DNA of 64,000 nucleotides, taken from positions 3,229,001-3,293,000 of the forward strand of contig NZ_CP130322.1 in NCBI RefSeq assembly GCF_033025475.1, read 5' to 3'. The position numbers were made by a program, and so were the translations under genes. Under the pieces are notes generated by a model. That model was given only the letters and a program-made list of their open reading frames with translations. It made no database searches and had not been told where the DNA came from. The DNA comes from Sphingomonas sp. C3-2. Its GTDB lineage: Bacteria > Pseudomonadota > Alphaproteobacteria > Sphingomonadales > Sphingomonadaceae. Shown piece by piece: positions 1 through 64,000 of this stretch; the stretch's first letter is position 1, and each line of letters starts with the position of its first letter.

Positions 1-841
<841 letters not shown>

Positions 842-888
842 GCGCCTTGTGTCCCCTAAGAACAAACGGAATAGCCCCACGCGAAACG

Positions 889-909
889 GGGGGCGAATTT
901 CGCGCCCCC
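889..909 (-). promoter_or_regulatory. GC-rich hairpin in the atpH leader
   Basis: A perfect 7-bp stem (GGGGGCG at 889-895, CGCCCCC at 903-909) with a 7-nt AT-rich loop lies about 50 nt upstream of the atpH start, in the gap between divergent ada and atpH. It would form in the atpH leader transcript. No U-tract follows it closely, so it is not a clear terminator. A role in leader stability or attenuation is inference only. Confidence 0.3.
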
Positions 910-1076
910 TTATGGGTCGCGCGGCTGCTAGCATCGCTTGCCGGGGGATGCAAGATGCTCTGCCCGCTCTCGGGGCAATTCACGACCATGTGAGAAGACA
1001 AAATGATGCGCTGCGCACCGCTTTGAACGCAATTGGCGGGATGTATGGCACTGGTTACTGCCGTACAAAGCCTTGC

Positions 1077-2159
1077 ATGAGCATGAACCGCAAAAAATAC
1101 TTGGGCGCCCCCGTCCAAGATTTCGCTGCCGGAACGGGTGTCGATGCGGACACGGCATGGGCGGCGTTCGAACGGCGCGATCGCAGTTTCGACGGCTGCT
1201 TTGTCGGCGCGGTGCGGACGACGGGCATCTATTGCAAGCCCAGCTGTCCGGCGCGCCATCCCAAACGCGAACATGTCAGCTTCTATCCTGATGCCGCGGC
1301 CGCGCGCGCGGCGGGGTTCCGCGCCTGCTTGCGCTGCCGCCCCGACGAAGTCGGGCGCGAACGCATCGCCGTCGCGCGTGCGATCGAATTGCTCGGACAA
1401 GCTGATGCGGCGGTGTCGCTCGATCTGCTCGCCGAGAAGGTCGGCTATGCGCCGCATCATTTCCACCGGCTGTTCAAACGCGCGACCGGGATCACCCCTG
1501 CTGCCTATCAGCGCGCGCTGCGCGCGGGCCGGGCCACCGATGCGCTGGTAAAGGAGGACCGTGTGACCGATGCCATCTATGAAGCGGGCTATTCGGGGCC
1601 CAGCCGTTTCTATGCCGAGACGAGCGCGCGCCTCGGCATGACGCCCAGCGCCTGGAAGCGCGGCGGGGCGGGGGTGGTCATCCGATGGGTGCAGGCCGAT
1701 ACCAGCCTTGGCCCGCTGCTTGTCGCCGCAACCGACAAGGGGCTTTGCCGGGTCTCGTTCGACGAAGGGGAGGATGCACTATATGCCCGCTTTCCTGCCG
1801 CCAGCATCGAACCCGGCGGTGCCGCGCTCGCCGCGCTCGCGCAAAAGGTGGTGAGCGAGGTCGAACAGCCCGGCCGCCACCGTGATCTCCCGCTCGACGT
1901 TCAGGGCACCGCCTTTCAGGAGGCGGTGTGGCAGGCGCTCCGCGCGATCCCCGTCGGCGAAACGCGCACCTATACCGAACTGGCCACGATCGTCGGCAAC
2001 CCGCGCGCCGTCCGCGCGGCGGGCACGGCCTGCGGTGCCAACCATCTCGCCGTCGTCATCCCCTGCCACCGCGCGCAGAGAAGCGATGGCAGCATGGGTG
2101 GATATGCTTATGGAATAGAACGGAAACTCGATTTGAGGAAAAGGGAGGGCGTGGACTGA
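1077..2159 (+). CDS. ada: Bifunctional Ada: transcriptional regulator / O6-methylguanine-DNA methyltransferase
   Basis: Adaptive-response protein that removes methyl groups from O6-methylguanine and methyl phosphotriesters and, once methylated, activates alkylation-repair genes. It has 360 residues, close to E. coli Ada (354). In order: the Ada zinc-binding domain with Cys53, Cys57, Cys84 and Cys87 (ligand pattern shifted 15 residues from E. coli), an AraC-type helix-turn-helix (about 100-190, HHFHRLFKRATGITPAAYQ), and the methyltransferase domain with the acceptor motif PCHR at Cys330. The frame is open upstream to 822, but homology starts near residue 25 of the chosen protein, so ATG 1077 (or 1083) is taken. 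Divergent from atpH and convergent with the HEXXH protein 5 bp downstream. Confidence 0.95.
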   Translation: MSMNRKKYLGAPVQDFAAGTGVDADTAWAAFERRDRSFDGCFVGAVRTTGIYCKPSCPARHPKREHVSFYPDAAAARAAGFRACLRCRPDEVGRERIAVARAIELLGQADAAVSLDLLAEKVGYAPHHFHRLFKRATGITPAAYQRALRAGRATDALVKEDRVTDAIYEAGYSGPSRFYAETSARLGMTPSAWKRGGAGVVIRWVQADTSLGPLLVAATDKGLCRVSFDEGEDALYARFPAASIEPGGAALAALAQKVVSEVEQPGRHRDLPLDVQGTAFQEAVWQALRAIPVGETRTYTELATIVGNPRAVRAAGTACGANHLAVVIPCHRAQRSDGSMGGYAYGIERKLDLRKREGVD

Positions 2160-2164
2160 AAGGC

Positions 2165-3700
2165 TCAGTCTGCCTTCGTCTCCACCTCCGCCGTTTCCTG
2201 TTCTTCGTCCTCGCCCTCAGGCGCGGGCTTGCCGTCGATCTTGGCCAGTATTTGCAGCGCGGCGGTGCGCGATCCGCTTTCATGCGGTGAATAGGCGAGC
2301 GGGGCGATCACGACGCGCGCTTCCTCATTCCTCTTTTCCTGCATCAGATGGTGCGCCAGCATGAACCGGATTTCCGAACTCTGCGGGGCCAGTTGCAGCG
2401 CGCGCCGCAGTCCGTCGAACGCAACCGGGGTGGGTTTCACGCCTTCGCGCAGGAAGGACCGATAATAGGCGGTCAGCACCAGCGGATCGTTCGGATTGGC
2501 GCGATTGGCGTTCACGATCATCGGTCGCACCTGCTTCCACTCGGCGGCCGTCGGGCTGGATTTCTGCTCCAGGCGCTCCATCGCTATCTCCGCCTTACGA
2601 AGCAATGCACGGGAATCATTCGGTTTATATGTCAGGTATGCGTTGTTCGCGGCGTCGGCCTCATCCAGTTTCTTCTCGGCGATCGCAATCGATGTCAGCG
2701 CGTCGTTCGCGGCTGGGTGGCCGGCATGGCGCTGCGCCAGCGCCCGGAACTCTGCGATCTGCGCCGCGCCGTCCTCGGTGTCGAGGCCATCGATGCGCTG
2801 GATACGGAAGGGTATCAGCGCGCCTTCCGCCTCGGACAGCGTTTCCACTTTCACCTGGGGCGGGCTCACCTGGAAATTTTTCAGTTCCAGGAAGCTGATC
2901 CGCCGCGCCTTCTTGTAGGCTTCCAGATCCTTGTCGAGCTTGTCCAGCGGACCAAAGGCCTCGATCGCTGCGTTTTCCGAGGAAAGCCCCCGGTTCATCG
3001 CGTTCAGATAATCGCTGAGCTGGCCTTGGCGGTCTTTCGCAAAGCTCAGATAATGTGTCAGCAGCCAGGATTGGCCATAATAGAGATCGATCGATGCGGC
3101 GTCCTTGCCCGTCATCCCGGCAAACAGCGCCTTGGTCGGCATCATCGACATGGTGCCGAGACCGTAGAATCGGTGTGTCGCGGGCCGCCCGATCGTCGCA
3201 GTGCCATCGGCCTTGGGCTCGGCGGTCGAAAAATACTCGGCAAACCCCTCAACATACCAGGCGGGGTAGGCGACCGGGAAATTCTGCATCATGAAGTGAT
3301 GCGCATATTCGTGAAACAGGATCGTTTCCGCGTCGAGGTCCAGCTTGGACGAAACCGCCATCGCGCGCGGCGACACGATCATGGCCCCGCCGGGACGCGC
3401 TGAGTAGAAACCGGCAATGGACGATCGCTTGGCGTTCATCGCCTTGCGGACCGATGCAGTGTTCGCGACAAGAAACACGTTCAGGCGGGGAATGCCGTCA
3501 TCGCGTGTCCGGATGCCAAGCACCTTGTGCAGCAATGCGTCGAAACGCTCCAGCCGCGCCGTGAAATCGGTCAGCGACTTCTCCGGGCCTTCGGAATAGA
3601 CTTCGAAATGCTGCGATGTGGCCTTGCGCCATTCCGCTGATGCTGGCGTCGCAATCGTCAGCAATGCTGCGGCAGCAGCGCTCGCTCGGAAAAACTGCAT
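2165..3700 (-). CDS. Exported HEXXH-motif protein with TPR-like C-terminal region
   Basis: 511 residues with a clear signal peptide (cleavage near ASA/EW at 22-23), so periplasmic or secreted. It has a gluzincin-like zinc site, HEYAH at 130-134, followed by VEGFAEYF with candidate third-ligand glutamates at 151 and 155. That arrangement recalls DUF1570 or peptidase MA-like proteins. The C-terminal half (about 290-480) is helical and alanine-rich, with TPR-like spacing (HPAANDALTSIAIAEKKLDEAD and a later HHLMQEKRNEEARVVIAPLA). The tail is acidic. Peptidase activity is inferred from the motif alone and the substrate is unknown. It lies downstream of the TonB receptor on the same strand, but a hairpin separates them. 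Confidence 0.8.
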   Translation of the reverse strand: MQFFRASAAAAALLTIATPASAEWRKATSQHFEVYSEGPEKSLTDFTARLERFDALLHKVLGIRTRDDGIPRLNVFLVANTASVRKAMNAKRSSIAGFYSARPGGAMIVSPRAMAVSSKLDLDAETILFHEYAHHFMMQNFPVAYPAWYVEGFAEYFSTAEPKADGTATIGRPATHRFYGLGTMSMMPTKALFAGMTGKDAASIDLYYGQSWLLTHYLSFAKDRQGQLSDYLNAMNRGLSSENAAIEAFGPLDKLDKDLEAYKKARRISFLELKNFQVSPPQVKVETLSEAEGALIPFRIQRIDGLDTEDGAAQIAEFRALAQRHAGHPAANDALTSIAIAEKKLDEADAANNAYLTYKPNDSRALLRKAEIAMERLEQKSSPTAAEWKQVRPMIVNANRANPNDPLVLTAYYRSFLREGVKPTPVAFDGLRRALQLAPQSSEIRFMLAHHLMQEKRNEEARVVIAPLAYSPHESGSRTAALQILAKIDGKPAPEGEDEEQETAEVETKAD

Positions 3701-3779
3701 TCTCTATCCCCCCCAGGCAATTGCCTTTTCATAGGATGTGGCGGGATTGATACGCAATGGTAATGGCATGGGGGAAGAA

Positions 3780-3815
3780 AGGGTTATGCCGGGCCGCCCA
3801 TGGGCAACCCGGCAT
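3780..3815 (-). terminator. Terminator after the TonB receptor gene
   Basis: 8-bp inverted repeat ATGCCGGG / CCCGGCAT (3786-3793, 3808-3815) enclosing a second palindrome GCCCATGGGC. On the minus strand it is followed by a pyrimidine-rich run. It sits 30 nt beyond the receptor stop codon. Confidence 0.55.
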
Positions 3816-3845
3816 TTACGTGTTTGTCTTGGTTTTAGGCGATGA

Positions 3846-5966
3846 TCAGAAATCGACCGTCGCCGAAAGCCAGAGGCGGCGGCCTTCCTGATTGATCGAA
3901 TAAGCCGGGGCGTACACGGTGTTCGCGCCGCTCGCATAGGGCTCGTAAACCGCATAATCGGTGTCGAGAATGTTATACACCGTCGCCGCAAGGCGGAAGG
4001 CCGGGGTGATCTGGTACGAACCACCGATGTGGAACAGCTCATAGCCACGGAAATCGCCGAGCGCGGCCTGCTGGGCATTGTTGCCGCGCCAGCGCTTCGA
4101 ACGGATTTCGGCACGGGCCCACAGGCTTGCCTGATCGTCCAGCTTCCAGCGCAGATTGGCGTTCAGCATATGCTTGGGCATGCCCACCAGCGGCAGCCCC
4201 TTGTCCGTGCCGCTCAGCTGCTCGGTTTCGGTATAGGTATAGTTCAGCCCCAGCGACACCGCCTGTGAGAAGGCGAAGCGTGTCGCGATTTCACCGCCGC
4301 GCGTGCGCGCCTTGTCGATGTTCACCGACTGGCTGAACAGATCGACATTGGGGAAGTTGCCGACATCGACGCAACCGGGGCGGTTGGGGGCACCCGCAAA
4401 GCTGCAGTTCGGAACACCCGGGCCGCTCGCGATCTTGTCGTCGAATTCGTTGTTGAACAGCGTGACATTGCCGCTGAAGAAGCCGCCCGCGTCGTAATAG
4501 AGGCCCGCTTCATAGCTGGTGCTCGTCTCAGGCGTCAGGCCGGGCGAACCGATCTGCGGCACGCGGCCCTGGCTGCCAAAGCCGATGATGCCGCTGGCGA
4601 TCTGTTCGACGCGCGGGGTCTTGAAGCCGCGGCTCACGCCGCCCTTCAGCGTCAGCGCATCGTTGATCTGCCACACCGCATAGGCGCGGGGAGACCATTT
4701 GCCGCCAAAGGTCGAATGGTCGTCATAGCGCACGCCGCCGGTCAGGTTGAACCCTTCGGTCAGCGTCACGGTCGCCTCGGCAAAGCCCGCCCACTGGGTG
4801 AACTTGAATGGCTCGGGTGCCACGCCTTCCACCATCCGCGCATGCCAGTACTGGCCGCCGACGGTGAACGCCACGGGCCCGGTTTTGCCGGCAAAACGCG
4901 TGTCGATGATGTCGTTGCGCGATTCCAGCGTACGGGCGCTGCCCGCCACGGCGCCGGGGGTGCCGTTGGGGATCAGGCGGCCGATGGTTTCGGTCTCGTT
5001 GCGCGTCAGTGTGGTGTCGAGCGTGCCCAGCGCGCTGCGCCAGCTATGCGCGACGACATAATTGGTGCGGTTGAATTTCTGCTCGGGGGCATAGCCGCCC
5101 GAACCCAGCGTGCCGAGCTGCCCCTTGCTATTGTCATAGGTCTGCTCGTTGCGGTCGATCTCGAGCCACAGGTCATGGTCGGCATGCGGCGTCAGCGTCA
5201 GTCGCCCGCCATAGGTGTAGATGTCCGACTGCACCGGCTCGCGGCCGAGGCGCAGCGCGGGATCGCCCGGAATTTCGATGTTCGCGCCTTCGCGGTGGTG
5301 GATGCTGCCGCGCAGCGTCAGCCCGGCCAGCCCCTTGATCAGCGGGCCCTGCGCATAACCGTTCACTGACTGGATATTGCCGAAACGGTCATCGCCCTGG
5401 ATCGTGGTTTCGGCAGTCGCGGTGCCCGCCCAGCGATCACCCACCTTGCGGGTGATGATGTTGACGACGCCGCCCATCGCGTCTGACCCGTAAAGCGTCG
5501 ACATCGGGCCACGCACCACCTCGATCCGCTCGATCGCTGAATAGGGGGGCAGGAAGCTGGTGGAAGATTCACCAAAGCCATTGGGGGTCACATTGCCCGG
5601 CGCGTTTTGCCGGCGGCCGTCGACCAGCACGAGCGTATATTCGCTCGGCATGCCGCGGATCGAGATGTTGAGCCCGCCGGTCTTGCCCGCCTCGCCGCCG
5701 ACATCGACGCCCTCGATATCCTGCAGCGCCTCGGCAAGGCTGCCGAAGCGCTTGTCCTGCAGGTCGACGCGGTCGATCACGCTGATGCTCGCGGGCGCGT
5801 CGATAATCTTCTGTTCATAGCCCGCCGCCGTCACCACGATCCCGCGCTCGTCCGAGGCGCTGTCCGCATCTTCGGCGAAGGCCGGCTGGCTGGCGGCCAT
5901 GGCAAGGACCATGAGGCTGGCGCCGGTGATGTGCCGGGAAAAGGGAGTGCGAACCGCTCTGAACAT
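3846..5966 (-). CDS. TonB-dependent outer-membrane receptor (FepA/CirA/BtuB-like)
   Basis: 706-residue outer-membrane gated channel driven by TonB-ExbBD. A signal peptide ends near AFA/ED (31-32). A TonB-box-like stretch GIVVTAAG lies at about 42-49, then the plug domain with the motifs SIRGMPSEYTLVLVDGRR and RIEVVRGPMSTLYGSDAMGG, a 22-strand barrel region, and a C-terminal strand ending in phenylalanine (LWLSATVDF). Plug motifs resemble ferric siderophore or colicin receptors more than the SusC-like receptors elsewhere in this window. It is monocistronic between priA and a terminator. The ligand cannot be assigned. No clear Fur box was found in the 150-bp AT-richer upstream gap. Confidence 0.9.
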   Translation of the reverse strand: MFRAVRTPFSRHITGASLMVLAMAASQPAFAEDADSASDERGIVVTAAGYEQKIIDAPASISVIDRVDLQDKRFGSLAEALQDIEGVDVGGEAGKTGGLNISIRGMPSEYTLVLVDGRRQNAPGNVTPNGFGESSTSFLPPYSAIERIEVVRGPMSTLYGSDAMGGVVNIITRKVGDRWAGTATAETTIQGDDRFGNIQSVNGYAQGPLIKGLAGLTLRGSIHHREGANIEIPGDPALRLGREPVQSDIYTYGGRLTLTPHADHDLWLEIDRNEQTYDNSKGQLGTLGSGGYAPEQKFNRTNYVVAHSWRSALGTLDTTLTRNETETIGRLIPNGTPGAVAGSARTLESRNDIIDTRFAGKTGPVAFTVGGQYWHARMVEGVAPEPFKFTQWAGFAEATVTLTEGFNLTGGVRYDDHSTFGGKWSPRAYAVWQINDALTLKGGVSRGFKTPRVEQIASGIIGFGSQGRVPQIGSPGLTPETSTSYEAGLYYDAGGFFSGNVTLFNNEFDDKIASGPGVPNCSFAGAPNRPGCVDVGNFPNVDLFSQSVNIDKARTRGGEIATRFAFSQAVSLGLNYTYTETEQLSGTDKGLPLVGMPKHMLNANLRWKLDDQASLWARAEIRSKRWRGNNAQQAALGDFRGYELFHIGGSYQITPAFRLAATVYNILDTDYAVYEPYASGANTVYAPAYSINQEGRRLWLSATVDF

Positions 5967-6116
5967 TGTTGCCCCTGTTGATATTGCGAATGTGTTTCAA
6001 TTGCTGTCCGCGAGTGGGCAATGCGCGGTCGGAAGTCAAATCATTATTTTTCCGATATGTAACAAATTGTTGCCAAGGCAAGCGCGGGCGCGACGATCGG
6101 CGCGCGGTCGGCGGTG

Positions 6117-8285
6117 TTACAGGAAACTATAGGGATCGACGTCGACCGCCACGCGCACCTTGTTGGGCCAGTCGATCGGGCCGATCCATTCGCGGATGAC
6201 ATTCTGGACGTCGAGCGAGCGGCGCGCATGGACGAGCAGGCGGAAACGGTGGCGCCCGCGCAGCATCGCGAGCGGGGCGGGGGCGGGGCCGTACACATGC
6301 ATCCCGTCCACCTTGGGTGCGCTGCGCCCGATCCGCTTGGCGGTTTCCAGCGCCATGCCCTGATCCTCGGAAGAGATGATGATCCCGGCATAGCGACCAA
6401 AAGGCGGGGCGCCCGCATGGCGGCGCGCCTCGGTTTCGGCCTCGTAAAAGCTCTGCGCGTCGCCGCTCACCAGTGCGTCCATCACCGGTGCCTTGGGGTT
6501 GTGCGTCTGGATGAGCACATGGCCCGGCTTCTCGCCGCGCCCGGCGCGCCCCGCCACCTGCATGATCTGCTGGAAACTGCGCTCGGCGGCGCGCAGGTCG
6601 CCGCCTTCCAGCCCCAGATCGGCGTCGACCACGCCGACCAGCGTCAGATTGGGAAAGTGATAGCCCTTGGTGATCAGCTGGGTGCCGATCACGATATCGA
6701 TATCGCCCGCCTCCATCCGGCCCACAAACTCCGCCGCCTTGGCGGGGGACCATAGCGTGTCCGATGTGACGATCGCGGTGCGCGCGTCGGGAAACAGCAG
6801 CTTGGCTTCATCGGCGATCCGCTCCACCCCGGGGCCGCACGCGACAAGGCTGTCCTCATCATGGCATTCGGGGCATTCCTCGGGCGGCTGCATCACATGG
6901 CCGCAATGGTGGCAGGCCAGCCGCTTCACCAGCCGATGCTCGACCATCCACGCGGTGCAATTGGGGCATTGGAACCGGTGGCCGCAGGTGCGGCACAGCG
7001 TCAGCGGGGCATAGCCGCGCCGGTTGAGGAACAGCAGCGCTTGTTCGCTGCGCTCCAGCGTCTCGCGCATCGCCTCCACCAGCCGGGGGGCCAGCCAGCG
7101 CCCGCGTTCGGGGGGCTCGGCGATCAGGTCGATCGCGGCGATATCGGGCATCTCGGCCTTGCCGAAGCGGCCCGGAAGCTTCAGCTCGGTATAGCGGCCG
7201 ATCTCCACCTGCTGGCGCGTTTCGATCGCGGGGGTGGCCGATGCCAGGATCACCGGGCATTGGTCGAAATGCCCGCGCATTACTGCCACGTCGCGGGCGT
7301 GATAATGCACGCCTTCTTCCTGCTTGAAACTCGTCTCATGCGCTTCGTCGACGACGATCAGGCCGAGATCGGCATAGGGCAGGAACAGCGCCGAACGCGC
7401 GCCCACCGTCACCAGCGCTTCGCCGCTGGCGATCGCGCGCCACGCACGGCGCCGCTGCGACTGGCGCAGATCGCTGTGCCAGGCCACGGGGGCATGGCCG
7501 AAGCGCGCGGCAAAGCGCTTCAGGAACGGCTCGGTCAGCGCGATTTCGGGGAGCAGCACCAGCGTCTGCCGGCCTTGCCGGATCGCCTCGGCAACCGCCT
7601 CGAAATAGACCTCGGTCTTGCCCGATCCGGTCACGCCGTCGAGCAGAAAGGGGTGGAACGCCTTGGCATCCACGGCCTCGACCAGCTTTGTCGCAACCTC
7701 GCTCTGGCGTGCGGACAGGATAGGGGGCGCGTGATCGGGTTCGGGCGGGGGATAGGGGGTGTCGATATTCACCTCCACCGCCTCGATCGCGCCGGCCTTC
7801 ACCAGCCCGCGGATCACGCTGTCGGAAACATCGGCGATCTCCGCCAGCTCGCGGATCAGCCCCTGCCGCTCGCCGATCCGGTCCAGCGCCTGCAGCCGCT
7901 GGCTCGTCAGCCGCTCGGGGCGAAAGCCCGACAGCCGGTATTCGGTGATCATCCGCACCCCTTCGAGCGCGGAGGAGGACGGCAGCGCCATGCGCAAAAC
8001 GGCGGCGGGCGGCGCGAGGTAATAATCCGCCGTCCACTCGATCAGGCGGCGCAGCTCGGGGCGCAGCGGCGGGGCGTCGATCACGCTCAGCAAATTGCGC
8101 AACCGGTTGTCGCCCACCTCGCCGTCAGACGCCATGCGCTCGGGTTCCCACACTACTCCGGCCAGCTGGCGCGGCCCCAGCGGGGCGACGACGATCGATC
8201 CCGGCTCCACCGCCATGCCGTGGGGCACCCGGTAATCGAGCGGGCCAAGCGCACTGTTGAGAAGGAGAACGCGGGCGCGAGTCAT
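6117..8285 (-). CDS. priA: Primosomal protein N' (replication-restart helicase PriA)
   Basis: 722-residue superfamily 2 DNA helicase that reloads the replisome at stalled forks. Visible features are the N-terminal fork-binding domain, Walker A GVTGSGKT at 217-224, the DEAH box at 313-316, SAT-like motif III (ILASATPA near 346-353), and the PriA zinc-binding insert with paired cysteines at 431/434, 440/443, 458/461 and 471/474. The length fits the family (E. coli 732). It is followed after 150 bp by the TonB receptor on the same strand and is divergent from the HNH gene. Confidence 0.97.
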   Translation of the reverse strand: MTRARVLLLNSALGPLDYRVPHGMAVEPGSIVVAPLGPRQLAGVVWEPERMASDGEVGDNRLRNLLSVIDAPPLRPELRRLIEWTADYYLAPPAAVLRMALPSSSALEGVRMITEYRLSGFRPERLTSQRLQALDRIGERQGLIRELAEIADVSDSVIRGLVKAGAIEAVEVNIDTPYPPPEPDHAPPILSARQSEVATKLVEAVDAKAFHPFLLDGVTGSGKTEVYFEAVAEAIRQGRQTLVLLPEIALTEPFLKRFAARFGHAPVAWHSDLRQSQRRRAWRAIASGEALVTVGARSALFLPYADLGLIVVDEAHETSFKQEEGVHYHARDVAVMRGHFDQCPVILASATPAIETRQQVEIGRYTELKLPGRFGKAEMPDIAAIDLIAEPPERGRWLAPRLVEAMRETLERSEQALLFLNRRGYAPLTLCRTCGHRFQCPNCTAWMVEHRLVKRLACHHCGHVMQPPEECPECHDEDSLVACGPGVERIADEAKLLFPDARTAIVTSDTLWSPAKAAEFVGRMEAGDIDIVIGTQLITKGYHFPNLTLVGVVDADLGLEGGDLRAAERSFQQIMQVAGRAGRGEKPGHVLIQTHNPKAPVMDALVSGDAQSFYEAETEARRHAGAPPFGRYAGIIISSEDQGMALETAKRIGRSAPKVDGMHVYGPAPAPLAMLRGRHRFRLLVHARRSLDVQNVIREWIGPIDWPNKVRVAVDVDPYSFL

Positions 8286-8359
8286 CAGGCCTAGTTAGAG
8301 GGGCTTGGGGGGAAAGGGAAAGGCTGTTGATGCTTTCGCGACGGAGCTAGGGTCTGGCA

Positions 8360-8641
8360 ATGGACGACCCCGAAAACCCCCGCTGCTGGCTGTGTGGCCG
8401 TCCGCTTGGGCGGCGGGTGGAATGGCATCATCCCGTGCCCAAGAGCCGGGGCGGAAGCGAAACGGTGCCGCTCCACCCCATTTGCCACCGTACGATCCAT
8501 GCTGTGTTCAGCAATGCGGCGCTGGCGCGGATGGCCCCGGCTGCCACCGAACTGCGCGCCGATCCGGCGATCGCGCGCTTCCTGCGCTGGATTGAAAACA
8601 AGCCGCCCGATTTTCACGCGCCCACCTATGGCAAGCGCTGA
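8360..8641 (+). CDS. Small HNH-endonuclease-like protein
   Basis: 93 residues. A CxxC pair (CWLCGRP at 9-15) precedes WHHPVPKSRGGSETVPLHPICHRTIHAVF, which is the HNH pattern: histidine pair at 22-23, central asparagine replaced by threonine/valine positions, and CHRTIH at the end, as in many small HNH nucleases. The length is typical of stand-alone HNH proteins of alphaproteobacteria whose role is unknown. It is divergent from priA and is the only gene on the plus strand here. A repair role and a domesticated mobile-element origin are both possible; nothing nearby decides. Confidence 0.8.
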   Translation: MDDPENPRCWLCGRPLGRRVEWHHPVPKSRGGSETVPLHPICHRTIHAVFSNAALARMAPAATELRADPAIARFLRWIENKPPDFHAPTYGKR

Positions 8642-8656
8642 CCGGGCGGCGGGGGC

Positions 8657-8941
8657 TCAGCCGCGCTGCCAGTCGAACACCAGCGTCTCGCGGTGGCCGA
8701 AGCGCTGGAGATGCTCGGCCACAATCTCTTCGAATTTGTCCATGTCCGCCTCGGGCGAACCTGCCAGATCGACGGTCAAATGCGCGGCATCGGCATTCAG
8801 CGTGCACCGGCCGAACGGCAGGTCGATCGTCGCATGTTCGGGGCTCATATCGACGGGGAATTTGTGCCCCCAATGCTTGCCGAGTTGTTGAAGATAGCGG
8901 CTGGCGCTGGCGGTCTGCACATGGGCGCGGGATGTCGTCAT
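8657..8941 (-). CDS. DUF2218 family protein
   Basis: 94 residues from the start MTTSRAHVQTASASRYLQQL. It matches my memory of DUF2218, small cytoplasmic proteins with a conserved SRYLQQLGKHWGHK region and a central CTLNADAAHL. No function is known and no catalytic motif is evident. The frame extends 7 codons upstream (to 8962), but the shorter start matches the usual family N-terminus. Convergent with the HNH gene (15 bp gap) and divergent from the transaldolase-like gene. Confidence 0.8.
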   Translation of the reverse strand: MTTSRAHVQTASASRYLQQLGKHWGHKFPVDMSPEHATIDLPFGRCTLNADAAHLTVDLAGSPEADMDKFEEIVAEHLQRFGHRETLVFDWQRG

Positions 8942-9053
8942 CCCTTCAAGATAATTGGGCACCCACCGGTTTCAACGGCTGCGCTTCGCCAATCTGCCCG
9001 AAGCGCTTATAGAGCGGGGCAACGAATCACTTTGCGACAAGCGAGCGCCTCCC

Positions 9054-9707
9054 ATGAAATTCTTCGTTGATACCGCCGACACCAAGGAAATCGCCGAACT
9101 CGCCGAAACCGGCTTGCTCGACGGCGTCACCACCAACCCTTCGCTCATCCACAAGTCGGGTCGTGATTTCCTCGACGTGGTCAAGGAAATCTGCGGCATC
9201 GTCGATGGCCCCGTCTCGGCAGAGGTCGTCGCGCTCGACCATGAAACGATGATGAAGGAAGCCGAAATCCTGCGGAAGATCGCCGACAATGTCACGGTCA
9301 AGGTTCCGCTGACGCCCGCCGGCCTCAAGACCTGCAAGAAGCTCACCAGCGACGGCACGATGGTCAACGTCACGCTGTGCTTCTCAGCCAACCAGGCGCT
9401 TCTCGCCGCCAAGGCCGGCGCCACCTTCATCTCGCCCTTCGTCGGTCGCCATGACGATATCGGTTTCGATGGCATGCAGCTCATCTCCGACATCCGTCTC
9501 ATCTACGACAACTACGCCTTCGACACCGAAATCCTGGTCGCCAGCGTCCGTCACCCCGTCCATGTGCTCGAATCCGCGCGCATCGGCGCCGATGTGATGA
9601 CCGCGCCGCCCGCCGTCATCAAGGCGCTGTTCAACCACCCGCTCACCGACAAGGGCATCGAAGGCTTCCTTGCGGACTGGGCGAAGACCGGCCAGTCGAT
9701 CGGCTGA
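9054..9707 (+). CDS. fsa: Fructose-6-phosphate aldolase / transaldolase-like protein (TalC/FSA family)
   Basis: 217-residue class I aldolase-fold enzyme of the short transaldolase subfamily. It begins [16 protein letters not shown], has VTTNPSL near 25-31, and the Schiff-base lysine in NVTVKVPLT (Lys83, equivalent to FSA Lys85). The family cleaves fructose 6-phosphate to dihydroxyacetone and glyceraldehyde 3-phosphate or acts as a transaldolase, and the sequence alone does not separate the two. ATG 9054 is chosen because the family starts exactly at MKFF. A weak hairpin follows the stop codon, then xerC. Confidence 0.92.
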
Positions 9708-9720
9708 TCCTGAATTTAAC

Positions 9721-9752
9721 GGCCCTTCTCCCGCAATATGGGGGAAGGGCTG
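9721..9752 (+). terminator. Weak intrinsic terminator after fsa
   Basis: Stem GCCCTTC / GAAGGGC (9722-9728, 9744-9750), extended by a T-G wobble and a CCC/GGG pairing around a 7-nt loop. Only a short T-rich run follows. Confidence 0.5.
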
Positions 9753-9786
9753 TTGTCCCCGGCCACTGATTTTCCGATAAGCGGGC

Positions 9787-10674
9787 ATGGCCGATCTCAT
9801 CGCTCAGTGGCGCAGCCATCTGCGCAATCACAGCCGCCGCTCCGAACATACGGTGCGCGCCTATCTGGCAACGGCCGAGCGGCTGTATGATTTTCTCTCC
9901 CAGCATCACGGCCGCGCGGTCGATGTCGATCTCCTGCGCGCGCTCGAGCCCGCCGACCTGCGCGCCTATCTCGCCTTCCGCCGGGGGGAGGGGCTGGCCA
10001 ACACCTCCGCCGCGCGCGAATTGTCGGCGGTGCGCGGTTTCCTAAAATTCGTGGCGGCCGAAGGGCAGGCCATTCCGCGGCTAAAGGGCCCGCGAGTCCA
10101 AAAGGGGCTGCCGCGCCCCATCTCTCCCGACGAAGCCGTGGCCCTGGCCGAGGATACTGCCGAACATGCGCGCGAACCGTGGATCGGCGCGCGCAACTGG
10201 GCGGTGCTCATGCTGCTCTACGGCGCGGGCCTGCGCATCGGGGAGGCAATGGCGCTCACCGGTTCGGTGATGCCGCTTGGCGAGACGATGTCGGTCACCG
10301 GCAAGCGCGGCAAGACGCGCATCGTCCCGCTGCTGCCGCAGGTCCGCCGGGCGATTGAGGAATATGTCGCGCTCTGCCCATGGCAACCGGGCCGCGACGA
10401 ACCCCTGTTTCGGGGCACGCGGGGCGGTCCGCTTTCAGCCGCGCTCATCCGCCGCGCGGTGCAGGGCGCGCGCACCCGGCTTGGCCTGTCCGATCGCACC
10501 ACGCCCCATGCGCTGCGCCACAGCTTTGCCACGCATCTGCTCGGCCGCGGCACCGATCTGCGCGCGCTGCAGGAACTGCTCGGCCATGCCAGTCTCAGCT
10601 CAACCCAGATCTACACCGCGGTCGATGCCGCGCATCTGATGGACGTTTATCGCAGCGCCCATCCAAGGGCCTGA
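9787..10674 (+). CDS. xerC: Tyrosine recombinase XerC
   Basis: 295-residue site-specific recombinase that resolves chromosome dimers at dif with XerD and FtsK. The N-terminal SAM-like core-binding domain spans about 1-90. The catalytic domain holds the full set of residues: Arg150 (GLRIGEA), Lys173 (TGKRGK), His241 and Arg244 (HALRHSFATHLL), His267 (LLGHASL) and the nucleophile Tyr276 (STQIYTAVD). XerC is preferred over XerD by overall similarity, and the assignment between paralogs is moderately sure. Housekeeping context, with no attachment site or prophage beside it. Confidence 0.9.
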   Translation: MADLIAQWRSHLRNHSRRSEHTVRAYLATAERLYDFLSQHHGRAVDVDLLRALEPADLRAYLAFRRGEGLANTSAARELSAVRGFLKFVAAEGQAIPRLKGPRVQKGLPRPISPDEAVALAEDTAEHAREPWIGARNWAVLMLLYGAGLRIGEAMALTGSVMPLGETMSVTGKRGKTRIVPLLPQVRRAIEEYVALCPWQPGRDEPLFRGTRGGPLSAALIRRAVQGARTRLGLSDRTTPHALRHSFATHLLGRGTDLRALQELLGHASLSSTQIYTAVDAAHLMDVYRSAHPRA

Positions 10675-10681
10675 GCGGGGC

Positions 10682-11281
10682 TCAGGCCTTGGGGCGCCAG
10701 AAGATCACGCGCCACAGATAGGTAGCGACGATCAGGATGATGACGGCGGTCGAAACCGGGCCGATGAAATCGTCGATCTGGTCGACATTGTTGCCCACTG
10801 CCCAGCCGAATACCGCCAGCAGCGCGGTCCAGCCCGCGGTGCCCAGCGTCGACCAGACAACGAAGGTCGAAAGCCGCATGTGCAACAGGCCCGCGGGGAT
10901 CGAGATCAGCGACCGCAGTGTCGGCAGCATTCGCCCGAAGAACACAAAGGCAAAGCCATATTGGCCGAACAGCTTTTCGGCGCGCTGGATTTCGTTCCAG
11001 TCCATCGTCAGCCAGCGGCCATACCGGTCGATCAGCGGCTTGAACCGGTCGATCCCGATCACGCGCGCCGCCAGATACCAGAAATAATTGCCCAGCATCG
11101 CGCCGGCGGTGCCAGCGGCGATCACCCAGGGCAGCGAAAGCGCGCCCTGCGCGGCCTTTACCCCGGCGATCGACATGATGATTTCCGACGGGATCGGCGG
11201 AAACACCGTCTCGAGGAACATCAGGAACGCCACGCCGAGATAGCCCGACTGCTCGATAAGATTGATCATCCAGTCGGACAC
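10682..11281 (-). CDS. DedA family inner-membrane protein
   Basis: 199 residues with four to five hydrophobic segments. The family motifs are visible: ETVFPPIPSEIIM near 24-36, the GAMLGNYFWYLAARVIG segment near 59-75, and FGRMLPTLRSLISIPAGLLHM near 115-135. DedA/VTT-fold proteins act in membrane-lipid scrambling and envelope homeostasis (knowledge of the family). It lies 11 bp after gshB on the same strand as rsmI, yraN and gshB, suggesting a four-gene operon, and is convergent with xerC. Confidence 0.9.
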   Translation of the reverse strand: MSDWMINLIEQSGYLGVAFLMFLETVFPPIPSEIIMSIAGVKAAQGALSLPWVIAAGTAGAMLGNYFWYLAARVIGIDRFKPLIDRYGRWLTMDWNEIQRAEKLFGQYGFAFVFFGRMLPTLRSLISIPAGLLHMRLSTFVVWSTLGTAGWTALLAVFGWAVGNNVDQIDDFIGPVSTAVIILIVATYLWRVIFWRPKA

Positions 11282-11292
11282 GATTCAGCCCT

Positions 11293-12240
11293 TCAACGCT
11301 TCAGCTTGTTTTCAATCGCGGTCCAGATCATCGCGCCGGTATCGGTGGCGTTGAACTGGTCCATCGAGACGATGCCGGTGGGGGAGGTGACGTTGATCTC
11401 GGTCAGATAGCCGCCGATCACGTCGATGCCGACGAACAACAGCCCGCGTTCCTTGAGCGCGGGGCCAAGTGCGGCACAGATTTCCTGCTCGCGCGGGGAT
11501 AGCGCGGTTGCCTCTGCGCGGCCGCCGGCTGCCAGGTTCGAACGGATCTCGCCGCTGCCGGGGACGCGGTTGATCGCGCCGGCCACTTCGCCGTCCACCA
11601 GCACGATGCGCTTGTCGCCGCCGGACACTTCCTTCAGGAAGGCCTGCACCATGAACGGTTCGCGCCACACCTCGCCGAACAGTTCGACAAGCGAGGCGAG
11701 GTTGCGGCCATCCGCGGCGATATGGAACACCGCCGATCCAGCATTGCCGTGAAGCGGCTTTACCACGATCTCGCCATGCGTCTGCTGGAATGCGCGGACT
11801 TCGGCGAGCGAGCGGGTGATCAGCGTCGGCGGCATGAAATGACCGAAGTCGAGCACGAACAGCTTTTCGGGTGCGTTGCGCACCGAAACGGGGTCGTTGA
11901 CGATCAGCGTCTGGTGGCGGATCCGCTCCAGCAGGTGCGTCGCTGTGATATAGCCAAGGTCGAACGGCGGGTCTTGCCGCATCAGCACCACGTCGATCTC
12001 GTTGCCGAGGTTGATCGTCACCGGATCGCCAAAGGCGAAATGATCGCCGTCAACGCGCTGCACGGTCACCGGATGCGCCCGGGCCCACACGCGGCCATCG
12101 GCATAGTTCAGGTCGCCTGCCTCGTAATGATAGAGGCTGTGGCCGCGGCTCTGCGCGGACAGCATGATCGCAAAGGTCGAATCGCCTGCGATCTTGATGC
12201 TTTCCATCGGGTCCATCTGGACGGCGACCTTGAGGCTCAT
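11293..12240 (-). CDS. gshB: Glutathione synthetase
   Basis: 315-residue ATP-grasp ligase joining gamma-glutamylcysteine and glycine. Signatures are the N-terminal AVQMDPMESI, LMRQDPPFDLGYI, the ATP-grasp stretch GEIVVKPLHGNAGSAVF (about 160-175) and the metal-binding end FVGIDVIGGYLTEINVTSPTG. ATG 12240 (MSLKVAVQMDP) is chosen, since the four residues of the longer frame are absent from homologues. It sits between yraN and dedA in the rsmI operon. Confidence 0.96.
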   Translation of the reverse strand: MSLKVAVQMDPMESIKIAGDSTFAIMLSAQSRGHSLYHYEAGDLNYADGRVWARAHPVTVQRVDGDHFAFGDPVTINLGNEIDVVLMRQDPPFDLGYITATHLLERIRHQTLIVNDPVSVRNAPEKLFVLDFGHFMPPTLITRSLAEVRAFQQTHGEIVVKPLHGNAGSAVFHIAADGRNLASLVELFGEVWREPFMVQAFLKEVSGGDKRIVLVDGEVAGAINRVPGSGEIRSNLAAGGRAEATALSPREQEICAALGPALKERGLLFVGIDVIGGYLTEINVTSPTGIVSMDQFNATDTGAMIWTAIENKLKR

Positions 12241-12291
12241 ATGCTTCTCCAACTGTGCGGACCTGCGCTTTAGGGGACGCGCGTGCGCCTG

Positions 12292-12642
12292 TCACCCGTG
12301 CCAGGCATTGGCGATGTGGCGGGGCAGCGCCCAGGGGCGCACCAGAACCACGTCGATGCGGATATCCTCGCCGCGCATGGCATAGCGCGGTGCCAGCGCA
12401 TTGGCGGCGGCGGCAACGCGCGTCAGCCGGTGCCGGTCGATCGCCAGCGCCAGTTCATGTGCATTGGCGCGGGTCTTCACCTCGACAAAGGCGATGGTCC
12501 GCCCGCGCCGCGCGACCAGATCGATCTCGCCCATCGGCGTACGCACGCGGCGCCCCAATATCCGCCAGCCGAACAGGCGCAGCCACCAGGCTGCGACGGT
12601 TTCGCCGCGCCGGCCGCGTTGTTCGGCCTTGGCGCGCGTCAA
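12292..12642 (-). CDS. yraN: YraN/UPF0102 family endonuclease-like protein
   Basis: 116 residues with a restriction-endonuclease-like fold signature: GRRGETVAAWWLR near the N-terminus, then GEIDLVARRGRTIAFVEVKTR (about 38-58), where the D and ExK residues match the PD-(D/E)xK nuclease core. The function is poorly defined. The start overlaps the rsmI stop by 4 nt (ATGA arrangement), and the rsmI-yraN pair is a conserved neighbourhood. Confidence 0.92.
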   Translation of the reverse strand: MTRAKAEQRGRRGETVAAWWLRLFGWRILGRRVRTPMGEIDLVARRGRTIAFVEVKTRANAHELALAIDRHRLTRVAAAANALAPRYAMRGEDIRIDVVLVRPWALPRHIANAWHG

Positions 12643-13493
12643 TCGCCGTCCTTCATCGCCATCGCGCGGGCATAAAGCTCCTTGCGGTCCAGCCCGAATT
12701 TCCTGGCGATCTCGCCGGCCGCCTTGGCGGGGGGCAGGCGGGTCAGCGCCTCGGCCAGCGCCGCGTCCGCATCATCGGCGTTCGGCGCGGGGGCTTCACC
12801 CGGCGGCGCGACGACGATCACGATCTCGCCCTTGGGCGGCGCCTCGGCATAGCGCGCGGCCAGCGCAGACAGGCTGTCGGTCAGGCATTCCTCGAACCGC
12901 TTGCTGATCTCGCGCGCCACGCCCGCCTCGCGGTCGCCCAGCCCCTCGGCCAGCGCACCCAGCGTCGCGGCCAGCCGTGGTCCGGATTCGTAGAAGATCA
13001 GCGTCGCGCGCACGGCGGCGACCTCGGCGATCGTGTCGGCGCGCGCCTTTTGCTTGGGGGGCAGGAACCCCATGAACAGGAACCGGTCGCTCGGCAGCCC
13101 GGCCAACGTCAGCGCGGCGATCGCGGCGCAGGGGCCGGGAATCGTCGTCACCGTCACGCCCGCCGCGCGCGCATCGCGCACCAGCTTGTATCCGGGATCG
13201 GAAATCAGCGGCGTCCCCGCATCGCTCACCAATGCGATCGCCTCGCTGCGCATCCGCTCGATCAGCCCAGGGCGTACGCGGTCAGCATTATGGTCGTGAT
13301 AGGGCATCATCGGCCGCTTCACGCCGATATGCTGCAACAGCTTGGCGGTCACCCGGCTGTCCTCGCACGCGATCAGCGCTACCCCCGCCAAAATCGCCGA
13401 AGCGCGCGGCGAAAGATCGGACAGATTGCCGATCGGGGTCGCTACGATATACAGACCGGGTTCAAGGTTTGCGTTCAGACGAGGAATATCCAT
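12639..13493 (-). CDS. rsmI: 16S rRNA (cytidine(1402)-2'-O)-methyltransferase
   Basis: 284-residue SAM-dependent methyltransferase of the tetrapyrrole-methylase fold that modifies C1402 in the ribosomal P site. Signatures are LYIVATPIGNLSDLSPRA near 15-32, IACEDSRVTAKLL, SDAGTPLISDPG (about 90-101) and FLFMGFLPPK. MDIPRLNANLEPG is chosen as start because homology begins there. Its ATG shares the tetranucleotide CATG with the ATG of the divergent lipoprotein gene. No convincing ribosome-binding site precedes it. First gene of the rsmI-yraN-gshB-dedA operon. Confidence 0.95.
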   Translation of the reverse strand: MDIPRLNANLEPGLYIVATPIGNLSDLSPRASAILAGVALIACEDSRVTAKLLQHIGVKRPMMPYHDHNADRVRPGLIERMRSEAIALVSDAGTPLISDPGYKLVRDARAAGVTVTTIPGPCAAIAALTLAGLPSDRFLFMGFLPPKQKARADTIAEVAAVRATLIFYESGPRLAATLGALAEGLGDREAGVAREISKRFEECLTDSLSALAARYAEAPPKGEIVIVVAPPGEAPAPNADDADAALAEALTRLPPAKAAGEIARKFGLDRKELYARAMAMKDGD

Positions 13494-14691
13494 GGCAGAA
13501 GCGGTAGAGAAGCTGCACCCGGCAGGCAAATGGAAGGTGCTTCCGTACAAGCGGGTGGCGGCATTGGGGCTCGCGCTTCTCATTGCGGGCTGTCAGACGG
13601 TGGTGCCCAAGGGCAAGCCGCCGGTGCGCCCCACCGAACCGGTCGTTGAAACGCCCGTAGGCCCCGGTTTGCCTGAGGATCAGCTGCGCCACCGCGTCGC
13701 GCTGCTCGTCCCGATGACGGGCGCCAATGCCGGCGTCGGCCAGTCGATCGCCAATGCCGCGAACCTCGCCGTGCTCGATACCGGCGGCAAGCAGATCCGC
13801 ATCACCACCTATGATACCGCGCTCGGTGCAGGCGCCGCCGCGCAAAAGGCGGTGGCAGAGGGCAACAAGGTGATTCTCGGCCCGCTGCTCAGCGACGACG
13901 TCACCGCCGTCGCCCCCGTCGCGCGCAAGGCCAGCGTGCCGCTCATCAGCTTTTCGAACGATGCCAGCGTCGCGGGCAGTGGCACCTATCTTCTCGGCTA
14001 CAGCCCCGCCCAGTCGATCGAACGCGTCGTCGATTATGCGCGTAGCCGCGGTGCCACCAGTTTCGCCGGGCTGATGCCCACCGGCGTTTACGGCCAGCGC
14101 GCCTCCACCGCGATGCTCCGCGCGGTCGAGGGCGCAGGCGGTCGCGTCGTCGGCATGCAAAGCTATGACCGGTCCCAGCGGTCGATCCAGGAAGCGGTCC
14201 GCAAGCTTTCGGAAACCAGTGCCTATGATGCGCTGATGATCGCCGATGGCGGCGGCGTCGCCGTCCAGATCGTGCCGCTGGTCCGAAAGGGTGGGGCGCC
14301 GGGCGCGCGCATCCTCGGCACCGAACTGTGGAACACCGAAACCTCGCTCGCCAACAATCCGGCGCTGCGCGGCGCCTGGTTCGCCAGCGTGTCCGACGGG
14401 CTCTACACCCAGCTCTCGACCAAATATCGCACGCGCTACGGCAAGGCGCCGTATCGCCTGTCCAGCCTTGGCTATGATGCCGTGTTGCTCGTCACCCGCG
14501 TCGCGCGCGACTGGAAGGTCGGCACCAATTTTCCGGTCAAGATGCTGAACGATCCCAGCGGCTTCGCCGGCATCGACGGCGCCTTCCGCTTCAGCAAGGA
14601 CGGCATCGCCGAACGCGCGCTCGAAGTGCAGCAGATCGATGCGGGCAAGTTCAGCATCGTCTCGCCCGCGCCCAAGGCGTTCGGAAAATGA
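13492..14691 (+). CDS. LpoA/LppC-like lipoprotein (penicillin-binding protein activator, periplasmic-binding fold)
   Basis: 399-residue predicted lipoprotein. A hydrophobic N-terminus ends in lipobox LLIAGC with Cys34. The mature part is a type I periplasmic-binding fold (HRVALLVPMTGANAGVGQSIANAA, then VILGPLLSDDVTAVAPVARK and VPLISFSNDASVAG) as in the LpoA C-terminal domain and branched-chain amino-acid binding proteins. In gammaproteobacteria LpoA activates PBP1A. Lipoprotein form and the rsmI/yraN neighbourhood support that class. A GAGGA lies 8 nt before ATG 13492. A GTG at 13537 would give a more usual signal peptide and is an alternative start. Confidence 0.85.
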   Translation: MAEAVEKLHPAGKWKVLPYKRVAALGLALLIAGCQTVVPKGKPPVRPTEPVVETPVGPGLPEDQLRHRVALLVPMTGANAGVGQSIANAANLAVLDTGGKQIRITTYDTALGAGAAAQKAVAEGNKVILGPLLSDDVTAVAPVARKASVPLISFSNDASVAGSGTYLLGYSPAQSIERVVDYARSRGATSFAGLMPTGVYGQRASTAMLRAVEGAGGRVVGMQSYDRSQRSIQEAVRKLSETSAYDALMIADGGGVAVQIVPLVRKGGAPGARILGTELWNTETSLANNPALRGAWFASVSDGLYTQLSTKYRTRYGKAPYRLSSLGYDAVLLVTRVARDWKVGTNFPVKMLNDPSGFAGIDGAFRFSKDGIAERALEVQQIDAGKFSIVSPAPKAFGK

Positions 14692-14698
14692 TTAGGCT

Positions 14699-14726
14699 CG
14701 TCGCCTGAGCGATCAGGCGACGATTT
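14699..14726. terminator. Shared terminator between convergent lpoA-like gene and hemW
   Basis: Perfect 10-bp inverted repeat CGTCGCCTGA / TCAGGCGACG with a GCGA tetraloop (14709-14712) and ATTT after it. The right arm contains the hemW stop codon, so one stem lies at the 3' end of both convergent genes. Confidence 0.7.
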
Positions 14727-15894
14727 CTGCCAAGATCCGGTCGAGCAAAAGCATCCCGGCCTCGGTCACGCCGAGCCGGGTGTTTTTTTGGGTGACGAGC
14801 CCCTGACGCTCCAGCACCTGCACCGCATCGGCATCGACCAGCGCATCGGCGGCAATCCCCGAACGCGCGGAAATCCAAGCCAGATCGACACCCTCGGCAA
14901 GCCGCAGCCCCATCAGCAGCGCCTCATGCGCCCGGTCGCGCGCGGCGAGCGGTTCCTCGCTCTCGATCCCGTGCCCGTTGCGCGCCAGCGCCGACAGCCA
15001 GTTTTCGGGCTTCTTACGCCGGAAGGTCGCCAATTGCCCCCGCCGCCCATGCGCGCCGGGGCCAACGCCTACATAGTCGCCGTAGCGCCAATAGGTCAGG
15101 TTGTGGCGGCTTTGCTCGCCGGGGCGGGCATGGTTCGAAATCTCATAGGCGGGAATCCCCGCCGCTGCGGTCTGCGCGCGCGTCTGCTCGAACAGGTCGG
15201 CGCCGTGATCGGGATCAACCTCGGGCAGTTCGCCCTTCGCCACCAGCGTGGCAAAGCGCGTGCCCGGTTCGATCGTGAGCTGATACAGCGACAAATGCCC
15301 CGTCCCGAACGCAAGCGCGCGCGCAAGCTCGGCTTCCCAGCCGGCAAGCGACTGGCCCGGCCGGGCATAGATCAGGTCGAAGCTCACCCGCCCGAAATGG
15401 CGCTGTGCGGTGTCGAGCGCGGCCAGCCCCTCGGCCACGTCATGCGCGCGTCCCAGAAAATGGAGCGCCTGATCGTCCAGCGCCTGCAGCCCCAGTGACA
15501 CGCGGTTCACCCCGGCCCGCGCAATATCGGCAAAGCGCGCCGCCTCGACCGAGGAGGGGTTGGCCTCCAGCGTGATCTCCGTATCGGGCTGCATCTGCCA
15601 GTGCCGCGCGGCCGCGTCGATGATCGCGGCCACGGTTTCGGGGGGCATCAACGACGGCGTGCCGCCGCCGAAAAAGATCGATCCCAGCGGCCGTCCGCCG
15701 GTCAGCGCCGCCTCATGCGCCAGATCGGCGAGCAGCGCGTCGCGCCACTGTTGCTGGTCAACGCTTTCGCGGACATGGCTGTTGAAATCGCAATAAGGGC
15801 ACTTCGATACGCAGAAGGGCCAGTGCACATAAAGCGCAAGCGGCGCCGTGGCAGTGTCAGCCGCCGGCGCCGTTACAGGATGGTCAAAGCTCAA
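14713..15894 (-). CDS. hemW: Radical SAM family heme chaperone HemW
   Basis: 393-residue radical SAM protein related to HemN but acting as a heme-binding chaperone. The 4Fe-4S/SAM motif CxxxCxxC is at Cys28, Cys32 and Cys35 (CVSKCPYCDFNSH). SIFFGGGTPSLMPPETV, ITLEANPSSVE and the GVNRVSLGLQALDD stretch follow, and the C-terminal HemN domain (YWRYGDYVGVGPGAHG) is present. It is the third gene of rph-rdgB-hemW, 8 bp after rdgB, a conserved alphaproteobacterial order. Confidence 0.93.
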   Translation of the reverse strand: MSFDHPVTAPAADTATAPLALYVHWPFCVSKCPYCDFNSHVRESVDQQQWRDALLADLAHEAALTGGRPLGSIFFGGGTPSLMPPETVAAIIDAAARHWQMQPDTEITLEANPSSVEAARFADIARAGVNRVSLGLQALDDQALHFLGRAHDVAEGLAALDTAQRHFGRVSFDLIYARPGQSLAGWEAELARALAFGTGHLSLYQLTIEPGTRFATLVAKGELPEVDPDHGADLFEQTRAQTAAAGIPAYEISNHARPGEQSRHNLTYWRYGDYVGVGPGAHGRRGQLATFRRKKPENWLSALARNGHGIESEEPLAARDRAHEALLMGLRLAEGVDLAWISARSGIAADALVDADAVQVLERQGLVTQKNTRLGVTEAGMLLLDRILAEIVA

Positions 15895-15902
15895 GGCGTG
15901 TC

Positions 15903-16541
15903 TCAGAACACCGCCGCGACGAGTTGCGCGAACGCATCGGCCCGGTGGCTCATCGCGTGCTTGGCGTCGGGGTCCATCTCCCCGAAGGTGATGTCATGGC
16001 CCAGCGGCTGGAACATCGCGTCATAGCCAAAGCCGTTCTCGCCGCGCGGCGGCCAGACGAGCACACCGTCCACCCGGCCTTCAAAGCTTTCGATATGCCC
16101 GTCGGGCCAGGCGAGCGAGAGCGCACAGATGAAGTGCGCGTCGCGCCCGGTGTCCGGCCCCTTGTCCTGCAGGTTCATTTCAACGCGGCGCATCGCCTCG
16201 TTGAAATCCTTGCTCGGGCCGGCCCAGCGCGCCGAAAAGATGCCGGGCTCGCCGCCCAGCGCCGCCACGCACAGGCCGCTGTCGTCGGCCAGTGCGGGAA
16301 AACCCGAAAGATCGGCGGCCGCGCGCGCCTTCAGTTCGGCATTGGCGATGAAGCTGGTGCCGGTTTCCTCGGGCTCGGGCAGGCCAAGCGTGCCGGCGGA
16401 AACGACTTCAAGGCCAAAAGGCGCCAGCAACGCCGCGATCTCGCGCACCTTGCCCGCATTGTGGCTGGCGATCACCAGCTTGCCCGGCTCCAGCTTGCGA
16501 ATCGCCTGCTGGCCGATCTGTTCGTCTCCGCCTGCGCTCAT
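15903..16541 (-). CDS. rdgB: RdgB/HAM1 family non-canonical purine NTP pyrophosphatase
   Basis: 212 residues. Hydrolyses ITP, dITP and XTP to the monophosphate, keeping deaminated purines out of DNA and RNA. Signatures are [19 protein letters not shown] (about 19-37), [38 protein letters not shown] (about 83-102), [13 protein letters not shown] and the C-terminal MSHRADAF. The start overlaps the rph stop by 4 nt. Confidence 0.95.
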
Positions 16542-17254
16542 CGTCCGGTTGCCTTTGCCTGTGCTTCGAAGATCTCGTTGCAGCCGATCCGCGCCAGACG
16601 GAGCAGGCGAAGCAGCGCTTCCTCGTCATAGGTTTCGCCTTCGGCGGTCGCCTGTGCCTCGGCAATATTGCCATTGTCGGTCAGCACGAAGTTCGCGTCC
16701 GCCCCGGCGTTCGAATCCTCGTCATAGTCGAGGTCGAGCACGGGCGTGCCATTATAGATGCCGCACGAAATCGCCGCCACCTTGTGCAGGATGGGGTCGC
16801 TCGTCAGCAGCTTCTTTTCAAGGAGCGTGTCGACCGCAAGGCGCAGCGCCACCCAGGCGCCCGAAATCGATGCCGTGCGCGTGCCGCCATCGGCCTGGAT
16901 GACGTCGCAGTCGATCGTGATCTGGCGTTCGCCGAGCGCCTTCAGGTCTACCACCGAGCGCAAGGAGCGACCGATAAGGCGCTGAATTTCCTGCGTGCGG
17001 CCCGATTGCTTGCCTTTGGCGGCTTCGCGGCTGCCGCGCGTGTGCGTCGCGCGGGGCAGCATGCCATATTCGGCCGTCACCCAGCCTTCGCCCTTGCCAC
17101 GCAGGAACGGCGGTACGCGTTCTTCAACCGATGCGGTGACGAGCACCTTGGTCTCGCCAAAGCTGATGAGGCACGAACCCTCGGCATGCTTGGTAAAGCG
17201 GGTTTCGATGCTGATGGGGCGCATCTGGTCGGGCGTGCGGCCGGAAGGGCGCAT
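16538..17254 (-). CDS. rph: Ribonuclease PH
   Basis: 238-residue phosphorolytic 3'-5' exoribonuclease that trims tRNA 3' ends. Begins [20 protein letters not shown] and has the phosphate-binding and catalytic stretches [17 protein letters not shown] (about 57-73) and [10 protein letters not shown], plus [23 protein letters not shown] near 114-136. The complete length matches the family. First gene of rph-rdgB-hemW, divergent from the small membrane protein and hrcA. Confidence 0.97.
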
Positions 17255-17391
17255 GAATGTCTCCTTGGAATTGAACCCGCGCTTTAGACGGGGGGCGCCT
17301 CCGGTTCAATCTCGCCGGTGCGGTGCGCCTGACGCCTTATCAAGCACCGGTTCAGTAACTATGTTCCAGCTTCGGGGTGGAGGGCTGGCTG

Positions 17392-17598
17392 ATGCAGATC
17401 AAGGCGCTTCTGAAAATATTGGGCGTTATCGCCTTTCTGGTCGGCCTCGTCTGGATGGCGCAGGGCACGGGCTATCTCCATATTCCCCATGCCGATTTCA
17501 TGTATCTGCGCCCCGAATGGACGATCCGGGGGGCGGGGCTTGCCGTGGCCGGGCTTGTCGCCGTGTTGGTCGGTCGCTGGATCAACGCCCGTCATTGA
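17392..17598 (+). CDS. Small two-helix membrane protein, unknown function
   Basis: 68 residues from MQIKALLKILGVIAFLVG. Two hydrophobic segments (about 5-25 and 45-62) flank a short loop containing HIPHADFMYLRPEW, and the protein ends in a basic RWINARH. I do not recognise the family. The start at 17377 would add five residues. It lies between rph and hrcA, 72 bp before hrcA, and could share its promoter. Codon use looks like that of its neighbours. Confidence 0.65.
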   Translation: MQIKALLKILGVIAFLVGLVWMAQGTGYLHIPHADFMYLRPEWTIRGAGLAVAGLVAVLVGRWINARH

Positions 17599-17670
17599 AA
17601 ACATGGGCCTTTTGGCCGGGACGCGGTTTCGGGCGTTGAGACGGCGGCACGCATCGCCTACATCCATGCC

Positions 17671-18714
17671 ATGATCGCACCACCCATCACTGAACTCACA
17701 GATCGCGCCCGCGACGTGTTTCGTCTGGCGGTGGAAAGCTATATCGAAACCGGCCAGCCGGTTGGCTCGCGCACCTTGTCGAAGCTGCCGGGGCTCAATC
17801 TGTCGCCTGCCTCGATCCGCAATGTGATGCAGGATCTGGAGGAATTCGGCCTGCTTGCTGCGCCGCACACCTCGGCTGGCCGCATGCCCACCGAGACCGG
17901 GCTCAGGCTGTTCGTCGACGGGATGATGCAGGCGGCCGAGCCCTCGGCCGAGGAACGCGCGGCGATCGAATCGCACGTCAAGGGCAGGGGGCTGATCGAG
18001 GATGCACTCGCCGCGGCCACCTCGGTGCTTTCGGGCCTGTCCGCCTGTGCCGGGCTGGTGCTCGTCCCCAAGCACGAACCCGTGCTCCGCCAGTTCGGTT
18101 TCGTGCCGCTGTCCGCGCAGCAGGCGCTGGCCGTGCTTGTCGGGCAGGATGGCTCGGTCGAAAACCGCGTGGTCGATCTGCCGCCGGGGATGACGGCGGG
18201 CGCGCTCAATGAGGCCGCCAATTATATGAGCGCGACGCTCTCGGGGCTCACCCTGGCGCAGGCGCGCGTAAAGCTCGAACGCGAGATTTCCGACGGGCGC
18301 GCCGCGATCGATGCGGCCGCACGCGAACTGGTCTCGCGCGGGCTCGCCATCTGGTCGGAAGACGGCGCCAGCCGCCCGGTACTCATCGTGCGCGGGCAGG
18401 CCAATCTGATCGATCAAAGCGCGGCAGAGGATCTCGACCGTGTGCGCCAACTGCTTGACGAACTGGAAGGGAAGGAGGAGATTTCCCGCCTTCTCGAAAA
18501 TGCGCGCACGGGCGCTGCAACCCGGATCTTCATCGGGTCGGAGAACAAACTTTTCTCGCTTTCGGGTTCGTCGGTCATCGCCGCGCCCTATCGCGGGCAG
18601 GATGGGCGGGTCGTCGGCGTCGTCGGCGTAATCGGCCCCACACGCTTGAACTATGCGCGCGTGGTTCCCATGGTGGATTTCACGGCACAGACATTATCGA
18701 GATTGATCGGATGA
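17671..18714 (+). CDS. hrcA: Heat-inducible transcription repressor HrcA
   Basis: 347-residue repressor of class I heat-shock genes that binds CIRCE elements and depends on GroEL for folding. The N-terminal winged-helix region is clear: RARDVFRLAVESYIETGQPV followed by SRTLSKLPGLNLSPASIRN and AAPHTSAGRMPTETGLR. The C-terminal GAF-like domain ends IGPTRLNYARVVPMVDF, a HrcA hallmark. No CIRCE element was seen upstream of hrcA or dnaK, so its targets (usually groESL) lie elsewhere. Overlaps grpE by 4 nt. Confidence 0.96.
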   Translation: MIAPPITELTDRARDVFRLAVESYIETGQPVGSRTLSKLPGLNLSPASIRNVMQDLEEFGLLAAPHTSAGRMPTETGLRLFVDGMMQAAEPSAEERAAIESHVKGRGLIEDALAAATSVLSGLSACAGLVLVPKHEPVLRQFGFVPLSAQQALAVLVGQDGSVENRVVDLPPGMTAGALNEAANYMSATLSGLTLAQARVKLEREISDGRAAIDAAARELVSRGLAIWSEDGASRPVLIVRGQANLIDQSAAEDLDRVRQLLDELEGKEEISRLLENARTGAATRIFIGSENKLFSLSGSSVIAAPYRGQDGRVVGVVGVIGPTRLNYARVVPMVDFTAQTLSRLIG

Positions 18715-19262
18715 GTAACGAGCAGAACATGGAAGAAAATCAGAACGCTGAAACCGCAGAAGCGGTGGCCGACGCCGAAGCCGGCGGTGGCGAGCTCGAT
18801 CGGCTGGGTGAACTTGAGGCCGATCTCGTCGAGGCGAAGCAGGCCGTGCTCTATGCGCAGGCAGAGGTGCAGAATGTCCGCCGCCGCCTTGAAAAGGACG
18901 CGCAGGACGCGCGCACCTATGCCGTCACCGGCTTTGCCCGCGACATTCTTTCGGTGGCCGACAATATGGGTCGCGCGCTTGATTCGGTCCCGGCCGATCT
19001 GCGCGAGGACGAAAAGGTGAAGGGCCTTCTGCTCGGCATCGAGGCCACCGCGCGCGAACTCACAAGCGTGTTCGAACGTCATGGCATCACCAAGGTGACG
19101 GCACTGGGGGAAGCGCTCGATCCCAACCGCCATCAGGCGATGGTCGAAATTCCGAGCGATGCCGAGCCCGGCACGATCATTCAGGAAATGCAGGTCGGCT
19201 ACATGCTCAAGGATCGGCTGCTGCGCCCGGCGCTTGTCGGCGTCGCGAAAAAGCCCGACTGA
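18711..19262 (+). CDS. grpE: Nucleotide exchange factor GrpE
   Basis: 183-residue DnaK co-chaperone that releases ADP. The acidic N-terminus (about 1-35) and a long helical stretch (ELEADLVEAKQAVLYAQAE) precede NVRRRLEKDAQDARTYAVTGFARDIL. The C-terminal beta domain carries HGITKVTALGEALDPNRHQAM and GTIIQEMQVGYMLKDRLLRPALVGV. The ATGA overlap with hrcA indicates translational coupling. A GNRA-capped terminator follows, so it is not transcribed directly into dnaK 3 kb away. Confidence 0.97.
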   Translation: MSNEQNMEENQNAETAEAVADAEAGGGELDRLGELEADLVEAKQAVLYAQAEVQNVRRRLEKDAQDARTYAVTGFARDILSVADNMGRALDSVPADLREDEKVKGLLLGIEATARELTSVFERHGITKVTALGEALDPNRHQAMVEIPSDAEPGTIIQEMQVGYMLKDRLLRPALVGVAKKPD

Positions 19263-19294
19263 CGCTTTTTAAGGCTTTCCAGCAATTCTCATCG

Positions 19295-19325
19295 AAGGGA
19301 TCGGGGCAACCCGGTCCCTTTTTTG
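19295..19325 (+). terminator. Terminator of hrcA-grpE
   Basis: 11-bp stem AAGGGATCGGG / CCCGGTCCCTT with one T-G wobble and a GCAA tetraloop, followed by a run of Ts, 32 nt beyond the grpE stop. Confidence 0.85.
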
Positions 19326-19466
19326 TCGGCACTTTCTCTGGCTAAACAACATGTATTGCCGCTTTGCGATGTCGCGGCTAAGCCATTTTACGAATATAGT
19401 TGTTAATCCACGCAATCGTGCCCGTTTTCAGAAGGTGCGCTGCGTCTCGATCGAAGGGGAAGCGTC

Positions 19467-21179
19467 ATGGGTATCTTCACAAAGGCACAGGAAGTCGGTC
19501 TGTCCGTCGAAGAGCCTCTCGTTCTGCCCGATGTCGATGCGCACAGATGGGATGACAGCGCCGAACTGGTCGTCGTCGGCTTTGGCGGCGCGGGCGTGGC
19601 GGCCGCGCTGGAAGCGATTGAGCGTGATGTGCGCGTGATCGCGATCGATCGATATGAAGGCGGTGGGTCCACCGCGGCCAATGGCGGCGTATTCTATGCC
19701 GGCGGCGGCACCAAGATCCAGAAGGATGCGGGGGAAGAAGACACCCCTGAGGAAATGTACAAATATCTGAAGATGGAAGCGGGCGAGGTCGTGTCCGATC
19801 AGACGCTCCGCCGTTTCGTGGCCGAAAGCGTGCCGACCATTGACTGGATCTTGAAGCATGGCGGCAAGCTCGACGGCAGTAAGGTGTGGAAGAAGAAGGC
19901 ATCCTATCCGCCGCTCGATCACTTCCTCTATCACCCCGATAATTCGCTCGTCGCCAGCTACCGCAAGGTTGCCAAGCCCGCCGCGCGCGGGCACCGCGCC
20001 TTTGCCACCAACGGCAAGAAGGCCTGGGGTCTCGGTGCCGCCATCCTTGATCCGCTGCGCGATTCCGCGCTGCGGCTGGGGGTCGATTTCCGCCCGATGA
20101 CCGAGGCGCGCCAGCTCGCGCTCGACAGCACCGGCCGCGTCGTCGGGGTAAAGGTGCTCAGCATTGCGCAGGGCACCAAGGCCGCAGAGGATTTCCTGCG
20201 CTATATCCGCCGCGCCAGCACCTTCCTTGCGATGCTGCCGCCCAGCATGCCGATGTCGGGCATCACCATCGGCATCGGCAATCACTATCTGCGCAAGGCG
20301 TCGCAGATCGAGGCGGATCACCGCCAGACCCGCTGGATCCGCGCCGAAAAGGGGCTGGTGCTCAGCGCCGGCGGCTTCATCATGAACCAGCGCATGGTCG
20401 ATCGCTACGCGCCCGCTTATTCCAAGGGCATGCCCAACGGCACGATCGGCGATCAGGGCGCGGGCATCATGCTCGGCATGACGGCGGGCGGCGCGACCGC
20501 GTTGATGGACAAGATCAGCGCCTGGCGCTTCATCAACCCGCCCAAGGCCTGGTCCGATGGAATCGCGGTCAACCGCAACGGAGAACGTTTCGTTGACGAA
20601 ACGGTTTACGGTGCCACCATGGGCGAACATATCGGCGACAAGCAGGGCGGCGTCGCCTATCTGGTCTATGATGCCGCGCTCAGAAAGCTGGCCTTTGAGC
20701 AGGCGGGCGATCCCAAGCTGGTGCCCTTCCAGCGCGACGTCACCCGGCTCAACCTCGCCTTCAACTACAAGAAGGCACCCACGCTCGAGGCGCTTGCCGA
20801 CAAGATGGGTTTCGACCGCGTGGCCTTTGCCGATACGGTCGCCGCCTATAACCGCGCCGCTGCGGGGCAGGAGCCCGATCGCTTCGGCAAGGAGCCGGCC
20901 GATATGAAGCCGATCGCAACCGGGCCCTTCTATGCCATGGATATTTCGGTCGAAAGCCGATTCCTGCCGCTCGCCACGATCACCTTTGGTGGCCTGCGCG
21001 TCGAAGAGGAATCGGGGCAGGTGCTCAACCCTGCGGGCAAGCCGATCACCGGGCTGTACGCCGCTGGCCGCTGCGCGGTGGGCATCGCGTCGCAGACCTA
21101 TGTCAGCGGGCTGTCCTATGCGGACTGTTTCTTCTCGGGGCGTCGTGCCGCACGCCATGTCGCGGGCGCGAATGTCTGA
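19467..21179 (+). CDS. FAD-binding dehydrogenase (3-ketosteroid dehydrogenase / fumarate reductase flavoprotein type)
   Basis: 570-residue flavoprotein. The dinucleotide-binding motif VVGFGGAGVAAALEA lies near 36-50, followed by the DRYEGGGSTAANGG loop that holds the FAD adenosine, and near the C-terminus TFGGLRVEEESGQVLN and GLYAAGRCAVGIASQTYVSGLSYADC. This is the architecture of succinate/fumarate and 3-ketosteroid dehydrogenases, and the steroid-type ending suggests a hydrophobic ketone or enone substrate (inference). No signal peptide. Stands alone between the grpE terminator and convergent genes, with about 140 bp of possible promoter DNA upstream. Confidence 0.85.
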   Translation: MGIFTKAQEVGLSVEEPLVLPDVDAHRWDDSAELVVVGFGGAGVAAALEAIERDVRVIAIDRYEGGGSTAANGGVFYAGGGTKIQKDAGEEDTPEEMYKYLKMEAGEVVSDQTLRRFVAESVPTIDWILKHGGKLDGSKVWKKKASYPPLDHFLYHPDNSLVASYRKVAKPAARGHRAFATNGKKAWGLGAAILDPLRDSALRLGVDFRPMTEARQLALDSTGRVVGVKVLSIAQGTKAAEDFLRYIRRASTFLAMLPPSMPMSGITIGIGNHYLRKASQIEADHRQTRWIRAEKGLVLSAGGFIMNQRMVDRYAPAYSKGMPNGTIGDQGAGIMLGMTAGGATALMDKISAWRFINPPKAWSDGIAVNRNGERFVDETVYGATMGEHIGDKQGGVAYLVYDAALRKLAFEQAGDPKLVPFQRDVTRLNLAFNYKKAPTLEALADKMGFDRVAFADTVAAYNRAAAGQEPDRFGKEPADMKPIATGPFYAMDISVESRFLPLATITFGGLRVEEESGQVLNPAGKPITGLYAAGRCAVGIASQTYVSGLSYADCFFSGRRAARHVAGANV

Positions 21180-21264
21180 CCGCTAAGGGAAAAGGAACGG
21201 GGGCTGGCAAAGGCGACACGGGCGGGATCGTCATGTCCAGCATGTCCACCTTTTCGCCCCGCTT

Positions 21265-21720
21265 TCAGAAGGGAAGTATAGCCTCCAGCACGGGCAGCGG
21301 GGGCTTTCCTTCCACACGCACGCCACTGCGCATCAGAAAGACATGGCGGACGATCTCCGCCTGCTGTTCGATGCCATAGCGCTCGAACGGCTTGCCCGGC
21401 TCGAAATCATAGGCGTAGCGGCAAAAGGGATGGCGCATCAGCGGCAGGTAGAAGCGCCCACGCTGCTGCGTCTGCAGCACATGCGTCATTTCGTGGAGGA
21501 ACAGCCCCTGCTGCGAAAGCGTGCCGACGCAAAAATCGGCGCAATAGCTGTGGCCATCGGGGTGAAACCATAAATGCCCATCCGGCGCCATCGTCACATG
21601 GCGCGGCTGGAACGGCCACCATTTGCGCTGGTTGACGGTGACGGCGTCATAATTGATCGCCGTCCCGAACATCGATTCCGCCAGCCTGCGCTCGCCGGCG
21701 CTGAGCGGGCGACGGCTCAA
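21265..21720 (-). CDS. Small HEXXH-motif protein (vgr-related/putative metallopeptidase)
   Basis: 151 residues from a TTG start that overlaps the stop codon of the preceding copper-chaperone gene as TTGA. HEMTH lies at 76-80 within SQQGLFLHEMTHVLQTQQRG, a zinc-metallopeptidase-like site, and a region ending in FERYGIEQQAEIVRHVFLM follows with possible third-ligand acidic residues. I recall such proteins annotated as vgr-related in sphingomonads. No signal peptide is present. The frame is open to 22128, but that part is the shadow of the upstream gene, so the coupled TTG start is preferred. Substrate unknown. Confidence 0.72.
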   Translation of the reverse strand: MSRRPLSAGERRLAESMFGTAINYDAVTVNQRKWWPFQPRHVTMAPDGHLWFHPDGHSYCADFCVGTLSQQGLFLHEMTHVLQTQQRGRFYLPLMRHPFCRYAYDFEPGKPFERYGIEQQAEIVRHVFLMRSGVRVEGKPPLPVLEAILPF

Positions 21721-22187
21721 TGGCCCTTGTCGTGCTTTTCGGTGCTGCCGTCGCCGCCGGCCGCGACCATGGGGGCGTCGACATAGATCTGCTCGCCGCT
21801 CGCAAAGATGAAATCGAGCCGCATCGTATCGCCCGCCTTCAGATTGCGGCGCAGATCGAACATCATGACATGCTTGCTGCCCTGCTTGAATTCGACCTTG
21901 CCGAGTGCTGGAATGTCGACGCTTTCCAGCGGCACCATCCGGGTCACGCCATTCTCGGTCACCACATCGTGCATCTCGGTGCGAATCGCGACGGCAGAGG
22001 TGACGCGGATCAACTGGTCGGCATTGGGGCCGCCATGAACCGTGAAATAGGCCGCGCCAGGGGCATCGGGAACCGCGGGAAGGCGCACCCAAGCCTGATC
22101 GACATACAGCACCGGATCCTGCCCGCAACTGCCCAGCGCGAGTGTTGACGCGGCAAACAGCGCTGCAAGAACGGGGCGTAGGCGCAT
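21717..22187 (-). CDS. PCu(A)C family periplasmic copper chaperone, predicted lipoprotein
   Basis: 156 residues from MRLRPVLAAL. Lipobox LGSC puts the lipidated cysteine at 21. The Cu(I) motif is exact: His73-X10-Met84-X21-His106-X-Met108, as in PCuAC proteins that deliver copper to the CuA/CuB sites of cytochrome oxidase. The upstream 11 codons of the frame lack a signal-like start, so ATG 22187 is taken; a GGAGCC lies just before it. Translationally coupled to the HEXXH protein. Divergent from dnaK. Confidence 0.9.
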   Translation of the reverse strand: MRLRPVLAALFAASTLALGSCGQDPVLYVDQAWVRLPAVPDAPGAAYFTVHGGPNADQLIRVTSAVAIRTEMHDVVTENGVTRMVPLESVDIPALGKVEFKQGSKHVMMFDLRRNLKAGDTMRLDFIFASGEQIYVDAPMVAAGGDGSTEKHDKGH

Positions 22188-22238
22188 GATTCTGGCTCCT
22201 TTATGCATTTGTCTGCTCAACTAGGCGCACAGACCGGG

Positions 22239-22266
22239 TTGCGACAAGGAAAAGCCCACCTATATC
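22239..22266 (+). promoter_or_regulatory. Candidate vegetative promoter of dnaK
   Basis: TTGCGA (22239-22244), a 16-nt spacer and TATATC (22261-22266) precede dnaK by 70 nt. No heat-shock sigma-32-type promoter or CIRCE inverted repeat was recognised in this gap. Confidence 0.4.
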
Positions 22267-22335
22267 GCCAGCGTAACTTCGGTCGCCGGGGATTCTGGGG
22301 CCGGATCATAGCCTATCGGGGTAATGAGGAAAAAT

Positions 22336-24240
<1,905 letters not shown>

Positions 24241-24305
24241 ATGCGTGACGCCGCCCGTCATCTCCGTTTTCGCGGGGGTGGCGGGCGTGGCACGCCGGGG
24301 GCGGC

Positions 24306-25436
24306 ATGAGCACCGAAATTGATTTTTACGAACTGCTGGGCGTCGAACGGACGGCAGACGATAAGACGATCAAGTCGGCCTATCGCCGTCTTGCGATGAA
24401 ATATCACCCTGACAAGAATGCAGGGTGCAAGGATTCCGAGGGCAAGTTCAAGGCGATCAGCGAAGCCTATGATTGCCTGAAGGATCCGCAGAAGCGCGCG
24501 GCCTATGACCGTTTCGGGCGTGAAGGCTTCCAGAATGGCGGCTTTGGCGGCGGCGCGGGTGCGGGCGCTGGCTTCGAAGGCTTCAGCGATATTTTCGAAA
24601 CGATTTTCGGCAGCGGCTTTGGCGGTGGTGGTCAGCGCCAGTCGGCGCGGCGCGGCGCCGATCTGCGCTTCGATCTCGAGATTACGCTCGAGGAAGCCTA
24701 TCACGGCAAGAAGACGGAAATTACCGTCGACGTGTCGGCTTCCTGCGATCCGTGCGGCGGTTCGGGCGCCAAGCCCGGCACCTCGGCCAAAACCTGCGGC
24801 CAATGCGGCGGGCGTGGTCAGGTACGGGCGCAGCAGGGTTTCTTCGTCGTCGAACGCACCTGTCCGGCCTGCCACGGCGCAGGCCAGGTGATCGCCGAAC
24901 CCTGCACCTCGTGCCGCGGTGAAGGCCGTGTCGACCGCGAAAAGACGCTTGAGGTCAATATTCCTGCCGGTGTCGATGAAGGCACGCGCATTCGCCTTTC
25001 GGGCGAAGGCGAAGCGGGCGCCCGCGGCGCGCCCTCGGGCGATCTCTACATCTTCCTCCATGTCCGCCGGCATACGCTGTTCGAACGCGAGGGGACGACG
25101 CTCTTCTGCCGCGCGCCGATCAGCTTCACCACTGCCTCGCTCGGTGGTTCGATCACCGTGCCGGGGCTGGATAAGACCGAGCATGAAATTCGCATTCCGG
25201 CGGGTATCCAGTCGGGACGTCAAATCCGCCAGCGCGGTGCCGGCATGCCGGTGCTTCAGGGGCGCGGGCAGGGCGACATGGTCATCCAGATCGATGTCGA
25301 GACGCCGACCAAGCTCACGGCCCGGCAAAAGGAACTGCTCGAACAGTTCCGCGAGACCGAGACGGGCGAGGAATGTCCGCAGTCCACCGGCTTCTTCGCA
25401 AAGATCAAGAATATGTGGGACGATCTCACCGATTGA
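24306..25436 (+). CDS. dnaJ: Chaperone protein DnaJ (Hsp40)
   Basis: 376-residue type I J-protein that stimulates DnaK ATPase. The J domain has the HPD triad at 34-36, followed by the G/F-rich linker (about 75-110). The zinc-finger domain holds four CxxCxGxG modules ([32 protein letters not shown]), and the C-terminal substrate domain ends normally. Co-transcribed with dnaK. A 34-bp perfect palindrome terminator lies 87 nt after the stop. Confidence 0.98.
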
Positions 25437-25522
25437 TCGCATGACGGGCGGCAGAAATGTCCGCCCGTTCTCATTCGGTCGGCTTCGTCGCCCGTTCTGC
25501 GGTTTCGCGTTTCCCGCAATAG

Positions 25523-25557
25523 AAAAACCCCGCCGGTGCGCACCGGCGGGGTTTTTT
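25523..25557 (+). terminator. Strong terminator of dnaK-dnaJ
   Basis: Perfect 17-bp arms (25523-25539 and 25540-25556): five As, CCCC, GCCGGTGC and their complement, with six Ts at the end. It would work in both directions. Confidence 0.92.
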
Positions 25558-25694
25558 GAGGGAGCGTCCGGGCACGGAGAGGGAACTGCCCGTTCGCGAG
25601 CGCGCGCGGATTGCGGCATAAGGGAAGCCGCGCTCCGGCAGGAGATGCGCTCTCTTATTTCACGGTTTGGTGCGACCCGGGGCCGTGAAACTCG

Positions 25695-25790
25695 ATGGAC
25701 ATCCAAATAATATTATTGCTGATAATCGCAATATATATTTACGCAATCTGATTGCGAAAAATGCAATACCGGGGTTCATGTCGAATTAAT
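25695..25790. promoter_or_regulatory. AT-rich block with nested TTGC/GCAA dyads
   Basis: An unusually AT-rich patch in GC-rich DNA. It contains ATTGC-N8-GCAAT (25715-25732), GCAATC-T-GATTGC (25743-25755) and TTGC-N7-GCAA (25752-25766), the last two overlapping. Spaced half-sites of this kind suggest a protein-binding region, but no adjacent gene explains it. Confidence 0.35.
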
Positions 25791-25795
25791 CGGGC

Positions 25796-25828
25796 AAAAG
25801 AAAACCCCGCTGGCGGTGCCATGCGGGG
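25796..25828 (-). terminator. Terminator after the 27-residue ORF
   Basis: On the minus strand CCCCGC-A-TGGC-ACC-GCCA-GCGGGG forms a 10-bp stem with a single bulged A and ends in TTTTCTTTT. It lies 14 nt after the small ORF stop codon. Confidence 0.8.
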
Positions 25829-25842
25829 CTCTTGAGCTGCGA

Positions 25843-25926
25843 TCAGATGACCAGGATGGTTCCGATTGCAAGCGCCTGTGTGGCGATTACCAGCACCAGG
25901 CTGGTCGCCGTTTCAAAGACCTTCAT
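25843..25926 (-). CDS. Putative 27-residue single-helix membrane peptide
   Basis: The frame encodes MKVFETATSLVLVIATQALA followed by IGTILVI: a short charged N-terminus and one hydrophobic helix from about residue 7 to the end. A GGAG lies 7 nt before ATG 25926, an ideal spacing that argues against the ATG at 25932. A promoter-like pair (25998-26025) and an intrinsic terminator (25796-25828) frame it as its own transcription unit. I recognise no family. Small helices of this size often bind a larger membrane complex (compare KdpF or CydX), but that is inference. Confidence 0.5.
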   Translation of the reverse strand: MKVFETATSLVLVIATQALAIGTILVI

Positions 25927-25997
25927 CGTCATGCTCCAGATGTTAGACGTCTCCCACGACGTCCCCCACGCGCTATTGTGCGCTGCAGCATGAAATA

Positions 25998-26025
25998 ATT
26001 TTATTTCTCGAAAGGGCAATTTCAA
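25998..26025 (-). promoter_or_regulatory. Candidate promoter of the 27-residue ORF
   Basis: Minus-strand TTGAAA (26025-26020), a 16-nt spacer and TAAAAT (26003-25998) lie about 72 nt upstream of the small ORF in locally AT-rich DNA. Confidence 0.5.
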
Positions 26026-26119
26026 AACGCGCTCATGCAGTTGCATCAAGCGCAACTCGCTGCCGCCTTTGTTGATCCTGTTGAAACGGCTCCGCTTTCA
26101 GGCGCGCGTTTCGTGTGCA

Positions 26120-26149
26120 TGAAAAAAGGGCCGGCAAATGCCGGCCCTT
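26120..26149 (-). terminator. Terminator of purB
   Basis: Minus-strand GGGCCGGCA-TT-TGCCGGCCC (9-bp perfect arms, 26128-26136 and 26139-26147) followed by six Ts, 25 nt after the purB stop. Confidence 0.88.
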
Positions 26150-26173
26150 CTCGTTCGCTTCGATCTGTGTCGC

Positions 26174-27487
26174 TTATTCGCCGAACACGCGGGCGAAGAT
26201 CGTGTCGACCTGCTTGAAGTGATAGTCGAGGTTGAAGCGTTCCTCGATTTCCTGTGCCGAAAGCGCCTTGGCGACTTCCTCGTCGGCCTTCAGCAGTTCC
26301 ATCAGCGAAAGCTGGCCATCCGATTCCCACACCTTCATCGCGTTGCGCTGGACGAGGCGGTACGAATCCTCACGGCTCACGCCGGCCTGGGTCAATGCCA
26401 GCAGCACGCGCTGCGAGTGGACCAGGCCGCCCATGCGATCGAGATTCTTCTGCATGCGTTCCGGATAGACGACGAGCTTGTCCATCACGCCGGTCAGGCG
26501 GGCAAGCGCGAAGTCGAGCGTGATCGTCGCATCGGGGCCGATATAGCGCTCGACCGAGCTGTGCGAGATGTCGCGCTCATGCCACAGCGCGACGTTCTCG
26601 AGCGCGGGGGTCACGTAACCGCGCACCATGCGGGCAAGACCGGTCAGGTTTTCGGTCAGCACGGGGTTGCGCTTGTGCGGCATCGCCGACGAGCCCTTCT
26701 GGCCGGGCGAGAAATATTCCTCGGCTTCCAGCACTTCGGTGCGCTGCAGGTGGCGCACTTCGGTGGCGAGGCGTTCGATCGACGATGCGATCACGCCCAG
26801 CGTCGCGAAATACATGGCGTGGCGGTCGCGCGGGATTACCTGGGTCGAAACCGGCTCGACAGAAAGGCCCAGCTTGTCAGCGACATGTTCTTCGACACGC
26901 GGGTCGATATTGGCGAAGGTGCCCACCGCGCCCGAAATCGCGCAGGTGGCGATGTCCGCGCGCGCGGCGACCAGACGGTCGCGGTTGCGCTTGAACTCGG
27001 CATAGGCCTGCGCGAGCTTGAGGCCGAAGGTCACCGGCTCGGCATGGATGCCGTGGCTGCGGCCGATGCTGGGCGTCAGCTTGTGCTCATAGGCACGGCG
27101 CTTGAGCACTTCGAGCAGCTTGTCGAGGTCTTCGATCAGCAGGTCCGATGCGCGCGCCAGCTGCACGTTGAGGCAGGTGTCGAGCACGTCCGACGAGGTC
27201 ATGCCCTGGTGCATGAAGCGCGCCTGATCGCCGACATTTTCGGCAACCCAGGTCAGAAAGGCGATCACGTCGTGCTTGGTGACGGCTTCGATCGCGTCGA
27301 TCGCGGGCACGTCGATCTTGGGGTTGGTGGCCCACCAGTCCCACAGCGCCTTCGCGGCTTCCTTGGGCACCACGCCAAGATCGGCAAGCGCGTCGGTGGC
27401 GTGCGCTTCGATCTCGAACCAGATGCTGAATTTCGATTCGGGCTCCCAGATCGCGGTCATCGCGGGGCGGGCATAACGTGGGACCAT
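26174..27487 (-). CDS. purB: Adenylosuccinate lyase
   Basis: 437-residue fumarase-superfamily enzyme that splits SAICAR to AICAR and adenylosuccinate to AMP. The signature loop GSSAMPHKRNPVLTENLTGL (about 260-279) and the HQGMTSSDVLDT and GRSHGIHAEPVTFG histidine motifs are intact. MVPRYARPAMTAIWEPESKF is the family N-terminus, so ATG 27487 is used in place of the longer frame to 27526. Monocistronic with its own terminator, and divergent from the EF-hand genes. Confidence 0.98.
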   Translation of the reverse strand: MVPRYARPAMTAIWEPESKFSIWFEIEAHATDALADLGVVPKEAAKALWDWWATNPKIDVPAIDAIEAVTKHDVIAFLTWVAENVGDQARFMHQGMTSSDVLDTCLNVQLARASDLLIEDLDKLLEVLKRRAYEHKLTPSIGRSHGIHAEPVTFGLKLAQAYAEFKRNRDRLVAARADIATCAISGAVGTFANIDPRVEEHVADKLGLSVEPVSTQVIPRDRHAMYFATLGVIASSIERLATEVRHLQRTEVLEAEEYFSPGQKGSSAMPHKRNPVLTENLTGLARMVRGYVTPALENVALWHERDISHSSVERYIGPDATITLDFALARLTGVMDKLVVYPERMQKNLDRMGGLVHSQRVLLALTQAGVSREDSYRLVQRNAMKVWESDGQLSLMELLKADEEVAKALSAQEIEERFNLDYHFKQVDTIFARVFGE

Positions 27488-27638
27488 GGTAACCTTTCCG
27501 ATTTCAGGTGGCCGCATTTTCGGCACGGATTCTGTTCGGGCGGGCGGTAGCAGAGGCGGGGCGTCGCTTCAATTGTGGCCATTGGGCAATGCGCGCACCA
27601 TTCAGGGGCTCAGGCGGGACTTTCGAAGGAGGAAGGCG

Positions 27639-27974
27639 ATGCTCAGGATCGCTGTCATCGCGCTGGCTGCTGCCTCGGCAGTGCAGGCGCAGGAACCGGT
27701 TGGCCGGACAAAGGTGCCGCCGTCACAGGAGGTTGCCGCCGCTGTGGCGGCCGATTGGCCCCAGCATGATCGATCGGGGAAGGGGCATCTCGATCAAGGT
27801 GAATTCGTCGGTTGGCTTAGCGCGCTGCGCGCTGAGGGTAGTCCACGGGCTGAAGATCCAATCCGGGTGAAAAGCTGGGCAGTCGAATCCTTTCGGCAGG
27901 CCGATAGCGACAATGATCAAAAGGTTACGCCAGAGGAATTTTCAAAATTCCTCGATGAAAAGAGAAGAAAATAG
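27639..27974 (+). CDS. Exported EF-hand protein (first of tandem pair)
   Basis: 111 residues, signal peptide ending near VQA/QE (16-18), so periplasmic. Two EF-hand loops: 44-55 (DRSGKGHLDQGE), where Lys48 and His50 replace usual ligands, so metal binding there may be weak; and 89-100 (DSDNDQKVTPEE), which is canonical. GGAGG lies 6 nt before ATG 27639. The next gene encodes a paralogue with the same order (linker, loop, KSWA motif, loop). Function unknown; calcium sensing or buffering in the envelope is inferred. Confidence 0.8.
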   Translation: MLRIAVIALAAASAVQAQEPVGRTKVPPSQEVAAAVAADWPQHDRSGKGHLDQGEFVGWLSALRAEGSPRAEDPIRVKSWAVESFRQADSDNDQKVTPEEFSKFLDEKRRK

Positions 27975-28020
27975 TTTCGGCGAGATGGTTGGATTGAACG
28001 CTGAAAGGAATGTATCTGCA

Positions 28021-28046
28021 GGAACTGTCCAATGTTCCGGGTCGTT
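28021..28046 (+). promoter_or_regulatory. EcfG-type general-stress promoter
   Basis: GGAAC (28021-28025), 17 nt, CGTT (28043-28046) matches the alphaproteobacterial sigma-EcfG consensus GGAAC-N16/17-CGTT exactly. It stands 64 nt before the second EF-hand gene in a 136-bp noncoding gap. Confidence 0.7.
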
Positions 28047-28110
28047 CATCTCTATGCTTTAGGGTGATCTCGAAAGGATTGCCGAGTTGCGTGAGTGCAG
28101 GAGTTTTATC

Positions 28111-28506
28111 ATGATTCGTAAGATTGTTTTTGCAAGTGCAATCGCCTTTGCCGTTCCAGCTGTTGCTCAGGAAGCGCCTGCCGATCCGGCGCAGCCGGCC
28201 ACTGAAGCGCAGGCCGCGCCGCAGCAGGCAGCGCCCTCGGCTGACGGCGCCCAGCAGCCCGCATCGGGTCAGGCGCAGGTTGCGCAGGTGGTCGAAACCG
28301 ATTTCCCGTCCTTCGACAAGGACAGCAATGGTGAGTTGAGCGAGGCTGAGTTTTCAGATTGGATGCTCAAGTTGCGTCAGGCGTCCGGCGACAAGACCGC
28401 GCCGACTGAACTCAAGAGTTGGGCAAGCGCGGCTTTCGCGCAGGCGGATAAGGACAAGAGCAAGGCCGTGAGCAAGGTTGAGCTCACTACTTTCCTTGCC
28501 GGCTAA
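28111..28506 (+). CDS. Exported EF-hand protein (second of tandem pair)
   Basis: 131 residues. The signal peptide ends near AVA/QE (18-21), followed by a low-complexity Ala/Pro/Gln linker (about 22-58). EF-hand loop 69-80 (DKDSNGELSEAE) is canonical. Loop 113-124 (DKDKSKAVSKVE) keeps the acidic ligands at 1, 3 and 12 but lacks the usual glycine at 6. CAGGAG precedes ATG 28111. It has its own EcfG-type promoter, so it is probably made in stress and stationary phase, unlike its upstream paralogue. Confidence 0.82.
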   Translation: MIRKIVFASAIAFAVPAVAQEAPADPAQPATEAQAAPQQAAPSADGAQQPASGQAQVAQVVETDFPSFDKDSNGELSEAEFSDWMLKLRQASGDKTAPTELKSWASAAFAQADKDKSKAVSKVELTTFLAG

Positions 28507-28528
28507 ACGTCACGATTACCCCGACTAT

Positions 28529-28554
28529 GGGCGGCCATTGGCCGCCCGCTTTTT
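28529..28554 (+). terminator. Terminator of the EF-hand gene
   Basis: GGGCGGCC-ATT-GGCCGCCC stem (28529-28536, 28540-28547) followed by GCTTTTT. The end overlaps the stop region of convergent radC. Confidence 0.8.
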
Positions 28555-29281
28555 ATATGAGCCCCAGATTGCGCAGGCTCGAATGGCCCTGTGTGCCGAT
28601 CACGATATGATCATGCAGCGTGATCCCCAGTCGTCGTCCGGCCTCCGCGATGTCCTTGGTTACGGCAATATCCTGCCGGCTTGGTGACGGATCGCCGCTC
28701 GGATGGTTGTGGACGAGGATGATCGCCGCCGAACCCAGGTCGATCGCACGGCGGATGACCTCGCGCACATAAATCGGCGCCTGATCGATCGATCCCTCGT
28801 TCATCACTTCGTCGCGGATCAGAATATTTCGGCTATTGAGGTGTAGCACGCGCACCATCTCGGTCAGGCGATACGCCATGTCCGCGCGGAGATAATCGAG
28901 CAGCGCCTGCCAGCTTGAAAGTACGGGGCGCTCCTCGATATCCGCTTTCAACAGCCGGATCGCGGCTGCCTGCACGATCTTGATTGTCGCAACCGCACCG
29001 TCGCCCATGCCCGGTATGCGGCCCAGCGCTTCGGCGTCGGCGGTGAACAGCCCGCCAATCCCGCCAAATTGCCGCAACAGTTCCTTGGCCAGCGGCTTGG
29101 TGTCGCGGCGCGGGATTGCGGTTGCCAAAAGATATTCAATGATTTCATGGTCTAACAGCGCGTCATTGCCACCGGTGAACAGGCGCTGGCGAAGCCGCGC
29201 CCGGTGTCCGGCGCCGTCATAGGGCGCCGGATTTGCTTTGGCGGAGCCCATATCGGGCGTATTCTGTTCATCCCCCCGCAT
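28553..29281 (-). CDS. radC: RadC family JAMM/MPN domain protein
   Basis: 242 residues. An N-terminal helix-hairpin-helix-like region (LLRQFGGIGGLFTADAEAL, then GRIPGMGDGAVATIKI) precedes the JAMM metal site HNHPSGDPSPSRQD (about 190-203), so the zinc-binding histidines and aspartate are complete. Historically called DNA repair protein RadC; the molecular activity is unproven. Starts at 29281, or at 29251 if the first ten residues are not used. No strong ribosome-binding site decides. Divergent from ydbH. Confidence 0.93.
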   Translation of the reverse strand: MRGDEQNTPDMGSAKANPAPYDGAGHRARLRQRLFTGGNDALLDHEIIEYLLATAIPRRDTKPLAKELLRQFGGIGGLFTADAEALGRIPGMGDGAVATIKIVQAAAIRLLKADIEERPVLSSWQALLDYLRADMAYRLTEMVRVLHLNSRNILIRDEVMNEGSIDQAPIYVREVIRRAIDLGSAAIILVHNHPSGDPSPSRQDIAVTKDIAEAGRRLGITLHDHIVIGTQGHSSLRNLGLI

Positions 29282-29419
29282 TGTTGACAGGCGTACAATG
29301 GCTTAGATGCAACCGCAATCGCGCTGCCGCGTTTGGTGCATGAGCGGAATGATTTTTTGTCTGTCGGTGCAAGGGAAGGCGATGAGGGGCGTGGCGGGGT
29401 TTTGCTTTCAGGTGAATCG

Positions 29420-32400
29420 TTGAACAACGCGGAAACCGCCGAACAGGACGGTAACCGGCCGATTGCGGCGGATGCCGCGCGCCGGCGTCGTCGCTCGGCC
29501 GTCATTCTTGCAGGCAGCGGGCTTGTGGCGCTTGGGATTGCTGGCTTGTGGTCGCAGCGCGTGCCTCTGGCCGATGATTTCGTCCAAAAGGAACTGGAGC
29601 GTCGTAACGTTTCTGCGCGCTACGATCTCACCGAAATCGGCTTTCGCACGCAACGCATCGAAAATCTTTCGCTTGGCGATCCGCGCAATCCCGGTGTTAC
29701 GGCGCGCTGGGTCGAAATCATCACGCGCCTTGGCTGGACGGGGTTCGAGGTTACCGAGGTGCGCGCCGATGGCCTGCGTATCAACGGCCGGCTCGTCGAC
29801 GGGACGGTGCGTTTCGGTGAACTCGACAAGCTTTTGCCTGCCCCCAGCGGAAAGCCCTTTTCTCTTCCCGATCTGAAAGTCGATCTCGCCGATACCCGGC
29901 TCCGCATCGATATGCCCGGCGGCGTGGTTGGTTTCGCGCTTGCGGGGCGCGGCAATCTGACGAACGGTTTTCACGGGAAGCTTGCGGTGCGCTCGCCGCA
30001 ACTTTCCTTCGGGGCATGCCGGGGTGATGCGCTGGCGGGTTCGTTCGATCTGGCGATCACCGATCGGCGTCCCACCATAAACGGGCCGCTCCGCGCATCC
30101 ACGCTCACCTGTTCGGATAATGGGCTGGCGGTCAGCCGGCCTAGGCTGGTGGTCGAGGCGCGGCTGGCGGAGGCGCTTGATCGGTGGCAGGGTTCCGCCG
30201 GGCTCGATCTGCGCGAAGTTCGTTTAGGTGGCAATCGGTTGACCGAGGTGATCGGAACCGCAGGCTTCGAAGGCGAAAAGACCGCCACGCGTGGGGATAT
30301 AAAACTCGCGATCGGAAGCCTCGTCGCGGCTGGCGGGGCTGCGCGCGATGCTTCGCTCCACGGCCAATATGTCGCGGGCATGGCACGCGAAGGTTTTTCA
30401 CTAAAGCTCAAGGGCAATGCAGAGGCGCGCCATCTGGCGCTGGATGACGCATCGCGCCGGTCTATTGCCGCATTTGGCTCTGCGGGCAGCGGAACGCCGA
30501 TCGGCCCCATCCTGTCAGATTTCGCGCGCGCCGCCGAACGTGCGGCATCCGGCGCGGCGGTGAAGGGGGGCTTCCAGTTCGATCACGTCGGATCTGCCGG
30601 CACGATGCAGATCGCTACGCTCTCAGCCGTCAGCCAAAGCGGCGCGCGCGCCAGCCTTGGGGAGGGCGAGGGGATCCGCCTCGACTGGCCCGGCCCGGGC
30701 AAGCTCCGCATTGATGGCAAGATGCTGCTGAATGGCGGCGGCTTCCCCGATACGATGGTGTCGCTAAGGCAGCGGCGCGCGGGTGGCGTGATCGACGGCG
30801 TGGCGCAGATCGCGCCGATGCAGAACGGCGCGGCAAGGCTCGCCTTCACGCCGATCTCGTTCCGCGCCGACAGTCGCGGCGCCAGCCGGTTCGATACCGT
30901 GATTACGCTGGATGGGCCGCTGGGCGACGGACAGGTAAAGGCGTTGTCGATGCCGGTGCGCGGCCATCTCTCCGCGCGCGGAGACGTCCGCATCAATCCT
31001 GAATGCACACCGTTGCGATTTGCGGGGCTTCAGGCGGCTGGCATCGTCCTTGGGGCTCATACGCTGCGTCTCTGCCCCAATGAGGGCGGTGCCCTGTTCG
31101 CGCGCAGTGCTTCGGGCGCGCTGGGCGGCGGCGTGCGGCTGCAGCAAACCCGACTTGCCGGTACGATGGGCGGTGCACCGCTCAGCTTCGAGGTTGCGGG
31201 TGCTGAGTATTCGGTGGCGCGTGGTGCGTTGTCCGCCCGCCAGATAGCATTGCGTCAGGGCGGCGGGGCAGATCCCCTTCGTCTCGATATCGCCGATCTG
31301 CGTGGTTCCGTGCAGGGTGGTGGCGTCTCCGGCCGCTTCACCGATTTGCGCGGCAAGCTCGCCAATGTGCCCCTCCTCATTTCCGAAGGCGCGGGCGACT
31401 GGGGCTTTGCCAAGGGCGCGCTCACCCTGAAGGGCGGCCTGCGCGTGGCCGATGCCGAAGCCGCTGCGCCGCGTTTTAACCCGCTCGTTTCGCGCAACTT
31501 CGCACTCGGCTTCCAGAATGGCTTGATCCGCGCCAATGGTACGCTGCTTGAACCGTCCAGCAATGTCGCGGTGACACAGGTGTCGATTGATCACCGGCTC
31601 TCCTCGGGCGCGGGCAAGGCGATCCTCGATGTGCCCGGCATTCGTTTCGGCCCGACGATCCAGCCGGATACGCTGACGCCAAAGGCGCTCGGCGTGGTCG
31701 CGAATGTGGAAGGCAGCGTCGATGGCCGCGGCGAAATTCGCTGGGGTCGCAACGGCGTCACCAGCGACGGTGTTTTCCGGACACGCGGCACGAACCTTGC
31801 CGCTGCATTCGGTCCCGTCACCGCGCTCACCGGCGAAATCCGCTTCACCGATCTTCTGGGTCTCGAAACCGCGCCCGGCCAGCAAGTGTTCCTTGGCGAG
31901 GTCAACCCTGGCGTCTCGGTGCTCAACGGCGTGGTGGCTTATCAATTGCTCCCCGATATGAAGGTCAAGATCGAAGGGGGGCGCTGGCCGTTTGCCGGCG
32001 GTGAGCTGATCCTCGAACCCGCCGTGCTCGACATGGCGGAAACGCGCGAGCGGCGGTTGACCTTCAAGGTCGTCGGGCTCGATGCCGGCAAGTTCATCAA
32101 CCAGTTCGAACTTGACGACATCTCGGCCACGGGCACCTTCGATGGCGTGCTCCCGATGATCTTCGACGAACAGGGCGGGCGGATCGAAGGCGGGCGCCTG
32201 GTCGTTCGGCGCGGCGGCGGCGATCTCGCCTATGTCGGCCAGGTCTCGAACGAACAACTCGGCACCTTTGGCACCTTGGCGTTCGATGCGCTCAAATCGA
32301 TGAAATATGACAGCCTCGTGATCGAGCTCAACGGCGCGCTCGATGGCGAGATGATTACCGAGGTCCGATTCGCGGGCGTCAACAAGGGCACGGTGGAACT

Positions 32401-32605
32401 GGCCGAGAAATCGCTCGTGAAGGAATTTGTCGGTCTGCCGTTCATCTTCAACGTCCGCGTGGCGGCGCCTTTCCGCAAGCTGCTGGGCACCGCCCGCAGC
32501 TTTACCGATCCTGCGCTGTTGATTCGTCAGAACATGCCCGGCTACGAGCCGGCCGATCAGCCGCCAAAGCCCGTTCAGCCTAAAGAAAGCGAGAAAATGC
32601 AATGA
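29420..32605 (+). CDS. ydbH: YdbH domain protein (AsmA-like envelope lipid-transport protein)
   Basis: 1061 residues from TTG 29420. An Arg-rich stretch and one membrane anchor (about 26-46) precede a very long periplasmic beta-rich region, and the C-terminal YdbH domain is at about 850-1030. In E. coli YdbH is one of three AsmA-like proteins bridging the periplasm for phospholipid transport, working with the lipoprotein YnbE. AGGTGA sits 5 nt before TTG 29420. A longer frame from TTG 29333 is possible. Followed by ynbE and ydbL with 4-nt overlaps, the same order as in enterobacteria. Confidence 0.9.
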   Translation: MNNAETAEQDGNRPIAADAARRRRRSAVILAGSGLVALGIAGLWSQRVPLADDFVQKELERRNVSARYDLTEIGFRTQRIENLSLGDPRNPGVTARWVEIITRLGWTGFEVTEVRADGLRINGRLVDGTVRFGELDKLLPAPSGKPFSLPDLKVDLADTRLRIDMPGGVVGFALAGRGNLTNGFHGKLAVRSPQLSFGACRGDALAGSFDLAITDRRPTINGPLRASTLTCSDNGLAVSRPRLVVEARLAEALDRWQGSAGLDLREVRLGGNRLTEVIGTAGFEGEKTATRGDIKLAIGSLVAAGGAARDASLHGQYVAGMAREGFSLKLKGNAEARHLALDDASRRSIAAFGSAGSGTPIGPILSDFARAAERAASGAAVKGGFQFDHVGSAGTMQIATLSAVSQSGARASLGEGEGIRLDWPGPGKLRIDGKMLLNGGGFPDTMVSLRQRRAGGVIDGVAQIAPMQNGAARLAFTPISFRADSRGASRFDTVITLDGPLGDGQVKALSMPVRGHLSARGDVRINPECTPLRFAGLQAAGIVLGAHTLRLCPNEGGALFARSASGALGGGVRLQQTRLAGTMGGAPLSFEVAGAEYSVARGALSARQIALRQGGGADPLRLDIADLRGSVQGGGVSGRFTDLRGKLANVPLLISEGAGDWGFAKGALTLKGGLRVADAEAAAPRFNPLVSRNFALGFQNGLIRANGTLLEPSSNVAVTQVSIDHRLSSGAGKAILDVPGIRFGPTIQPDTLTPKALGVVANVEGSVDGRGEIRWGRNGVTSDGVFRTRGTNLAAAFGPVTALTGEIRFTDLLGLETAPGQQVFLGEVNPGVSVLNGVVAYQLLPDMKVKIEGGRWPFAGGELILEPAVLDMAETRERRLTFKVVGLDAGKFINQFELDDISATGTFDGVLPMIFDEQGGRIEGGRLVVRRGGGDLAYVGQVSNEQLGTFGTLAFDALKSMKYDSLVIELNGALDGEMITEVRFAGVNKGTVELAEKSLVKEFVGLPFIFNVRVAAPFRKLLGTARSFTDPALLIRQNMPGYEPADQPPKPVQPKESEKMQ

Positions 32606-32838
32606 ATAGCCCGAACTTGTTCAGGGAGGTTGCCGATGCACGGCGTCCGGGCATGAAAATGGGTCTGCCGCTGATCGCGTTGATCGGCATCGGTCTTGGC
32701 GGTTGTGTTCAGGTAAAGGCGCCCGACAAGCCGATCGAGATCAACCTGAACGTGAATATCCGGCAGGAAGTCGTTGTACGGCTTCAGCAGGATGCGCAAA
32801 ATCTCATCGAGAATAATCCGGAGTTGTTTCCGCAATGA
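32602..32838 (+). CDS. ynbE: YnbE family lipoprotein
   Basis: 78 residues. Hydrophobic segment ending in lipobox LGGC (Cys35), then VQVKAPDKPIEINLNVNIRQ, the YnbE hallmark. It is the predicted outer-membrane partner that completes the YdbH beta-groove. A start at the internal MKMGLPL (near residue 18) would give a more usual lipoprotein signal, but the ATGA overlap with ydbH favours the first ATG. Overlaps ydbL by 4 nt. Confidence 0.9.
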   Translation: MNSPNLFREVADARRPGMKMGLPLIALIGIGLGGCVQVKAPDKPIEINLNVNIRQEVVVRLQQDAQNLIENNPELFPQ

Positions 32839-33245
32839 CCAGCAACCGCAAATCGCTTTTCGCTCTCTCGGCCGCCGCCGCGCTCGTGGCAGGCGTTGTC
32901 GGCATGGGGGCTGTGGCCAACGCCCAGTCCTCTGCCGTTTCGGCTGCGCTCGCCAGCGGCGACATCGGCGAACAGGCCGATGGCTATCTGGGCTTTCGCA
33001 ACTCCCCCTCGGCCGGGCTGAAGGCAGAGGTTGACGCGATCAACATCAAGCGCCGCGCCGCCTATACTGATCTCGCTGCCAAGCGTGGGGTCAGCGTTTC
33101 CGATATGGCCGCTGCCACCGGGTGCCAGACGCTCACCACCAAGGTGGGCCCGGGCCGCGCTTACCGTCTCAATGACGGCGTATGGCGCGTGCGTGAAGGT
33201 AATACGCCCGTGCCAAAGCCCGATTATTGCCCGAATGTCGGGTGA
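32835..33245 (+). CDS. ydbL: YdbL family (DUF1318) periplasmic protein
   Basis: 136 residues with signal peptide (cleavage near ANA/QS, 28-31). The mature part has GDIGEQADGYLG, VDAINIKRRAAYTDLAAKRG and the C-terminal TKVGPGRAYRLNDGVWR pattern of DUF1318. In E. coli YdbL modulates the YdbH-YnbE bridge. Last gene of a tightly overlapping three-gene operon, with a terminator 39 nt beyond. Confidence 0.92.
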   Translation: MTSNRKSLFALSAAAALVAGVVGMGAVANAQSSAVSAALASGDIGEQADGYLGFRNSPSAGLKAEVDAINIKRRAAYTDLAAKRGVSVSDMAAATGCQTLTTKVGPGRAYRLNDGVWRVREGNTPVPKPDYCPNVG

Positions 33246-33283
33246 TTCGAAACGCGCCTCGATGACGCTGTAAGAATAAGGGA

Positions 33284-33320
33284 AAAGGAGCGTGGCGCCG
33301 TTGTGCCGCGCTCCTTTCTT
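33284..33320 (+). terminator. Terminator of ydbH-ynbE-ydbL
   Basis: 13-bp stem AAAGGAGCGTGGC / GCCGCGCTCCTTT (one T-G wobble) around an 8-nt loop, ending TTTCTT. Confidence 0.88.
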
Positions 33321-33384
33321 GTTGGGCGTGTGAATATCGAACCGCCTTGGTGTCCCGGCCGGGGCATTCTCTGCACCATCGCGG

Positions 33385-33413
33385 TTGACTTAAGGGGCAT
33401 CGCTTCCTAAACG
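33385..33413 (+). promoter_or_regulatory. Candidate promoter of the F0 operon
   Basis: TTGACT (33385-33390), 17-nt spacer, TAAACG (33408-33413), 79 nt upstream of atpI. Confidence 0.5.
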
Positions 33414-33492
33414 GACCGCGCCTTGGCGGGCTCGCTCGTCGGTTGTGCCATGTCCTGACCAGGTGCCTTTTGGTGCGGGAGGGGAGGTAGGT

Positions 33493-33810
33493 ATGACGGA
33501 ACGCGATCCCGAACATGAACCCAATGGCGAAGATGCGCGGCTCAAGGCATTGCAAAAACGCCTGAATGCGGCGCATCACGCTGAAAAGGTCAGGAAGGGC
33601 GAGCATAAGGACGGCCATGACGAAAATTATCGTCTCGGCAACCGGGTGCTGGCTGAGCTGATCGGGGGCATGGTGGGCGGTGCGGTTGTTGGCTGGGTGA
33701 TTGATCGCTTTGCCGGAACGGCGCCCTGGGCCCTGCTGGTGATGCTGTTCCTCGGAACTGTGGTTGCCTTCAGGAATATCATCAGGATTTCGAACCAGCG
33801 CTCGAAGTGA
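33493..33810 (+). CDS. atpI: ATP synthase assembly protein AtpI / F0F1 accessory membrane protein
   Basis: 105 residues. A hydrophilic N-terminal half (HHAEKVRKGEHKDGHDENY) precedes two transmembrane helices (about 50-70 and 78-96) with GGMVGGAVVGWVIDRF and ending FRNIIRISNQRS. AtpI helps assemble the c-ring and may move Mg2+ (family knowledge). GGAGG lies upstream of ATG 33493. First gene of atpI-B-E-F'-F. Confidence 0.92.
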   Translation: MTERDPEHEPNGEDARLKALQKRLNAAHHAEKVRKGEHKDGHDENYRLGNRVLAELIGGMVGGAVVGWVIDRFAGTAPWALLVMLFLGTVVAFRNIIRISNQRSK

Positions 33811-33849
33811 TTTTCGGGCGCTTTGGTTGCAGGATTTGGGAATTATCGC

Positions 33850-34638
33850 GTGGCAGCCGATTCTGGTAAAATCGATCCGATGCATCAGTTCACGATCGAG
33901 CCGTTGTTCGGCACCGATCATCTGTCCATCGCCGGTTACAATATTGCGTTCACCAATTCCGCACTGTGGATGGTGATCACTGGTCTGGTGCTCTGGGCAT
34001 TCATGCTTGGCGGTATGAAGCGCCAGGTGATCCCCGGTCGCTGGCAGGCCGCTGTGGAAAGCATGACGAGCATGGTGAGCAACCTGCTTGTCGCGAACAT
34101 GGGTGAAGTGGGCCGCAAGTATCTGCCCTATGTCTTCACGCTCTTCATGTTCATCCTTTTCGCGAACCTGCTCGGCCTTATGCCGATCGGCGTTTTCGGG
34201 GCGCACCCCTTCACCTTTACCAGCCACTTCACCGTAACCGGTGTTCTGGCCATTCTTTCCTTCTCGATCGTCCTGATCGTCGGCTTCTGGAAGCACAAGC
34301 TTCACTTCTTCTCGCTGTTCGTGCCGCACGGCACGCCGCTGCCGATGATCCCGGTCATCTTTCCGATCGAGCTCATTTCGTTCCTGGTTCGGCCTTTCTC
34401 GCTTGGTCTGCGTCTCTTCGTCGCAATGACCGCAGGGCACGTGTTGCTCAAGGTTCTGGCCGGCTTCGTCATCAATGCAAGCAACGCAGGTCCGCAGTTC
34501 GGTCTCACCGTCGGCGCTGCCAGCTTCATCCTGATGATCGGCATCAGCGCACTCGAAATGCTTGTCGCTGCTATCCAGGCTTATGTTTTCGCGCTGTTGA
34601 CCTCGGTCTATCTGAACGACGCGGAAAATCTTCACTGA
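33850..34638 (+). CDS. atpB: ATP synthase F0 subunit a
   Basis: 262-residue proton-channel subunit. From a GTG start the protein begins AADSGKIDPMHQFTIEPLFG, the usual N-terminus in this group. Five to six helices are visible, with the essential-arginine region IELISFLVRPFSLGLRLF (about 175-192) and the C-terminal AAIQAYVFALLTSVYL. Located 39 bp after atpI. Confidence 0.97.
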   Translation: MAADSGKIDPMHQFTIEPLFGTDHLSIAGYNIAFTNSALWMVITGLVLWAFMLGGMKRQVIPGRWQAAVESMTSMVSNLLVANMGEVGRKYLPYVFTLFMFILFANLLGLMPIGVFGAHPFTFTSHFTVTGVLAILSFSIVLIVGFWKHKLHFFSLFVPHGTPLPMIPVIFPIELISFLVRPFSLGLRLFVAMTAGHVLLKVLAGFVINASNAGPQFGLTVGAASFILMIGISALEMLVAAIQAYVFALLTSVYLNDAENLH

Positions 34639-34680
34639 TCTGTTCAACACGCAATAGAGTTTAGAAAAGGAGTTATCGTT

Positions 34681-34908
34681 ATGGACGCAGAAGCCGCAAA
34701 GGTTCTCGGTGCAGGTCTCGCCGCTATCGGTGCTGGTATCGCCGCTCTCGGCGTGGGCAACGTGTTCGCTTCGTTCCTCGAAGGCGCGCTGCGCAACCCC
34801 GCCGCTGCTGACGGTCAGCAGGGCCGCCTCTTCATCGGTTTCGCGGCAGCAGAACTTCTCGGTCTGCTCGCATTCGTTATCGCGATGATCCTGGTCTTCG
34901 TCGCCTAA
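34681..34908 (+). CDS. atpE: ATP synthase F0 subunit c
   Basis: 75-residue proteolipid forming the rotor ring: two helices joined by the polar loop LRNPAADGQQG (about 38-50). The ion-binding acidic residue is the glutamate in FAAAELLGLLAF, so a proton ring. The sodium-coordinating set is not evident. AAGGAG precedes the start. Confidence 0.98.
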   Translation: MDAEAAKVLGAGLAAIGAGIAALGVGNVFASFLEGALRNPAAADGQQGRLFIGFAAAELLGLLAFVIAMILVFVA

Positions 34909-34982
34909 CGAAGAAGATCGTCTGGGCTGGCTCCGCGCCATGATGCGCCGGGCCAGCACAGATCAAGGATACGGACACTGAA

Positions 34983-35477
34983 ATGCCTCAAATTGCCCAG
35001 ATAGACGCTACGCTTGCGTCGCAGGTTTTCTGGCTTCTGGTGACCTTTGGCCTCACTTTCCTCGTGGTCGGCCTCGGAATGGTCCCCAAGATCCAGTCGA
35101 CTGTCGATCTCCGCGACAAGCAGATCGCAGACGATCTCGTCGCCGCCGAACGGGCTCGTGCGGAAGCAGATGCCCGCGAGGAAGCCTATCGGGCGAAGGC
35201 GGAAGCCAACCGCGCCGAGGCGTTGAAGATCACCCAGGCTGCCAAGGCCGACGCCGCTCAGGCTTCGGCTGAAAAGCTCGCCAAGGTCGATGCGGAAATC
35301 GCAACGACGCTCAACGCCGCCGAAGCGCGCATCGCGGCTGCCCGCAATGCAGCTGTCGCCGACGTTGAAAACGTGGCGGTCGAAGCCGCGCAGGATATGG
35401 TCGCAAGGCTCTCCGGCGCACAGGTAACCCAGGCCCAGGTGGCCCAGGCAGTGAAGGCGGCGCTCGCAAATGGCTGA
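34983..35477 (+). CDS. atpF': ATP synthase F0 subunit b'
   Basis: 164-residue peripheral stalk subunit: one N-terminal helix (about 12-30, FWLLVTFGLTFLVVGLGMVP) then a long Ala/Glu/Lys coiled coil. Two different b-type subunits, as here, are usual in alphaproteobacteria and photosynthetic bacteria. The 3' end overlaps the next atpF by 8 nt. Confidence 0.93.
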   Translation: MPQIAQIDATLASQVFWLLVTFGLTFLVVGLGMVPKIQSTVDLRDKQIADDLVAAERARAEADAREEAYRAKAEANRAEALKITQAAKADAAQASAEKLAKVDAEIATTLNAAEARIAAARNAAVADVENVAVEAAQDMVARLSGAQVTQAQVAQAVKAALANG

Positions 35478-36099
35478 TCCAGTCCTCAATGCTACGCAGC
35501 CCGATGGTTCGGCACAGGTTGCCGCCAATCTGAGCGAAGCAGCGCACGGCGCAGGCGAAGGCCTGCACGCCGGCACCGAAGAACACAGCGCTCCCCACGT
35601 GGAATCCTCCGTCCTTGGCTTCGACGCCACGGGCTGGGTTTCCTGGGCAATGATCGCCTTCATTGCGATCCTGCTGTGGAAAAAGGTTCCGGGCGTCATT
35701 GGCGCCGCGCTCGACAAGAAGATCGCGGAAATCCGCTACAATCTGGACGAAGCCAAGAAGCTTCGCGCAGAAGCGGAAGCTCTTCGTGCAGAATATGACG
35801 CCAAGGTGAAGGCCGTTGAGGCCGAAGCCGTTTCGATGCGCGCTCATGCCGAAGCCGAAGCGCAGCAGATCCTCGCCGATGCGCGTACGCACGCCGATGA
35901 TCTCACCGCACGTCGTACCCGTATGGCGGAAGACAAGATCGCAGCCGCCGAGCGCGCCGCGATCACGGAAATCCGCAACAAGGCGGCGCAAGCCGCTGCC
36001 ACGGCTGCGGCAACTCTGATCGCTCAGGGGCATGGTGCAACCGAAGACCAGGCGCTTGTTGATCGCACGATCGCGGGCATCGGTTCGCGGCTGAACTGA
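35470..36099 (+). CDS. atpF: ATP synthase F0 subunit b
   Basis: 209 residues. An unusually long hydrophilic N-terminus (about 1-55) precedes the membrane helix (GWVSWAMIAFIAILLWKKVP) and the coiled coil with repeated Ala/Glu/Arg. The b subunit dimerises with b' as the stator. Last gene of the F0 operon, followed by a strong terminator. Confidence 0.94.
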   Translation: MADPVLNATQPDGSAQVAANLSEAAHGAGEGLHAGTEEHSAPHVESSVLGFDATGWVSWAMIAFIAILLWKKVPGVIGAALDKKIAEIRYNLDEAKKLRAEAEALRAEYDAKVKAVEAEAVSMRAHAEAEAQQILADARTHADDLTARRTRMAEDKIAAAERAAITEIRNKAAQAAATAAATLIAQGHGATEDQALVDRTIAGIGSRLN

Positions 36100-36117
36100 C
36101 CGTCCCTAGGGATTTCG

Positions 36118-36148
36118 AAAAGGGACCGGATTTCCGGTCCCTTTTTTT
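36118..36148 (+). terminator. Terminator of the F0 operon
   Basis: GGGACCGGA-TT-TCCGGTCCC stem flanked by A and T runs (seven Ts), 20 nt beyond the atpF stop. Confidence 0.92.
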
Positions 36149-36174
36149 ATGCGCGAAAGCCGCCGCCCCGGCGG

Positions 36175-37215
36175 TCATCCCCGGCCTTGCGCAGCCACCC
36201 GAATTTTCTGCTTCTTCTGCTCGGGAACCCAGATGATCTTTGGGGATGGCCCCTGCACCTTGAACAGCGGCGCGGACGGCGCATCGATATCGGCGTTCCG
36301 GATTTCGATCGTCACCGGCCCCTTGGTTTCGATCAGGAAAACCGGTGCCGTATTCCCGCGCGCGGCGCGCACGACCGGGCGGTCGAGGACGAAGCGTCCG
36401 GCATTGCCATGAAAGGCGAAGTGCGCGGTCCCGCCCGTGCCGCCATAATGTTTGGGGTTCTCGCTCGTGCACCGGGTGAGCGTGCCGCTGCCCCATAGGC
36501 GAAAATTGCGCTTGTTCGCGCGGGCCAGACAATTGCTCAGCTGGACGCCCGCCGATTTCAGGTCGAACCCGCCATCGCTGCATCCGGTGGCGAGGCAGTC
36601 GATATAGGCGATATGGCTATTGCCGCGCTCATCCGAAAATCCATCGCCATTCCAATATTTGTCGCGTGGCCGCGCGCTTTCGCGAAAACCATGCGCCTCG
36701 GCGCGGATATAGCGGATGTCATGCGCTGTCTCGTCCAGCTGAAAGCCGACGCAATAATCGTCGCACCGCGCGCTCGCATAGGCCACGACATCCTCGATCA
36801 CCCCGGTGTGCGAGCCATAGCGGATCCGTGAAAATCCGTGGTCGAGGTTGCGCGCGGTGATTTTGCGCAGCCTGAAGTTGCTGAGGCGCGCACTGCCGCC
36901 CTTGGCCGGTTGGGAAACCTCCAGAAAGCGATAGAGATTATCGGCCTGGCAGTTCTCGATCGTCAATCCATTGATGGGTCGCGCCACGCGGACGCCGCCA
37001 TTGCCAAGGTTCCTGAAGGTGCAGTTGCGCAACGTCATCCCCGATGTCGCGCGTATGCCTTCGCCGCCTTCGCCCTTGCTGCCGCCGCGGCGCCTGTTGC
37101 CGACAAAGCTGCGCCCGGTAGCGGCATCGGCGGGCGCAAAACAGGCATAGACGGGAAGGGCAATCGCGCCGGCAAGAAAGTGGCGGCGCGATGCGACCGC
37201 ACGGTCGAAACTCAT
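36175..37215 (-). CDS. Tat-exported right-handed beta-helix protein
   Basis: 346 residues from MSFDRAVASRRHFLAGAIAL. The twin-arginine motif ASRRHFLAG followed by a hydrophobic stretch points to Tat export as a folded protein. The mature part is made of short repeating coils rich in asparagine and cysteine (MTLRNCTFRNLGNGGVRVA, LTIENCQADNLYRFL, HIAYIDCLATGCSDGGFDL), typical of parallel beta-helix polysaccharide lyases and epimerases. The long upstream frame to 37464 is arginine-rich non-coding shadow. Its place at the edge of the EPS locus suggests it acts on the polymer (inference). Activity and substrate unknown. Confidence 0.8.
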   Translation of the reverse strand: MSFDRAVASRRHFLAGAIALPVYACFAPADAATGRSFVGNRRRGGSKGEGGEGIRATSGMTLRNCTFRNLGNGGVRVARPINGLTIENCQADNLYRFLEVSQPAKGGSARLSNFRLRKITARNLDHGFSRIRYGSHTGVIEDVVAYASARCDDYCVGFQLDETAHDIRYIRAEAHGFRESARPRDKYWNGDGFSDERGNSHIAYIDCLATGCSDGGFDLKSAGVQLSNCLARANKRNFRLWGSGTLTRCTSENPKHYGGTGGTAHFAFHGNAGRFVLDRPVVRAARGNTAPVFLIETKGPVTIEIRNADIDAPSAPLFKVQGPSPKIIWVPEQKKQKIRVAAQGRG

Positions 37216-37487
37216 GGCATGTCCTTTGGTACAGGGGGCCTTTTGCGCCCCGACCCACTCGGAACGCGGTGCCGCAAGGCTGGTGCCGTGCGCTTGCGCC
37301 CGCCCGTGGCGGATGCGCCTTGCGCCGTGCGGGCTATACCTTCGCGCAATTGTTTCGGGTGCGGCTCGGCGTAAAATCCGGGCAGCCAAGCATTTGTGGG
37401 CGCGGCTTTCTGTTCGCGCGGGAGCCAAGCGCCGCCAAGGGCGTTGTGCATGGCTGACCCCCAATGCCCGGACAGGAACGAAAACGG

Positions 37488-38057
37488 ATGAAGATGGAAA
37501 AACGGACGCTCATGGTTGCCATTGCACTGGTGCCCTGGCTGACAAGCGCCTGCACGGGCCAACAGGCCTTTCCATCGGCTTCGGAAATCCCCGCGGTGCA
37601 GCCGCATCTGCTCAGCCCCGGCGAAACGATCCGCATCACCACCTATGGGGAGGAAACGATGACGGGCGATTTCGCGATCGGCACCGATGGGGTTCTGGCC
37701 TTTCCGCTTATCGGCGGCGTCAAAGCCGCCGGCATAACGCCGGACAAGCTGGGCGACGCCATTCAGACGCGTCTGGCCGACGGCTTTCTGCTTAATCCGC
37801 GCGTCAGCGTCGAAGTGAAGAGCTTCAAGCCCGTCTATGTGATGGGGGAGGTGAACCGGCCGGGTGAGTACACCTATGTTCCAGGCATGACGCTGATGGC
37901 CGCCATCGCCAAGGCAGAGGGCTTCACCTACCGCGCCCAGCGGAAACGCGTGTTCCTGCGCCGCGCCGGGGAGGCGGAGGAGCGGGAAATTACGCTCAAC
38001 AGCGAAAGCCAGATTGCGCCCGGCGATACGCTGCGCATCGCCGAACGCTATTTCTGA
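37488..38057 (+). CDS. Wza/GumB-type polysaccharide export lipoprotein
   Basis: 189 residues. Lipobox LTSAC with Cys22. The Poly_export domain (LSPGETIRITTYGEETMTGD, about 45-64) is followed by one SLBB-like domain (SFKPVYVMGEVNRPGEYTYV, about 118-137). It is about half the length of E. coli Wza, as in the short GumB class, so it lacks the C-terminal outer-membrane helix of Wza. Divergent from the beta-helix gene. With the Wzc-type kinase encoded at 44.6 kb it would form the export machine. Confidence 0.9.
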   Translation: MKMEKRTLMVAIALVPWLTSACTGQQAFPSASEIPAVQPHLLSPGETIRITTYGEETMTGDFAIGTDGVLAFPLIGGVKAAGITPDKLGDAIQTRLADGFLLNPRVSVEVKSFKPVYVMGEVNRPGEYTYVPGMTLMAAIAKAEGFTYRAQRKRVFLRRAGEAEEREITLNSESQIAPGDTLRIAERYF

Positions 38058-38060
38058 GGG

Positions 38061-38702
38061 TCAGTCGAGCGGGCGGAAACCCTTTGAAATATCGGGGTCG
38101 ACGCGGCGGTTGATATAGCCTTCCGATCCCCCCGATGACAGCAGCTTGGCAGGAATGCCGCCGACCACGCCGTCATCGGGCACATCCTTGGTCACCACCG
38201 CATTGGCGCCCACCGCCGCGCGGTTGCCCAGCCGGATATGGCCGATCACCTTGCATCCGGCAGCGAGGAACACCTCGTTGCCGAGTACCGGGCAGCCCGC
38301 GCGGGGGCCCCGGTTCAACTGGCCCAGCATCGAACCATGGGTGATGTTGCAATTCGCGCCGATCACGGCATCGCCATTGATCATGATGTTGCCGAAGCGG
38401 TTGATGAACAGCCCCGGCCCGACGCGCGTATATTCGGGAATGGCGATGCCATATTTGTAGCGATAATGGAGCAGCAGCAGTTTCAGCGGCGGATAGAGCG
38501 TCCATTTGCTCCAGCTACGCCCCTTCAGATAACCGCATAGCCGCATCACGGTGGTATATTTGAAGCCGGGGGTGAACAGGTAATGCTTCAAGAACGCGGG
38601 CAGCCTCACGTTACCGGCATAGCGATACAGATCGGAAGCAATCAGCGCGCGGGTCGTCCGAAAAGGGATGCGCATCGGGTGCGGCACGTCATGTTCAGTC
38701 AA
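38061..38702 (-). CDS. Serine acetyltransferase-like left-handed beta-helix O-acetyltransferase
   Basis: 213 residues. The N-terminal helical part (about 1-75) is typical of EPS-locus CysE-like enzymes, followed by hexapeptide repeats (INGDAVIGANCNITHG, VFLAAGCKVIGHIRLGNRAAVGANAVVTKD, then GIPAKLL). Transfers acetyl from acetyl-CoA, here probably to a sugar or lipid-linked intermediate. Convergent with the export lipoprotein (3 bp). The upstream region carries the first copy of the locus palindrome 18 bp before the start. Confidence 0.88.
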   Translation of the reverse strand: MTEHDVPHPMRIPFRTTRALIASDLYRYAGNVRLPAFLKHYLFTPGFKYTTVMRLCGYLKGRSWSKWTLYPPLKLLLLHYRYKYGIAIPEYTRVGPGLFINRFGNIMINGDAVIGANCNITHGSMLGQLNRGPRAGCPVLGNEVFLAAGCKVIGHIRLGNRAAVGANAVVTKDVPDDGVVGGIPAKLLSSGGSEGYINRRVDPDISKGFRPLD

Positions 38703-38719
38703 GGGTGTCTCCGCGAGAA

Positions 38720-38742
38720 TTCATGTTGCGATGCGAGATGAA
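38720..38742. promoter_or_regulatory. EPS-locus palindrome, copy 1
   Basis: Arms TTCATGTTGC and GCGAGATGAA around central GAT. 8 of 10 arm positions pair. Located 18 bp upstream of the acetyltransferase start, where a bound protein would cover the promoter-proximal leader. Confidence 0.6.
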
Positions 38743-38967
38743 AAAGCCCTTCGGCGGCGGATCGTTCCCTTGAATATTGGCTTCTCGGTGTAAATCGCGG
38801 TGCCTGAGTATCTAATCGCGTCTCATGCACCGCTTGCCTCCCTGGGGTGGAACCGCACTTTGTTTTGGTTGTTTGAGGCTGAGTTATCAGCCCAAGAGGC
38901 AAAACGGGTTCGTAAAAGGGGACGAAGAAAAACGATGAACATCACTCTTCCCTTTCTCGAATCCGTG

Positions 38968-38990
38968 TTTATGCTGCGATGCGGCATAAA
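38968..38990. promoter_or_regulatory. EPS-locus palindrome, copy 2
   Basis: Arms TTTATGCTGC and GCGGCATAAA around central GAT. 9 of 10 positions pair. Located 71 bp upstream of the priming transferase start and immediately before the CTGCGATCG dyad. Confidence 0.68.
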
Positions 38991-38993
38991 ACG

Positions 38994-39013
38994 CTGCGAT
39001 CGGTCGATCGCAG
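38994..39013. promoter_or_regulatory. Perfect 9-bp inverted repeat upstream of priming transferase
   Basis: CTGCGATCG-GT-CGATCGCAG, with only a 2-nt centre, begins 3 bp after palindrome copy 2. The tiny centre makes an RNA hairpin less likely than a DNA-binding site. The half-site TGCGAT is shared with the palindrome family. Confidence 0.55.
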
Positions 39014-39061
39014 TACGAAATCTCGGTGACCAAGCTTGATGGAATTGAGCAGGTTGGCGCA

Positions 39062-40453
39062 ATGAATATTTCGGTCGGATCTTTCGAGGGGCAACCCATC
39101 ACCCCTGCATGGCCTGCGGATGCGGGCGCAATCGGGCGTTCGAAGCGTAGCTACCGTGTGGCGGTCTATACCGCGATGGTGGTGTGTGACCTTGCCGCAG
39201 TCGCGCTCGCATTTCTTCTGGCGAATATGGCGACGCACGGGGCGCTGTTCGCCGGCTTCGGCCTGCGCATGGCCGGTATCACCTTGCCGATCTTCATCCT
39301 CTTCGCGATCAAGAACCGGGCCTATGCGCTTGATGTTTTGAAAGATCCTACGCGGGGCACGATCCGCGCAGTGCTGTGCCTGATGGTGGCGGCTGCGCTG
39401 GTCATGTTCGTGCTCTATGGGCTCGGGCTTGAGGGCGGCGGCGCTGCCGCGCTGCTTGGTGGTGCATGCGTCATCGGTGCTGCGTTGCTGGCGATCGCGC
39501 GTGCGGTTCCGGCGATGCTCTCCAGCCGCTTGCTGGCCGACAATCCGCTCCACGAACTCGTCATCATCGACGGCTCCACCCAGCGCCCCCCTATGGGCTG
39601 CACGGTTTTGAAGGCCGAAGAGGCGGGCATCGTCCCTGACCTATCCGATCCCTTCATGCTCGACAGGCTGGGCCAGGTCGTGCGCGGTTTTGACCGCGTT
39701 ACCGTCGCCTGCGCGCCCAATCGCCGGGCGGACTGGTCGTTCGTCCTGCGCGGCGCGGCGATCGAAGCGGAAATCCGCTGCGATTCGCTGTACCGGGCGC
39801 TCGGGCGCGCACCGCACCCGGTCCATACCGGGCCGATCAGGCCGCTTCCGGTTCTGGATTACATGCTCAAGCGCGCGCTCGACGTGGCGCTGGTGTTGCC
39901 CGCGATCATTTTCCTCGCGCCGCTGATGATCATGGTCGCACTCGCGATCAAGCTCGAAAGCGACGGCCCCGTCCTCTTCGTCCAGCAGCGCCTCGGCTAT
40001 GGCAACCGGCTCTTCCGCATGTACAAGTTCCGCAGCATGCGGAGCGACCGTTCGGATGCCAGCGGCCGCGTCTCGGCCAGCCGCGAGGATGATCGCATCA
40101 CGCGGATCGGACGTATCATCCGCGCTACCAGCATCGATGAATTGCCCCAGCTCTTCAACGTGCTGAACGGTACGATGAGCCTTGTCGGCCCGCGCCCCCA
40201 TGCACTCGGCTCGACGGCGGACAGCAAGCTGTTCTGGGAGATTGACCGGAACTACTGGCTTCGCCACGCCTCGATGCCGGGGCTCACGGGCCTCGCGCAG
40301 GTCCGGGGTTTCCGCGGCGCGACGCTGGAGCAGGAAGACCTGGAAAACCGCCTCGCGGCCGATCTCGAATATGTCCAGAACTGGTCGATCTGGCTTGATA
40401 TCGGGATCATCTTCCGCACCTTCGGCGTCGTCGTTCACCGCAACGCCTTCTAA
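39062..40453 (+). CDS. Undecaprenyl-phosphate sugar phosphotransferase (WcaJ/SpsB/GelB type)
   Basis: 463-residue priming enzyme that moves hexose-1-phosphate from a UDP-sugar to undecaprenyl phosphate, starting the repeat unit on the inner membrane. Four N-terminal helices (about 25-170), a CoA-binding-like central region, a fifth helix (VALVLPAIIFLAPLMIMVAL), then the catalytic sugar-transferase domain (FVQQRLGYGNRLFRMYKFRS, TSIDELPQLFNVLNGTMSLV, GPRPHA, and GLTGLAQVRGFRG). Glucose is the usual substrate of this class. ATG 39062 is preferred over GTG 39026. Monocistronic, ending in a 12-bp stem terminator. Confidence 0.93.
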   Translation: MNISVGSFEGQPITPAWPADAGAIGRSKRSYRVAVYTAMVVCDLAAVALAFLLANMATHGALFAGFGLRMAGITLPIFILFAIKNRAYALDVLKDPTRGTIRAVLCLMVAAALVMFVLYGLGLEGGGAAALLGGACVIGAALLAIARAVPAMLSSRLLADNPLHELVIIDGSTQRPPMGCTVLKAEEAGIVPDLSDPFMLDRLGQVVRGFDRVTVACAPNRRADWSFVLRGAAIEAEIRCDSLYRALGRAPHPVHTGPIRPLPVLDYMLKRALDVALVLPAIIFLAPLMIMVALAIKLESDGPVLFVQQRLGYGNRLFRMYKFRSMRSDRSDASGRVSASREDDRITRIGRIIRATSIDELPQLFNVLNGTMSLVGPRPHALGSTADSKLFWEIDRNYWLRHASMPGLTGLAQVRGFRGATLEQEDLENRLAADLEYVQNWSIWLDIGIIFRTFGVVVHRNAF

Positions 40454-40456
40454 GTA

Positions 40457-40491
40457 CCGGGCGGCGCATGGTGCGCCGCCCGGCCTCTTTC
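40457..40491 (+). terminator. Terminator of the priming transferase gene
   Basis: 12-bp perfect stem CCGGGCGGCGCA-TGG-TGCGCCGCCCGG followed by CCTCTTT, 4 nt after the stop codon. Confidence 0.8.
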
Positions 40492-40494
40492 ATC

Positions 40495-41586
40495 CTATTC
40501 CTCTGAAACCGCGCGGTAGGTTTCGGCCGTTTGCGCGGCGATCACGTCCCAGTCGAACGCCGTGCGGAAATGCCCGGCATCCACGGCATAATGCGCGGCG
40601 GGCGACGCCAGCGCCGCGCGCAGCGCGTCGACATTGCCGACGGGGAAATAATGCGCAGGCGCCAGCCCCAGATCGCGATTGGGCTGGATGTCGCTCAACA
40701 GCATCGGCGTTCCGCACGATGCCGCCTCGAGCGCGGCGATCGGCAGGCCTTCGTGATAGGACGGCATCACGAACAGCGCGGCATTTTCGTACAGCGCGCG
40801 CAGCGCCGCGCGGTCCTGCAGCCCGGCAAAGACAATCCGTTCATCGGCACGCGCCAGCAGGCTGCGCGAATAATTGCTCTCATGATCGGCGCCGCCTGCA
40901 ATGATCAGCGATCGCGGATCGTCCGACGCCAGATGCGCATCGATCAGGTCGTGCAGCCCCTTTTCGGGAACCAGTCGGCCGACGGCAAGAAGGTACGAGC
41001 CCGGCGTCACGTCGAACTGCTCCAGCACCGCGAGACGCGGTTCGGGCAATTGCGGGGCGCCGTTCGGGATATAGTCGATCCGCGCCGCCCGATCGGGAAA
41101 GCGCGTCTTGAGCCGGGTGGTGAGCGACGGCGAAACCGCGATCACGCGGTGCGCGTACCGCACGCCCAGCCGCTCGCCCAGCTTCAGCATGCCCGATGCG
41201 AAACGCCCCCATTTGGCGCGATTATAATCCTCGCCGTGGTGCGTCATGACAACCTTCAGCCCAAGCGCGCGCGCCAGCGGGACGAGCAGCGACGGGCCGA
41301 TCGCATGGATATGGATGATCTCGGCGCCCGTGCGCCGGGCCGCTAGCACCGCGTTGAAGGTCGCGATGATCGCCTCCAGCGACACGCGGCGCGGGGAGGG
41401 GAGCGCGACGACGCGAACCCCGCGAAAACCGTAATCGGCCTCGGCGACATAAGGCGCGCGCGCAAAGACGGTGATCGCCGCATCGGGGGCATGGCTGCGC
41501 ACACGCGGCAGCATTTCTTCGCAATGCGTTTCCACGCCGCCCATCACATCGGGAATGCCACGCAGTCCGGTGATCGCGATCTTCAT
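40495..41586 (-). CDS. Glycosyltransferase family 4
   Basis: 363 residues, GT-B fold. N-terminal MKIAITGLRGIPDVMGGVET binds the acceptor; C-terminal GT4 domain with YLLAVGRLVPEKGLHDLIDA (about 198-217) and PSYHEGLPIAALEAASCGTP, the EX7E donor motif. No membrane helices. Retaining transferase adding one sugar of the repeat unit; sugar unknown. Its start overlaps the upstream pyruvyl transferase stop by 4 nt. Last gene of a three-gene minus-strand operon. Confidence 0.9.
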   Translation of the reverse strand: MKIAITGLRGIPDVMGGVETHCEEMLPRVRSHAPDAAITVFARAPYVAEADYGFRGVRVVALPSPRRVSLEAIIATFNAVLAARRTGAEIIHIHAIGPSLLVPLARALGLKVVMTHHGEDYNRAKWGRFASGMLKLGERLGVRYAHRVIAVSPSLTTRLKTRFPDRAARIDYIPNGAPQLPEPRLAVLEQFDVTPGSYLLAVGRLVPEKGLHDLIDAHLASDDPRSLIIAGGADHESNYSRSLLARADERIVFAGLQDRAALRALYENAALFVMPSYHEGLPIAALEAASCGTPMLLSDIQPNRDLGLAPAHYFPVGNVDALRAALASPAAHYAVDAGHFRTAFDWDVIAAQTAETYRAVSEE

Positions 41587-42593
41587 GCCGCGATCTCCTC
41601 GGTCAGCAGCGCCTCGGCTGCAGCCATCGCCCCGTCCAGCGTCGTGGCGGGGCGGTGGATCGGGGAGGGGGCCGTCCAGGCGTCGATGAAGTTGCCGAGC
41701 TTGCGATAGCTGTTGTCGAGCGTGACGTTCGGGATGCCGGCCAGCGTCGACAGGATATGCCCGTGCAGCCGGTCGGTGATCACCACGCGCCCGCTCGAAA
41801 GCTGATCCAGCCCGCGCTGCACGCGCATCTGCGCCAGCCGGTCGAACGTCCGCAGTGCGGCGCCATCGGCATCGGCCAGCCCCAACAGGCGCGAAACGAC
41901 ACGCGCGCGCCGTATCCGGGCGCGGTCTTCGGTCAGCCAGTCGCCCGCTGCCACCGCGCGGGGCGATGCCGGCAGCGCCCCTGTCACCGATTTCTCATGA
42001 TCGGTGCGCATCAGGCAGAATATGTCGTGCGCCGGCGCACCGCGCCGCTGCACGCCCATGCAAAACGCCATGTCGGGCGCCAATATGGTTTCGCAGCCAA
42101 GCCGCTGTTCGGCAAAGGCCTGAGACGGGGTATCGCGCACGAGCAGCGTGAAGCCCCCATGGCGGGCAATGGCGGCCACCGTCGCGTCGGCTGCGGCGTC
42201 GCTCTCGAAATGGATCGATTGCGGCAATTGGATGATCGGGTTGCCCGGAAACCGCTCCATCAGCGCTATGCGGAAATCCTGGTGCGCCTGCCACAGGGTG
42301 CCGAAATTGCCGCCGCCGTGGAGGAAGATCGGGCCGGTGCCGATCGCCTTGCGCATCGCGTCGTGATCGTGCGTCTTGAGGCTGCTGCAATAATGCGGCC
42401 GCTTGCCGTGCCGGGCAAAAAAGGTCGTTTCCCCCAGCCAGATCGCGGAATCCCCGACATTGGCATGGTCGGGAAAGTCGACCAGCGCAAAGGGCGCATC
42501 GCTCAGATAGGGTGCCAGCGCGGTTTCAAGCCGGGCATTCAACATATCGATCAGTGCGGTGTTGGAAAGGGCAGGCGCGGGCGTTGCCGTCAT
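41583..42593 (-). CDS. Polysaccharide pyruvyl transferase family protein
   Basis: 336 residues from ATG 42593, which has GAGG 8 nt upstream; ATG 42638 would add 15 residues. Family signatures: FPDHANVGDSAIWLGETTFF near 54-73, FLHGGGNFGTLW, QLPQSIHFES and the C-terminal TDRLHGHILSTLAGIPNV, TLDNSYRKLGNF. Enzymes of this family put a pyruvate ketal on sugars using phosphoenolpyruvate, giving the polymer negative charge. Some homologues have other roles, so the reaction is inferred. Overlaps the GT4 gene by 4 nt. Confidence 0.88.
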   Translation of the reverse strand: MTATPAPALSNTALIDMLNARLETALAPYLSDAPFALVDFPDHANVGDSAIWLGETTFFARHGKRPHYCSSLKTHDHDAMRKAIGTGPIFLHGGGNFGTLWQAHQDFRIALMERFPGNPIIQLPQSIHFESDAAADATVAAIARHGGFTLLVRDTPSQAFAEQRLGCETILAPDMAFCMGVQRRGAPAHDIFCLMRTDHEKSVTGALPASPRAVAAGDWLTEDRARIRRARVVSRLLGLADADGAALRTFDRLAQMRVQRGLDQLSSGRVVITDRLHGHILSTLAGIPNVTLDNSYRKLGNFIDAWTAPSPIHRPATTLDGAMAAAEALLTEEIAA

Positions 42594-42643
42594 CTGGGAA
42601 ACCTCGAAATGGTCTGGAGTATGTGTGGGGGCGGTCATCTGGA

Positions 42644-43402
42644 TCACCGCTGGAACAGCAGCCGGCTCTTGCCGAGCAGTTGATACCCGGCCCGCTCGCG
42701 CGCGTGGCACATCATGCGGCGCAGTTTGAGGCGGGCGGGGATGTCATAGCTGTCGAACCGGTCGAGCCCGATCCCGCTTTCGATCCGGCGCTCCATCAAC
42801 GGAAAGGGGAATACCGCGAGGTTGGGGATACCGTGGATCCACGATCGGTCCATCGCGTCGTCGATCGGGCGCCTTACCTGCTGCAGCGCGTCGGCAAAGC
42901 GCTGCGCGCCGCGCCGGGTGATCAGATAGCCTTGGGTCCCGAAACAATATCCCGTCACTTCGATAAGCCAGCTCGCCCGGCACACGAAGTCGCGCTTCAG
43001 GATGCGGCTGGGGGCGGGCTTCTTGTAATACAGGCGGATATAGTCATGACCGTCAGCCGCATGGTTCGTCGCGGCCATCGGTTCGAGGAACGACCAGTCG
43101 GCGATCACATCGTCTTCAAGGATGATGTACTGATCGGCCTCGTCATCGGCCTGCAACTGGCGCCACAGTGCATAATGGCTCGAATAGCAGCCCAGCTCGC
43201 CGGCGCGCAAAGGGCGCCCCTTGGCGATCACGGCATCGTCCTCGGCATAGCTCAGGCCCGGTTCAAGCTCGGTCCGCGCATCGAAAAACTGCCAGGGCAA
43301 TATCGTGTCCACGGCGGACGCTGCGAAATCGGCGCGCCGCACGGCGGCGTTCGCCATGCTGATCACGAAAGTCTTCGTTCGTACTGACGCCGTAGCTACC
43401 AT
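42644..43402 (-). CDS. Glycosyltransferase family 25 (LPS-type)
   Basis: 252 residues from ATG 43402 (a GTG lies just before it). GT25 pattern: FVISMANAAVRRADFAAS at the start, GELGCYSSHYALW (about 68-80), the ILEDDVIAD metal-binding region (about 94-102), and YLITRRGAQRFADAL. Inverting GT-A-like enzymes of this family usually transfer galactose. First gene of the operon GT25-pyruvyl transferase-GT4, reading away from the palindrome copy 3 region. Confidence 0.88.
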   Translation of the reverse strand: MVATASVRTKTFVISMANAAVRRADFAASAVDTILPWQFFDARTELEPGLSYAEDDAVIAKGRPLRAGELGCYSSHYALWRQLQADDEADQYIILEDDVIADWSFLEPMAATNHAADGHDYIRLYYKKPAPSRILKRDFVCRASWLIEVTGYCFGTQGYLITRRGAQRFADALQQVRRPIDDAMDRSWIHGIPNLAVFPFPLMERRIESGIGLDRFDSYDIPARLKLRRMMCHARERAGYQLLGKSRLLFQR

Positions 43403-43425
43403 CACTCAACCTCTTTCTACCGGCG

Positions 43426-43450
43426 GGAACGCATGAAGCGCCCGGTCGTT
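43426..43450 (+). promoter_or_regulatory. EcfG-type general-stress promoter upstream of GT2-kinase operon
   Basis: GGAAC (43426-43430), 16 nt, CGTT (43447-43450): exact match to the sigma-EcfG consensus. It faces the plus-strand GT2/Wzc/Wzy operon, starting 150 nt downstream. Confidence 0.65.
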
Positions 43451-43470
43451 CAATACGCCGATGGATCCGT

Positions 43471-43493
43471 TTTATGTTGCGATGCAAAATAAA
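43471..43493. promoter_or_regulatory. EPS-locus palindrome, copy 3
   Basis: Arms TTTATGTTGC and GCAAAATAAA around GAT; 9 of 10 positions pair. It begins 20 bp after the EcfG-type -10 element and ends 11 bp before a perfect TATAAT (43505-43510), so a bound protein could block one or both promoters. Confidence 0.7.
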
Positions 43494-43504
43494 CCCCGCG
43501 CGGG

Positions 43505-43510
43505 TATAAT
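43505..43510 (+). promoter_or_regulatory. Isolated TATAAT -10 element
   Basis: A perfect vegetative -10 hexamer, 89 nt before the GT2 start. The matching -35 position falls inside palindrome copy 3 and is weak (TGCAAA at 16 nt), as expected of an operator-covered or activator-dependent promoter. Confidence 0.35.
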
Positions 43511-43599
43511 TGCTCCATCGCCCGTTATTTCCCGGGTGATTTGCGGTTCATCGCCCAATTTGAACGTGTCGGCTTCGGCGCTGCAAAAAATGAGGTAGA

Positions 43600-44607
43600 A
43601 TGACTGAGCCGCGCTTTTCTGTAATCATTCCGCTGCGAAACAAGGCCCGTCACGTGGCCGCCAGTCTGGCCAGCGCCTTGTCCCAATTCCATGCGCCCGA
43701 GGAAGTGATTGTCATCGACGACAATTCCACCGATGGCAGCGCCGATATCGTCGCCGGTGTCGGCAGTCCACTGGTGCGCCTGCTCCACCGGGATCAGCCG
43801 GGGCCGGGCGGCTATGCCGCGCGCAATCTGGGTATATCGGAAGCGCGGGGGGACTGGATCGCCTTTCTCGATGCCGATGATCTCTGGCATCCGCGGCATC
43901 TCGCCGACATCGCTGCTGCCATTTCGGGCGTGCCAGAGGCCGGCTGCGTCGCGACGCGCTACATGCATGTCTACGAAAACCGGAAGGTGCCCTCATCGAT
44001 GCCGCCGCAGCTTGCCGCAGCGGAAGGGCGTGCCGTCGATCTTGCCGAATTCGTCCGCATCTGGCTGGCCGCGCGCGAATGTCCGATCTGGACGGGGGGC
44101 TCGGCCTTCCGCCGGGATGTGCTGCTCGATGCCGGACTGTTCCCCGCCGGAAAGGCTGTGCGCGGCGGCGACAAGGATCTTTGGTTGCGTGCGGTTGCCG
44201 CCGCGCCCTTTACCTATGTGTCGCGGATTTCCGCCGAATTCAGCCGGGATTCCGACAACAAGGTCAGCAAGCAGACGGTAACCGATACGCTTCCGATCAT
44301 CGTCTCCACGGCGCAGCATCTGATGGAAAACGCCACCGCTGAAGAGCGCGCGTTGCTGCGCCGTCTCGTCAATCAGCAGATCGGTTTGTACGCCCGTTTT
44401 GCCTTCAAGGGCGATCATATCCCGGCCAGCTTCGCACGGAACCTTTATCTGCCTGAAGGCATTGGACTGCGACTTTTGATCGGAGGACTACGCCTGATGC
44501 CCATGCGGATGCGGCGCGCATTTTATCATAGCGTCAAAGCGGCTGGCCGCCATGAACCGGTCGTTGACGCCGCGCAACGAAGCGCCACTCTCGAAGGGGA
44601 CAGGTGA
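43600..44607 (+). CDS. Glycosyltransferase family 2
   Basis: 335 residues. GT-A fold: FSVIIPLRNKARHVAASLAS at the start, VIVIDDNSTDGSADI (about 36-50), and DWIAFLDADDLWHPRHL, with the metal-binding DxD-like pair near 90. Inverting transferase, sugar unknown. GAGGTAGA precedes ATG 43600. First gene of a plus-strand operon with the copolymerase/kinase, polymerase, a small protein, a GT4 and a barrel protein. Its stop overlaps the kinase start by 1 nt. Confidence 0.92.
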   Translation: MTEPRFSVIIPLRNKARHVAASLASALSQFHAPEEVIVIDDNSTDGSADIVAGVGSPLVRLLHRDQPGPGGYAARNLGISEARGDWIAFLDADDLWHPRHLADIAAAISGVPEAGCVATRYMHVYENRKVPSSMPPQLAAAEGRAVDLAEFVRIWLAARECPIWTGGSAFRRDVLLDAGLFPAGKAVRGGDKDLWLRAVAAAPFTYVSRISAEFSRDSDNKVSKQTVTDTLPIIVSTAQHLMENATAEERALLRRLVNQQIGLYARFAFKGDHIPASFARNLYLPEGIGLRLLIGGLRLMPMRMRRAFYHSVKAAGRHEPVVDAAQRSATLEGDR

Positions 44608-46784
44608 TGAACAGGGCAACAGGCTTGACGCATGATGCACGCCCGGTCCGCGCGAATGACGATAGCGGCGAATTGCTCGATCTGCGCGCGATCGGGCGCA
44701 CGATCCGCCACCGTGCAGTGCCGATCGCGCTGGCAACGCTCGCCGCCTTCGTCCTGACGGGCATTCTCTATTTCCTGTCGGAACCGAAATACACGGCCAC
44801 TGCGTCGCTCCTCGTCGAGCGTCAGCAGGAAGAGGTGATCCCCAGCCAGCCGCAAACCCCGGCGCTGGCCACCGACTCTCCCGCGGTCGACACCACGGTT
44901 CAGGTGCTCAAATCCTCGGCCATTGCCGGCCGTGTCGTCGATGCGCTCAAGCTCACCCAGTTTCCCGAATTCAATCCCGATCTGGCAGAGGGCAAGGCAT
45001 CGAACGCCACTCCGGCGGCGCTGCGCGATCGTGCCATCCGCATCCTGCTCGGGGGGCTTGTGGTAAAGCGCGAGGGGCTCTCCTACGCCATCGCGGTCAG
45101 CTATCAGTCGCCCGATCCTGAAATGGCGATGCGCGTCGCGAACGGTGTGATCGATGCCTATCTTGCCTCCAACATCGCGCTGGAATCGGATTCCACCAAG
45201 CGCGCCACCGATCTGCTGCGCACCCGGCTCGACGAACTGCGCCAGCAGGTGCTTGCTGCTGAATCTGCGGTCGCGCGCTACCGTGATCAGAACCAGCTCT
45301 TCGCCATTTCCGATGTCAGTTCGGTCACCCAGCAGGAACTCTCGGTCCTGAACAACCAGCTTGCCGAGGCCAAGGCCGCCGAGGCCGCTGCCACGGCGCG
45401 TCTCGCCACGGCGCGGGCGCAACTGGCCGCCGGCCGCTCGGGCGACACCATGGGCGAAGCGCTCAATTCGCAGGTCGTCGGCGCGCTCCGCGCCCAGCGC
45501 GCGCAACTGAGCGCGCAGGTCGCAAACCTCGCGACCCGCTATGGCCCGCGCCATCCCGAACGCGTGAAGGCGGAAAGCCAGCTCAACGATGTCGATCGCC
45601 AGATCAGCGGCGAAGTCGGCCGCATCATGGCGGGTCTTGGCACCGAGGCACGCGTTGCCCAGCAGCGCAGCGGCTCGATCGCGGCCTCGATCGGACAGGT
45701 CGAAGGGCGGCTTGCGGATGCCAATTCCGCCTCGGTCCGGCTCAGCGAGCTTGAACGTAACGCCGAATCCGCGCGCGTCCTCTACCGCGCGTTCCTCGAT
45801 CGCTACAAGGAAGCCGTGGCGCGTCAGGGAACCGAACCCAGCGGGGCGCGCCCGATCGCGCGCGCGCAGATGCCAATCATCCCGACATCGCCCAACCCGC
45901 TGATGTTCCTCGGTATCGCACTGGTGGCCGCAGCCGCCATGTCGCTCGCCGTCGTTCTCGTGATGCAGTTCCTCGAAGCGGGGTTGAAGACCTCGGAACA
46001 GGTCGAGAAAAAACTGGGCGTCGCCTCGCTCGGTTCGATCCCCGAACTGTCCAGCCTGCCGGAATTGCGCGGGCGCGGGGATGTGCCCTGGCCGCCGCAA
46101 TATCTCGTCGAGCATCCCAAATCGGCCTATGCGGAATCCTTCCGGGTGCTGAAAACCGCACTCACCTTCGCGCCCGGTGCCGATCCTGTGCGTATCGTCG
46201 CGGTCACCTCGTCACTGCCAGATGAGGGCAAGACAACCTCGGCGATTGCGCTCGCCCGGGTCTCTGCCCTGTCTGGCGCGCGCACGCTGCTTGTCGATTG
46301 CGACACGCGCCGCCGGGCATCGTCCACACTCCTCTCCAAGAATGCGCCCTTTGGGCTTGGTGATGTGCTCGAAAAGCGGTGCGCGCTCGAACAGGCGCTC
46401 GTTCTCGACGAGGCCTCGGGCGCACAGATACTCGGGCAGAAACAGGGCGCGGAAATTCCGTTTGAACTGCTCGGCTCCGAACAGATGGTCGCGCTCATGA
46501 ACGATCTGCGCAGCAAGTTCGATTTCGTCGTGCTCGATACCTCGCCGGTGCTGCCGGTCGCTGAAGCGCGCGTCCTCTCGGCGCGGGCCGATGCGGTCCT
46601 GCTGCTCGTCCAGTGGCGGGCAACGCCCGCCAAGGCCGCCGAACTGGCGCTGAACGAGCTTCAGGGGGTTGGTGCCAAGGTTGCCGGGGTCGCGCTCAGC
46701 CGGGTCGATGTCCGCGAACAGGCGCGCAGCGGCTTTGGCGATGCCGGTCTCTATTTCGGCCGGTACAAGGAATATTATGCCTGA
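44607..46784 (+). CDS. Wzc-type chain-length determinant / tyrosine autokinase
   Basis: 725 residues in one chain. The Wzz domain has helix 1 (about 37-57) and helix 2 (about 432-455, PLMFLGIALVAAAAMSLAVV), with a periplasmic coiled coil between them. The cytoplasmic BY-kinase follows: Walker A PDEGKTT, Walker A' LLVDCDTRRR, Walker B FDFVVLDTSPVL, and a C-terminal tyrosine cluster (GLYFGRYKEYYA) for autophosphorylation. It controls polymer length and docks on the export lipoprotein. In the sphingan sps/gel loci these two parts are separate genes, whereas here they are fused. Confidence 0.94.
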   Translation: MNRATGLTHDARPVRANDDSGELLDLRAIGRTIRHRAVPIALATLAAFVLTGILYFLSEPKYTATASLLVERQQEEVIPSQPQTPALATDSPAVDTTVQVLKSSAIAGRVVDALKLTQFPEFNPDLAEGKASNATPAALRDRAIRILLGGLVVKREGLSYAIAVSYQSPDPEMAMRVANGVIDAYLASNIALESDSTKRATDLLRTRLDELRQQVLAAESAVARYRDQNQLFAISDVSSVTQQELSVLNNQLAEAKAAEAAATARLATARAQLAAGRSGDTMGEALNSQVVGALRAQRAQLSAQVANLATRYGPRHPERVKAESQLNDVDRQISGEVGRIMAGLGTEARVAQQRSGSIAASIGQVEGRLADANSASVRLSELERNAESARVLYRAFLDRYKEAVARQGTEPSGARPIARAQMPIIPTSPNPLMFLGIALVAAAAMSLAVVLVMQFLEAGLKTSEQVEKKLGVASLGSIPELSSLPELRGRGDVPWPPQYLVEHPKSAYAESFRVLKTALTFAPGADPVRIVAVTSSLPDEGKTTSAIALARVSALSGARTLLVDCDTRRRASSTLLSKNAPFGLGDVLEKRCALEQALVLDEASGAQILGQKQGAEIPFELLGSEQMVALMNDLRSKFDFVVLDTSPVLPVAEARVLSARADAVLLLVQWRATPAKAAELALNELQGVGAKVAGVALSRVDVREQARSGFGDAGLYFGRYKEYYA

Positions 46785-46811
46785 TCGCGATCAGCCGGGG
46801 CGGGGGCGCTG

Positions 46812-48182
46812 ATGGGCGGCGCCGCGCTTGGCGGTGCGCCGTCCTTCCCGATCCCGTTGCTCGTCCTCGTTTCGCTGCTGCTGGGCACCGCGATGGTTGC
46901 GGCGCTCCGGCGGGTGGAGGGGCGGGCCGCGCGCTTCCTGATCGCGGCGATCTGGTGTCGCTACATCCTCAGCGTCTTTCATCGCTATACCTTTGGCGAT
47001 GTCGTCGCCGGGTTCAGCATCAACGCGCTCGGCTCGGTCGCGATCACCGCGATCGGCCTTGTCGTGATCCAGCCCCGCCATCTGATGCTCAAGATGCTGA
47101 TGCCCGCTTATGCGATCATCCTGCTCGCTCTTGTCAGTGCGGGTCTGAACGCGGGCGTCCTGTCGGGCGTCGATATGGCGGTGAAGTTCGGTTATTTCAT
47201 CGTCGTCGCGGTCGCCTGTTACGAGGCGCTTCGCCAGAACGGGCCCGAACGACTGGTGCCCCCCTTGCTCTGGGCCTTTGCCCCGCTGCTTGTCTTCCAG
47301 CTTCTCTCGGTCGCCACGGGCACGGTCAAGGCATCCGAGCTCGACGGATCCGTAAGCTATATTGGCGGCTATAATCACGAGGCTGCCTTTTCGGTCGCGC
47401 TCGCTACCTTCTTCGTCATGGTCTGCTTCGCCACCTCGCTCGGGCGGGTGCTCAAGGCCGTGCTGCTGGTCGTCCTCGCGCTCGGTATCGCCGCTGCCAA
47501 TTACCGCACGACCATTTTGGCGGTCCTGCCGCTCGCTGCATGGCAAGCGGTGGCGGGCACAACTCTGGCCTTCCGGCGCGATCAGCGGGGGATCGTCGTC
47601 CTCGCGGTTTCGGTGCTGGCGTTTTTGGGTGTCGGCATTCTGATGCTTGGCGCGGCCGATCGTTTCGTCGATCTCGCGCATTTCGTTCAGGACCCAGGCC
47701 AATATATCAAGCCGGTGAACGAATTCACCGTCGAGGAACGCCGGCTGCTCTCGGGCCGCGCCTATATCTGGTCCAGCTATATCTACACCTGGCTCGATTC
47801 GAACGGGCTGCGCCACATTTTTGGTTTCGGTCCGGGAAGCTGGCAGGGCTGGTTTCGGGTCTATCCGCACAACACATTGATCGCCTTCCTTTTTGAGATG
47901 GGAATTGCGGGGCTGGCAGCCCTTGTCTGGCTGTTCTGGACGATGTTCGTCGTGGCGCTGCGCAGCGGTGGCGCGATGCGCATCAACCTGCTCCTGGCAC
48001 ATATTTCGTTTATACTGATGAACCTCGCCACCATGGCCCTTTGGCAGGTGGAAGGCATTATATTCTATGCACTTATCTGTGGGTTCTCGCTATTCGGCGC
48101 CGTGAACAGGCGGGCAGAGCGACGTGCGCCGCCTGCAATGGACAATAACATAATTAAGGGTTACGAAAGCTTCGTCGGTTAA
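46812..48182 (+). CDS. O-antigen ligase/polymerase (Wzy-like) membrane protein
   Basis: 456 residues with about ten to eleven hydrophobic helices and a long periplasmic loop (about 285-350) containing FTVEERRLLSGRAYIWSSYI and HIFGFGPGSWQGWF, then a helix with YPHNTLIAFLFEMG, the pattern of Wzy_C/O-antigen ligase proteins. Probably joins repeat units on the periplasmic face. 27 bp after the kinase gene. Confidence 0.87.
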   Translation: MGGAALGGAPSFPIPLLVLVSLLLGTAMVAALRRVEGRAARFLIAAIWCRYILSVFHRYTFGDVVAGFSINALGSVAITAIGLVVIQPRHLMLKMLMPAYAIILLALVSAGLNAGVLSGVDMAVKFGYFIVVAVACYEALRQNGPERLVPPLLWAFAPLLVFQLLSVATGTVKASELDGSVSYIGGYNHEAAFSVALATFFVMVCFATSLGRVLKAVLLVVLALGIAAANYRTTILAVLPLAAWQAVAGTTLAFRRDQRGIVVLAVSVLAFLGVGILMLGAADRFVDLAHFVQDPGQYIKPVNEFTVEERRLLSGRAYIWSSYIYTWLDSNGLRHIFGFGPGSWQGWFRVYPHNTLIAFLFEMGIAGLAALVWLFWTMFVVALRSGGAMRINLLLAHISFILMNLATMALWQVEGIIFYALICGFSLFGAVNRRAERRAPPAMDNNIIKGYESFVG

Positions 48183-48215
48183 AGAGCACCAAATGGTACT
48201 CCACGGAGCCCTGAC

Positions 48216-48443
48216 ATGATTTCGTCGAACCCGATTGCTGATATCCCCCAGACGCAGGACCGCGTGAAGACGCGCGCGTCGGCAGAACGGCCCTGGTCGG
48301 GCGGGGCGTCGCGGCTTGAGCAGGATCGCCGGATCGCGCAGGAACGGGCAAAGACGCTTCCCGGCCGCAGCTGGTTGATCGTCGGTGCCGGCGTCGTGGC
48401 ATGGGCGCTGGTTGCCATCCCGGCCTATCTCATTTTCGGCTGA
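48216..48443 (+). CDS. Small single-pass membrane protein in the EPS operon
   Basis: 75 residues: a hydrophilic, charged N-terminal part (about 1-50, with RLEQDRRIAQERAKTLPG), then one C-terminal helix (SWLIVGAGVVAWALVAIPAY) ending LIFG, so tail-anchored. CACGGAG precedes ATG 48216. An imperfect dyad GAGCACCA-AA-TGGTACTC (48184-48201) lies between the polymerase gene and this one. No family recognised. Position between the polymerase and GT4 suggests an accessory part of the assembly machine (inference). Confidence 0.65.
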   Translation: MISSNPIADIPQTQDRVKTRASAERPWSGGASRLEQDRRIAQERAKTLPGRSWLIVGAGVVAWALVAIPAYLIFG

Positions 48444-48527
48444 TCCTTTTCCGCTGCCAACTGGCCGCAACGCGCGGCCGCGGCGGCGCTGACCGGCTTT
48501 GCATCCCGCCTTGCATCGGTCATCACC

Positions 48528-49700
48528 ATGACCAGTCTAGGGCAATGGATCGAACCCGGTTTGCATCAGAAAATCCTGTTCATCATCAACTCGCTGACGG
48601 GCGGTGGTGCAGAGCGCGTCCTCGCCACGCTGCTGCGCCATTCGGAACCCTGGCGCGATCGTTTCGACATCGAACTCGCGTTGCTCGACGATGAGGCGGA
48701 TGCCTATGCCGTCCCCGAATGGATCAGGGTGCACCGGCTGGATTGCGGTTTCAGCCTGATCCGCAGCGCCCGCCGTCTGCGTACGCTTGTCGCCGCGCGA
48801 TCGCCCGACATTACGCTCAGCTTTCTCACCCGGTCCAACGTCGCCAATGCATATGCCATGGCCGGGCGTGCTCGCCCCTGGGTGATCAGCGAGCGCGTGA
48901 ACACCAGCGCACATCTCGGCACCGGCCCGCGCGCGTCCTTCGGCCGGGCCATGGTGCGCGCTAGTTACCCGCGCGCCGATGCCATCATCGCGGTGTCGGA
49001 GGGGGTGTCCGAGGATCTCCGCCTGAATTTCGGCGTCTCGGCCGATCGGCTCGTGGCGATCGCCAACCCGATCGATGCCGAGGCGATCCGCGCGCTTTCG
49101 GGCCAGCCCAATCGCTTTGCGGACGGTGCGCCCTATGTCTTTGCGATGGGCCGGCTGGTCGAAAACAAGAATTTCGCGATGCTGATCGATGCCTTTGCCC
49201 GTTCGGGGCTCGACGGGCGGCTCATCATCGGCGGGGAAGGGCCGCTGCGCGCGCAACTGCAAGGGCGTATCGACGCGCTGGGACTGCGCGACCGTGTCGA
49301 ACTGGCCGGCTTTCTCGAAAATCCGTTCGCGGCGGTTGCGGGCGCGCGCTTCTTCGTGCTGCCCTCGAATGCGGAAGGGTTTCCCAACGGGCTTGTCGAG
49401 GCGATGGCCATCGGCAAGGCGGTGATTTCCACCAACTGCCCCTCCGGCCCGGCTGAAATCCTCGCCGACCGGCCACGCGCCGCCATTGACGGCCTCACCA
49501 TCGCGCCGCACGGCGTGCTCGTTCCCTGCAACGATGCCGATGCACTGGCGCAGGCGATGCAGCGGCTGGCCGATCCAGCGCTCTGCGACGATCTTGCCGA
49601 CAGGGCGCTTCACCGCGCGCTCGAATATACGCCCGAGCGCGCAGCCCAGCGTTATTGGGACGTTATCGAACATGCGCTTGCGCCCGTGCGGGCGCGCTGA
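48528..49700 (+). CDS. Glycosyltransferase family 4
   Basis: 390 residues, GT-B fold. ILFIINSLTGGGAERVLATL (about 16-35) is the classic GT4 N-terminus. The C-terminal domain has YVFAMGRLVENKNFAMLIDA, LIIGGEGPLRAQLQ and PSNAEGFPNGLVEAMAIGKA (EX7E donor motif). ATG 48528 follows the small membrane protein after 84 bp. Sugar specificity unknown. Confidence 0.92.
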   Translation: MTSLGQWIEPGLHQKILFIINSLTGGGAERVLATLLRHSEPWRDRFDIELALLDDEADAYAVPEWIRVHRLDCGFSLIRSARRLRTLVAARSPDITLSFLTRSNVANAYAMAGRARPWVISERVNTSAHLGTGPRASFGRAMVRASYPRADAIIAVSEGVSEDLRLNFGVSADRLVAIANPIDAEAIRALSGQPNRFADGAPYVFAMGRLVENKNFAMLIDAFARSGLDGRLIIGGEGPLRAQLQGRIDALGLRDRVELAGFLENPFAAVAGARFFVLPSNAEGFPNGLVEAMAIGKAVISTNCPSGPAEILADRPRAAIDGLTIAPHGVLVPCNDADALAQAMQRLADPALCDDLADRALHRALEYTPERAAQRYWDVIEHALAPVRAR

Positions 49701-49808
49701 TCCTCCCAATGGAGAAATTGCCCGCACAGGGCGTTCTGATAATATCCAATCCGTAACGAGGGCGGGGTTCTGGTCGAAAGCGGCTGGGCACGCCAGAGGG
49801 GGCCTCCC

Positions 49809-51116
49809 ATGTTGAAAGCTTCTGCGCATCGCTGGCGATATGGCGCGCTGGCCTTCGGACTTCTGATCCCGGGCCAATTGCTCGCCCAGTCGAACACGCC
49901 GGTCCTTCAGGATTTTCGCGATCAGAATATCCGCTTCAAGCGCGATGGGCTGGTTTCGGTGCTCGATCGGCCGCAACCGCTCTATGATCCCGTGCCCTAC
50001 CGGATCGGCAGCGTCGAGGTGATGCCCCGGATCAGTGCCGATGCCACCTATAACAGCAATATCTACGCGATCGACGACGCGACCGACGATCTCATCTTCC
50101 GCGTTCGGCCGCAGCTGAGCGCCAACACGGTCGCCGGCGATTTCGCCCTGTCGGGGGCGGCCGCGCTCGATCACCGCGAATATCTCGACAATGGCAATCA
50201 GAGCAGCACCGATTTCACACTCGGCTTCAACGCCCGCTACGAACCCGGCCGCGACACGCAGGTCTATATCGGCACGCGCAGCGGGCGCGAAACGCAGGAC
50301 CGCGCCGATCCTGATTTCCCCTTCAACCTGCAACAGGCGATCCAGTTCGATTTTGCCTCGGCCTATGTTGGCGCGTCGCACAGCTTCAACCGCCTGCGCA
50401 TCGCCGGGCGGCTGGGCGCCGAAAAGCGCGATTATGAGGATGGGCGTGACGCGCTGGGCGCGGTGATCGATCAGGATTTCCGCAACCGAACGCTCTACAC
50501 CGCCGATCTCGCCGCCGAATATGGCATCAGTCCCAAGACATCGGCCTATATCAACCTGTCGCTCAACAAACGCGATTTTCCGGCGCCGGTCATTGGTGGA
50601 AAGGAACGGGATTCCAAAGGGTTTGAAATCACTGCAGGGACCAGCTTCGAACTATCCAAACTCATTCGCGGCGAAGTCGGCCTCGGCTATTTCAAGCAGG
50701 ATTTCAAAAGCAACGAGTTTCGTGCCGCCAAGGGGCTCGCGGCCAATGCCCGGCTCGAATATCTCATGACGCCGCTCGTCACCTGGACGCTCACCGCCGG
50801 GCGCAGCGTGCAGGAATCTTCGACGCTCGGCACCGGCGTCTATGTCGCCACCACCGCCGGGCTTCGTGCGGACTACGAGCTTCGTCGCAATCTCATCGTA
50901 TCGGCGGGCATCAATTACGAGCATGACAAGTTCGAGGATATCGACCGCAAATACGGCATCTGGGGTGGGTCGGCCTCGGCAACCTACAAACTCAGTCCGC
51001 GCTACGCGCTGCGTGCGCAATATGACTATCGTGATCAGTCGACCTCGGGCGCGGTGCCGGGGCGCGAATTCGCGCGGCATCGCCTGATGCTGGGCATCAC
51101 GGTGCAGGGCATGTGA
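49809..51116 (+). CDS. Outer-membrane beta-barrel protein of the EPS locus
   Basis: 435 residues with a signal peptide (cleavage near LLA/QS, 25-27). Alternating hydrophobic and polar strands with many aromatic girdle residues (for example YVGASHSFNRLRIAGRLGAE, then TSAYINLSLNKRDF) and a short C-terminus ending HRLMLGITVQGM. It resembles the BBP2-type barrel proteins found at the end of EPS loci. It could be an export pore partner of the short Wza-like lipoprotein, which lacks its own outer-membrane helix. That pairing is inference. Confidence 0.8.
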   Translation: MLKASAHRWRYGALAFGLLIPGQLLAQSNTPVLQDFRDQNIRFKRDGLVSVLDRPQPLYDPVPYRIGSVEVMPRISADATYNSNIYAIDDATDDLIFRVRPQLSANTVAGDFALSGAAALDHREYLDNGNQSSTDFTLGFNARYEPGRDTQVYIGTRSGRETQDRADPDFPFNLQQAIQFDFASAYVGASHSFNRLRIAGRLGAEKRDYEDGRDALGAVIDQDFRNRTLYTADLAAEYGISPKTSAYINLSLNKRDFPAPVIGGKERDSKGFEITAGTSFELSKLIRGEVGLGYFKQDFKSNEFRAAKGLAANARLEYLMTPLVTWTLTAGRSVQESSTLGTGVYVATTAGLRADYELRRNLIVSAGINYEHDKFEDIDRKYGIWGGSASATYKLSPRYALRAQYDYRDQSTSGAVPGREFARHRLMLGITVQGM

Positions 51117-51159
51117 ACGGGCGCTGGCGCTTTGCCGTCATCGATCCTAAATCGCCTGC

Positions 51160-53079
51160 ATGTCCAATCCCGCTGCGCCTGATCGTTTCAACGAGGAAAA
51201 AGCCACTTATGCGCTGAAGGGCGCGGACCAGCCCGATCTCGAGGCGGGGGTGGCGGCGATCCGCAACGTGCTCCGCACGCTGCCCGCGCGGCCGGGCGTG
51301 TACCGGATGCACGATGCACGCGGCGATGTGCTCTATGTCGGCAAGGCGCGCGCGCTCAAGAACCGGGTGGCGAACTACACGCAGATCAACGGCCTGCCGC
51401 GCCGGATCCAGCGGATGGTGGCGCAGACGCGTTCGATGACGATCCTCACCACGGGCAGCGAGGCAGAGGCACTGCTGCTCGAGGCGCAACTCATCAAGCG
51501 CTATCGCCCCGCGTTCAACGTGCTGCTGCGCGACGACAAGAGCTTCCCTTTCATTCTCCTGCGCGCCGATCATGATTATCCGCGCATCCAGAAGCATCGC
51601 GGCGCCCGCAAGCACAAGGGCAGCTATTTCGGCCCCTTCGCCAGCGCGGGCGAGGTGGGGCGCACGCTTAACGCGCTGCAAAAGCTTTTCCTGCTAAGAT
51701 CCTGCACTGACAGCTTTTTCAACAATAGATCGCGACCCTGCCTGCTCTATCAGATCAAGCGCTGCTCGGCGCCCTGTGTCGGCCGGATCGATGCCGAAGC
51801 TTATGGCGAGCTTGTTGCCGATGCGAAGGATTTTCTCGGTGGAAAGTCCACGCGCGTTCAGGCGCGGCTGGGCAAGGCGATGGAGCAGGCCGCCGAAAAT
51901 CTCGATTTCGAACTCGCGGCGATCCTGCGCGATCGGTTGAAGGCGCTTACCTTCATCCAGGGCAGCCAGTCGATCAACGCCGAGGGGCTGGGCGATGCCG
52001 ATGTCTTCGCGCTTGCCGCGGCGGGTGGCACGATCGGTATCCAGGCTTTTTTCATTCGCGGTGGGCATAATTGGGGGCATCGCAGCTTCTTCCCTGCGCA
52101 CACCACCGATGTGCCCGAAGACGAGGTGCTGACCAGCTTCCTCATGCAGTTTTACGAGGATGTTCCGCCGCCCCGCACCATCCTGATCGATCGCGCCTTG
52201 CCGGAGGCGGATCTGCTGGCCGAGGCGCTGGGCGAAAAGGCCGGCGCCAAGGTGGCGATCTCGGTGCCCCAGCGCGGCGATCGCGCCCGCCTGATGAAAC
52301 AGGCGAGCCGCAATGCCGTCGAGGCGCTTGAGCGGCATCAGGCCGAAAGCACGACCCAGGCGCGTATCTTCCGCGAAATGGCGCAACTGTTCGAGCTTGA
52401 TGGCCCGCCCGATCGGATCGAGATCTACGACAACAGCCATATCCAGGGCACCAACGCCATCGGCGCGATGGTCGTCGCCGGGCCCGAAGGCTTCCGCAAG
52501 GGCGCTTACCGCAAGTTCAATATCCGCCGTGCCGACACCGTCCCGGGGGACGATTTCGCGATGATGCGTGAGGTGATGGAGCGCCGCTTCGGCCGCGCCC
52601 AGCGCGAGGACCCCGATCGCACCGGGGGCGAATGGCCCGATCTGCTGCTCATCGACGGCGGCAAGGGGCAGGTGAGCGCGGTGCGCGCGATGCTCGAGGA
52701 AATGGGGATTGAGGATGTGCCCTTTATTGGCGTGTCCAAGGGGCCCGATCGCAATGCCGGACGCGAAACCTTCCACTTTCCCGATGGCCGCGAATTCACT
52801 CTTCCGGTCAATTCGCCCGTGATGTTCCATCTGCAGCGGCTGCGCGATGAGGCGCATCGCTTCGCCATCGGCGCGCATCGCCAGAAGCGGGCCAAGGCGT
52901 TCACGGGCAGTTCGCTGGATGAGGTCCCCGGCATCGGCCCTGCGCGCAAGCGGGCGCTGCTCATGCATTTCGGTACCGCCAAGGCGGTCCGCAACGCCGC
53001 GCTCGACGATCTGCTCAAGGTACCGGGCGTGTCACGCGCGATGGCGCAGTCGATCTACGACTATTTCCACAGCGATTGA
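51160..53079 (+). CDS. uvrC: Excinuclease ABC subunit C
   Basis: 639-residue nucleotide-excision-repair nuclease. GIY-YIG domain (RPGVYRMHDARGDVLYVGKA, about 45-64) for the 3' cut, a cysteine cluster around LRSCTDSFFNNRSRPCLLYQ, a UVR domain binding UvrB (about 235-268), the RNase H-like domain for the 5' cut (EIYDNSHIQGTNAIGAMV, and later LLLIDGGKGQVSA), and C-terminal helix-hairpin-helix DNA-binding motifs (VPGIGPARKRALL). Housekeeping gene right after the EPS operon. Confidence 0.98.
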   Translation: MSNPAAPDRFNEEKATYALKGADQPDLEAGVAAIRNVLRTLPARPGVYRMHDARGDVLYVGKARALKNRVANYTQINGLPRRIQRMVAQTRSMTILTTGSEAEALLLEAQLIKRYRPAFNVLLRDDKSFPFILLRADHDYPRIQKHRGARKHKGSYFGPFASAGEVGRTLNALQKLFLLRSCTDSFFNNRSRPCLLYQIKRCSAPCVGRIDAEAYGELVADAKDFLGGKSTRVQARLGKAMEQAAENLDFELAAILRDRLKALTFIQGSQSINAEGLGDADVFALAAAGGTIGIQAFFIRGGHNWGHRSFFPAHTTDVPEDEVLTSFLMQFYEDVPPPRTILIDRALPEADLLAEALGEKAGAKVAISVPQRGDRARLMKQASRNAVEALERHQAESTTQARIFREMAQLFELDGPPDRIEIYDNSHIQGTNAIGAMVVAGPEGFRKGAYRKFNIRRADTVPGDDFAMMREVMERRFGRAQREDPDRTGGEWPDLLLIDGGKGQVSAVRAMLEEMGIEDVPFIGVSKGPDRNAGRETFHFPDGREFTLPVNSPVMFHLQRLRDEAHRFAIGAHRQKRAKAFTGSSLDEVPGIGPARKRALLMHFGTAKAVRNAALDDLLKVPGVSRAMAQSIYDYFHSD

Positions 53080-53127
53080 GGTGGTGGCGGCATGGATGCC
53101 GCCACCGCCGGAAAATCACTCAGCAAA

Positions 53128-53616
53128 TCACTCGGCGTCGTCGTTTTCGGGTTCGTCTACCATGCGGAACGGATCGTCGACGCGGCACGCGATGCTGATC
53201 GATTTTTCGACCGCTTCCGTGAGCGGCATCTCGGCATAGTCGCAGTCGAGCACGCCCTCGGCGCCCGAATAGCTCGAACGCATGACCCGTATGCCGATGA
53301 ACTGGTTCACTGTCCGCTCGAACGGCGCGCCGACAAGGCTGCCGCCGACCATGATCGTCTGGTTGCGCGGATAGACGGAAATTACTTCCCGGCTCAGGAA
53401 ATGATGCGCGTCGGTCAGCTCGGGATCGTTGATATCCACCGGCTCACCATAAAAATGCGCGATGACCTCCGCATTCTCGCCCACAGCGCGCAGCTGCGCA
53501 GCTGCATCGCCGTCGAACTGGATCGTCACCCGGATCGGATATTCGGCCGCATGCGCCGCCGAGAGGGGAAGGAAAAGGCCCGCCGCAACGATGCCGGAGA
53601 TAAGGAAGTTTTTCAT
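53128..53616 (-). CDS. Exported protein of unknown function
   Basis: 162 residues with a strong signal peptide (cleavage near AHA/AE, 22-25). The mature part has no recognised domain, an acidic C-terminus (DEPENDDAE) and two cysteines that could pair (LDCDYA and SIACRV). Convergent with uvrC. I do not recognise the family; predicted periplasmic. Confidence 0.7.
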   Translation of the reverse strand: MKNFLISGIVAAGLFLPLSAAHAAEYPIRVTIQFDGDAAAQLRAVGENAEVIAHFYGEPVDINDPELTDAHHFLSREVISVYPRNQTIMVGGSLVGAPFERTVNQFIGIRVMRSSYSGAEGVLDCDYAEMPLTEAVEKSISIACRVDDPFRMVDEPENDDAE

Positions 53617-53763
53617 TTTATTGCCGTTTTTGTGAAATTGAGAGAGGCGGCATCCCGGTTCGCGGCAATTTTGTCAACCGAAGCCCCGCTGGCTTTGCCG
53701 GGGCGACACATGGGTCTGGGGGCAACCAACGGCTGAACTGCCGCGATTACCTTTGTGACATCG

Positions 53764-54399
53764 CTAATGGCGGTTTTCGGCGGCGCAATTTGTATCGTCG
53801 CCCTCTGCCGCATCCAGCTGAAATTCATAGGAGGGGTCGTTGGGGTAGGGGGCGCCGCGTATTAGAGTTGCGGCGGTTTGGGCGGAAGATGCCGGACGCT
53901 CCTCACTCCAGTCGATCACGCGCCTGCGGCTCTTGAACCGCCATATGCCGTCGCGCTTCTCATAACGATCCAGATAGCGGCCACCGGCGATGTAATTGCG
54001 CCCGCTCTTTGGGAAATAATGGAAATTCACCGAATATATTTCGCCCTGCGCCTGCGTTCCCTGAATGGAGAACAGGCTGTTCGCAATCAGATGCTGGGTT
54101 TCGATATCGACCATGGTTTCGCGCAACCAGCGAACCATTTCCGCAGGGCTGCCGGCAAACATGCCGCCATGATCATGATGGGCATCGGGGTGATACAAGC
54201 GACAAAGGCGGTCGAAATCCTTGCGATCGACAGCCCGGGCATAGCGCAACACCAGTTGTTGCAGCGCTTGCCGGTTGAGCAGTTCGACCACAGCAGGATC
54301 GCGGCGGACGCCGTCGCCGTTCTCGGCAGAGGCGGGGGAAGCGGGGACGCACAGCGCCAAGATCAGGCATCTGGCATAATGAGTGATCTTTTTACGCAC
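53764..54399 (-). CDS. Exported SnoaL-like (NTF2-fold) protein
   Basis: 211 residues. Signal peptide at the N-terminus (cleavage near ASA/EN), then a SnoaL-like domain: QQLVLRYARAVDRKDFDRLC, LYHPDAHHDHGG and a C-terminal WRFKSRRRVIDW strand. The Tyr/Asp/His set is typical of the family that includes dehydratases and ketosteroid isomerases. Most SnoaL proteins are cytoplasmic, so export is unusual. 26 bp after the TonB receptor gene on the same strand, so probably co-transcribed. Confidence 0.82.
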   Translation of the reverse strand: MRKKITHYARCLILALCVPASPASAENGDGVRRDPAVVELLNRQALQQLVLRYARAVDRKDFDRLCRLYHPDAHHDHGGMFAGSPAEMVRWLRETMVDIETQHLIANSLFSIQGTQAQGEIYSVNFHYFPKSGRNYIAGGRYLDRYEKRDGIWRFKSRRRVIDWSEERPASSAQTAATLIRGAPYPNDPSYEFQLDAAEGDDTNCAAENRH

Positions 54400-54425
54400 C
54401 GTGCGCCCCCGTTTTTTGACTTATC

Positions 54426-56606
54426 TTAGAAAGAGAAATTCAGATCGACGCCATAGGTGCGCGGCTCACCATAAAGCGCGCCCGGTGCAAACAGATTGCC
54501 GTGCGAGATGTAATAATCCTTGTTGGTAAGGTTGCGTCCCCACAGGCTGAGGCGAAGGTCACCAACCGGCACCGGAATTTTGCTGAGGTTGAGACGGGCA
54601 TTCAGCAGGCCATAATCGCCCGTGATATAACGGCGATCATTGGGCTGCGTGAAATGCTTGCTCTGATAGCCGTAATCCAGAACGAAGTTGAATTCACCGA
54701 TCGCCGTTTCGGGGAAACGATATTCCAGATTGGTCGAAATCACATGCTTCGGCGCGCTGACGAACGCATAGCTGTCGGTGATGTCGGCGCCGGCGTCATT
54801 CAGGATTTCAACGAATTTGGCGTCGAGATAGCCATAGTTGAAGCCGACGGTAAGCGCTGAGGTGGGGCGCATCGTCACGTCGAGTTCGAGGCCGCGAATA
54901 CGTGCCTTGCCCGCGTTGATTACGTCGAGCACCGAAACCTGCTGGGGATCGGGTACGTTCACCTGAATATCGCGGTAATCCATATGGAACAGCGCCGCGT
55001 TTACGCGCAGGCGGCGATCCAGAAGATCCGATTTGACGCCCCATTCATAGGAAACGACATTTTCGGGGTCGAAGCCTTCGCTGAATCGCTCGGGCGAACT
55101 GGCGCCGATATTATAGCCACCGGTCTTATAGCCGCTGGCGATGCGCACATAGCTGTTCACATCCTTGTTGATGTCGAACGAGACGGTGCCGCTCGGGCTG
55201 AAATCCTGAAACGCGCGGTCCCCACGGCTGAGCGGGTTGGCAACCACCTGCGTGCCGCCCTGATAGACATCGCGCTCATAGCTCGCCATGCGCTCATCGC
55301 GCGACCAGCGGCCACCCAGTGTCAGGTGCAGCCGATCGTCTAGAAGATCGGGCGTGTATGTGGCTTGCGCATAGACCGCATAGGCCTTGTTCTTGGCGGT
55401 GATCCAACGGTCGATGGTACGGAAGCCCAATTGCAGGGCAGTATCGAAACCGTCGGCCTTTTCCGTGAAATAGTACAGGCCGGCGGCATAATCGAGCCGG
55501 TCTCCGACTTTGCCCACCAGCTGCAATTCCTGCGAAAACTGCTCTTGCGACTGATCAAAAGACAGTTTCGACGCGGCATAGGGGCCGAAGTAACCCGCCA
55601 GGAAGTTCTGGTTGGTGAAGCTGGAAAGCTTGCGATAGGCGGTGATCGATTTCAGCTGTGCATTGTCGGAAACATCCCAGCTGGCGGTCAGGCTGTGGCC
55701 CTGCGATACAATATCGTTGGCCTTCAGATCGTCGACAAAGGGCGATCCCTCGTCGGGACGGGGCGTTTCCTCCGGGTAAAAGGCAACCGCGCCTGCATAA
55801 GCCGGCGTGTCACCGATTTCGGTGCGATCGTACGTGTAGCGGAATTCCAGATTATCCGATGCCTGCCAGCGCAGCGCGGCGCGATACGCTGTACGATCCT
55901 GATCGCCGAAGCGATCGACGCCGGTGCCGATGTTGCGCGTGACGCCATTACGCTGGCTGCGGAAATAGGAAAGCTGCGCAGCCACCGTGTCGCCCAGCGG
56001 TATGTTGATCATCGTTCGCGTGCGGAAATGATCCAGATTGCCGAGGGTAAGGCTCTGCTTCGCGCTCCACTCGCCCAATTTGGGTGCAGTGGTGATGAAG
56101 TTGATCGCGCCGCCGGCGGCGTTGCGGCCATAAAGCGACCCCTGGGGACCGCGCAGCACCTCGATACGCTCCAGATCGGCGACTTCGGTTGCCAGGCCCT
56201 GGCTGCGCGCCATGTAAACGCCATCCACATACACCGCGACGCTTGGGTCCTGCGTCAGATGGTCGCTGTTGTTGCCGATGCCGCGAATATAGATGCGGGG
56301 CGACGTGGCGTTGTTGGGGAAGGGGGTCAGCTGCAGGTTGGGTACCTGGGTCTGCAGATCGGAAAGCCCGGTGATCGACTTGTTTTCCAACGCCGTGCTG
56401 CTGAACGCCATGATGGAAATCGGCGTGTCCTGAACCGATTCCGATTTACGTTGAGCCGTCACGACGATTTCTTCGAGCCCGCTGTCGTCCTGCGCCATGG
56501 CGGGAGCAGGCCAGGCCGCCGCAGCGGCCAGAGGCAGATAGGAAATTGCAAGCTTGTGACGCGACAAGAAACGACCAGAGAGAGAAGAACGCATATTATC
56601 TTTCAT
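54426..56606 (-). CDS. TonB-dependent receptor (sphingomonad catabolic type)
   Basis: 726 residues. Signal peptide ends near AMA/QD (37-39). TonB box EEIVVTAQRKSESVQDTPIS lies at about 45-64. The plug has VYVDGVYMARSQGLATEVAD, RIEVLRGPQGSLYGRNAAGG, and the barrel ends EPRTYGVDLNFSF. This class imports hydrophobic or carbohydrate-derived carbon sources in sphingomonads. The start region is AT-rich and lacks a clear ribosome-binding site; ATG 56594 is an alternative. Followed by the SnoaL-like gene. Confidence 0.92.
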   Translation of the reverse strand: MKDNMRSSLSGRFLSRHKLAISYLPLAAAAAWPAPAMAQDDSGLEEIVVTAQRKSESVQDTPISIMAFSSTALENKSITGLSDLQTQVPNLQLTPFPNNATSPRIYIRGIGNNSDHLTQDPSVAVYVDGVYMARSQGLATEVADLERIEVLRGPQGSLYGRNAAGGAINFITTAPKLGEWSAKQSLTLGNLDHFRTRTMINIPLGDTVAAQLSYFRSQRNGVTRNIGTGVDRFGDQDRTAYRAALRWQASDNLEFRYTYDRTEIGDTPAYAGAVAFYPEETPRPDEGSPFVDDLKANDIVSQGHSLTASWDVSDNAQLKSITAYRKLSSFTNQNFLAGYFGPYAASKLSFDQSQEQFSQELQLVGKVGDRLDYAAGLYYFTEKADGFDTALQLGFRTIDRWITAKNKAYAVYAQATYTPDLLDDRLHLTLGGRWSRDERMASYERDVYQGGTQVVANPLSRGDRAFQDFSPSGTVSFDINKDVNSYVRIASGYKTGGYNIGASSPERFSEGFDPENVVSYEWGVKSDLLDRRLRVNAALFHMDYRDIQVNVPDPQQVSVLDVINAGKARIRGLELDVTMRPTSALTVGFNYGYLDAKFVEILNDAGADITDSYAFVSAPKHVISTNLEYRFPETAIGEFNFVLDYGYQSKHFTQPNDRRYITGDYGLLNARLNLSKIPVPVGDLRLSLWGRNLTNKDYYISHGNLFAPGALYGEPRTYGVDLNFSF

Positions 56607-56676
56607 TTTTATAGTTATTTACAAAAGGTCAGGCGGCTGCTGCACGACAGGCGTGCCGCAGCCGCAACACCACGCA

Positions 56677-57852
56677 TCAGATCGAGATGATTTCAGTCGT
56701 GGGCACCGGGTGTGCATCCGCGTTGATCCAGCGAAGCAGCGCCGTGCCATTGCTGTGGCCAGCGGTATCGATCCACGTGCCAAAACCCAGATCGCGTGGC
56801 GAGACGACAAGGATGAGGGATCCATCTTTTTCCAGCTTGGCCTTTTTGGGATTGGTCCAGACATTGGGTCGGGTGCGATAATCGAGCGATTCCATCCACC
56901 AGTTGTCGGCCTGGAAATTCCAGAAACGGCATTTGGGAACAGGCGTCCGCAGCACCCAGGCCTGATCGGGCTTCAACTCCCAATAGCCGTGGAGATAGTG
57001 GATATTGGGATCACCGCCGCCACGCTGGAAGAAGGATTGATCCCAAGGCAGCAGTTGGTTGGGTTTCGTCATGAACATCTCTGTCCATTCCGCGAAGGTC
57101 TTGGCTGTCCCCGCGACAAAGCCGGTCGCCGTACGCAGCGCGCGCACCAATTGCTCCTCGCTCAATGGCTGGGGAACAGCGGGCCCGCCGATGGCCTCGA
57201 TGGCAAGCTGCGCCGGCGTTTCCGCCCGCTTGTCCAAAAATGTCTGACGAACCAGCAACATGGTCGAATCCGCTGCCAGCGGTAGCCAATTCTTGCCCTT
57301 GCGTTCGCGGCTGACGATGAGCTCGAAGCTGCCATCAGCCTCCAGCACCAGATCCTTGCCGTCGAGTTCCCCCGTCGTCGCCATTTCACCGTTGATGCTG
57401 TAGCGATTGGCCTTGGTGCCAAAGCTCAGATACGGAACGGTGCCGCGCTTACCCGTGATCCGATAGCTTCGGTCACCCGCAACCACGCTATTGAGATAGA
57501 TATTGTCCGGATTGTCCGCGCCGATCTTGATGGTTTCGTTCGACAATTGGAAAAAGCGTGGGAAGTCCGGATCGGCGGACTCCATTGCCATTTCCAGCGC
57601 CGCACGCATCAGGCGCGTCAAATAACGGATGCCCTCGGCCTGATCCAAGCCACTGCGCGGCACGCTGGGGCGCTCCAGAATCTGCCCGATATCGGAAAGT
57701 TCCTGGCAAAAATCCTGCCAGATTTTGAGATAGCTTGAGCTGTTTTCCAGCGCGGACGGTGCGCCCTTAGCCGATGCCCCTTGAGAGAGGCCTAACCCTC
57801 CTAAGGCAAGGCCTGCCGCCCCCAAAAAAGTGCGCCTTGCGACCTGGTCCAT
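56677..57852 (-). CDS. Tat-exported DUF1214 family protein
   Basis: 391 residues from MDQVARRTFLGAAGLALGGL. Twin-arginine signal ARRTFLGAAG. The N-terminal region is helical (about 45-110). The C-terminal DUF1214 region has WELKPDQAWVLRTPVPKCRF, WNFQADNWWMESLDYRTRP and HSNGTALLRWINADAHPVP. The family has no proven activity. Gene 70 bp upstream of the TonB receptor on the same strand, so periplasmic handling of an imported compound is plausible (inference). Confidence 0.82.
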   Translation of the reverse strand: MDQVARRTFLGAAGLALGGLGLSQGASAKGAPSALENSSSYLKIWQDFCQELSDIGQILERPSVPRSGLDQAEGIRYLTRLMRAALEMAMESADPDFPRFFQLSNETIKIGADNPDNIYLNSVVAGDRSYRITGKRGTVPYLSFGTKANRYSINGEMATTGELDGKDLVLEADGSFELIVSRERKGKNWLPLAADSTMLLVRQTFLDKRAETPAQLAIEAIGGPAVPQPLSEEQLVRALRTATGFVAGTAKTFAEWTEMFMTKPNQLLPWDQSFFQRGGGDPNIHYLHGYWELKPDQAWVLRTPVPKCRFWNFQADNWWMESLDYRTRPNVWTNPKKAKLEKDGSLILVVSPRDLGFGTWIDTAGHSNGTALLRWINADAHPVPTTEIISI

Positions 57853-57894
57853 TATTCCCTCCAATGTGATGTTGTTTTTTCGGCTGGCGCTGTC

Positions 57895-57914
57895 GTGCCC
57901 ATTTGGCTGGGCAC
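57895..57914. promoter_or_regulatory. Inverted repeat upstream of the DUF1214 gene
   Basis: GTGCCCA-TTTGGC-TGGGCAC (7-bp perfect arms), 43 bp before the DUF1214 start in a 186-bp gap. No T-run follows on either strand, which favours an operator over a terminator. Confidence 0.35.
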
Positions 57915-58038
57915 ATGTGTTCGGTATTATCGTGCGGGAGGCACCGTCCTGACGGTGGCAGGGTTCACTGGCCAGAACGGGCTGTGCATTCTGAACCCTG
58001 CGGGCGCATTGGCGCCTCCGTCAGTTATGGGCGCCCCG

Positions 58039-59187
58039 TCAGTTCAACAGACGCGCTCGATATTCTGCGAATTCGCGCAGAATTTCTTCTTCGCTAAGCC
58101 CATATTGCTCCATCGAATATTTATGCATGGGGCGTTGTTCGCGCTTGTTCCCCGCAATAAATTCGGTCAGCGCGGCTTCCAGGTCAGGGCTGTGGCCCAA
58201 CCCAAATTGTTCAAGCACGCGCAGTGCCTGATCGAGCGGCGCCCGGCCGACTTCACGGTAGTCGATATCGATAAAGCGATGTGCGCCGATCCGTTCACGC
58301 GCCGTCTCATACATCTTCATCCATTCGGACAGACGGTGCAGCCAGAACCGGCCAACATCAGCGCGCTCAATCTGCGCGGTCAGGCTGTAAAGCGTGGCTT
58401 CCATGCTCACATAGGACGGCACCACCTCCAACGGATCGCGATGGGTCATGATCAGCAGGGCATCGGGGAAAGCCCGCGCGGCCGTTTCGATATAGGGCAG
58501 GTTCGACGGGCTCTTGAGTACCCATTTCGTGCCTTTGCGCGCCGGCTCCTGCCATTGCAGATATTTGAGGATCAACTTCAGATCCTCATGGCCTCGCGAT
58601 TGATCATAATCGTTGAGCCAGCGGGAGAAGGAGGGGACATGGCTCATCCCTTCCAACATGGTCGACACAAACATTTGTCCGAGGATCAGAATTTCCTCAT
58701 CGGGCGCATCGGTGTCGAGCGGATGGATTGAAGCCAGTTCGGGGGCAAGGTCCAGCCAGCCATCGATCATTGCCTGCGCATAAGCGCGGCGGTCATCGGG
58801 CTTGCCCCGCGCTTCGCCCGGATATGGCGCATAATTTTGCGCTTCGAACCAGCGGATTGCCGTCATGCCGGGCGCGCTGGCCAGCAGCCGGTGAAAAATG
58901 GTGCTGCCCGTGCGGGGCAGGCCCAGGATGATGCCGGCGACTTCCAACTGCTCATCAAGAATTTCCGGATGACGCTTGATGTCGTCCATCATCCGCAGTC
59001 GGTTGACCAACCCCTTGACGATCACCTCGGTCTGCGCCGCCACCCCATTGGCCGTCAGCCGACCCTCGGCATTAAGCGCGGCGAGATAGTGATCCATTGG
59101 CTCGAGAAACCAATCATCGCCAAAATCCGAAAGGCCCGCCCTCTCTCTTGCCTGTTGCAAAAGCGCTTCGCGGTCGAGCGTGGCCAT
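58039..59187 (-). CDS. Sulfotransferase-family protein
   Basis: 382 residues from ATG 59187, which has GGAGAAGAG just before it. PAPS-binding P-loop GLPRTGSTIFHRLL (89-102) and the 3'-phosphate loop region (KWVLKSPSNLPYIETAARAF then PDALLIMTHRDPLEVVPSYV) are clear, matching the bacterial Sulfotransfer_3-type family. No export signal. It may sulfate or otherwise modify a substrate of the cluster; many bacterial members have no known substrate. Divergent from the LuxR-type regulator across 99 bp. Confidence 0.87.
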   Translation of the reverse strand: MATLDREALLQQARERAGLSDFGDDWFLEPMDHYLAALNAEGRLTANGVAAQTEVIVKGLVNRLRMMDDIKRHPEILDEQLEVAGIILGLPRTGSTIFHRLLASAPGMTAIRWFEAQNYAPYPGEARGKPDDRRAYAQAMIDGWLDLAPELASIHPLDTDAPDEEILILGQMFVSTMLEGMSHVPSFSRWLNDYDQSRGHEDLKLILKYLQWQEPARKGTKWVLKSPSNLPYIETAARAFPDALLIMTHRDPLEVVPSYVSMEATLYSLTAQIERADVGRFWLHRLSEWMKMYETARERIGAHRFIDIDYREVGRAPLDQALRVLEQFGLGHSPDLEAALTEFIAGNKREQRPMHKYSMEQYGLSEEEILREFAEYRARLLN

Positions 59188-59286
59188 CTCTTCTCCTGAC
59201 ATCATAACCTTCTATAATCTGATGATCCTGCCCCCAGCCGTACAGCCGCTGTTGCGGATGCAGCCTCCCATTTGGTATCATCGTGC

Positions 59287-60387
59287 ATGAATCATGATGA
59301 CCTGATCGCCGCAGCATATGATGGCGCTGTCGCAACGCCTCCATGGGCCAGCTTCATGGAGGGGCTGCGCGAAAGCGTGGATGCGGACTATTGCGGCATT
59401 GTGTTCCGGCCGTCGGATCGCCCCCTTGAAGGGCCCGTCGAACTGTATTCGGGGCGACGGGCGCCCCCTGACGTCGAGGCTCTTTATCTATCGAGCTATC
59501 GGCAGATCGATCCGTTTCAGAAAGTCCATCTGCAACTATCCGATGACCGTGTGTACAGCCTGCGTGAAATGCTGCGGGACGACGACCCGGACCATCGACG
59601 GTTTCTCCATGATATCATGATACCCGGCCGTATCGACTATATGCTGCTGGTCCGGGTGACGGAAGCATCAGGAACGAGCGCCTGGCTCAGCATTTCAAAG
59701 CAAGGCAGCGATTTTTCTCCGGATGCGCGGCAGCAACTGGCGTCGATAGCAAGGCATTTTCGCGGTGCCTTGCACACGCATTTGTTGGTCGAGCGCGAAC
59801 GCAGGCGCGTTGAAATCGGCAATCAGGCCATTCGCCGTTTCAACGCCGGCTGGATCAGCCTTGATGCCAATCGTCGGATCGTGGAGTGCAGCAGAGAAGC
59901 CGCACAGATCATGGCGAGCAGCCGCGAACTGCGTATCAGCAAAGCGCAGCAATTGATCGCCTGCGACAAGAGCGCTCATCTCAGGCTCGCCGACGCCGTT
60001 GCCTCGGTGATCGCCAATCCAGAAAGCCGGCCGCGCGCGGTGAACATCTCTCGTGACCCTTGGCTTGATGCGCTGGTGACCCGTGCCACCGCCAGCGGCG
60101 CCGGTACCGATCGCCGTCCGCTGGTCGTTGTCTTCATTCAAGGCGATCAGAAAAGTGCGGCCGATCAGCAAGAGCAGATCGCCGAACTATTCGGTCTGCT
60201 GCCCAGCGAGGCACGATTGGCCTTCGCGCTCAGCCGCGGGATGTCGATTGTCGAAGCCGCGCAGGCGCTCTCCATCACCGAAGCCACGGCGCGCAATTAC
60301 AGCAAGAAAATCTACGAAAAAATGGGCGCGCGTGGGCAAACCGATCTCATACGCTTCATCTTGACCAGCGTGTTGGCGCTGGCGTGA
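59287..60387 (+). CDS. LuxR-family transcriptional regulator with unknown sensor domain
   Basis: 366 residues. The C-terminal LuxR helix-turn-helix is at about 300-360 (LPSEARLAFALSRGMSIVEA, LSITEATARNYSKKIYEKMG). The N-terminal ~280 residues contain a PAS-like stretch (FNAGWISLDANRRIVECSRE) and no autoinducer-binding or receiver signature that I recognise. Only plus-strand gene among the surrounding catabolic genes, so the likely local regulator. ATG 59287 gives the family-like start. Confidence 0.88.
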   Translation: MNHDDLIAAAYDGAVATPPWASFMEGLRESVDADYCGIVFRPSDRPLEGPVELYSGRRAPPDVEALYLSSYRQIDPFQKVHLQLSDDRVYSLREMLRDDDPDHRRFLHDIMIPGRIDYMLLVRVTEASGTSAWLSISKQGSDFSPDARQQLASIARHFRGALHTHLLVERERRRVEIGNQAIRRFNAGWISLDANRRIVECSREAAQIMASSRELRISKAQQLIACDKSAHLRLADAVASVIANPESRPRAVNISRDPWLDALVTRATASGAGTDRRPLVVVFIQGDQKSAADQQEQIAELFGLLPSEARLAFALSRGMSIVEAAQALSITEATARNYSKKIYEKMGARGQTDLIRFILTSVLALA

Positions 60388-60403
60388 TTGCGGTTGCCAG
60401 GCA

Positions 60404-61171
60404 TCAACACGCCGTGAAGCCTCCGTCGATCGAAAACGCCTGCCCGGTGATGAACGACGCCTGGTCCGAACAAAGCCAGACGACGGCATCGGCGATCTCG
60501 TTCGGCACGCCCAGCCTGCCCATGGGGGTCGCCTCTGCAATCCGTTCCATGGCTGTACGCGCTTCGGGCCGTTCGGTCATGGCGGTCCAGACGCTGCCCG
60601 GGCAGACCGCATTAACGCGAATGCCCTGTCGTGCGTAATCGAGCGCCACCGACCGGGTGAGCCCCAGCACCCCGGCCTTGGAGGCGGAATAGGCGGATAT
60701 GCCGGGGCCGCTCACCATCCCCATCATGGACGAGGTGTTGACGATGACGCCGCCGCCTTGCCGGAGCATCTGCGTACATTCATATTTCATGCACAGCCAC
60801 ACGCCCTTGAGGTTGATGGCAATGGTCCGGTCCCAGTCCGCCTCATCGGTTTCCGTAATCGGCGCGCCGCCCGATCCGATACCGGCATTGTTGAAGGCAT
60901 AGTCCAGTCGACCAAAGCGATCGATCGCCTTCATGGTCATCGCCACCACCTGGTCGCCCTTCGAAACGTCGGTGCGCACGAACAGCGCCTCGCCACCCGC
61001 CCCCTCGATCATATGCGCGGTTTCTTCACCCGCGACCGTGGCCATATCGGCAATCACGATCCGCGCGCCATTGCGGGCGAAAGCCTGTGCCGCGGCGCGG
61101 CCGATGCCGCTCCCGCCGCCGGTGACAAGCGCGACCCTGGTCGCCTCTTCCTGTATGGCAGGAGCGTTCAT
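60404..61171 (-). CDS. SDR family oxidoreductase
   Basis: 255 residues. Rossmann motif VTGGGSGIGRAAA (near 16-28), NNAGIG, active-site Ser and YSASK (Tyr-x3-Lys near 160), and a C-terminal SFITGQAFSIDGGFTAC. The acidic residue after the second strand (IADMATVAG) suggests NAD preference. A TTG lies one codon before ATG 61171. Convergent with the LuxR gene (16 bp), and downstream of the LLM monooxygenase on the same strand. Confidence 0.92.
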   Translation of the reverse strand: MNAPAIQEEATRVALVTGGGSGIGRAAAQAFARNGARIVIADMATVAGEETAHMIEGAGGEALFVRTDVSKGDQVVAMTMKAIDRFGRLDYAFNNAGIGSGGAPITETDEADWDRTIAINLKGVWLCMKYECTQMLRQGGGVIVNTSSMMGMVSGPGISAYSASKAGVLGLTRSVALDYARQGIRVNAVCPGSVWTAMTERPEARTAMERIAEATPMGRLGVPNEIADAVVWLCSDQASFITGQAFSIDGGFTAC

Positions 61172-61202
61172 CAACCTATTCCCCTCGTTGGCCGTCGGCG
61201 CT

Positions 61203-62384
61203 TCAGGCCAGCCGTTCGCGGTGCTTTTCCATCGCCTGTTGCGTGGCCTGCATGACCGATCCGAACAACTGCCCGCGATTATCGGAAATCCACTCGAGCG
61301 ATTGGGTGCGGCGATCCCTGTTCTGAAAGCGCGGCATCACATAGCGCGAGAACAACTCATAGCTTCGCTGTGTCGCCTCCCAGTTCGCCGCATTATGCGC
61401 CAGCAGCAGGAAGGTACCGAACCCGCCCGACTGATCGAGCATCTGCTCGATGCGGTTGGCGACATCGTCCGGGGTGCCGCAGGTCAGCGTGCCGAAGGTC
61501 ATCCACGTGTTCTCGCTCCACGAACGTGTCGCATCTGCGCCCGTTTCGATCCCGTTGAAGCATTCAAGCTGCGCGCCCATCTTGCGCATATAATCCAGCA
61601 CATTGGGGATAATGCCCTGCGATACCTCGGCAAAGGCCTGTTCGCGCGTTTCGGCGATGTGGATCGGGGCGACAATCCGCCAGCTGTCGCGGTGAACCTG
61701 CCGTCCATTCTCGCGCGCCACCTCTTCGCATATGCGCCAATGATCGGGCAACGAGGCAAAACCTTCACCGCTCGAAGCGGCAACCGACAGCATCGATGCG
61801 CCCAGCCGGCCCGCCGTTACCGGGCCGCTCGGTGTCACCGCACACGCCACCGCCACCTCCATGCGCCGCTGATAGGGCAGGTTCTGCAGCCGGGCTTCGC
61901 ACAGCTTGAACCAGCCCTCGTCGCGGTTCACCACCTTGCCATCGAGCAGATCGACGATGCATTCGAGCGAGGCGCTCATCATGTCGCGCTGCTTGCGCGG
62001 ATCGATCCCCATCATGACGGCGTCTGACGGCAACTGCCCGGGGCCCGCGCCGAACATGATCCGTCCACGTGTCTGGTGATCGAGCTGGACCATCCGGTCG
62101 GCAAGGATCAGCGGGTGATGATAGCTGAGCGAACTGACGCCCGTGCCCAGCCGGATGCGCCGGGTACGCTCGGCAACCGCAGCGATGAAGACTTCGGGCG
62201 ACGCAATCGCCTCGAAACCCGCCGAGTGGTGCTCGCCGATCCACGCCTCATCGAAATCCAGCTCTTCCATCAATTGCACCAGCTTCATGTCGCGTTCGAG
62301 CGTCATCGTGTGGTTTTCATTCAACGCGTGGTACGGCGCGATGAACGCCCCGAACTTCATGCAATCGGGCCGATAGTTTTCCAT
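61203..62384 (-). CDS. LLM-class flavin-dependent monooxygenase
   Basis: 393 residues, TIM-barrel luciferase-like fold. MKFGAFIAPYHALNENHTMT and LDFDEAWIGEHHSAGFEAIA near the N-terminus, RIRLGTGVSSLSYHHPLILA, GRIMFGAGPGQLPSDAVMMG follow; these resemble limonene 1,2-monooxygenase-type and related two-component FMNH2 enzymes. A flavin reductase partner is not encoded in this window. ATG 62384 is preceded by GGTGA at good spacing. Flanked by two SDR genes, consistent with oxygenation then alcohol oxidation. Confidence 0.88.
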   Translation of the reverse strand: MENYRPDCMKFGAFIAPYHALNENHTMTLERDMKLVQLMEELDFDEAWIGEHHSAGFEAIASPEVFIAAVAERTRRIRLGTGVSSLSYHHPLILADRMVQLDHQTRGRIMFGAGPGQLPSDAVMMGIDPRKQRDMMSASLECIVDLLDGKVVNRDEGWFKLCEARLQNLPYQRRMEVAVACAVTPSGPVTAGRLGASMLSVAASSGEGFASLPDHWRICEEVARENGRQVHRDSWRIVAPIHIAETREQAFAEVSQGIIPNVLDYMRKMGAQLECFNGIETGADATRSWSENTWMTFGTLTCGTPDDVANRIEQMLDQSGGFGTFLLLAHNAANWEATQRSYELFSRYVMPRFQNRDRRTQSLEWISDNRGQLFGSVMQATQQAMEKHRERLA

Positions 62385-62425
62385 ATTCCTCACCAGAATT
62401 TCGTGTGTTTCGTTGTGCGTCAGGG

Positions 62426-63238
62426 TCAGCCCGGCATCGCAATGCTGGGGTTGCGGCGGCTCAGCATATTGTCCGCCCGCTGGCGGTACAGAGTGTCGAG
62501 GATTTCGGGCTGCGGGATGATCCAGAACTGATCCTCGTCGATCCCGGCAAAGGCGCGCCTAGCCAGTTCATCGGGCGATATCCCCTGATTGACGGTGATG
62601 TCCCGCATCATGCCGACGGTCTTGTCGCTGACGGTATCCGCCTTCATGCCGACGGTTTCGCGAAAGATCTCGGTCTGCACCGGTCCGGGGCACAGGATGG
62701 AAACGCTGACAGGCGCCTGTTCGGATTGCAGTTCCAGTGCCAGCGTTTCGCTGATCGCCAGAACGGCGAACTTGCTGGCCGAATAAGGCGCCAGATAGGG
62801 CGACGCGATGAAGCTGGCCATGGAACCGGTGTTGATCACCCGCGCAGGCCGTCCCGCCGCCATCATCCTCGGCAGGAAGCTCGCAATGCCGTGGATCACC
62901 CCCATTACATTGACCTGCATCTGCCAGGCCCAGCGCTCGGCCGGGATTTCCCAGCTTTTGCCGCCGATCAGCACGCCGGCATTGTTGAACAGCAGATCCA
63001 CCTGCCCGAAAGTGGCATAGGCATGCGCGGCCAGTGCCTCTACCGAGGCGGGGTCGCGTACATCGACCGTGCAGGTCGAAACCACCCCCTCCAGCGTCGC
63101 GGCGAACCGTTCAAGCGCCGCGCCGTCGATATCGGTCAGCACCACCCGCATCCCACGCGCCAGGGCGGCGCGGGCAAGGCCGCTCCCGATCCCGCTGGCA
63201 GCCCCGGTGATGACCGCCACTTGCTCCATTCTATCCAT
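62426..63238 (-). CDS. SDR family oxidoreductase
   Basis: 270 residues. Rossmann motif ITGAASGIGSGLA (about 10-22), VVLTDIDGAALERF with the acidic NAD-type residue, NNAGVL, and YSASKFAVLAISE. It differs clearly from the SDR at 60404, so not a recent duplicate. AGGTGA lies just before ATG 63238. 41 bp upstream of the LLM monooxygenase and 38 bp after the TonB receptor stop, so one minus-strand operon is likely. Confidence 0.9.
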   Translation of the reverse strand: MDRMEQVAVITGAASGIGSGLARAALARGMRVVLTDIDGAALERFAATLEGVVSTCTVDVRDPASVEALAAHAYATFGQVDLLFNNAGVLIGGKSWEIPAERWAWQMQVNVMGVIHGIASFLPRMMAAGRPARVINTGSMASFIASPYLAPYSASKFAVLAISETLALELQSEQAPVSVSILCPGPVQTEIFRETVGMKADTVSDKTVGMMRDITVNQGISPDELARRAFAGIDEDQFWIIPQPEILDTLYRQRADNMLSRRNPSIAMPG

Positions 63239-63276
63239 AGTTCACCTGTTGTCCGTCAGTTGCAGGCCCAAACCCG

Positions 63277-64000
63277 TCAAAACTCGAATTTCACGTCCAT
63301 GCCGTATGTCCGGGGTTCGGCGTAGGAGACGCCCGCAAATCCGAGCGAGCCGAAATCGATCCCGGCGTAGAGATAATCCTTGTTGGTGATGTTCTTGCCC
63401 CACAGCGCCACGGTTGCGCGTGCCCGGCCCAGATCGACCTCCGACAGCGCGACACGTGCATCGAAACGCCCAACCCCAGCATCCGAAATCTGGCGGTTAT
63501 AGGGATTGAGGCGGTCAAGCGGGTGGAAGTAGATCCGGCCCCGATACGTCCAGTCAAGGCGCGCACTCAGCTTGCCGATCTCAAGTGCCTCGGTATCAAA
63601 CTGAAGCCCCGCATTGGCGGTCGTGCTGGCCGAATAGCCAAAGCGCGCCTCGTCGGCGACATTGATCAGGCTGTCCGTGGCCGCATCACGAATGATGAAG
63701 GTCTTGTAGGTACGATCGACATAGCCGAGCGCGGCATTGAACGTGACGCCCTTCACCGGCTGGGCCAGGATTTCCGCTTCCGCGCCGGTATAGGTTGCCT
63801 TGCCCGCGTTGACGGTAATGCTCGATGCGCCGCTGCTCCCGGCCAGGAACTGGCTCACCTGCAGATCCTTGTAGCGCGAATGGAAGCCCGTCAGATTGAG
63901 GCGGAGCCGCCGATCGAACAGTTCGGACTTGATGCCCGCTTCATAGGAAATGATCTTTTCGGGATCGAAGCCGCCGCCCACGGATCGTGGATTGAACCCG
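63277..64000 (-). CDS. TonB-dependent receptor (C-terminal part, cut by window edge)
   Basis: About 240 C-terminal residues of an outer-membrane receptor; signal peptide, TonB box and plug lie beyond the right edge. The visible part starts inside the barrel at GFNPRSVGGGFDPEKIISYE and ends EPRTYGMDVKFEF, closely matching the ending of the receptor at 54426 (EPRTYGVDLNFSF), so the two are paralogues. Leads the putative operon receptor-SDR-LLM monooxygenase-SDR. Confidence 0.9.
   Translation of the reverse strand, partial: GFNPRSVGGGFDPEKIISYEAGIKSELFDRRLRLNLTGFHSRYKDLQVSQFLAGSSGASSITVNAGKATYTGAEAEILAQPVKGVTFNAALGYVDRTYKTFIIRDAATDSLINVADEARFGYSASTTANAGLQFDTEALEIGKLSARLDWTYRGRIYFHPLDRLNPYNRQISDAGVGRFDARVALSEVDLGRARATVALWGKNITNKDYLYAGIDFGSLGFAGVSYAEPRTYGMDVKFEF

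Follow-up and report, generated by a model that had tools for sequence, protein, structure and literature searches.

The exopolysaccharide (EPS) locus of Sphingomonas sp. C3-2 raises the question of which factor controls its expression. Three palindromes of one family lie within it, which the initial annotation likened to the operator set of a single dimeric regulator, and it was correctly stated there that the locus contains no regulator gene. The locus is part of a stretch of 64,000 nucleotides, here called the window. Its features are listed in Table 1, together with a fourth box and a small open reading frame (ORF) found further to the left.

Table 1. Palindromic boxes and genes considered in this analysis (positions are those of the window)
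Feature	Sequence or family	Positions	Strand	Context or remark
Box 1	TTCATGTTGCGATGCGAGATGAA	38720..38742	.	18 bp before annotated acetyltransferase gene start; putative PhaR-type
Box 2	TTTATGCTGCGATGCGGCATAAA	38968..38990	.	Before priming transferase gene (+); putative PhaR-type
Box 3	TTTATGTTGCGATGCAAAATAAA	43471..43493	.	Between GT25 (-) and GT2 (+) genes; putative PhaR-type
Fourth box, putative PhaR-type	GCTATTGTGCGCTGCAGCATGAA	25972..25994	.	Between dnaJ and purB, before small conserved ORF
27-aa ORF	MKVFETATSLVLVIATQALAIGTILVI	25846..25929 (approximate)	-	Downstream of fourth box
Hexapeptide acetyltransferase gene	PF00132	38061..38702	-	Putative target of box 1
EPS priming transferase gene	PF02397	39026..40453	+	Start GTG 39026 or ATG 39062; putative target of box 2
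GT4 glycosyltransferase gene	PF00534/PF13439	40495..41586	-	Leftward operon
Polysaccharide pyruvyl transferase gene	PF04230	41583..42710	-	
GT25 glycosyltransferase gene	PF01755	42644..43405	-	Putative target of box 3
GT2 glycosyltransferase gene	PF00535	43600..44607	+	Putative target of box 3
Wzc-type chain-length and export kinase gene	PF02706/PF13614	44604..46784	+	Downstream of GT2

The EPS Locus and Its Palindromes

The assignment of the locus to EPS synthesis is supported by the Pfam families of the encoded proteins. The acetyltransferase gives weak matches, below cut-off, to EpsC/CysE-like NCBIfam models, the priming transferase is of the WcaJ/EPS_sugtrans type, with scores under the NCBIfam cut-offs, and the match of the Wzc-type kinase to eps_transp_fam is below cut-off as well. 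When the GT25 protein was used as bait in 60 genomes, only three other homologues were found, all of them distant.

The sequence and the gene positions bear out the initial description of the palindromes. Each measures 23 bp, with eight of the ten arm pairs matched in box 1 and nine of ten in boxes 2 and 3, and all three are intergenic. Boxes 1 and 2 share a single gap, i.e., the one between the divergently oriented genes for the hexapeptide acetyltransferase (-) and the priming transferase (+), and their right halves are degenerate, reading GCG, not GCA. The consensus proposed in the initial annotation has three matches in the 3.53-Mb genome, which are boxes 1-3, and the reversed-pattern control has none; this uniqueness is partly circular, as the consensus was derived from these very boxes, and it arises because the GAT centre and near-exact arms are required. 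Directly after box 2, at positions 38994-39013, a perfect 8-bp stem, CTGCGATC-GGTC-GATCGCAG, was flagged as terminator-like on the minus strand.

The Motif Resembles That of PhaR

PhaR (AniA) is a regulator that senses polyhydroxyalkanoate (PHA/PHB). The core TGC-NNN-GC(A) and the AT-rich arms of the palindromes suggested PhaR as the factor that binds them, and the motif, which the initial annotation had left unrecognized, was indeed found to match the published PhaR motif as well as boxes in phasin promoters. The motif reported for Sinorhizobium meliloti PhaR, WNWD2NYGCRNYGCRNH2WNW (PMC12542648), is matched perfectly at just two places in the window, i.e., boxes 2 and 3 (0 of 21 mismatches each), and box 1 deviates from it at 1 of 21 positions; the reversed window contains no perfect match. 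In Bradyrhizobium diazoefficiens USDA110, the PhaR consensus is the 12-mer TGCRNYGCASMA (PMC6201568), from which boxes 2 and 3 differ by one mismatch each and box 1 by two. The phasin boxes of strain C3-2 itself match this 12-mer exactly on one strand.

The genome contains a single gene for a PF07879 protein (G000:C1:3220561), located outside the window, ~47 kb to the left of box 1. Its product carries a full-length (1-61) PHB_acc_N DNA-binding domain (PF07879, 107-110 bits) and a PHB_acc domain (PF05233, 69.3 bits), and it passes the cut-off of the PhaR equivalog TIGR01848 (157.5 bits vs. 109.45). Divergent from phaR lies a PhaC-like gene (L001 381-1508), which gives only a weak match to class III PHA synthase models (100.8 bits; cut-off, 365) and may encode a divergent synthase or no synthase at all. 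Because this gene scores far under the curated PHA synthase cut-offs, PHA production in the strain is putative. A PhaR box in the gap between phaR and phaC, which would indicate autoregulation, was considered but is not claimed here: the match seen in another genome (G001, L008) runs into codons for the N-terminus of the phaC-like protein, and in the C3-2 genome the corresponding copy has a low score.

The boxes of phasin promoters were used to train a scoring matrix. The training sites came from PF09361 loci of other genomes, with the C3-2 genome and the EPS sites excluded; the matrix was applied to the window and to chosen loci, whilst whole-genome searches were done with patterns. In strain C3-2 and in most relatives searched, the main phasin genes are preceded by paired TGC-NNN-GCA boxes (for example TTTATGTTGCAGTGCACAATATA), mostly about 45-60 bp apart, and the shorter second phasin-type genes mostly have no such pair. 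The two phasin boxes of C3-2 score 28.8 and 26.5 bits. The phasin promoters of Sphingomonadaceae, those of C3-2 included, have in common with the EPS genes a 23-bp box, but they have two boxes upstream of each Phasin_2 gene, with ACT/AGT-like centres, as opposed to single boxes with a GAT centre at the EPS genes of C3-2. Over the 64 kb of the window, the matrix ranked box 3 first (30.1-31.3 bits), the site at 25972 second (22.6 bits), box 2 third (18.8-19.3 bits) and box 1 fourth (10.8-12.3 bits), and the best score in 30 windows simulated under a Markov null was 21.1 bits. By score, box 3 is far outside chance, box 2 lies close to the upper end of the null distribution, and box 1 is not significant alone; box 1 is nevertheless credible because its position is kept in relatives. 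The palindromes had been thought to be confined to the EPS locus, with none in other gaps of the window. This view had to be abandoned, given the fourth box at 25972-25994 and given that the phasin promoter and other places in the genome carry boxes as well.

Conservation of the Boxes in Other Sphingomonads

Syntenic EPS loci (L130-L139) were compared from Sphingomonas sp. LaA6.9, Sphingorhabdus sp. EL138, two Sphingosinicella and several uncultured Sphingomonadaceae; loci L147-L209, mostly distant transferases from other phyla, were left out. Where the flanking genes are kept, so are the boxes: with the phasin-trained matrix, they were found before the acetyltransferase gene, before the priming transferase gene, and between the GT25 and GT2 genes in all nine loci that span the region (L131-L139), which do not amount to nine independent cases, since several of the uncultured ones are closely related. 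No site above 10 bits was found in the reversed sequences of the syntenic loci. In L130, box 2 is present and box 1 is weak (5.9 bits), and no GT25/GT2 gene was found in the stretch covered. The acetyltransferases of the syntenic loci are 73-83% identical. When the loci are anchored on the sites, identity amounts to 94-97% at the six core positions, to 30-37% in the flanks of sites 1 and 2, and to about 60% in those of site 3. The occupation of the three positions in nine syntenic loci lends good support to the idea that these are operators of a single dimeric regulator.

The link with EPS genes is not universal: a box of >12 bits lies within 700 bp upstream of eight of the 29 priming-transferase orthologues (none in reversed sequences, and none at 27 uvrC genes), and the other 21 lack one. 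As to the regulator, phaR is present in 242 of 250 genomes of the family, and three of the eight in which it was not found are fragmented or incomplete. A short box pattern has matches in 247 of the 250 genomes and almost none in the reversed control. Genomes with phaR contain about 6 matches each (a hand sum over 48 genomes, both strands counted; reversed control near 0.04), and the five reasonably complete genomes without phaR, four of them from one small-genome genus, contain 0-3 each. This points to depletion of the box, not its absence, when phaR is lacking, which is the right direction, although genome size and kinship are confounding factors.

PhaR as a Putative Regulator of EPS Genes

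Judged from these sequence comparisons, we put the probability that the EPS palindromes are operators of PhaR, acting in trans, at roughly 0.87. The boxes lie at the beginning of every arm of the EPS cluster, i.e., at the acetyltransferase gene, the priming transferase gene, and the divergent GT25/GT2 operons. When granules are scarce, free PhaR on the boxes would repress the EPS genes. Formation of storage granules would titrate PhaR onto the polymer and thereby release the promoters of EPS, phasin and depolymerase genes. By analogy with rhizobia, such repression, relieved by PHA, is probable; for strain C3-2, binding by PhaR, repression, and the role of PHA as a signal are inferred.

In S. 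meliloti, PhaR binds the promoters of exoY, exoL and exoH and represses them in a PHB-dependent manner. The S. meliloti regulon resembles the case described here in its palindromic motif, whose arms are AT-rich, in the paired boxes of phasin promoters, and in the presence of boxes at EPS promoters, including that of exoY (PMC12542648). However, S. meliloti belongs to the Rhizobiales, and its EPS clusters, for succinoglycan and galactoglucan, are unlike the sphingomonad locus, which is distinguished by its conserved three-box layout and a pyruvyl transferase gene. In B. diazoefficiens, a phaR mutant produced more EPS, and an operon containing exoZ was induced (PMC6201568). The 12-mer of strain USDA110 covers the core of the sites, with an RNY centre, and its PhaR controls phasins and depolymerases as well as the operon with exoZ, a gene for an EPS acetyltransferase (PMC6201568), a gene set that differs from the EPS locus studied here.

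It is unlikely that PhaR occupies these sites to activate or fine-tune the EPS genes, in which case EPS would fall as granules form. PhaR targets that are apparently activated do exist in both Bradyrhizobium and Sinorhizobium, and sigma-70 promoter scans of the two box-bearing gaps found none against which the boxes could be placed. Nevertheless, the EPS targets tested were repressed in both rhizobia, and phaR mutants make more EPS.

Less probable is a second regulator with a PhaR-like motif that serves the EPS genes only. In C3-2, all three sites do have GAT at the centre and TTYATG in the arms, a form found nowhere else in the genome. However, the GAT centre, although correctly noted for these three sites, is not a fixed feature: the central triplet in relatives reads GGC, GGT, GTT, ATT, AGC or AAC, thus varying in the syntenic loci as it does in phasin sites, whereas the TGC-NNN-GCA core is kept. 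Moreover, the EPS sites are found both by the matrix trained on phasin promoters and by the published PhaR motif, neither of which was derived from them, and the locus offers no gene for such a second regulator. That the palindromes are due to chance or are a repeat element without regulatory function is hardly credible: box 1 alone does fall in the upper range of the Markov null, but reversed-pattern controls were without or nearly without matches, and the conservation of the positions across genera, with diverged flanks, already contradicts chance.

Sphingomonads make commercial gums, such as gellan, welan and diutan, from carbon that they can also store as polyester. If the EPS promoters indeed carry PhaR operators, this would provide a testable account of the balance between gum and polyester and a handle to alter it, and the PhaR-EPS link of rhizobia would hold in a second order of Alphaproteobacteria. 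As that link is already known in rhizobia, what appears to be new is the conserved three-operator locus of sphingomonads; a search of the open-access literature, in which subscription journals are mostly not included, gave no account of such boxes at EPS genes of sphingomonads.

PhaR-Type Boxes Outside the EPS Locus

A relaxed PhaR box pattern has 43 matches in the C3-2 genome, as compared with 7 in the control (both strands counted), the EPS sites and the two phasin boxes being included. Among the others, for which gene names were read from translations and not from family searches, the strongest box found outside the EPS sites (29.6 bits; L050 1501-1523, G000:C1:532140) lies between a GTP cyclohydrolase-like gene (folE-like) and a TonB-receptor-like gene. 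A second one (25.5 bits; L214 1516-1538, G000:C1:2872415) precedes apparent genes for P-II and glutamine synthetase (glnB-glnA), which hints that nitrogen assimilation may be connected with carbon storage, and a third (L215) is found between LysR-type and MFS-type genes.

A search of 398 genomes of the family with the consensus of the EPS sites located 13 sites, spread over 12 genomes; two of these sites belong to the C3-2 genome, and the reversed pattern was not found. The neighbours of these sites include a phasin gene (L023), genes of the PHA depolymerase type (L014 and L018), a priming transferase gene (L015), genes of the acetyltransferase/O-antigen-ligase type (L020) and a gene for a nucleotide-sugar epimerase (L021), whilst others are without evident link. 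A broader proposal is that control of EPS by PhaR is a shared alphaproteobacterial circuit, which would include the conserved three-operator sphingomonad locus, reach glnB-glnA and the gene for the 27-aa peptide, and constitute a general switch of carbon storage, nitrogen assimilation and surface polymers. This proposal is tentative and falls short of an even chance.

The fourth box of the window has the same placement in two loci of the same genus (L009 and L011), and a peptide nearly identical to the 27-aa product is encoded in both. Upstream of the small ORF in L011 (G004, around 1500-1640), several TTGC/GCAA-rich repeats look like clustered weak PhaR-type sites.
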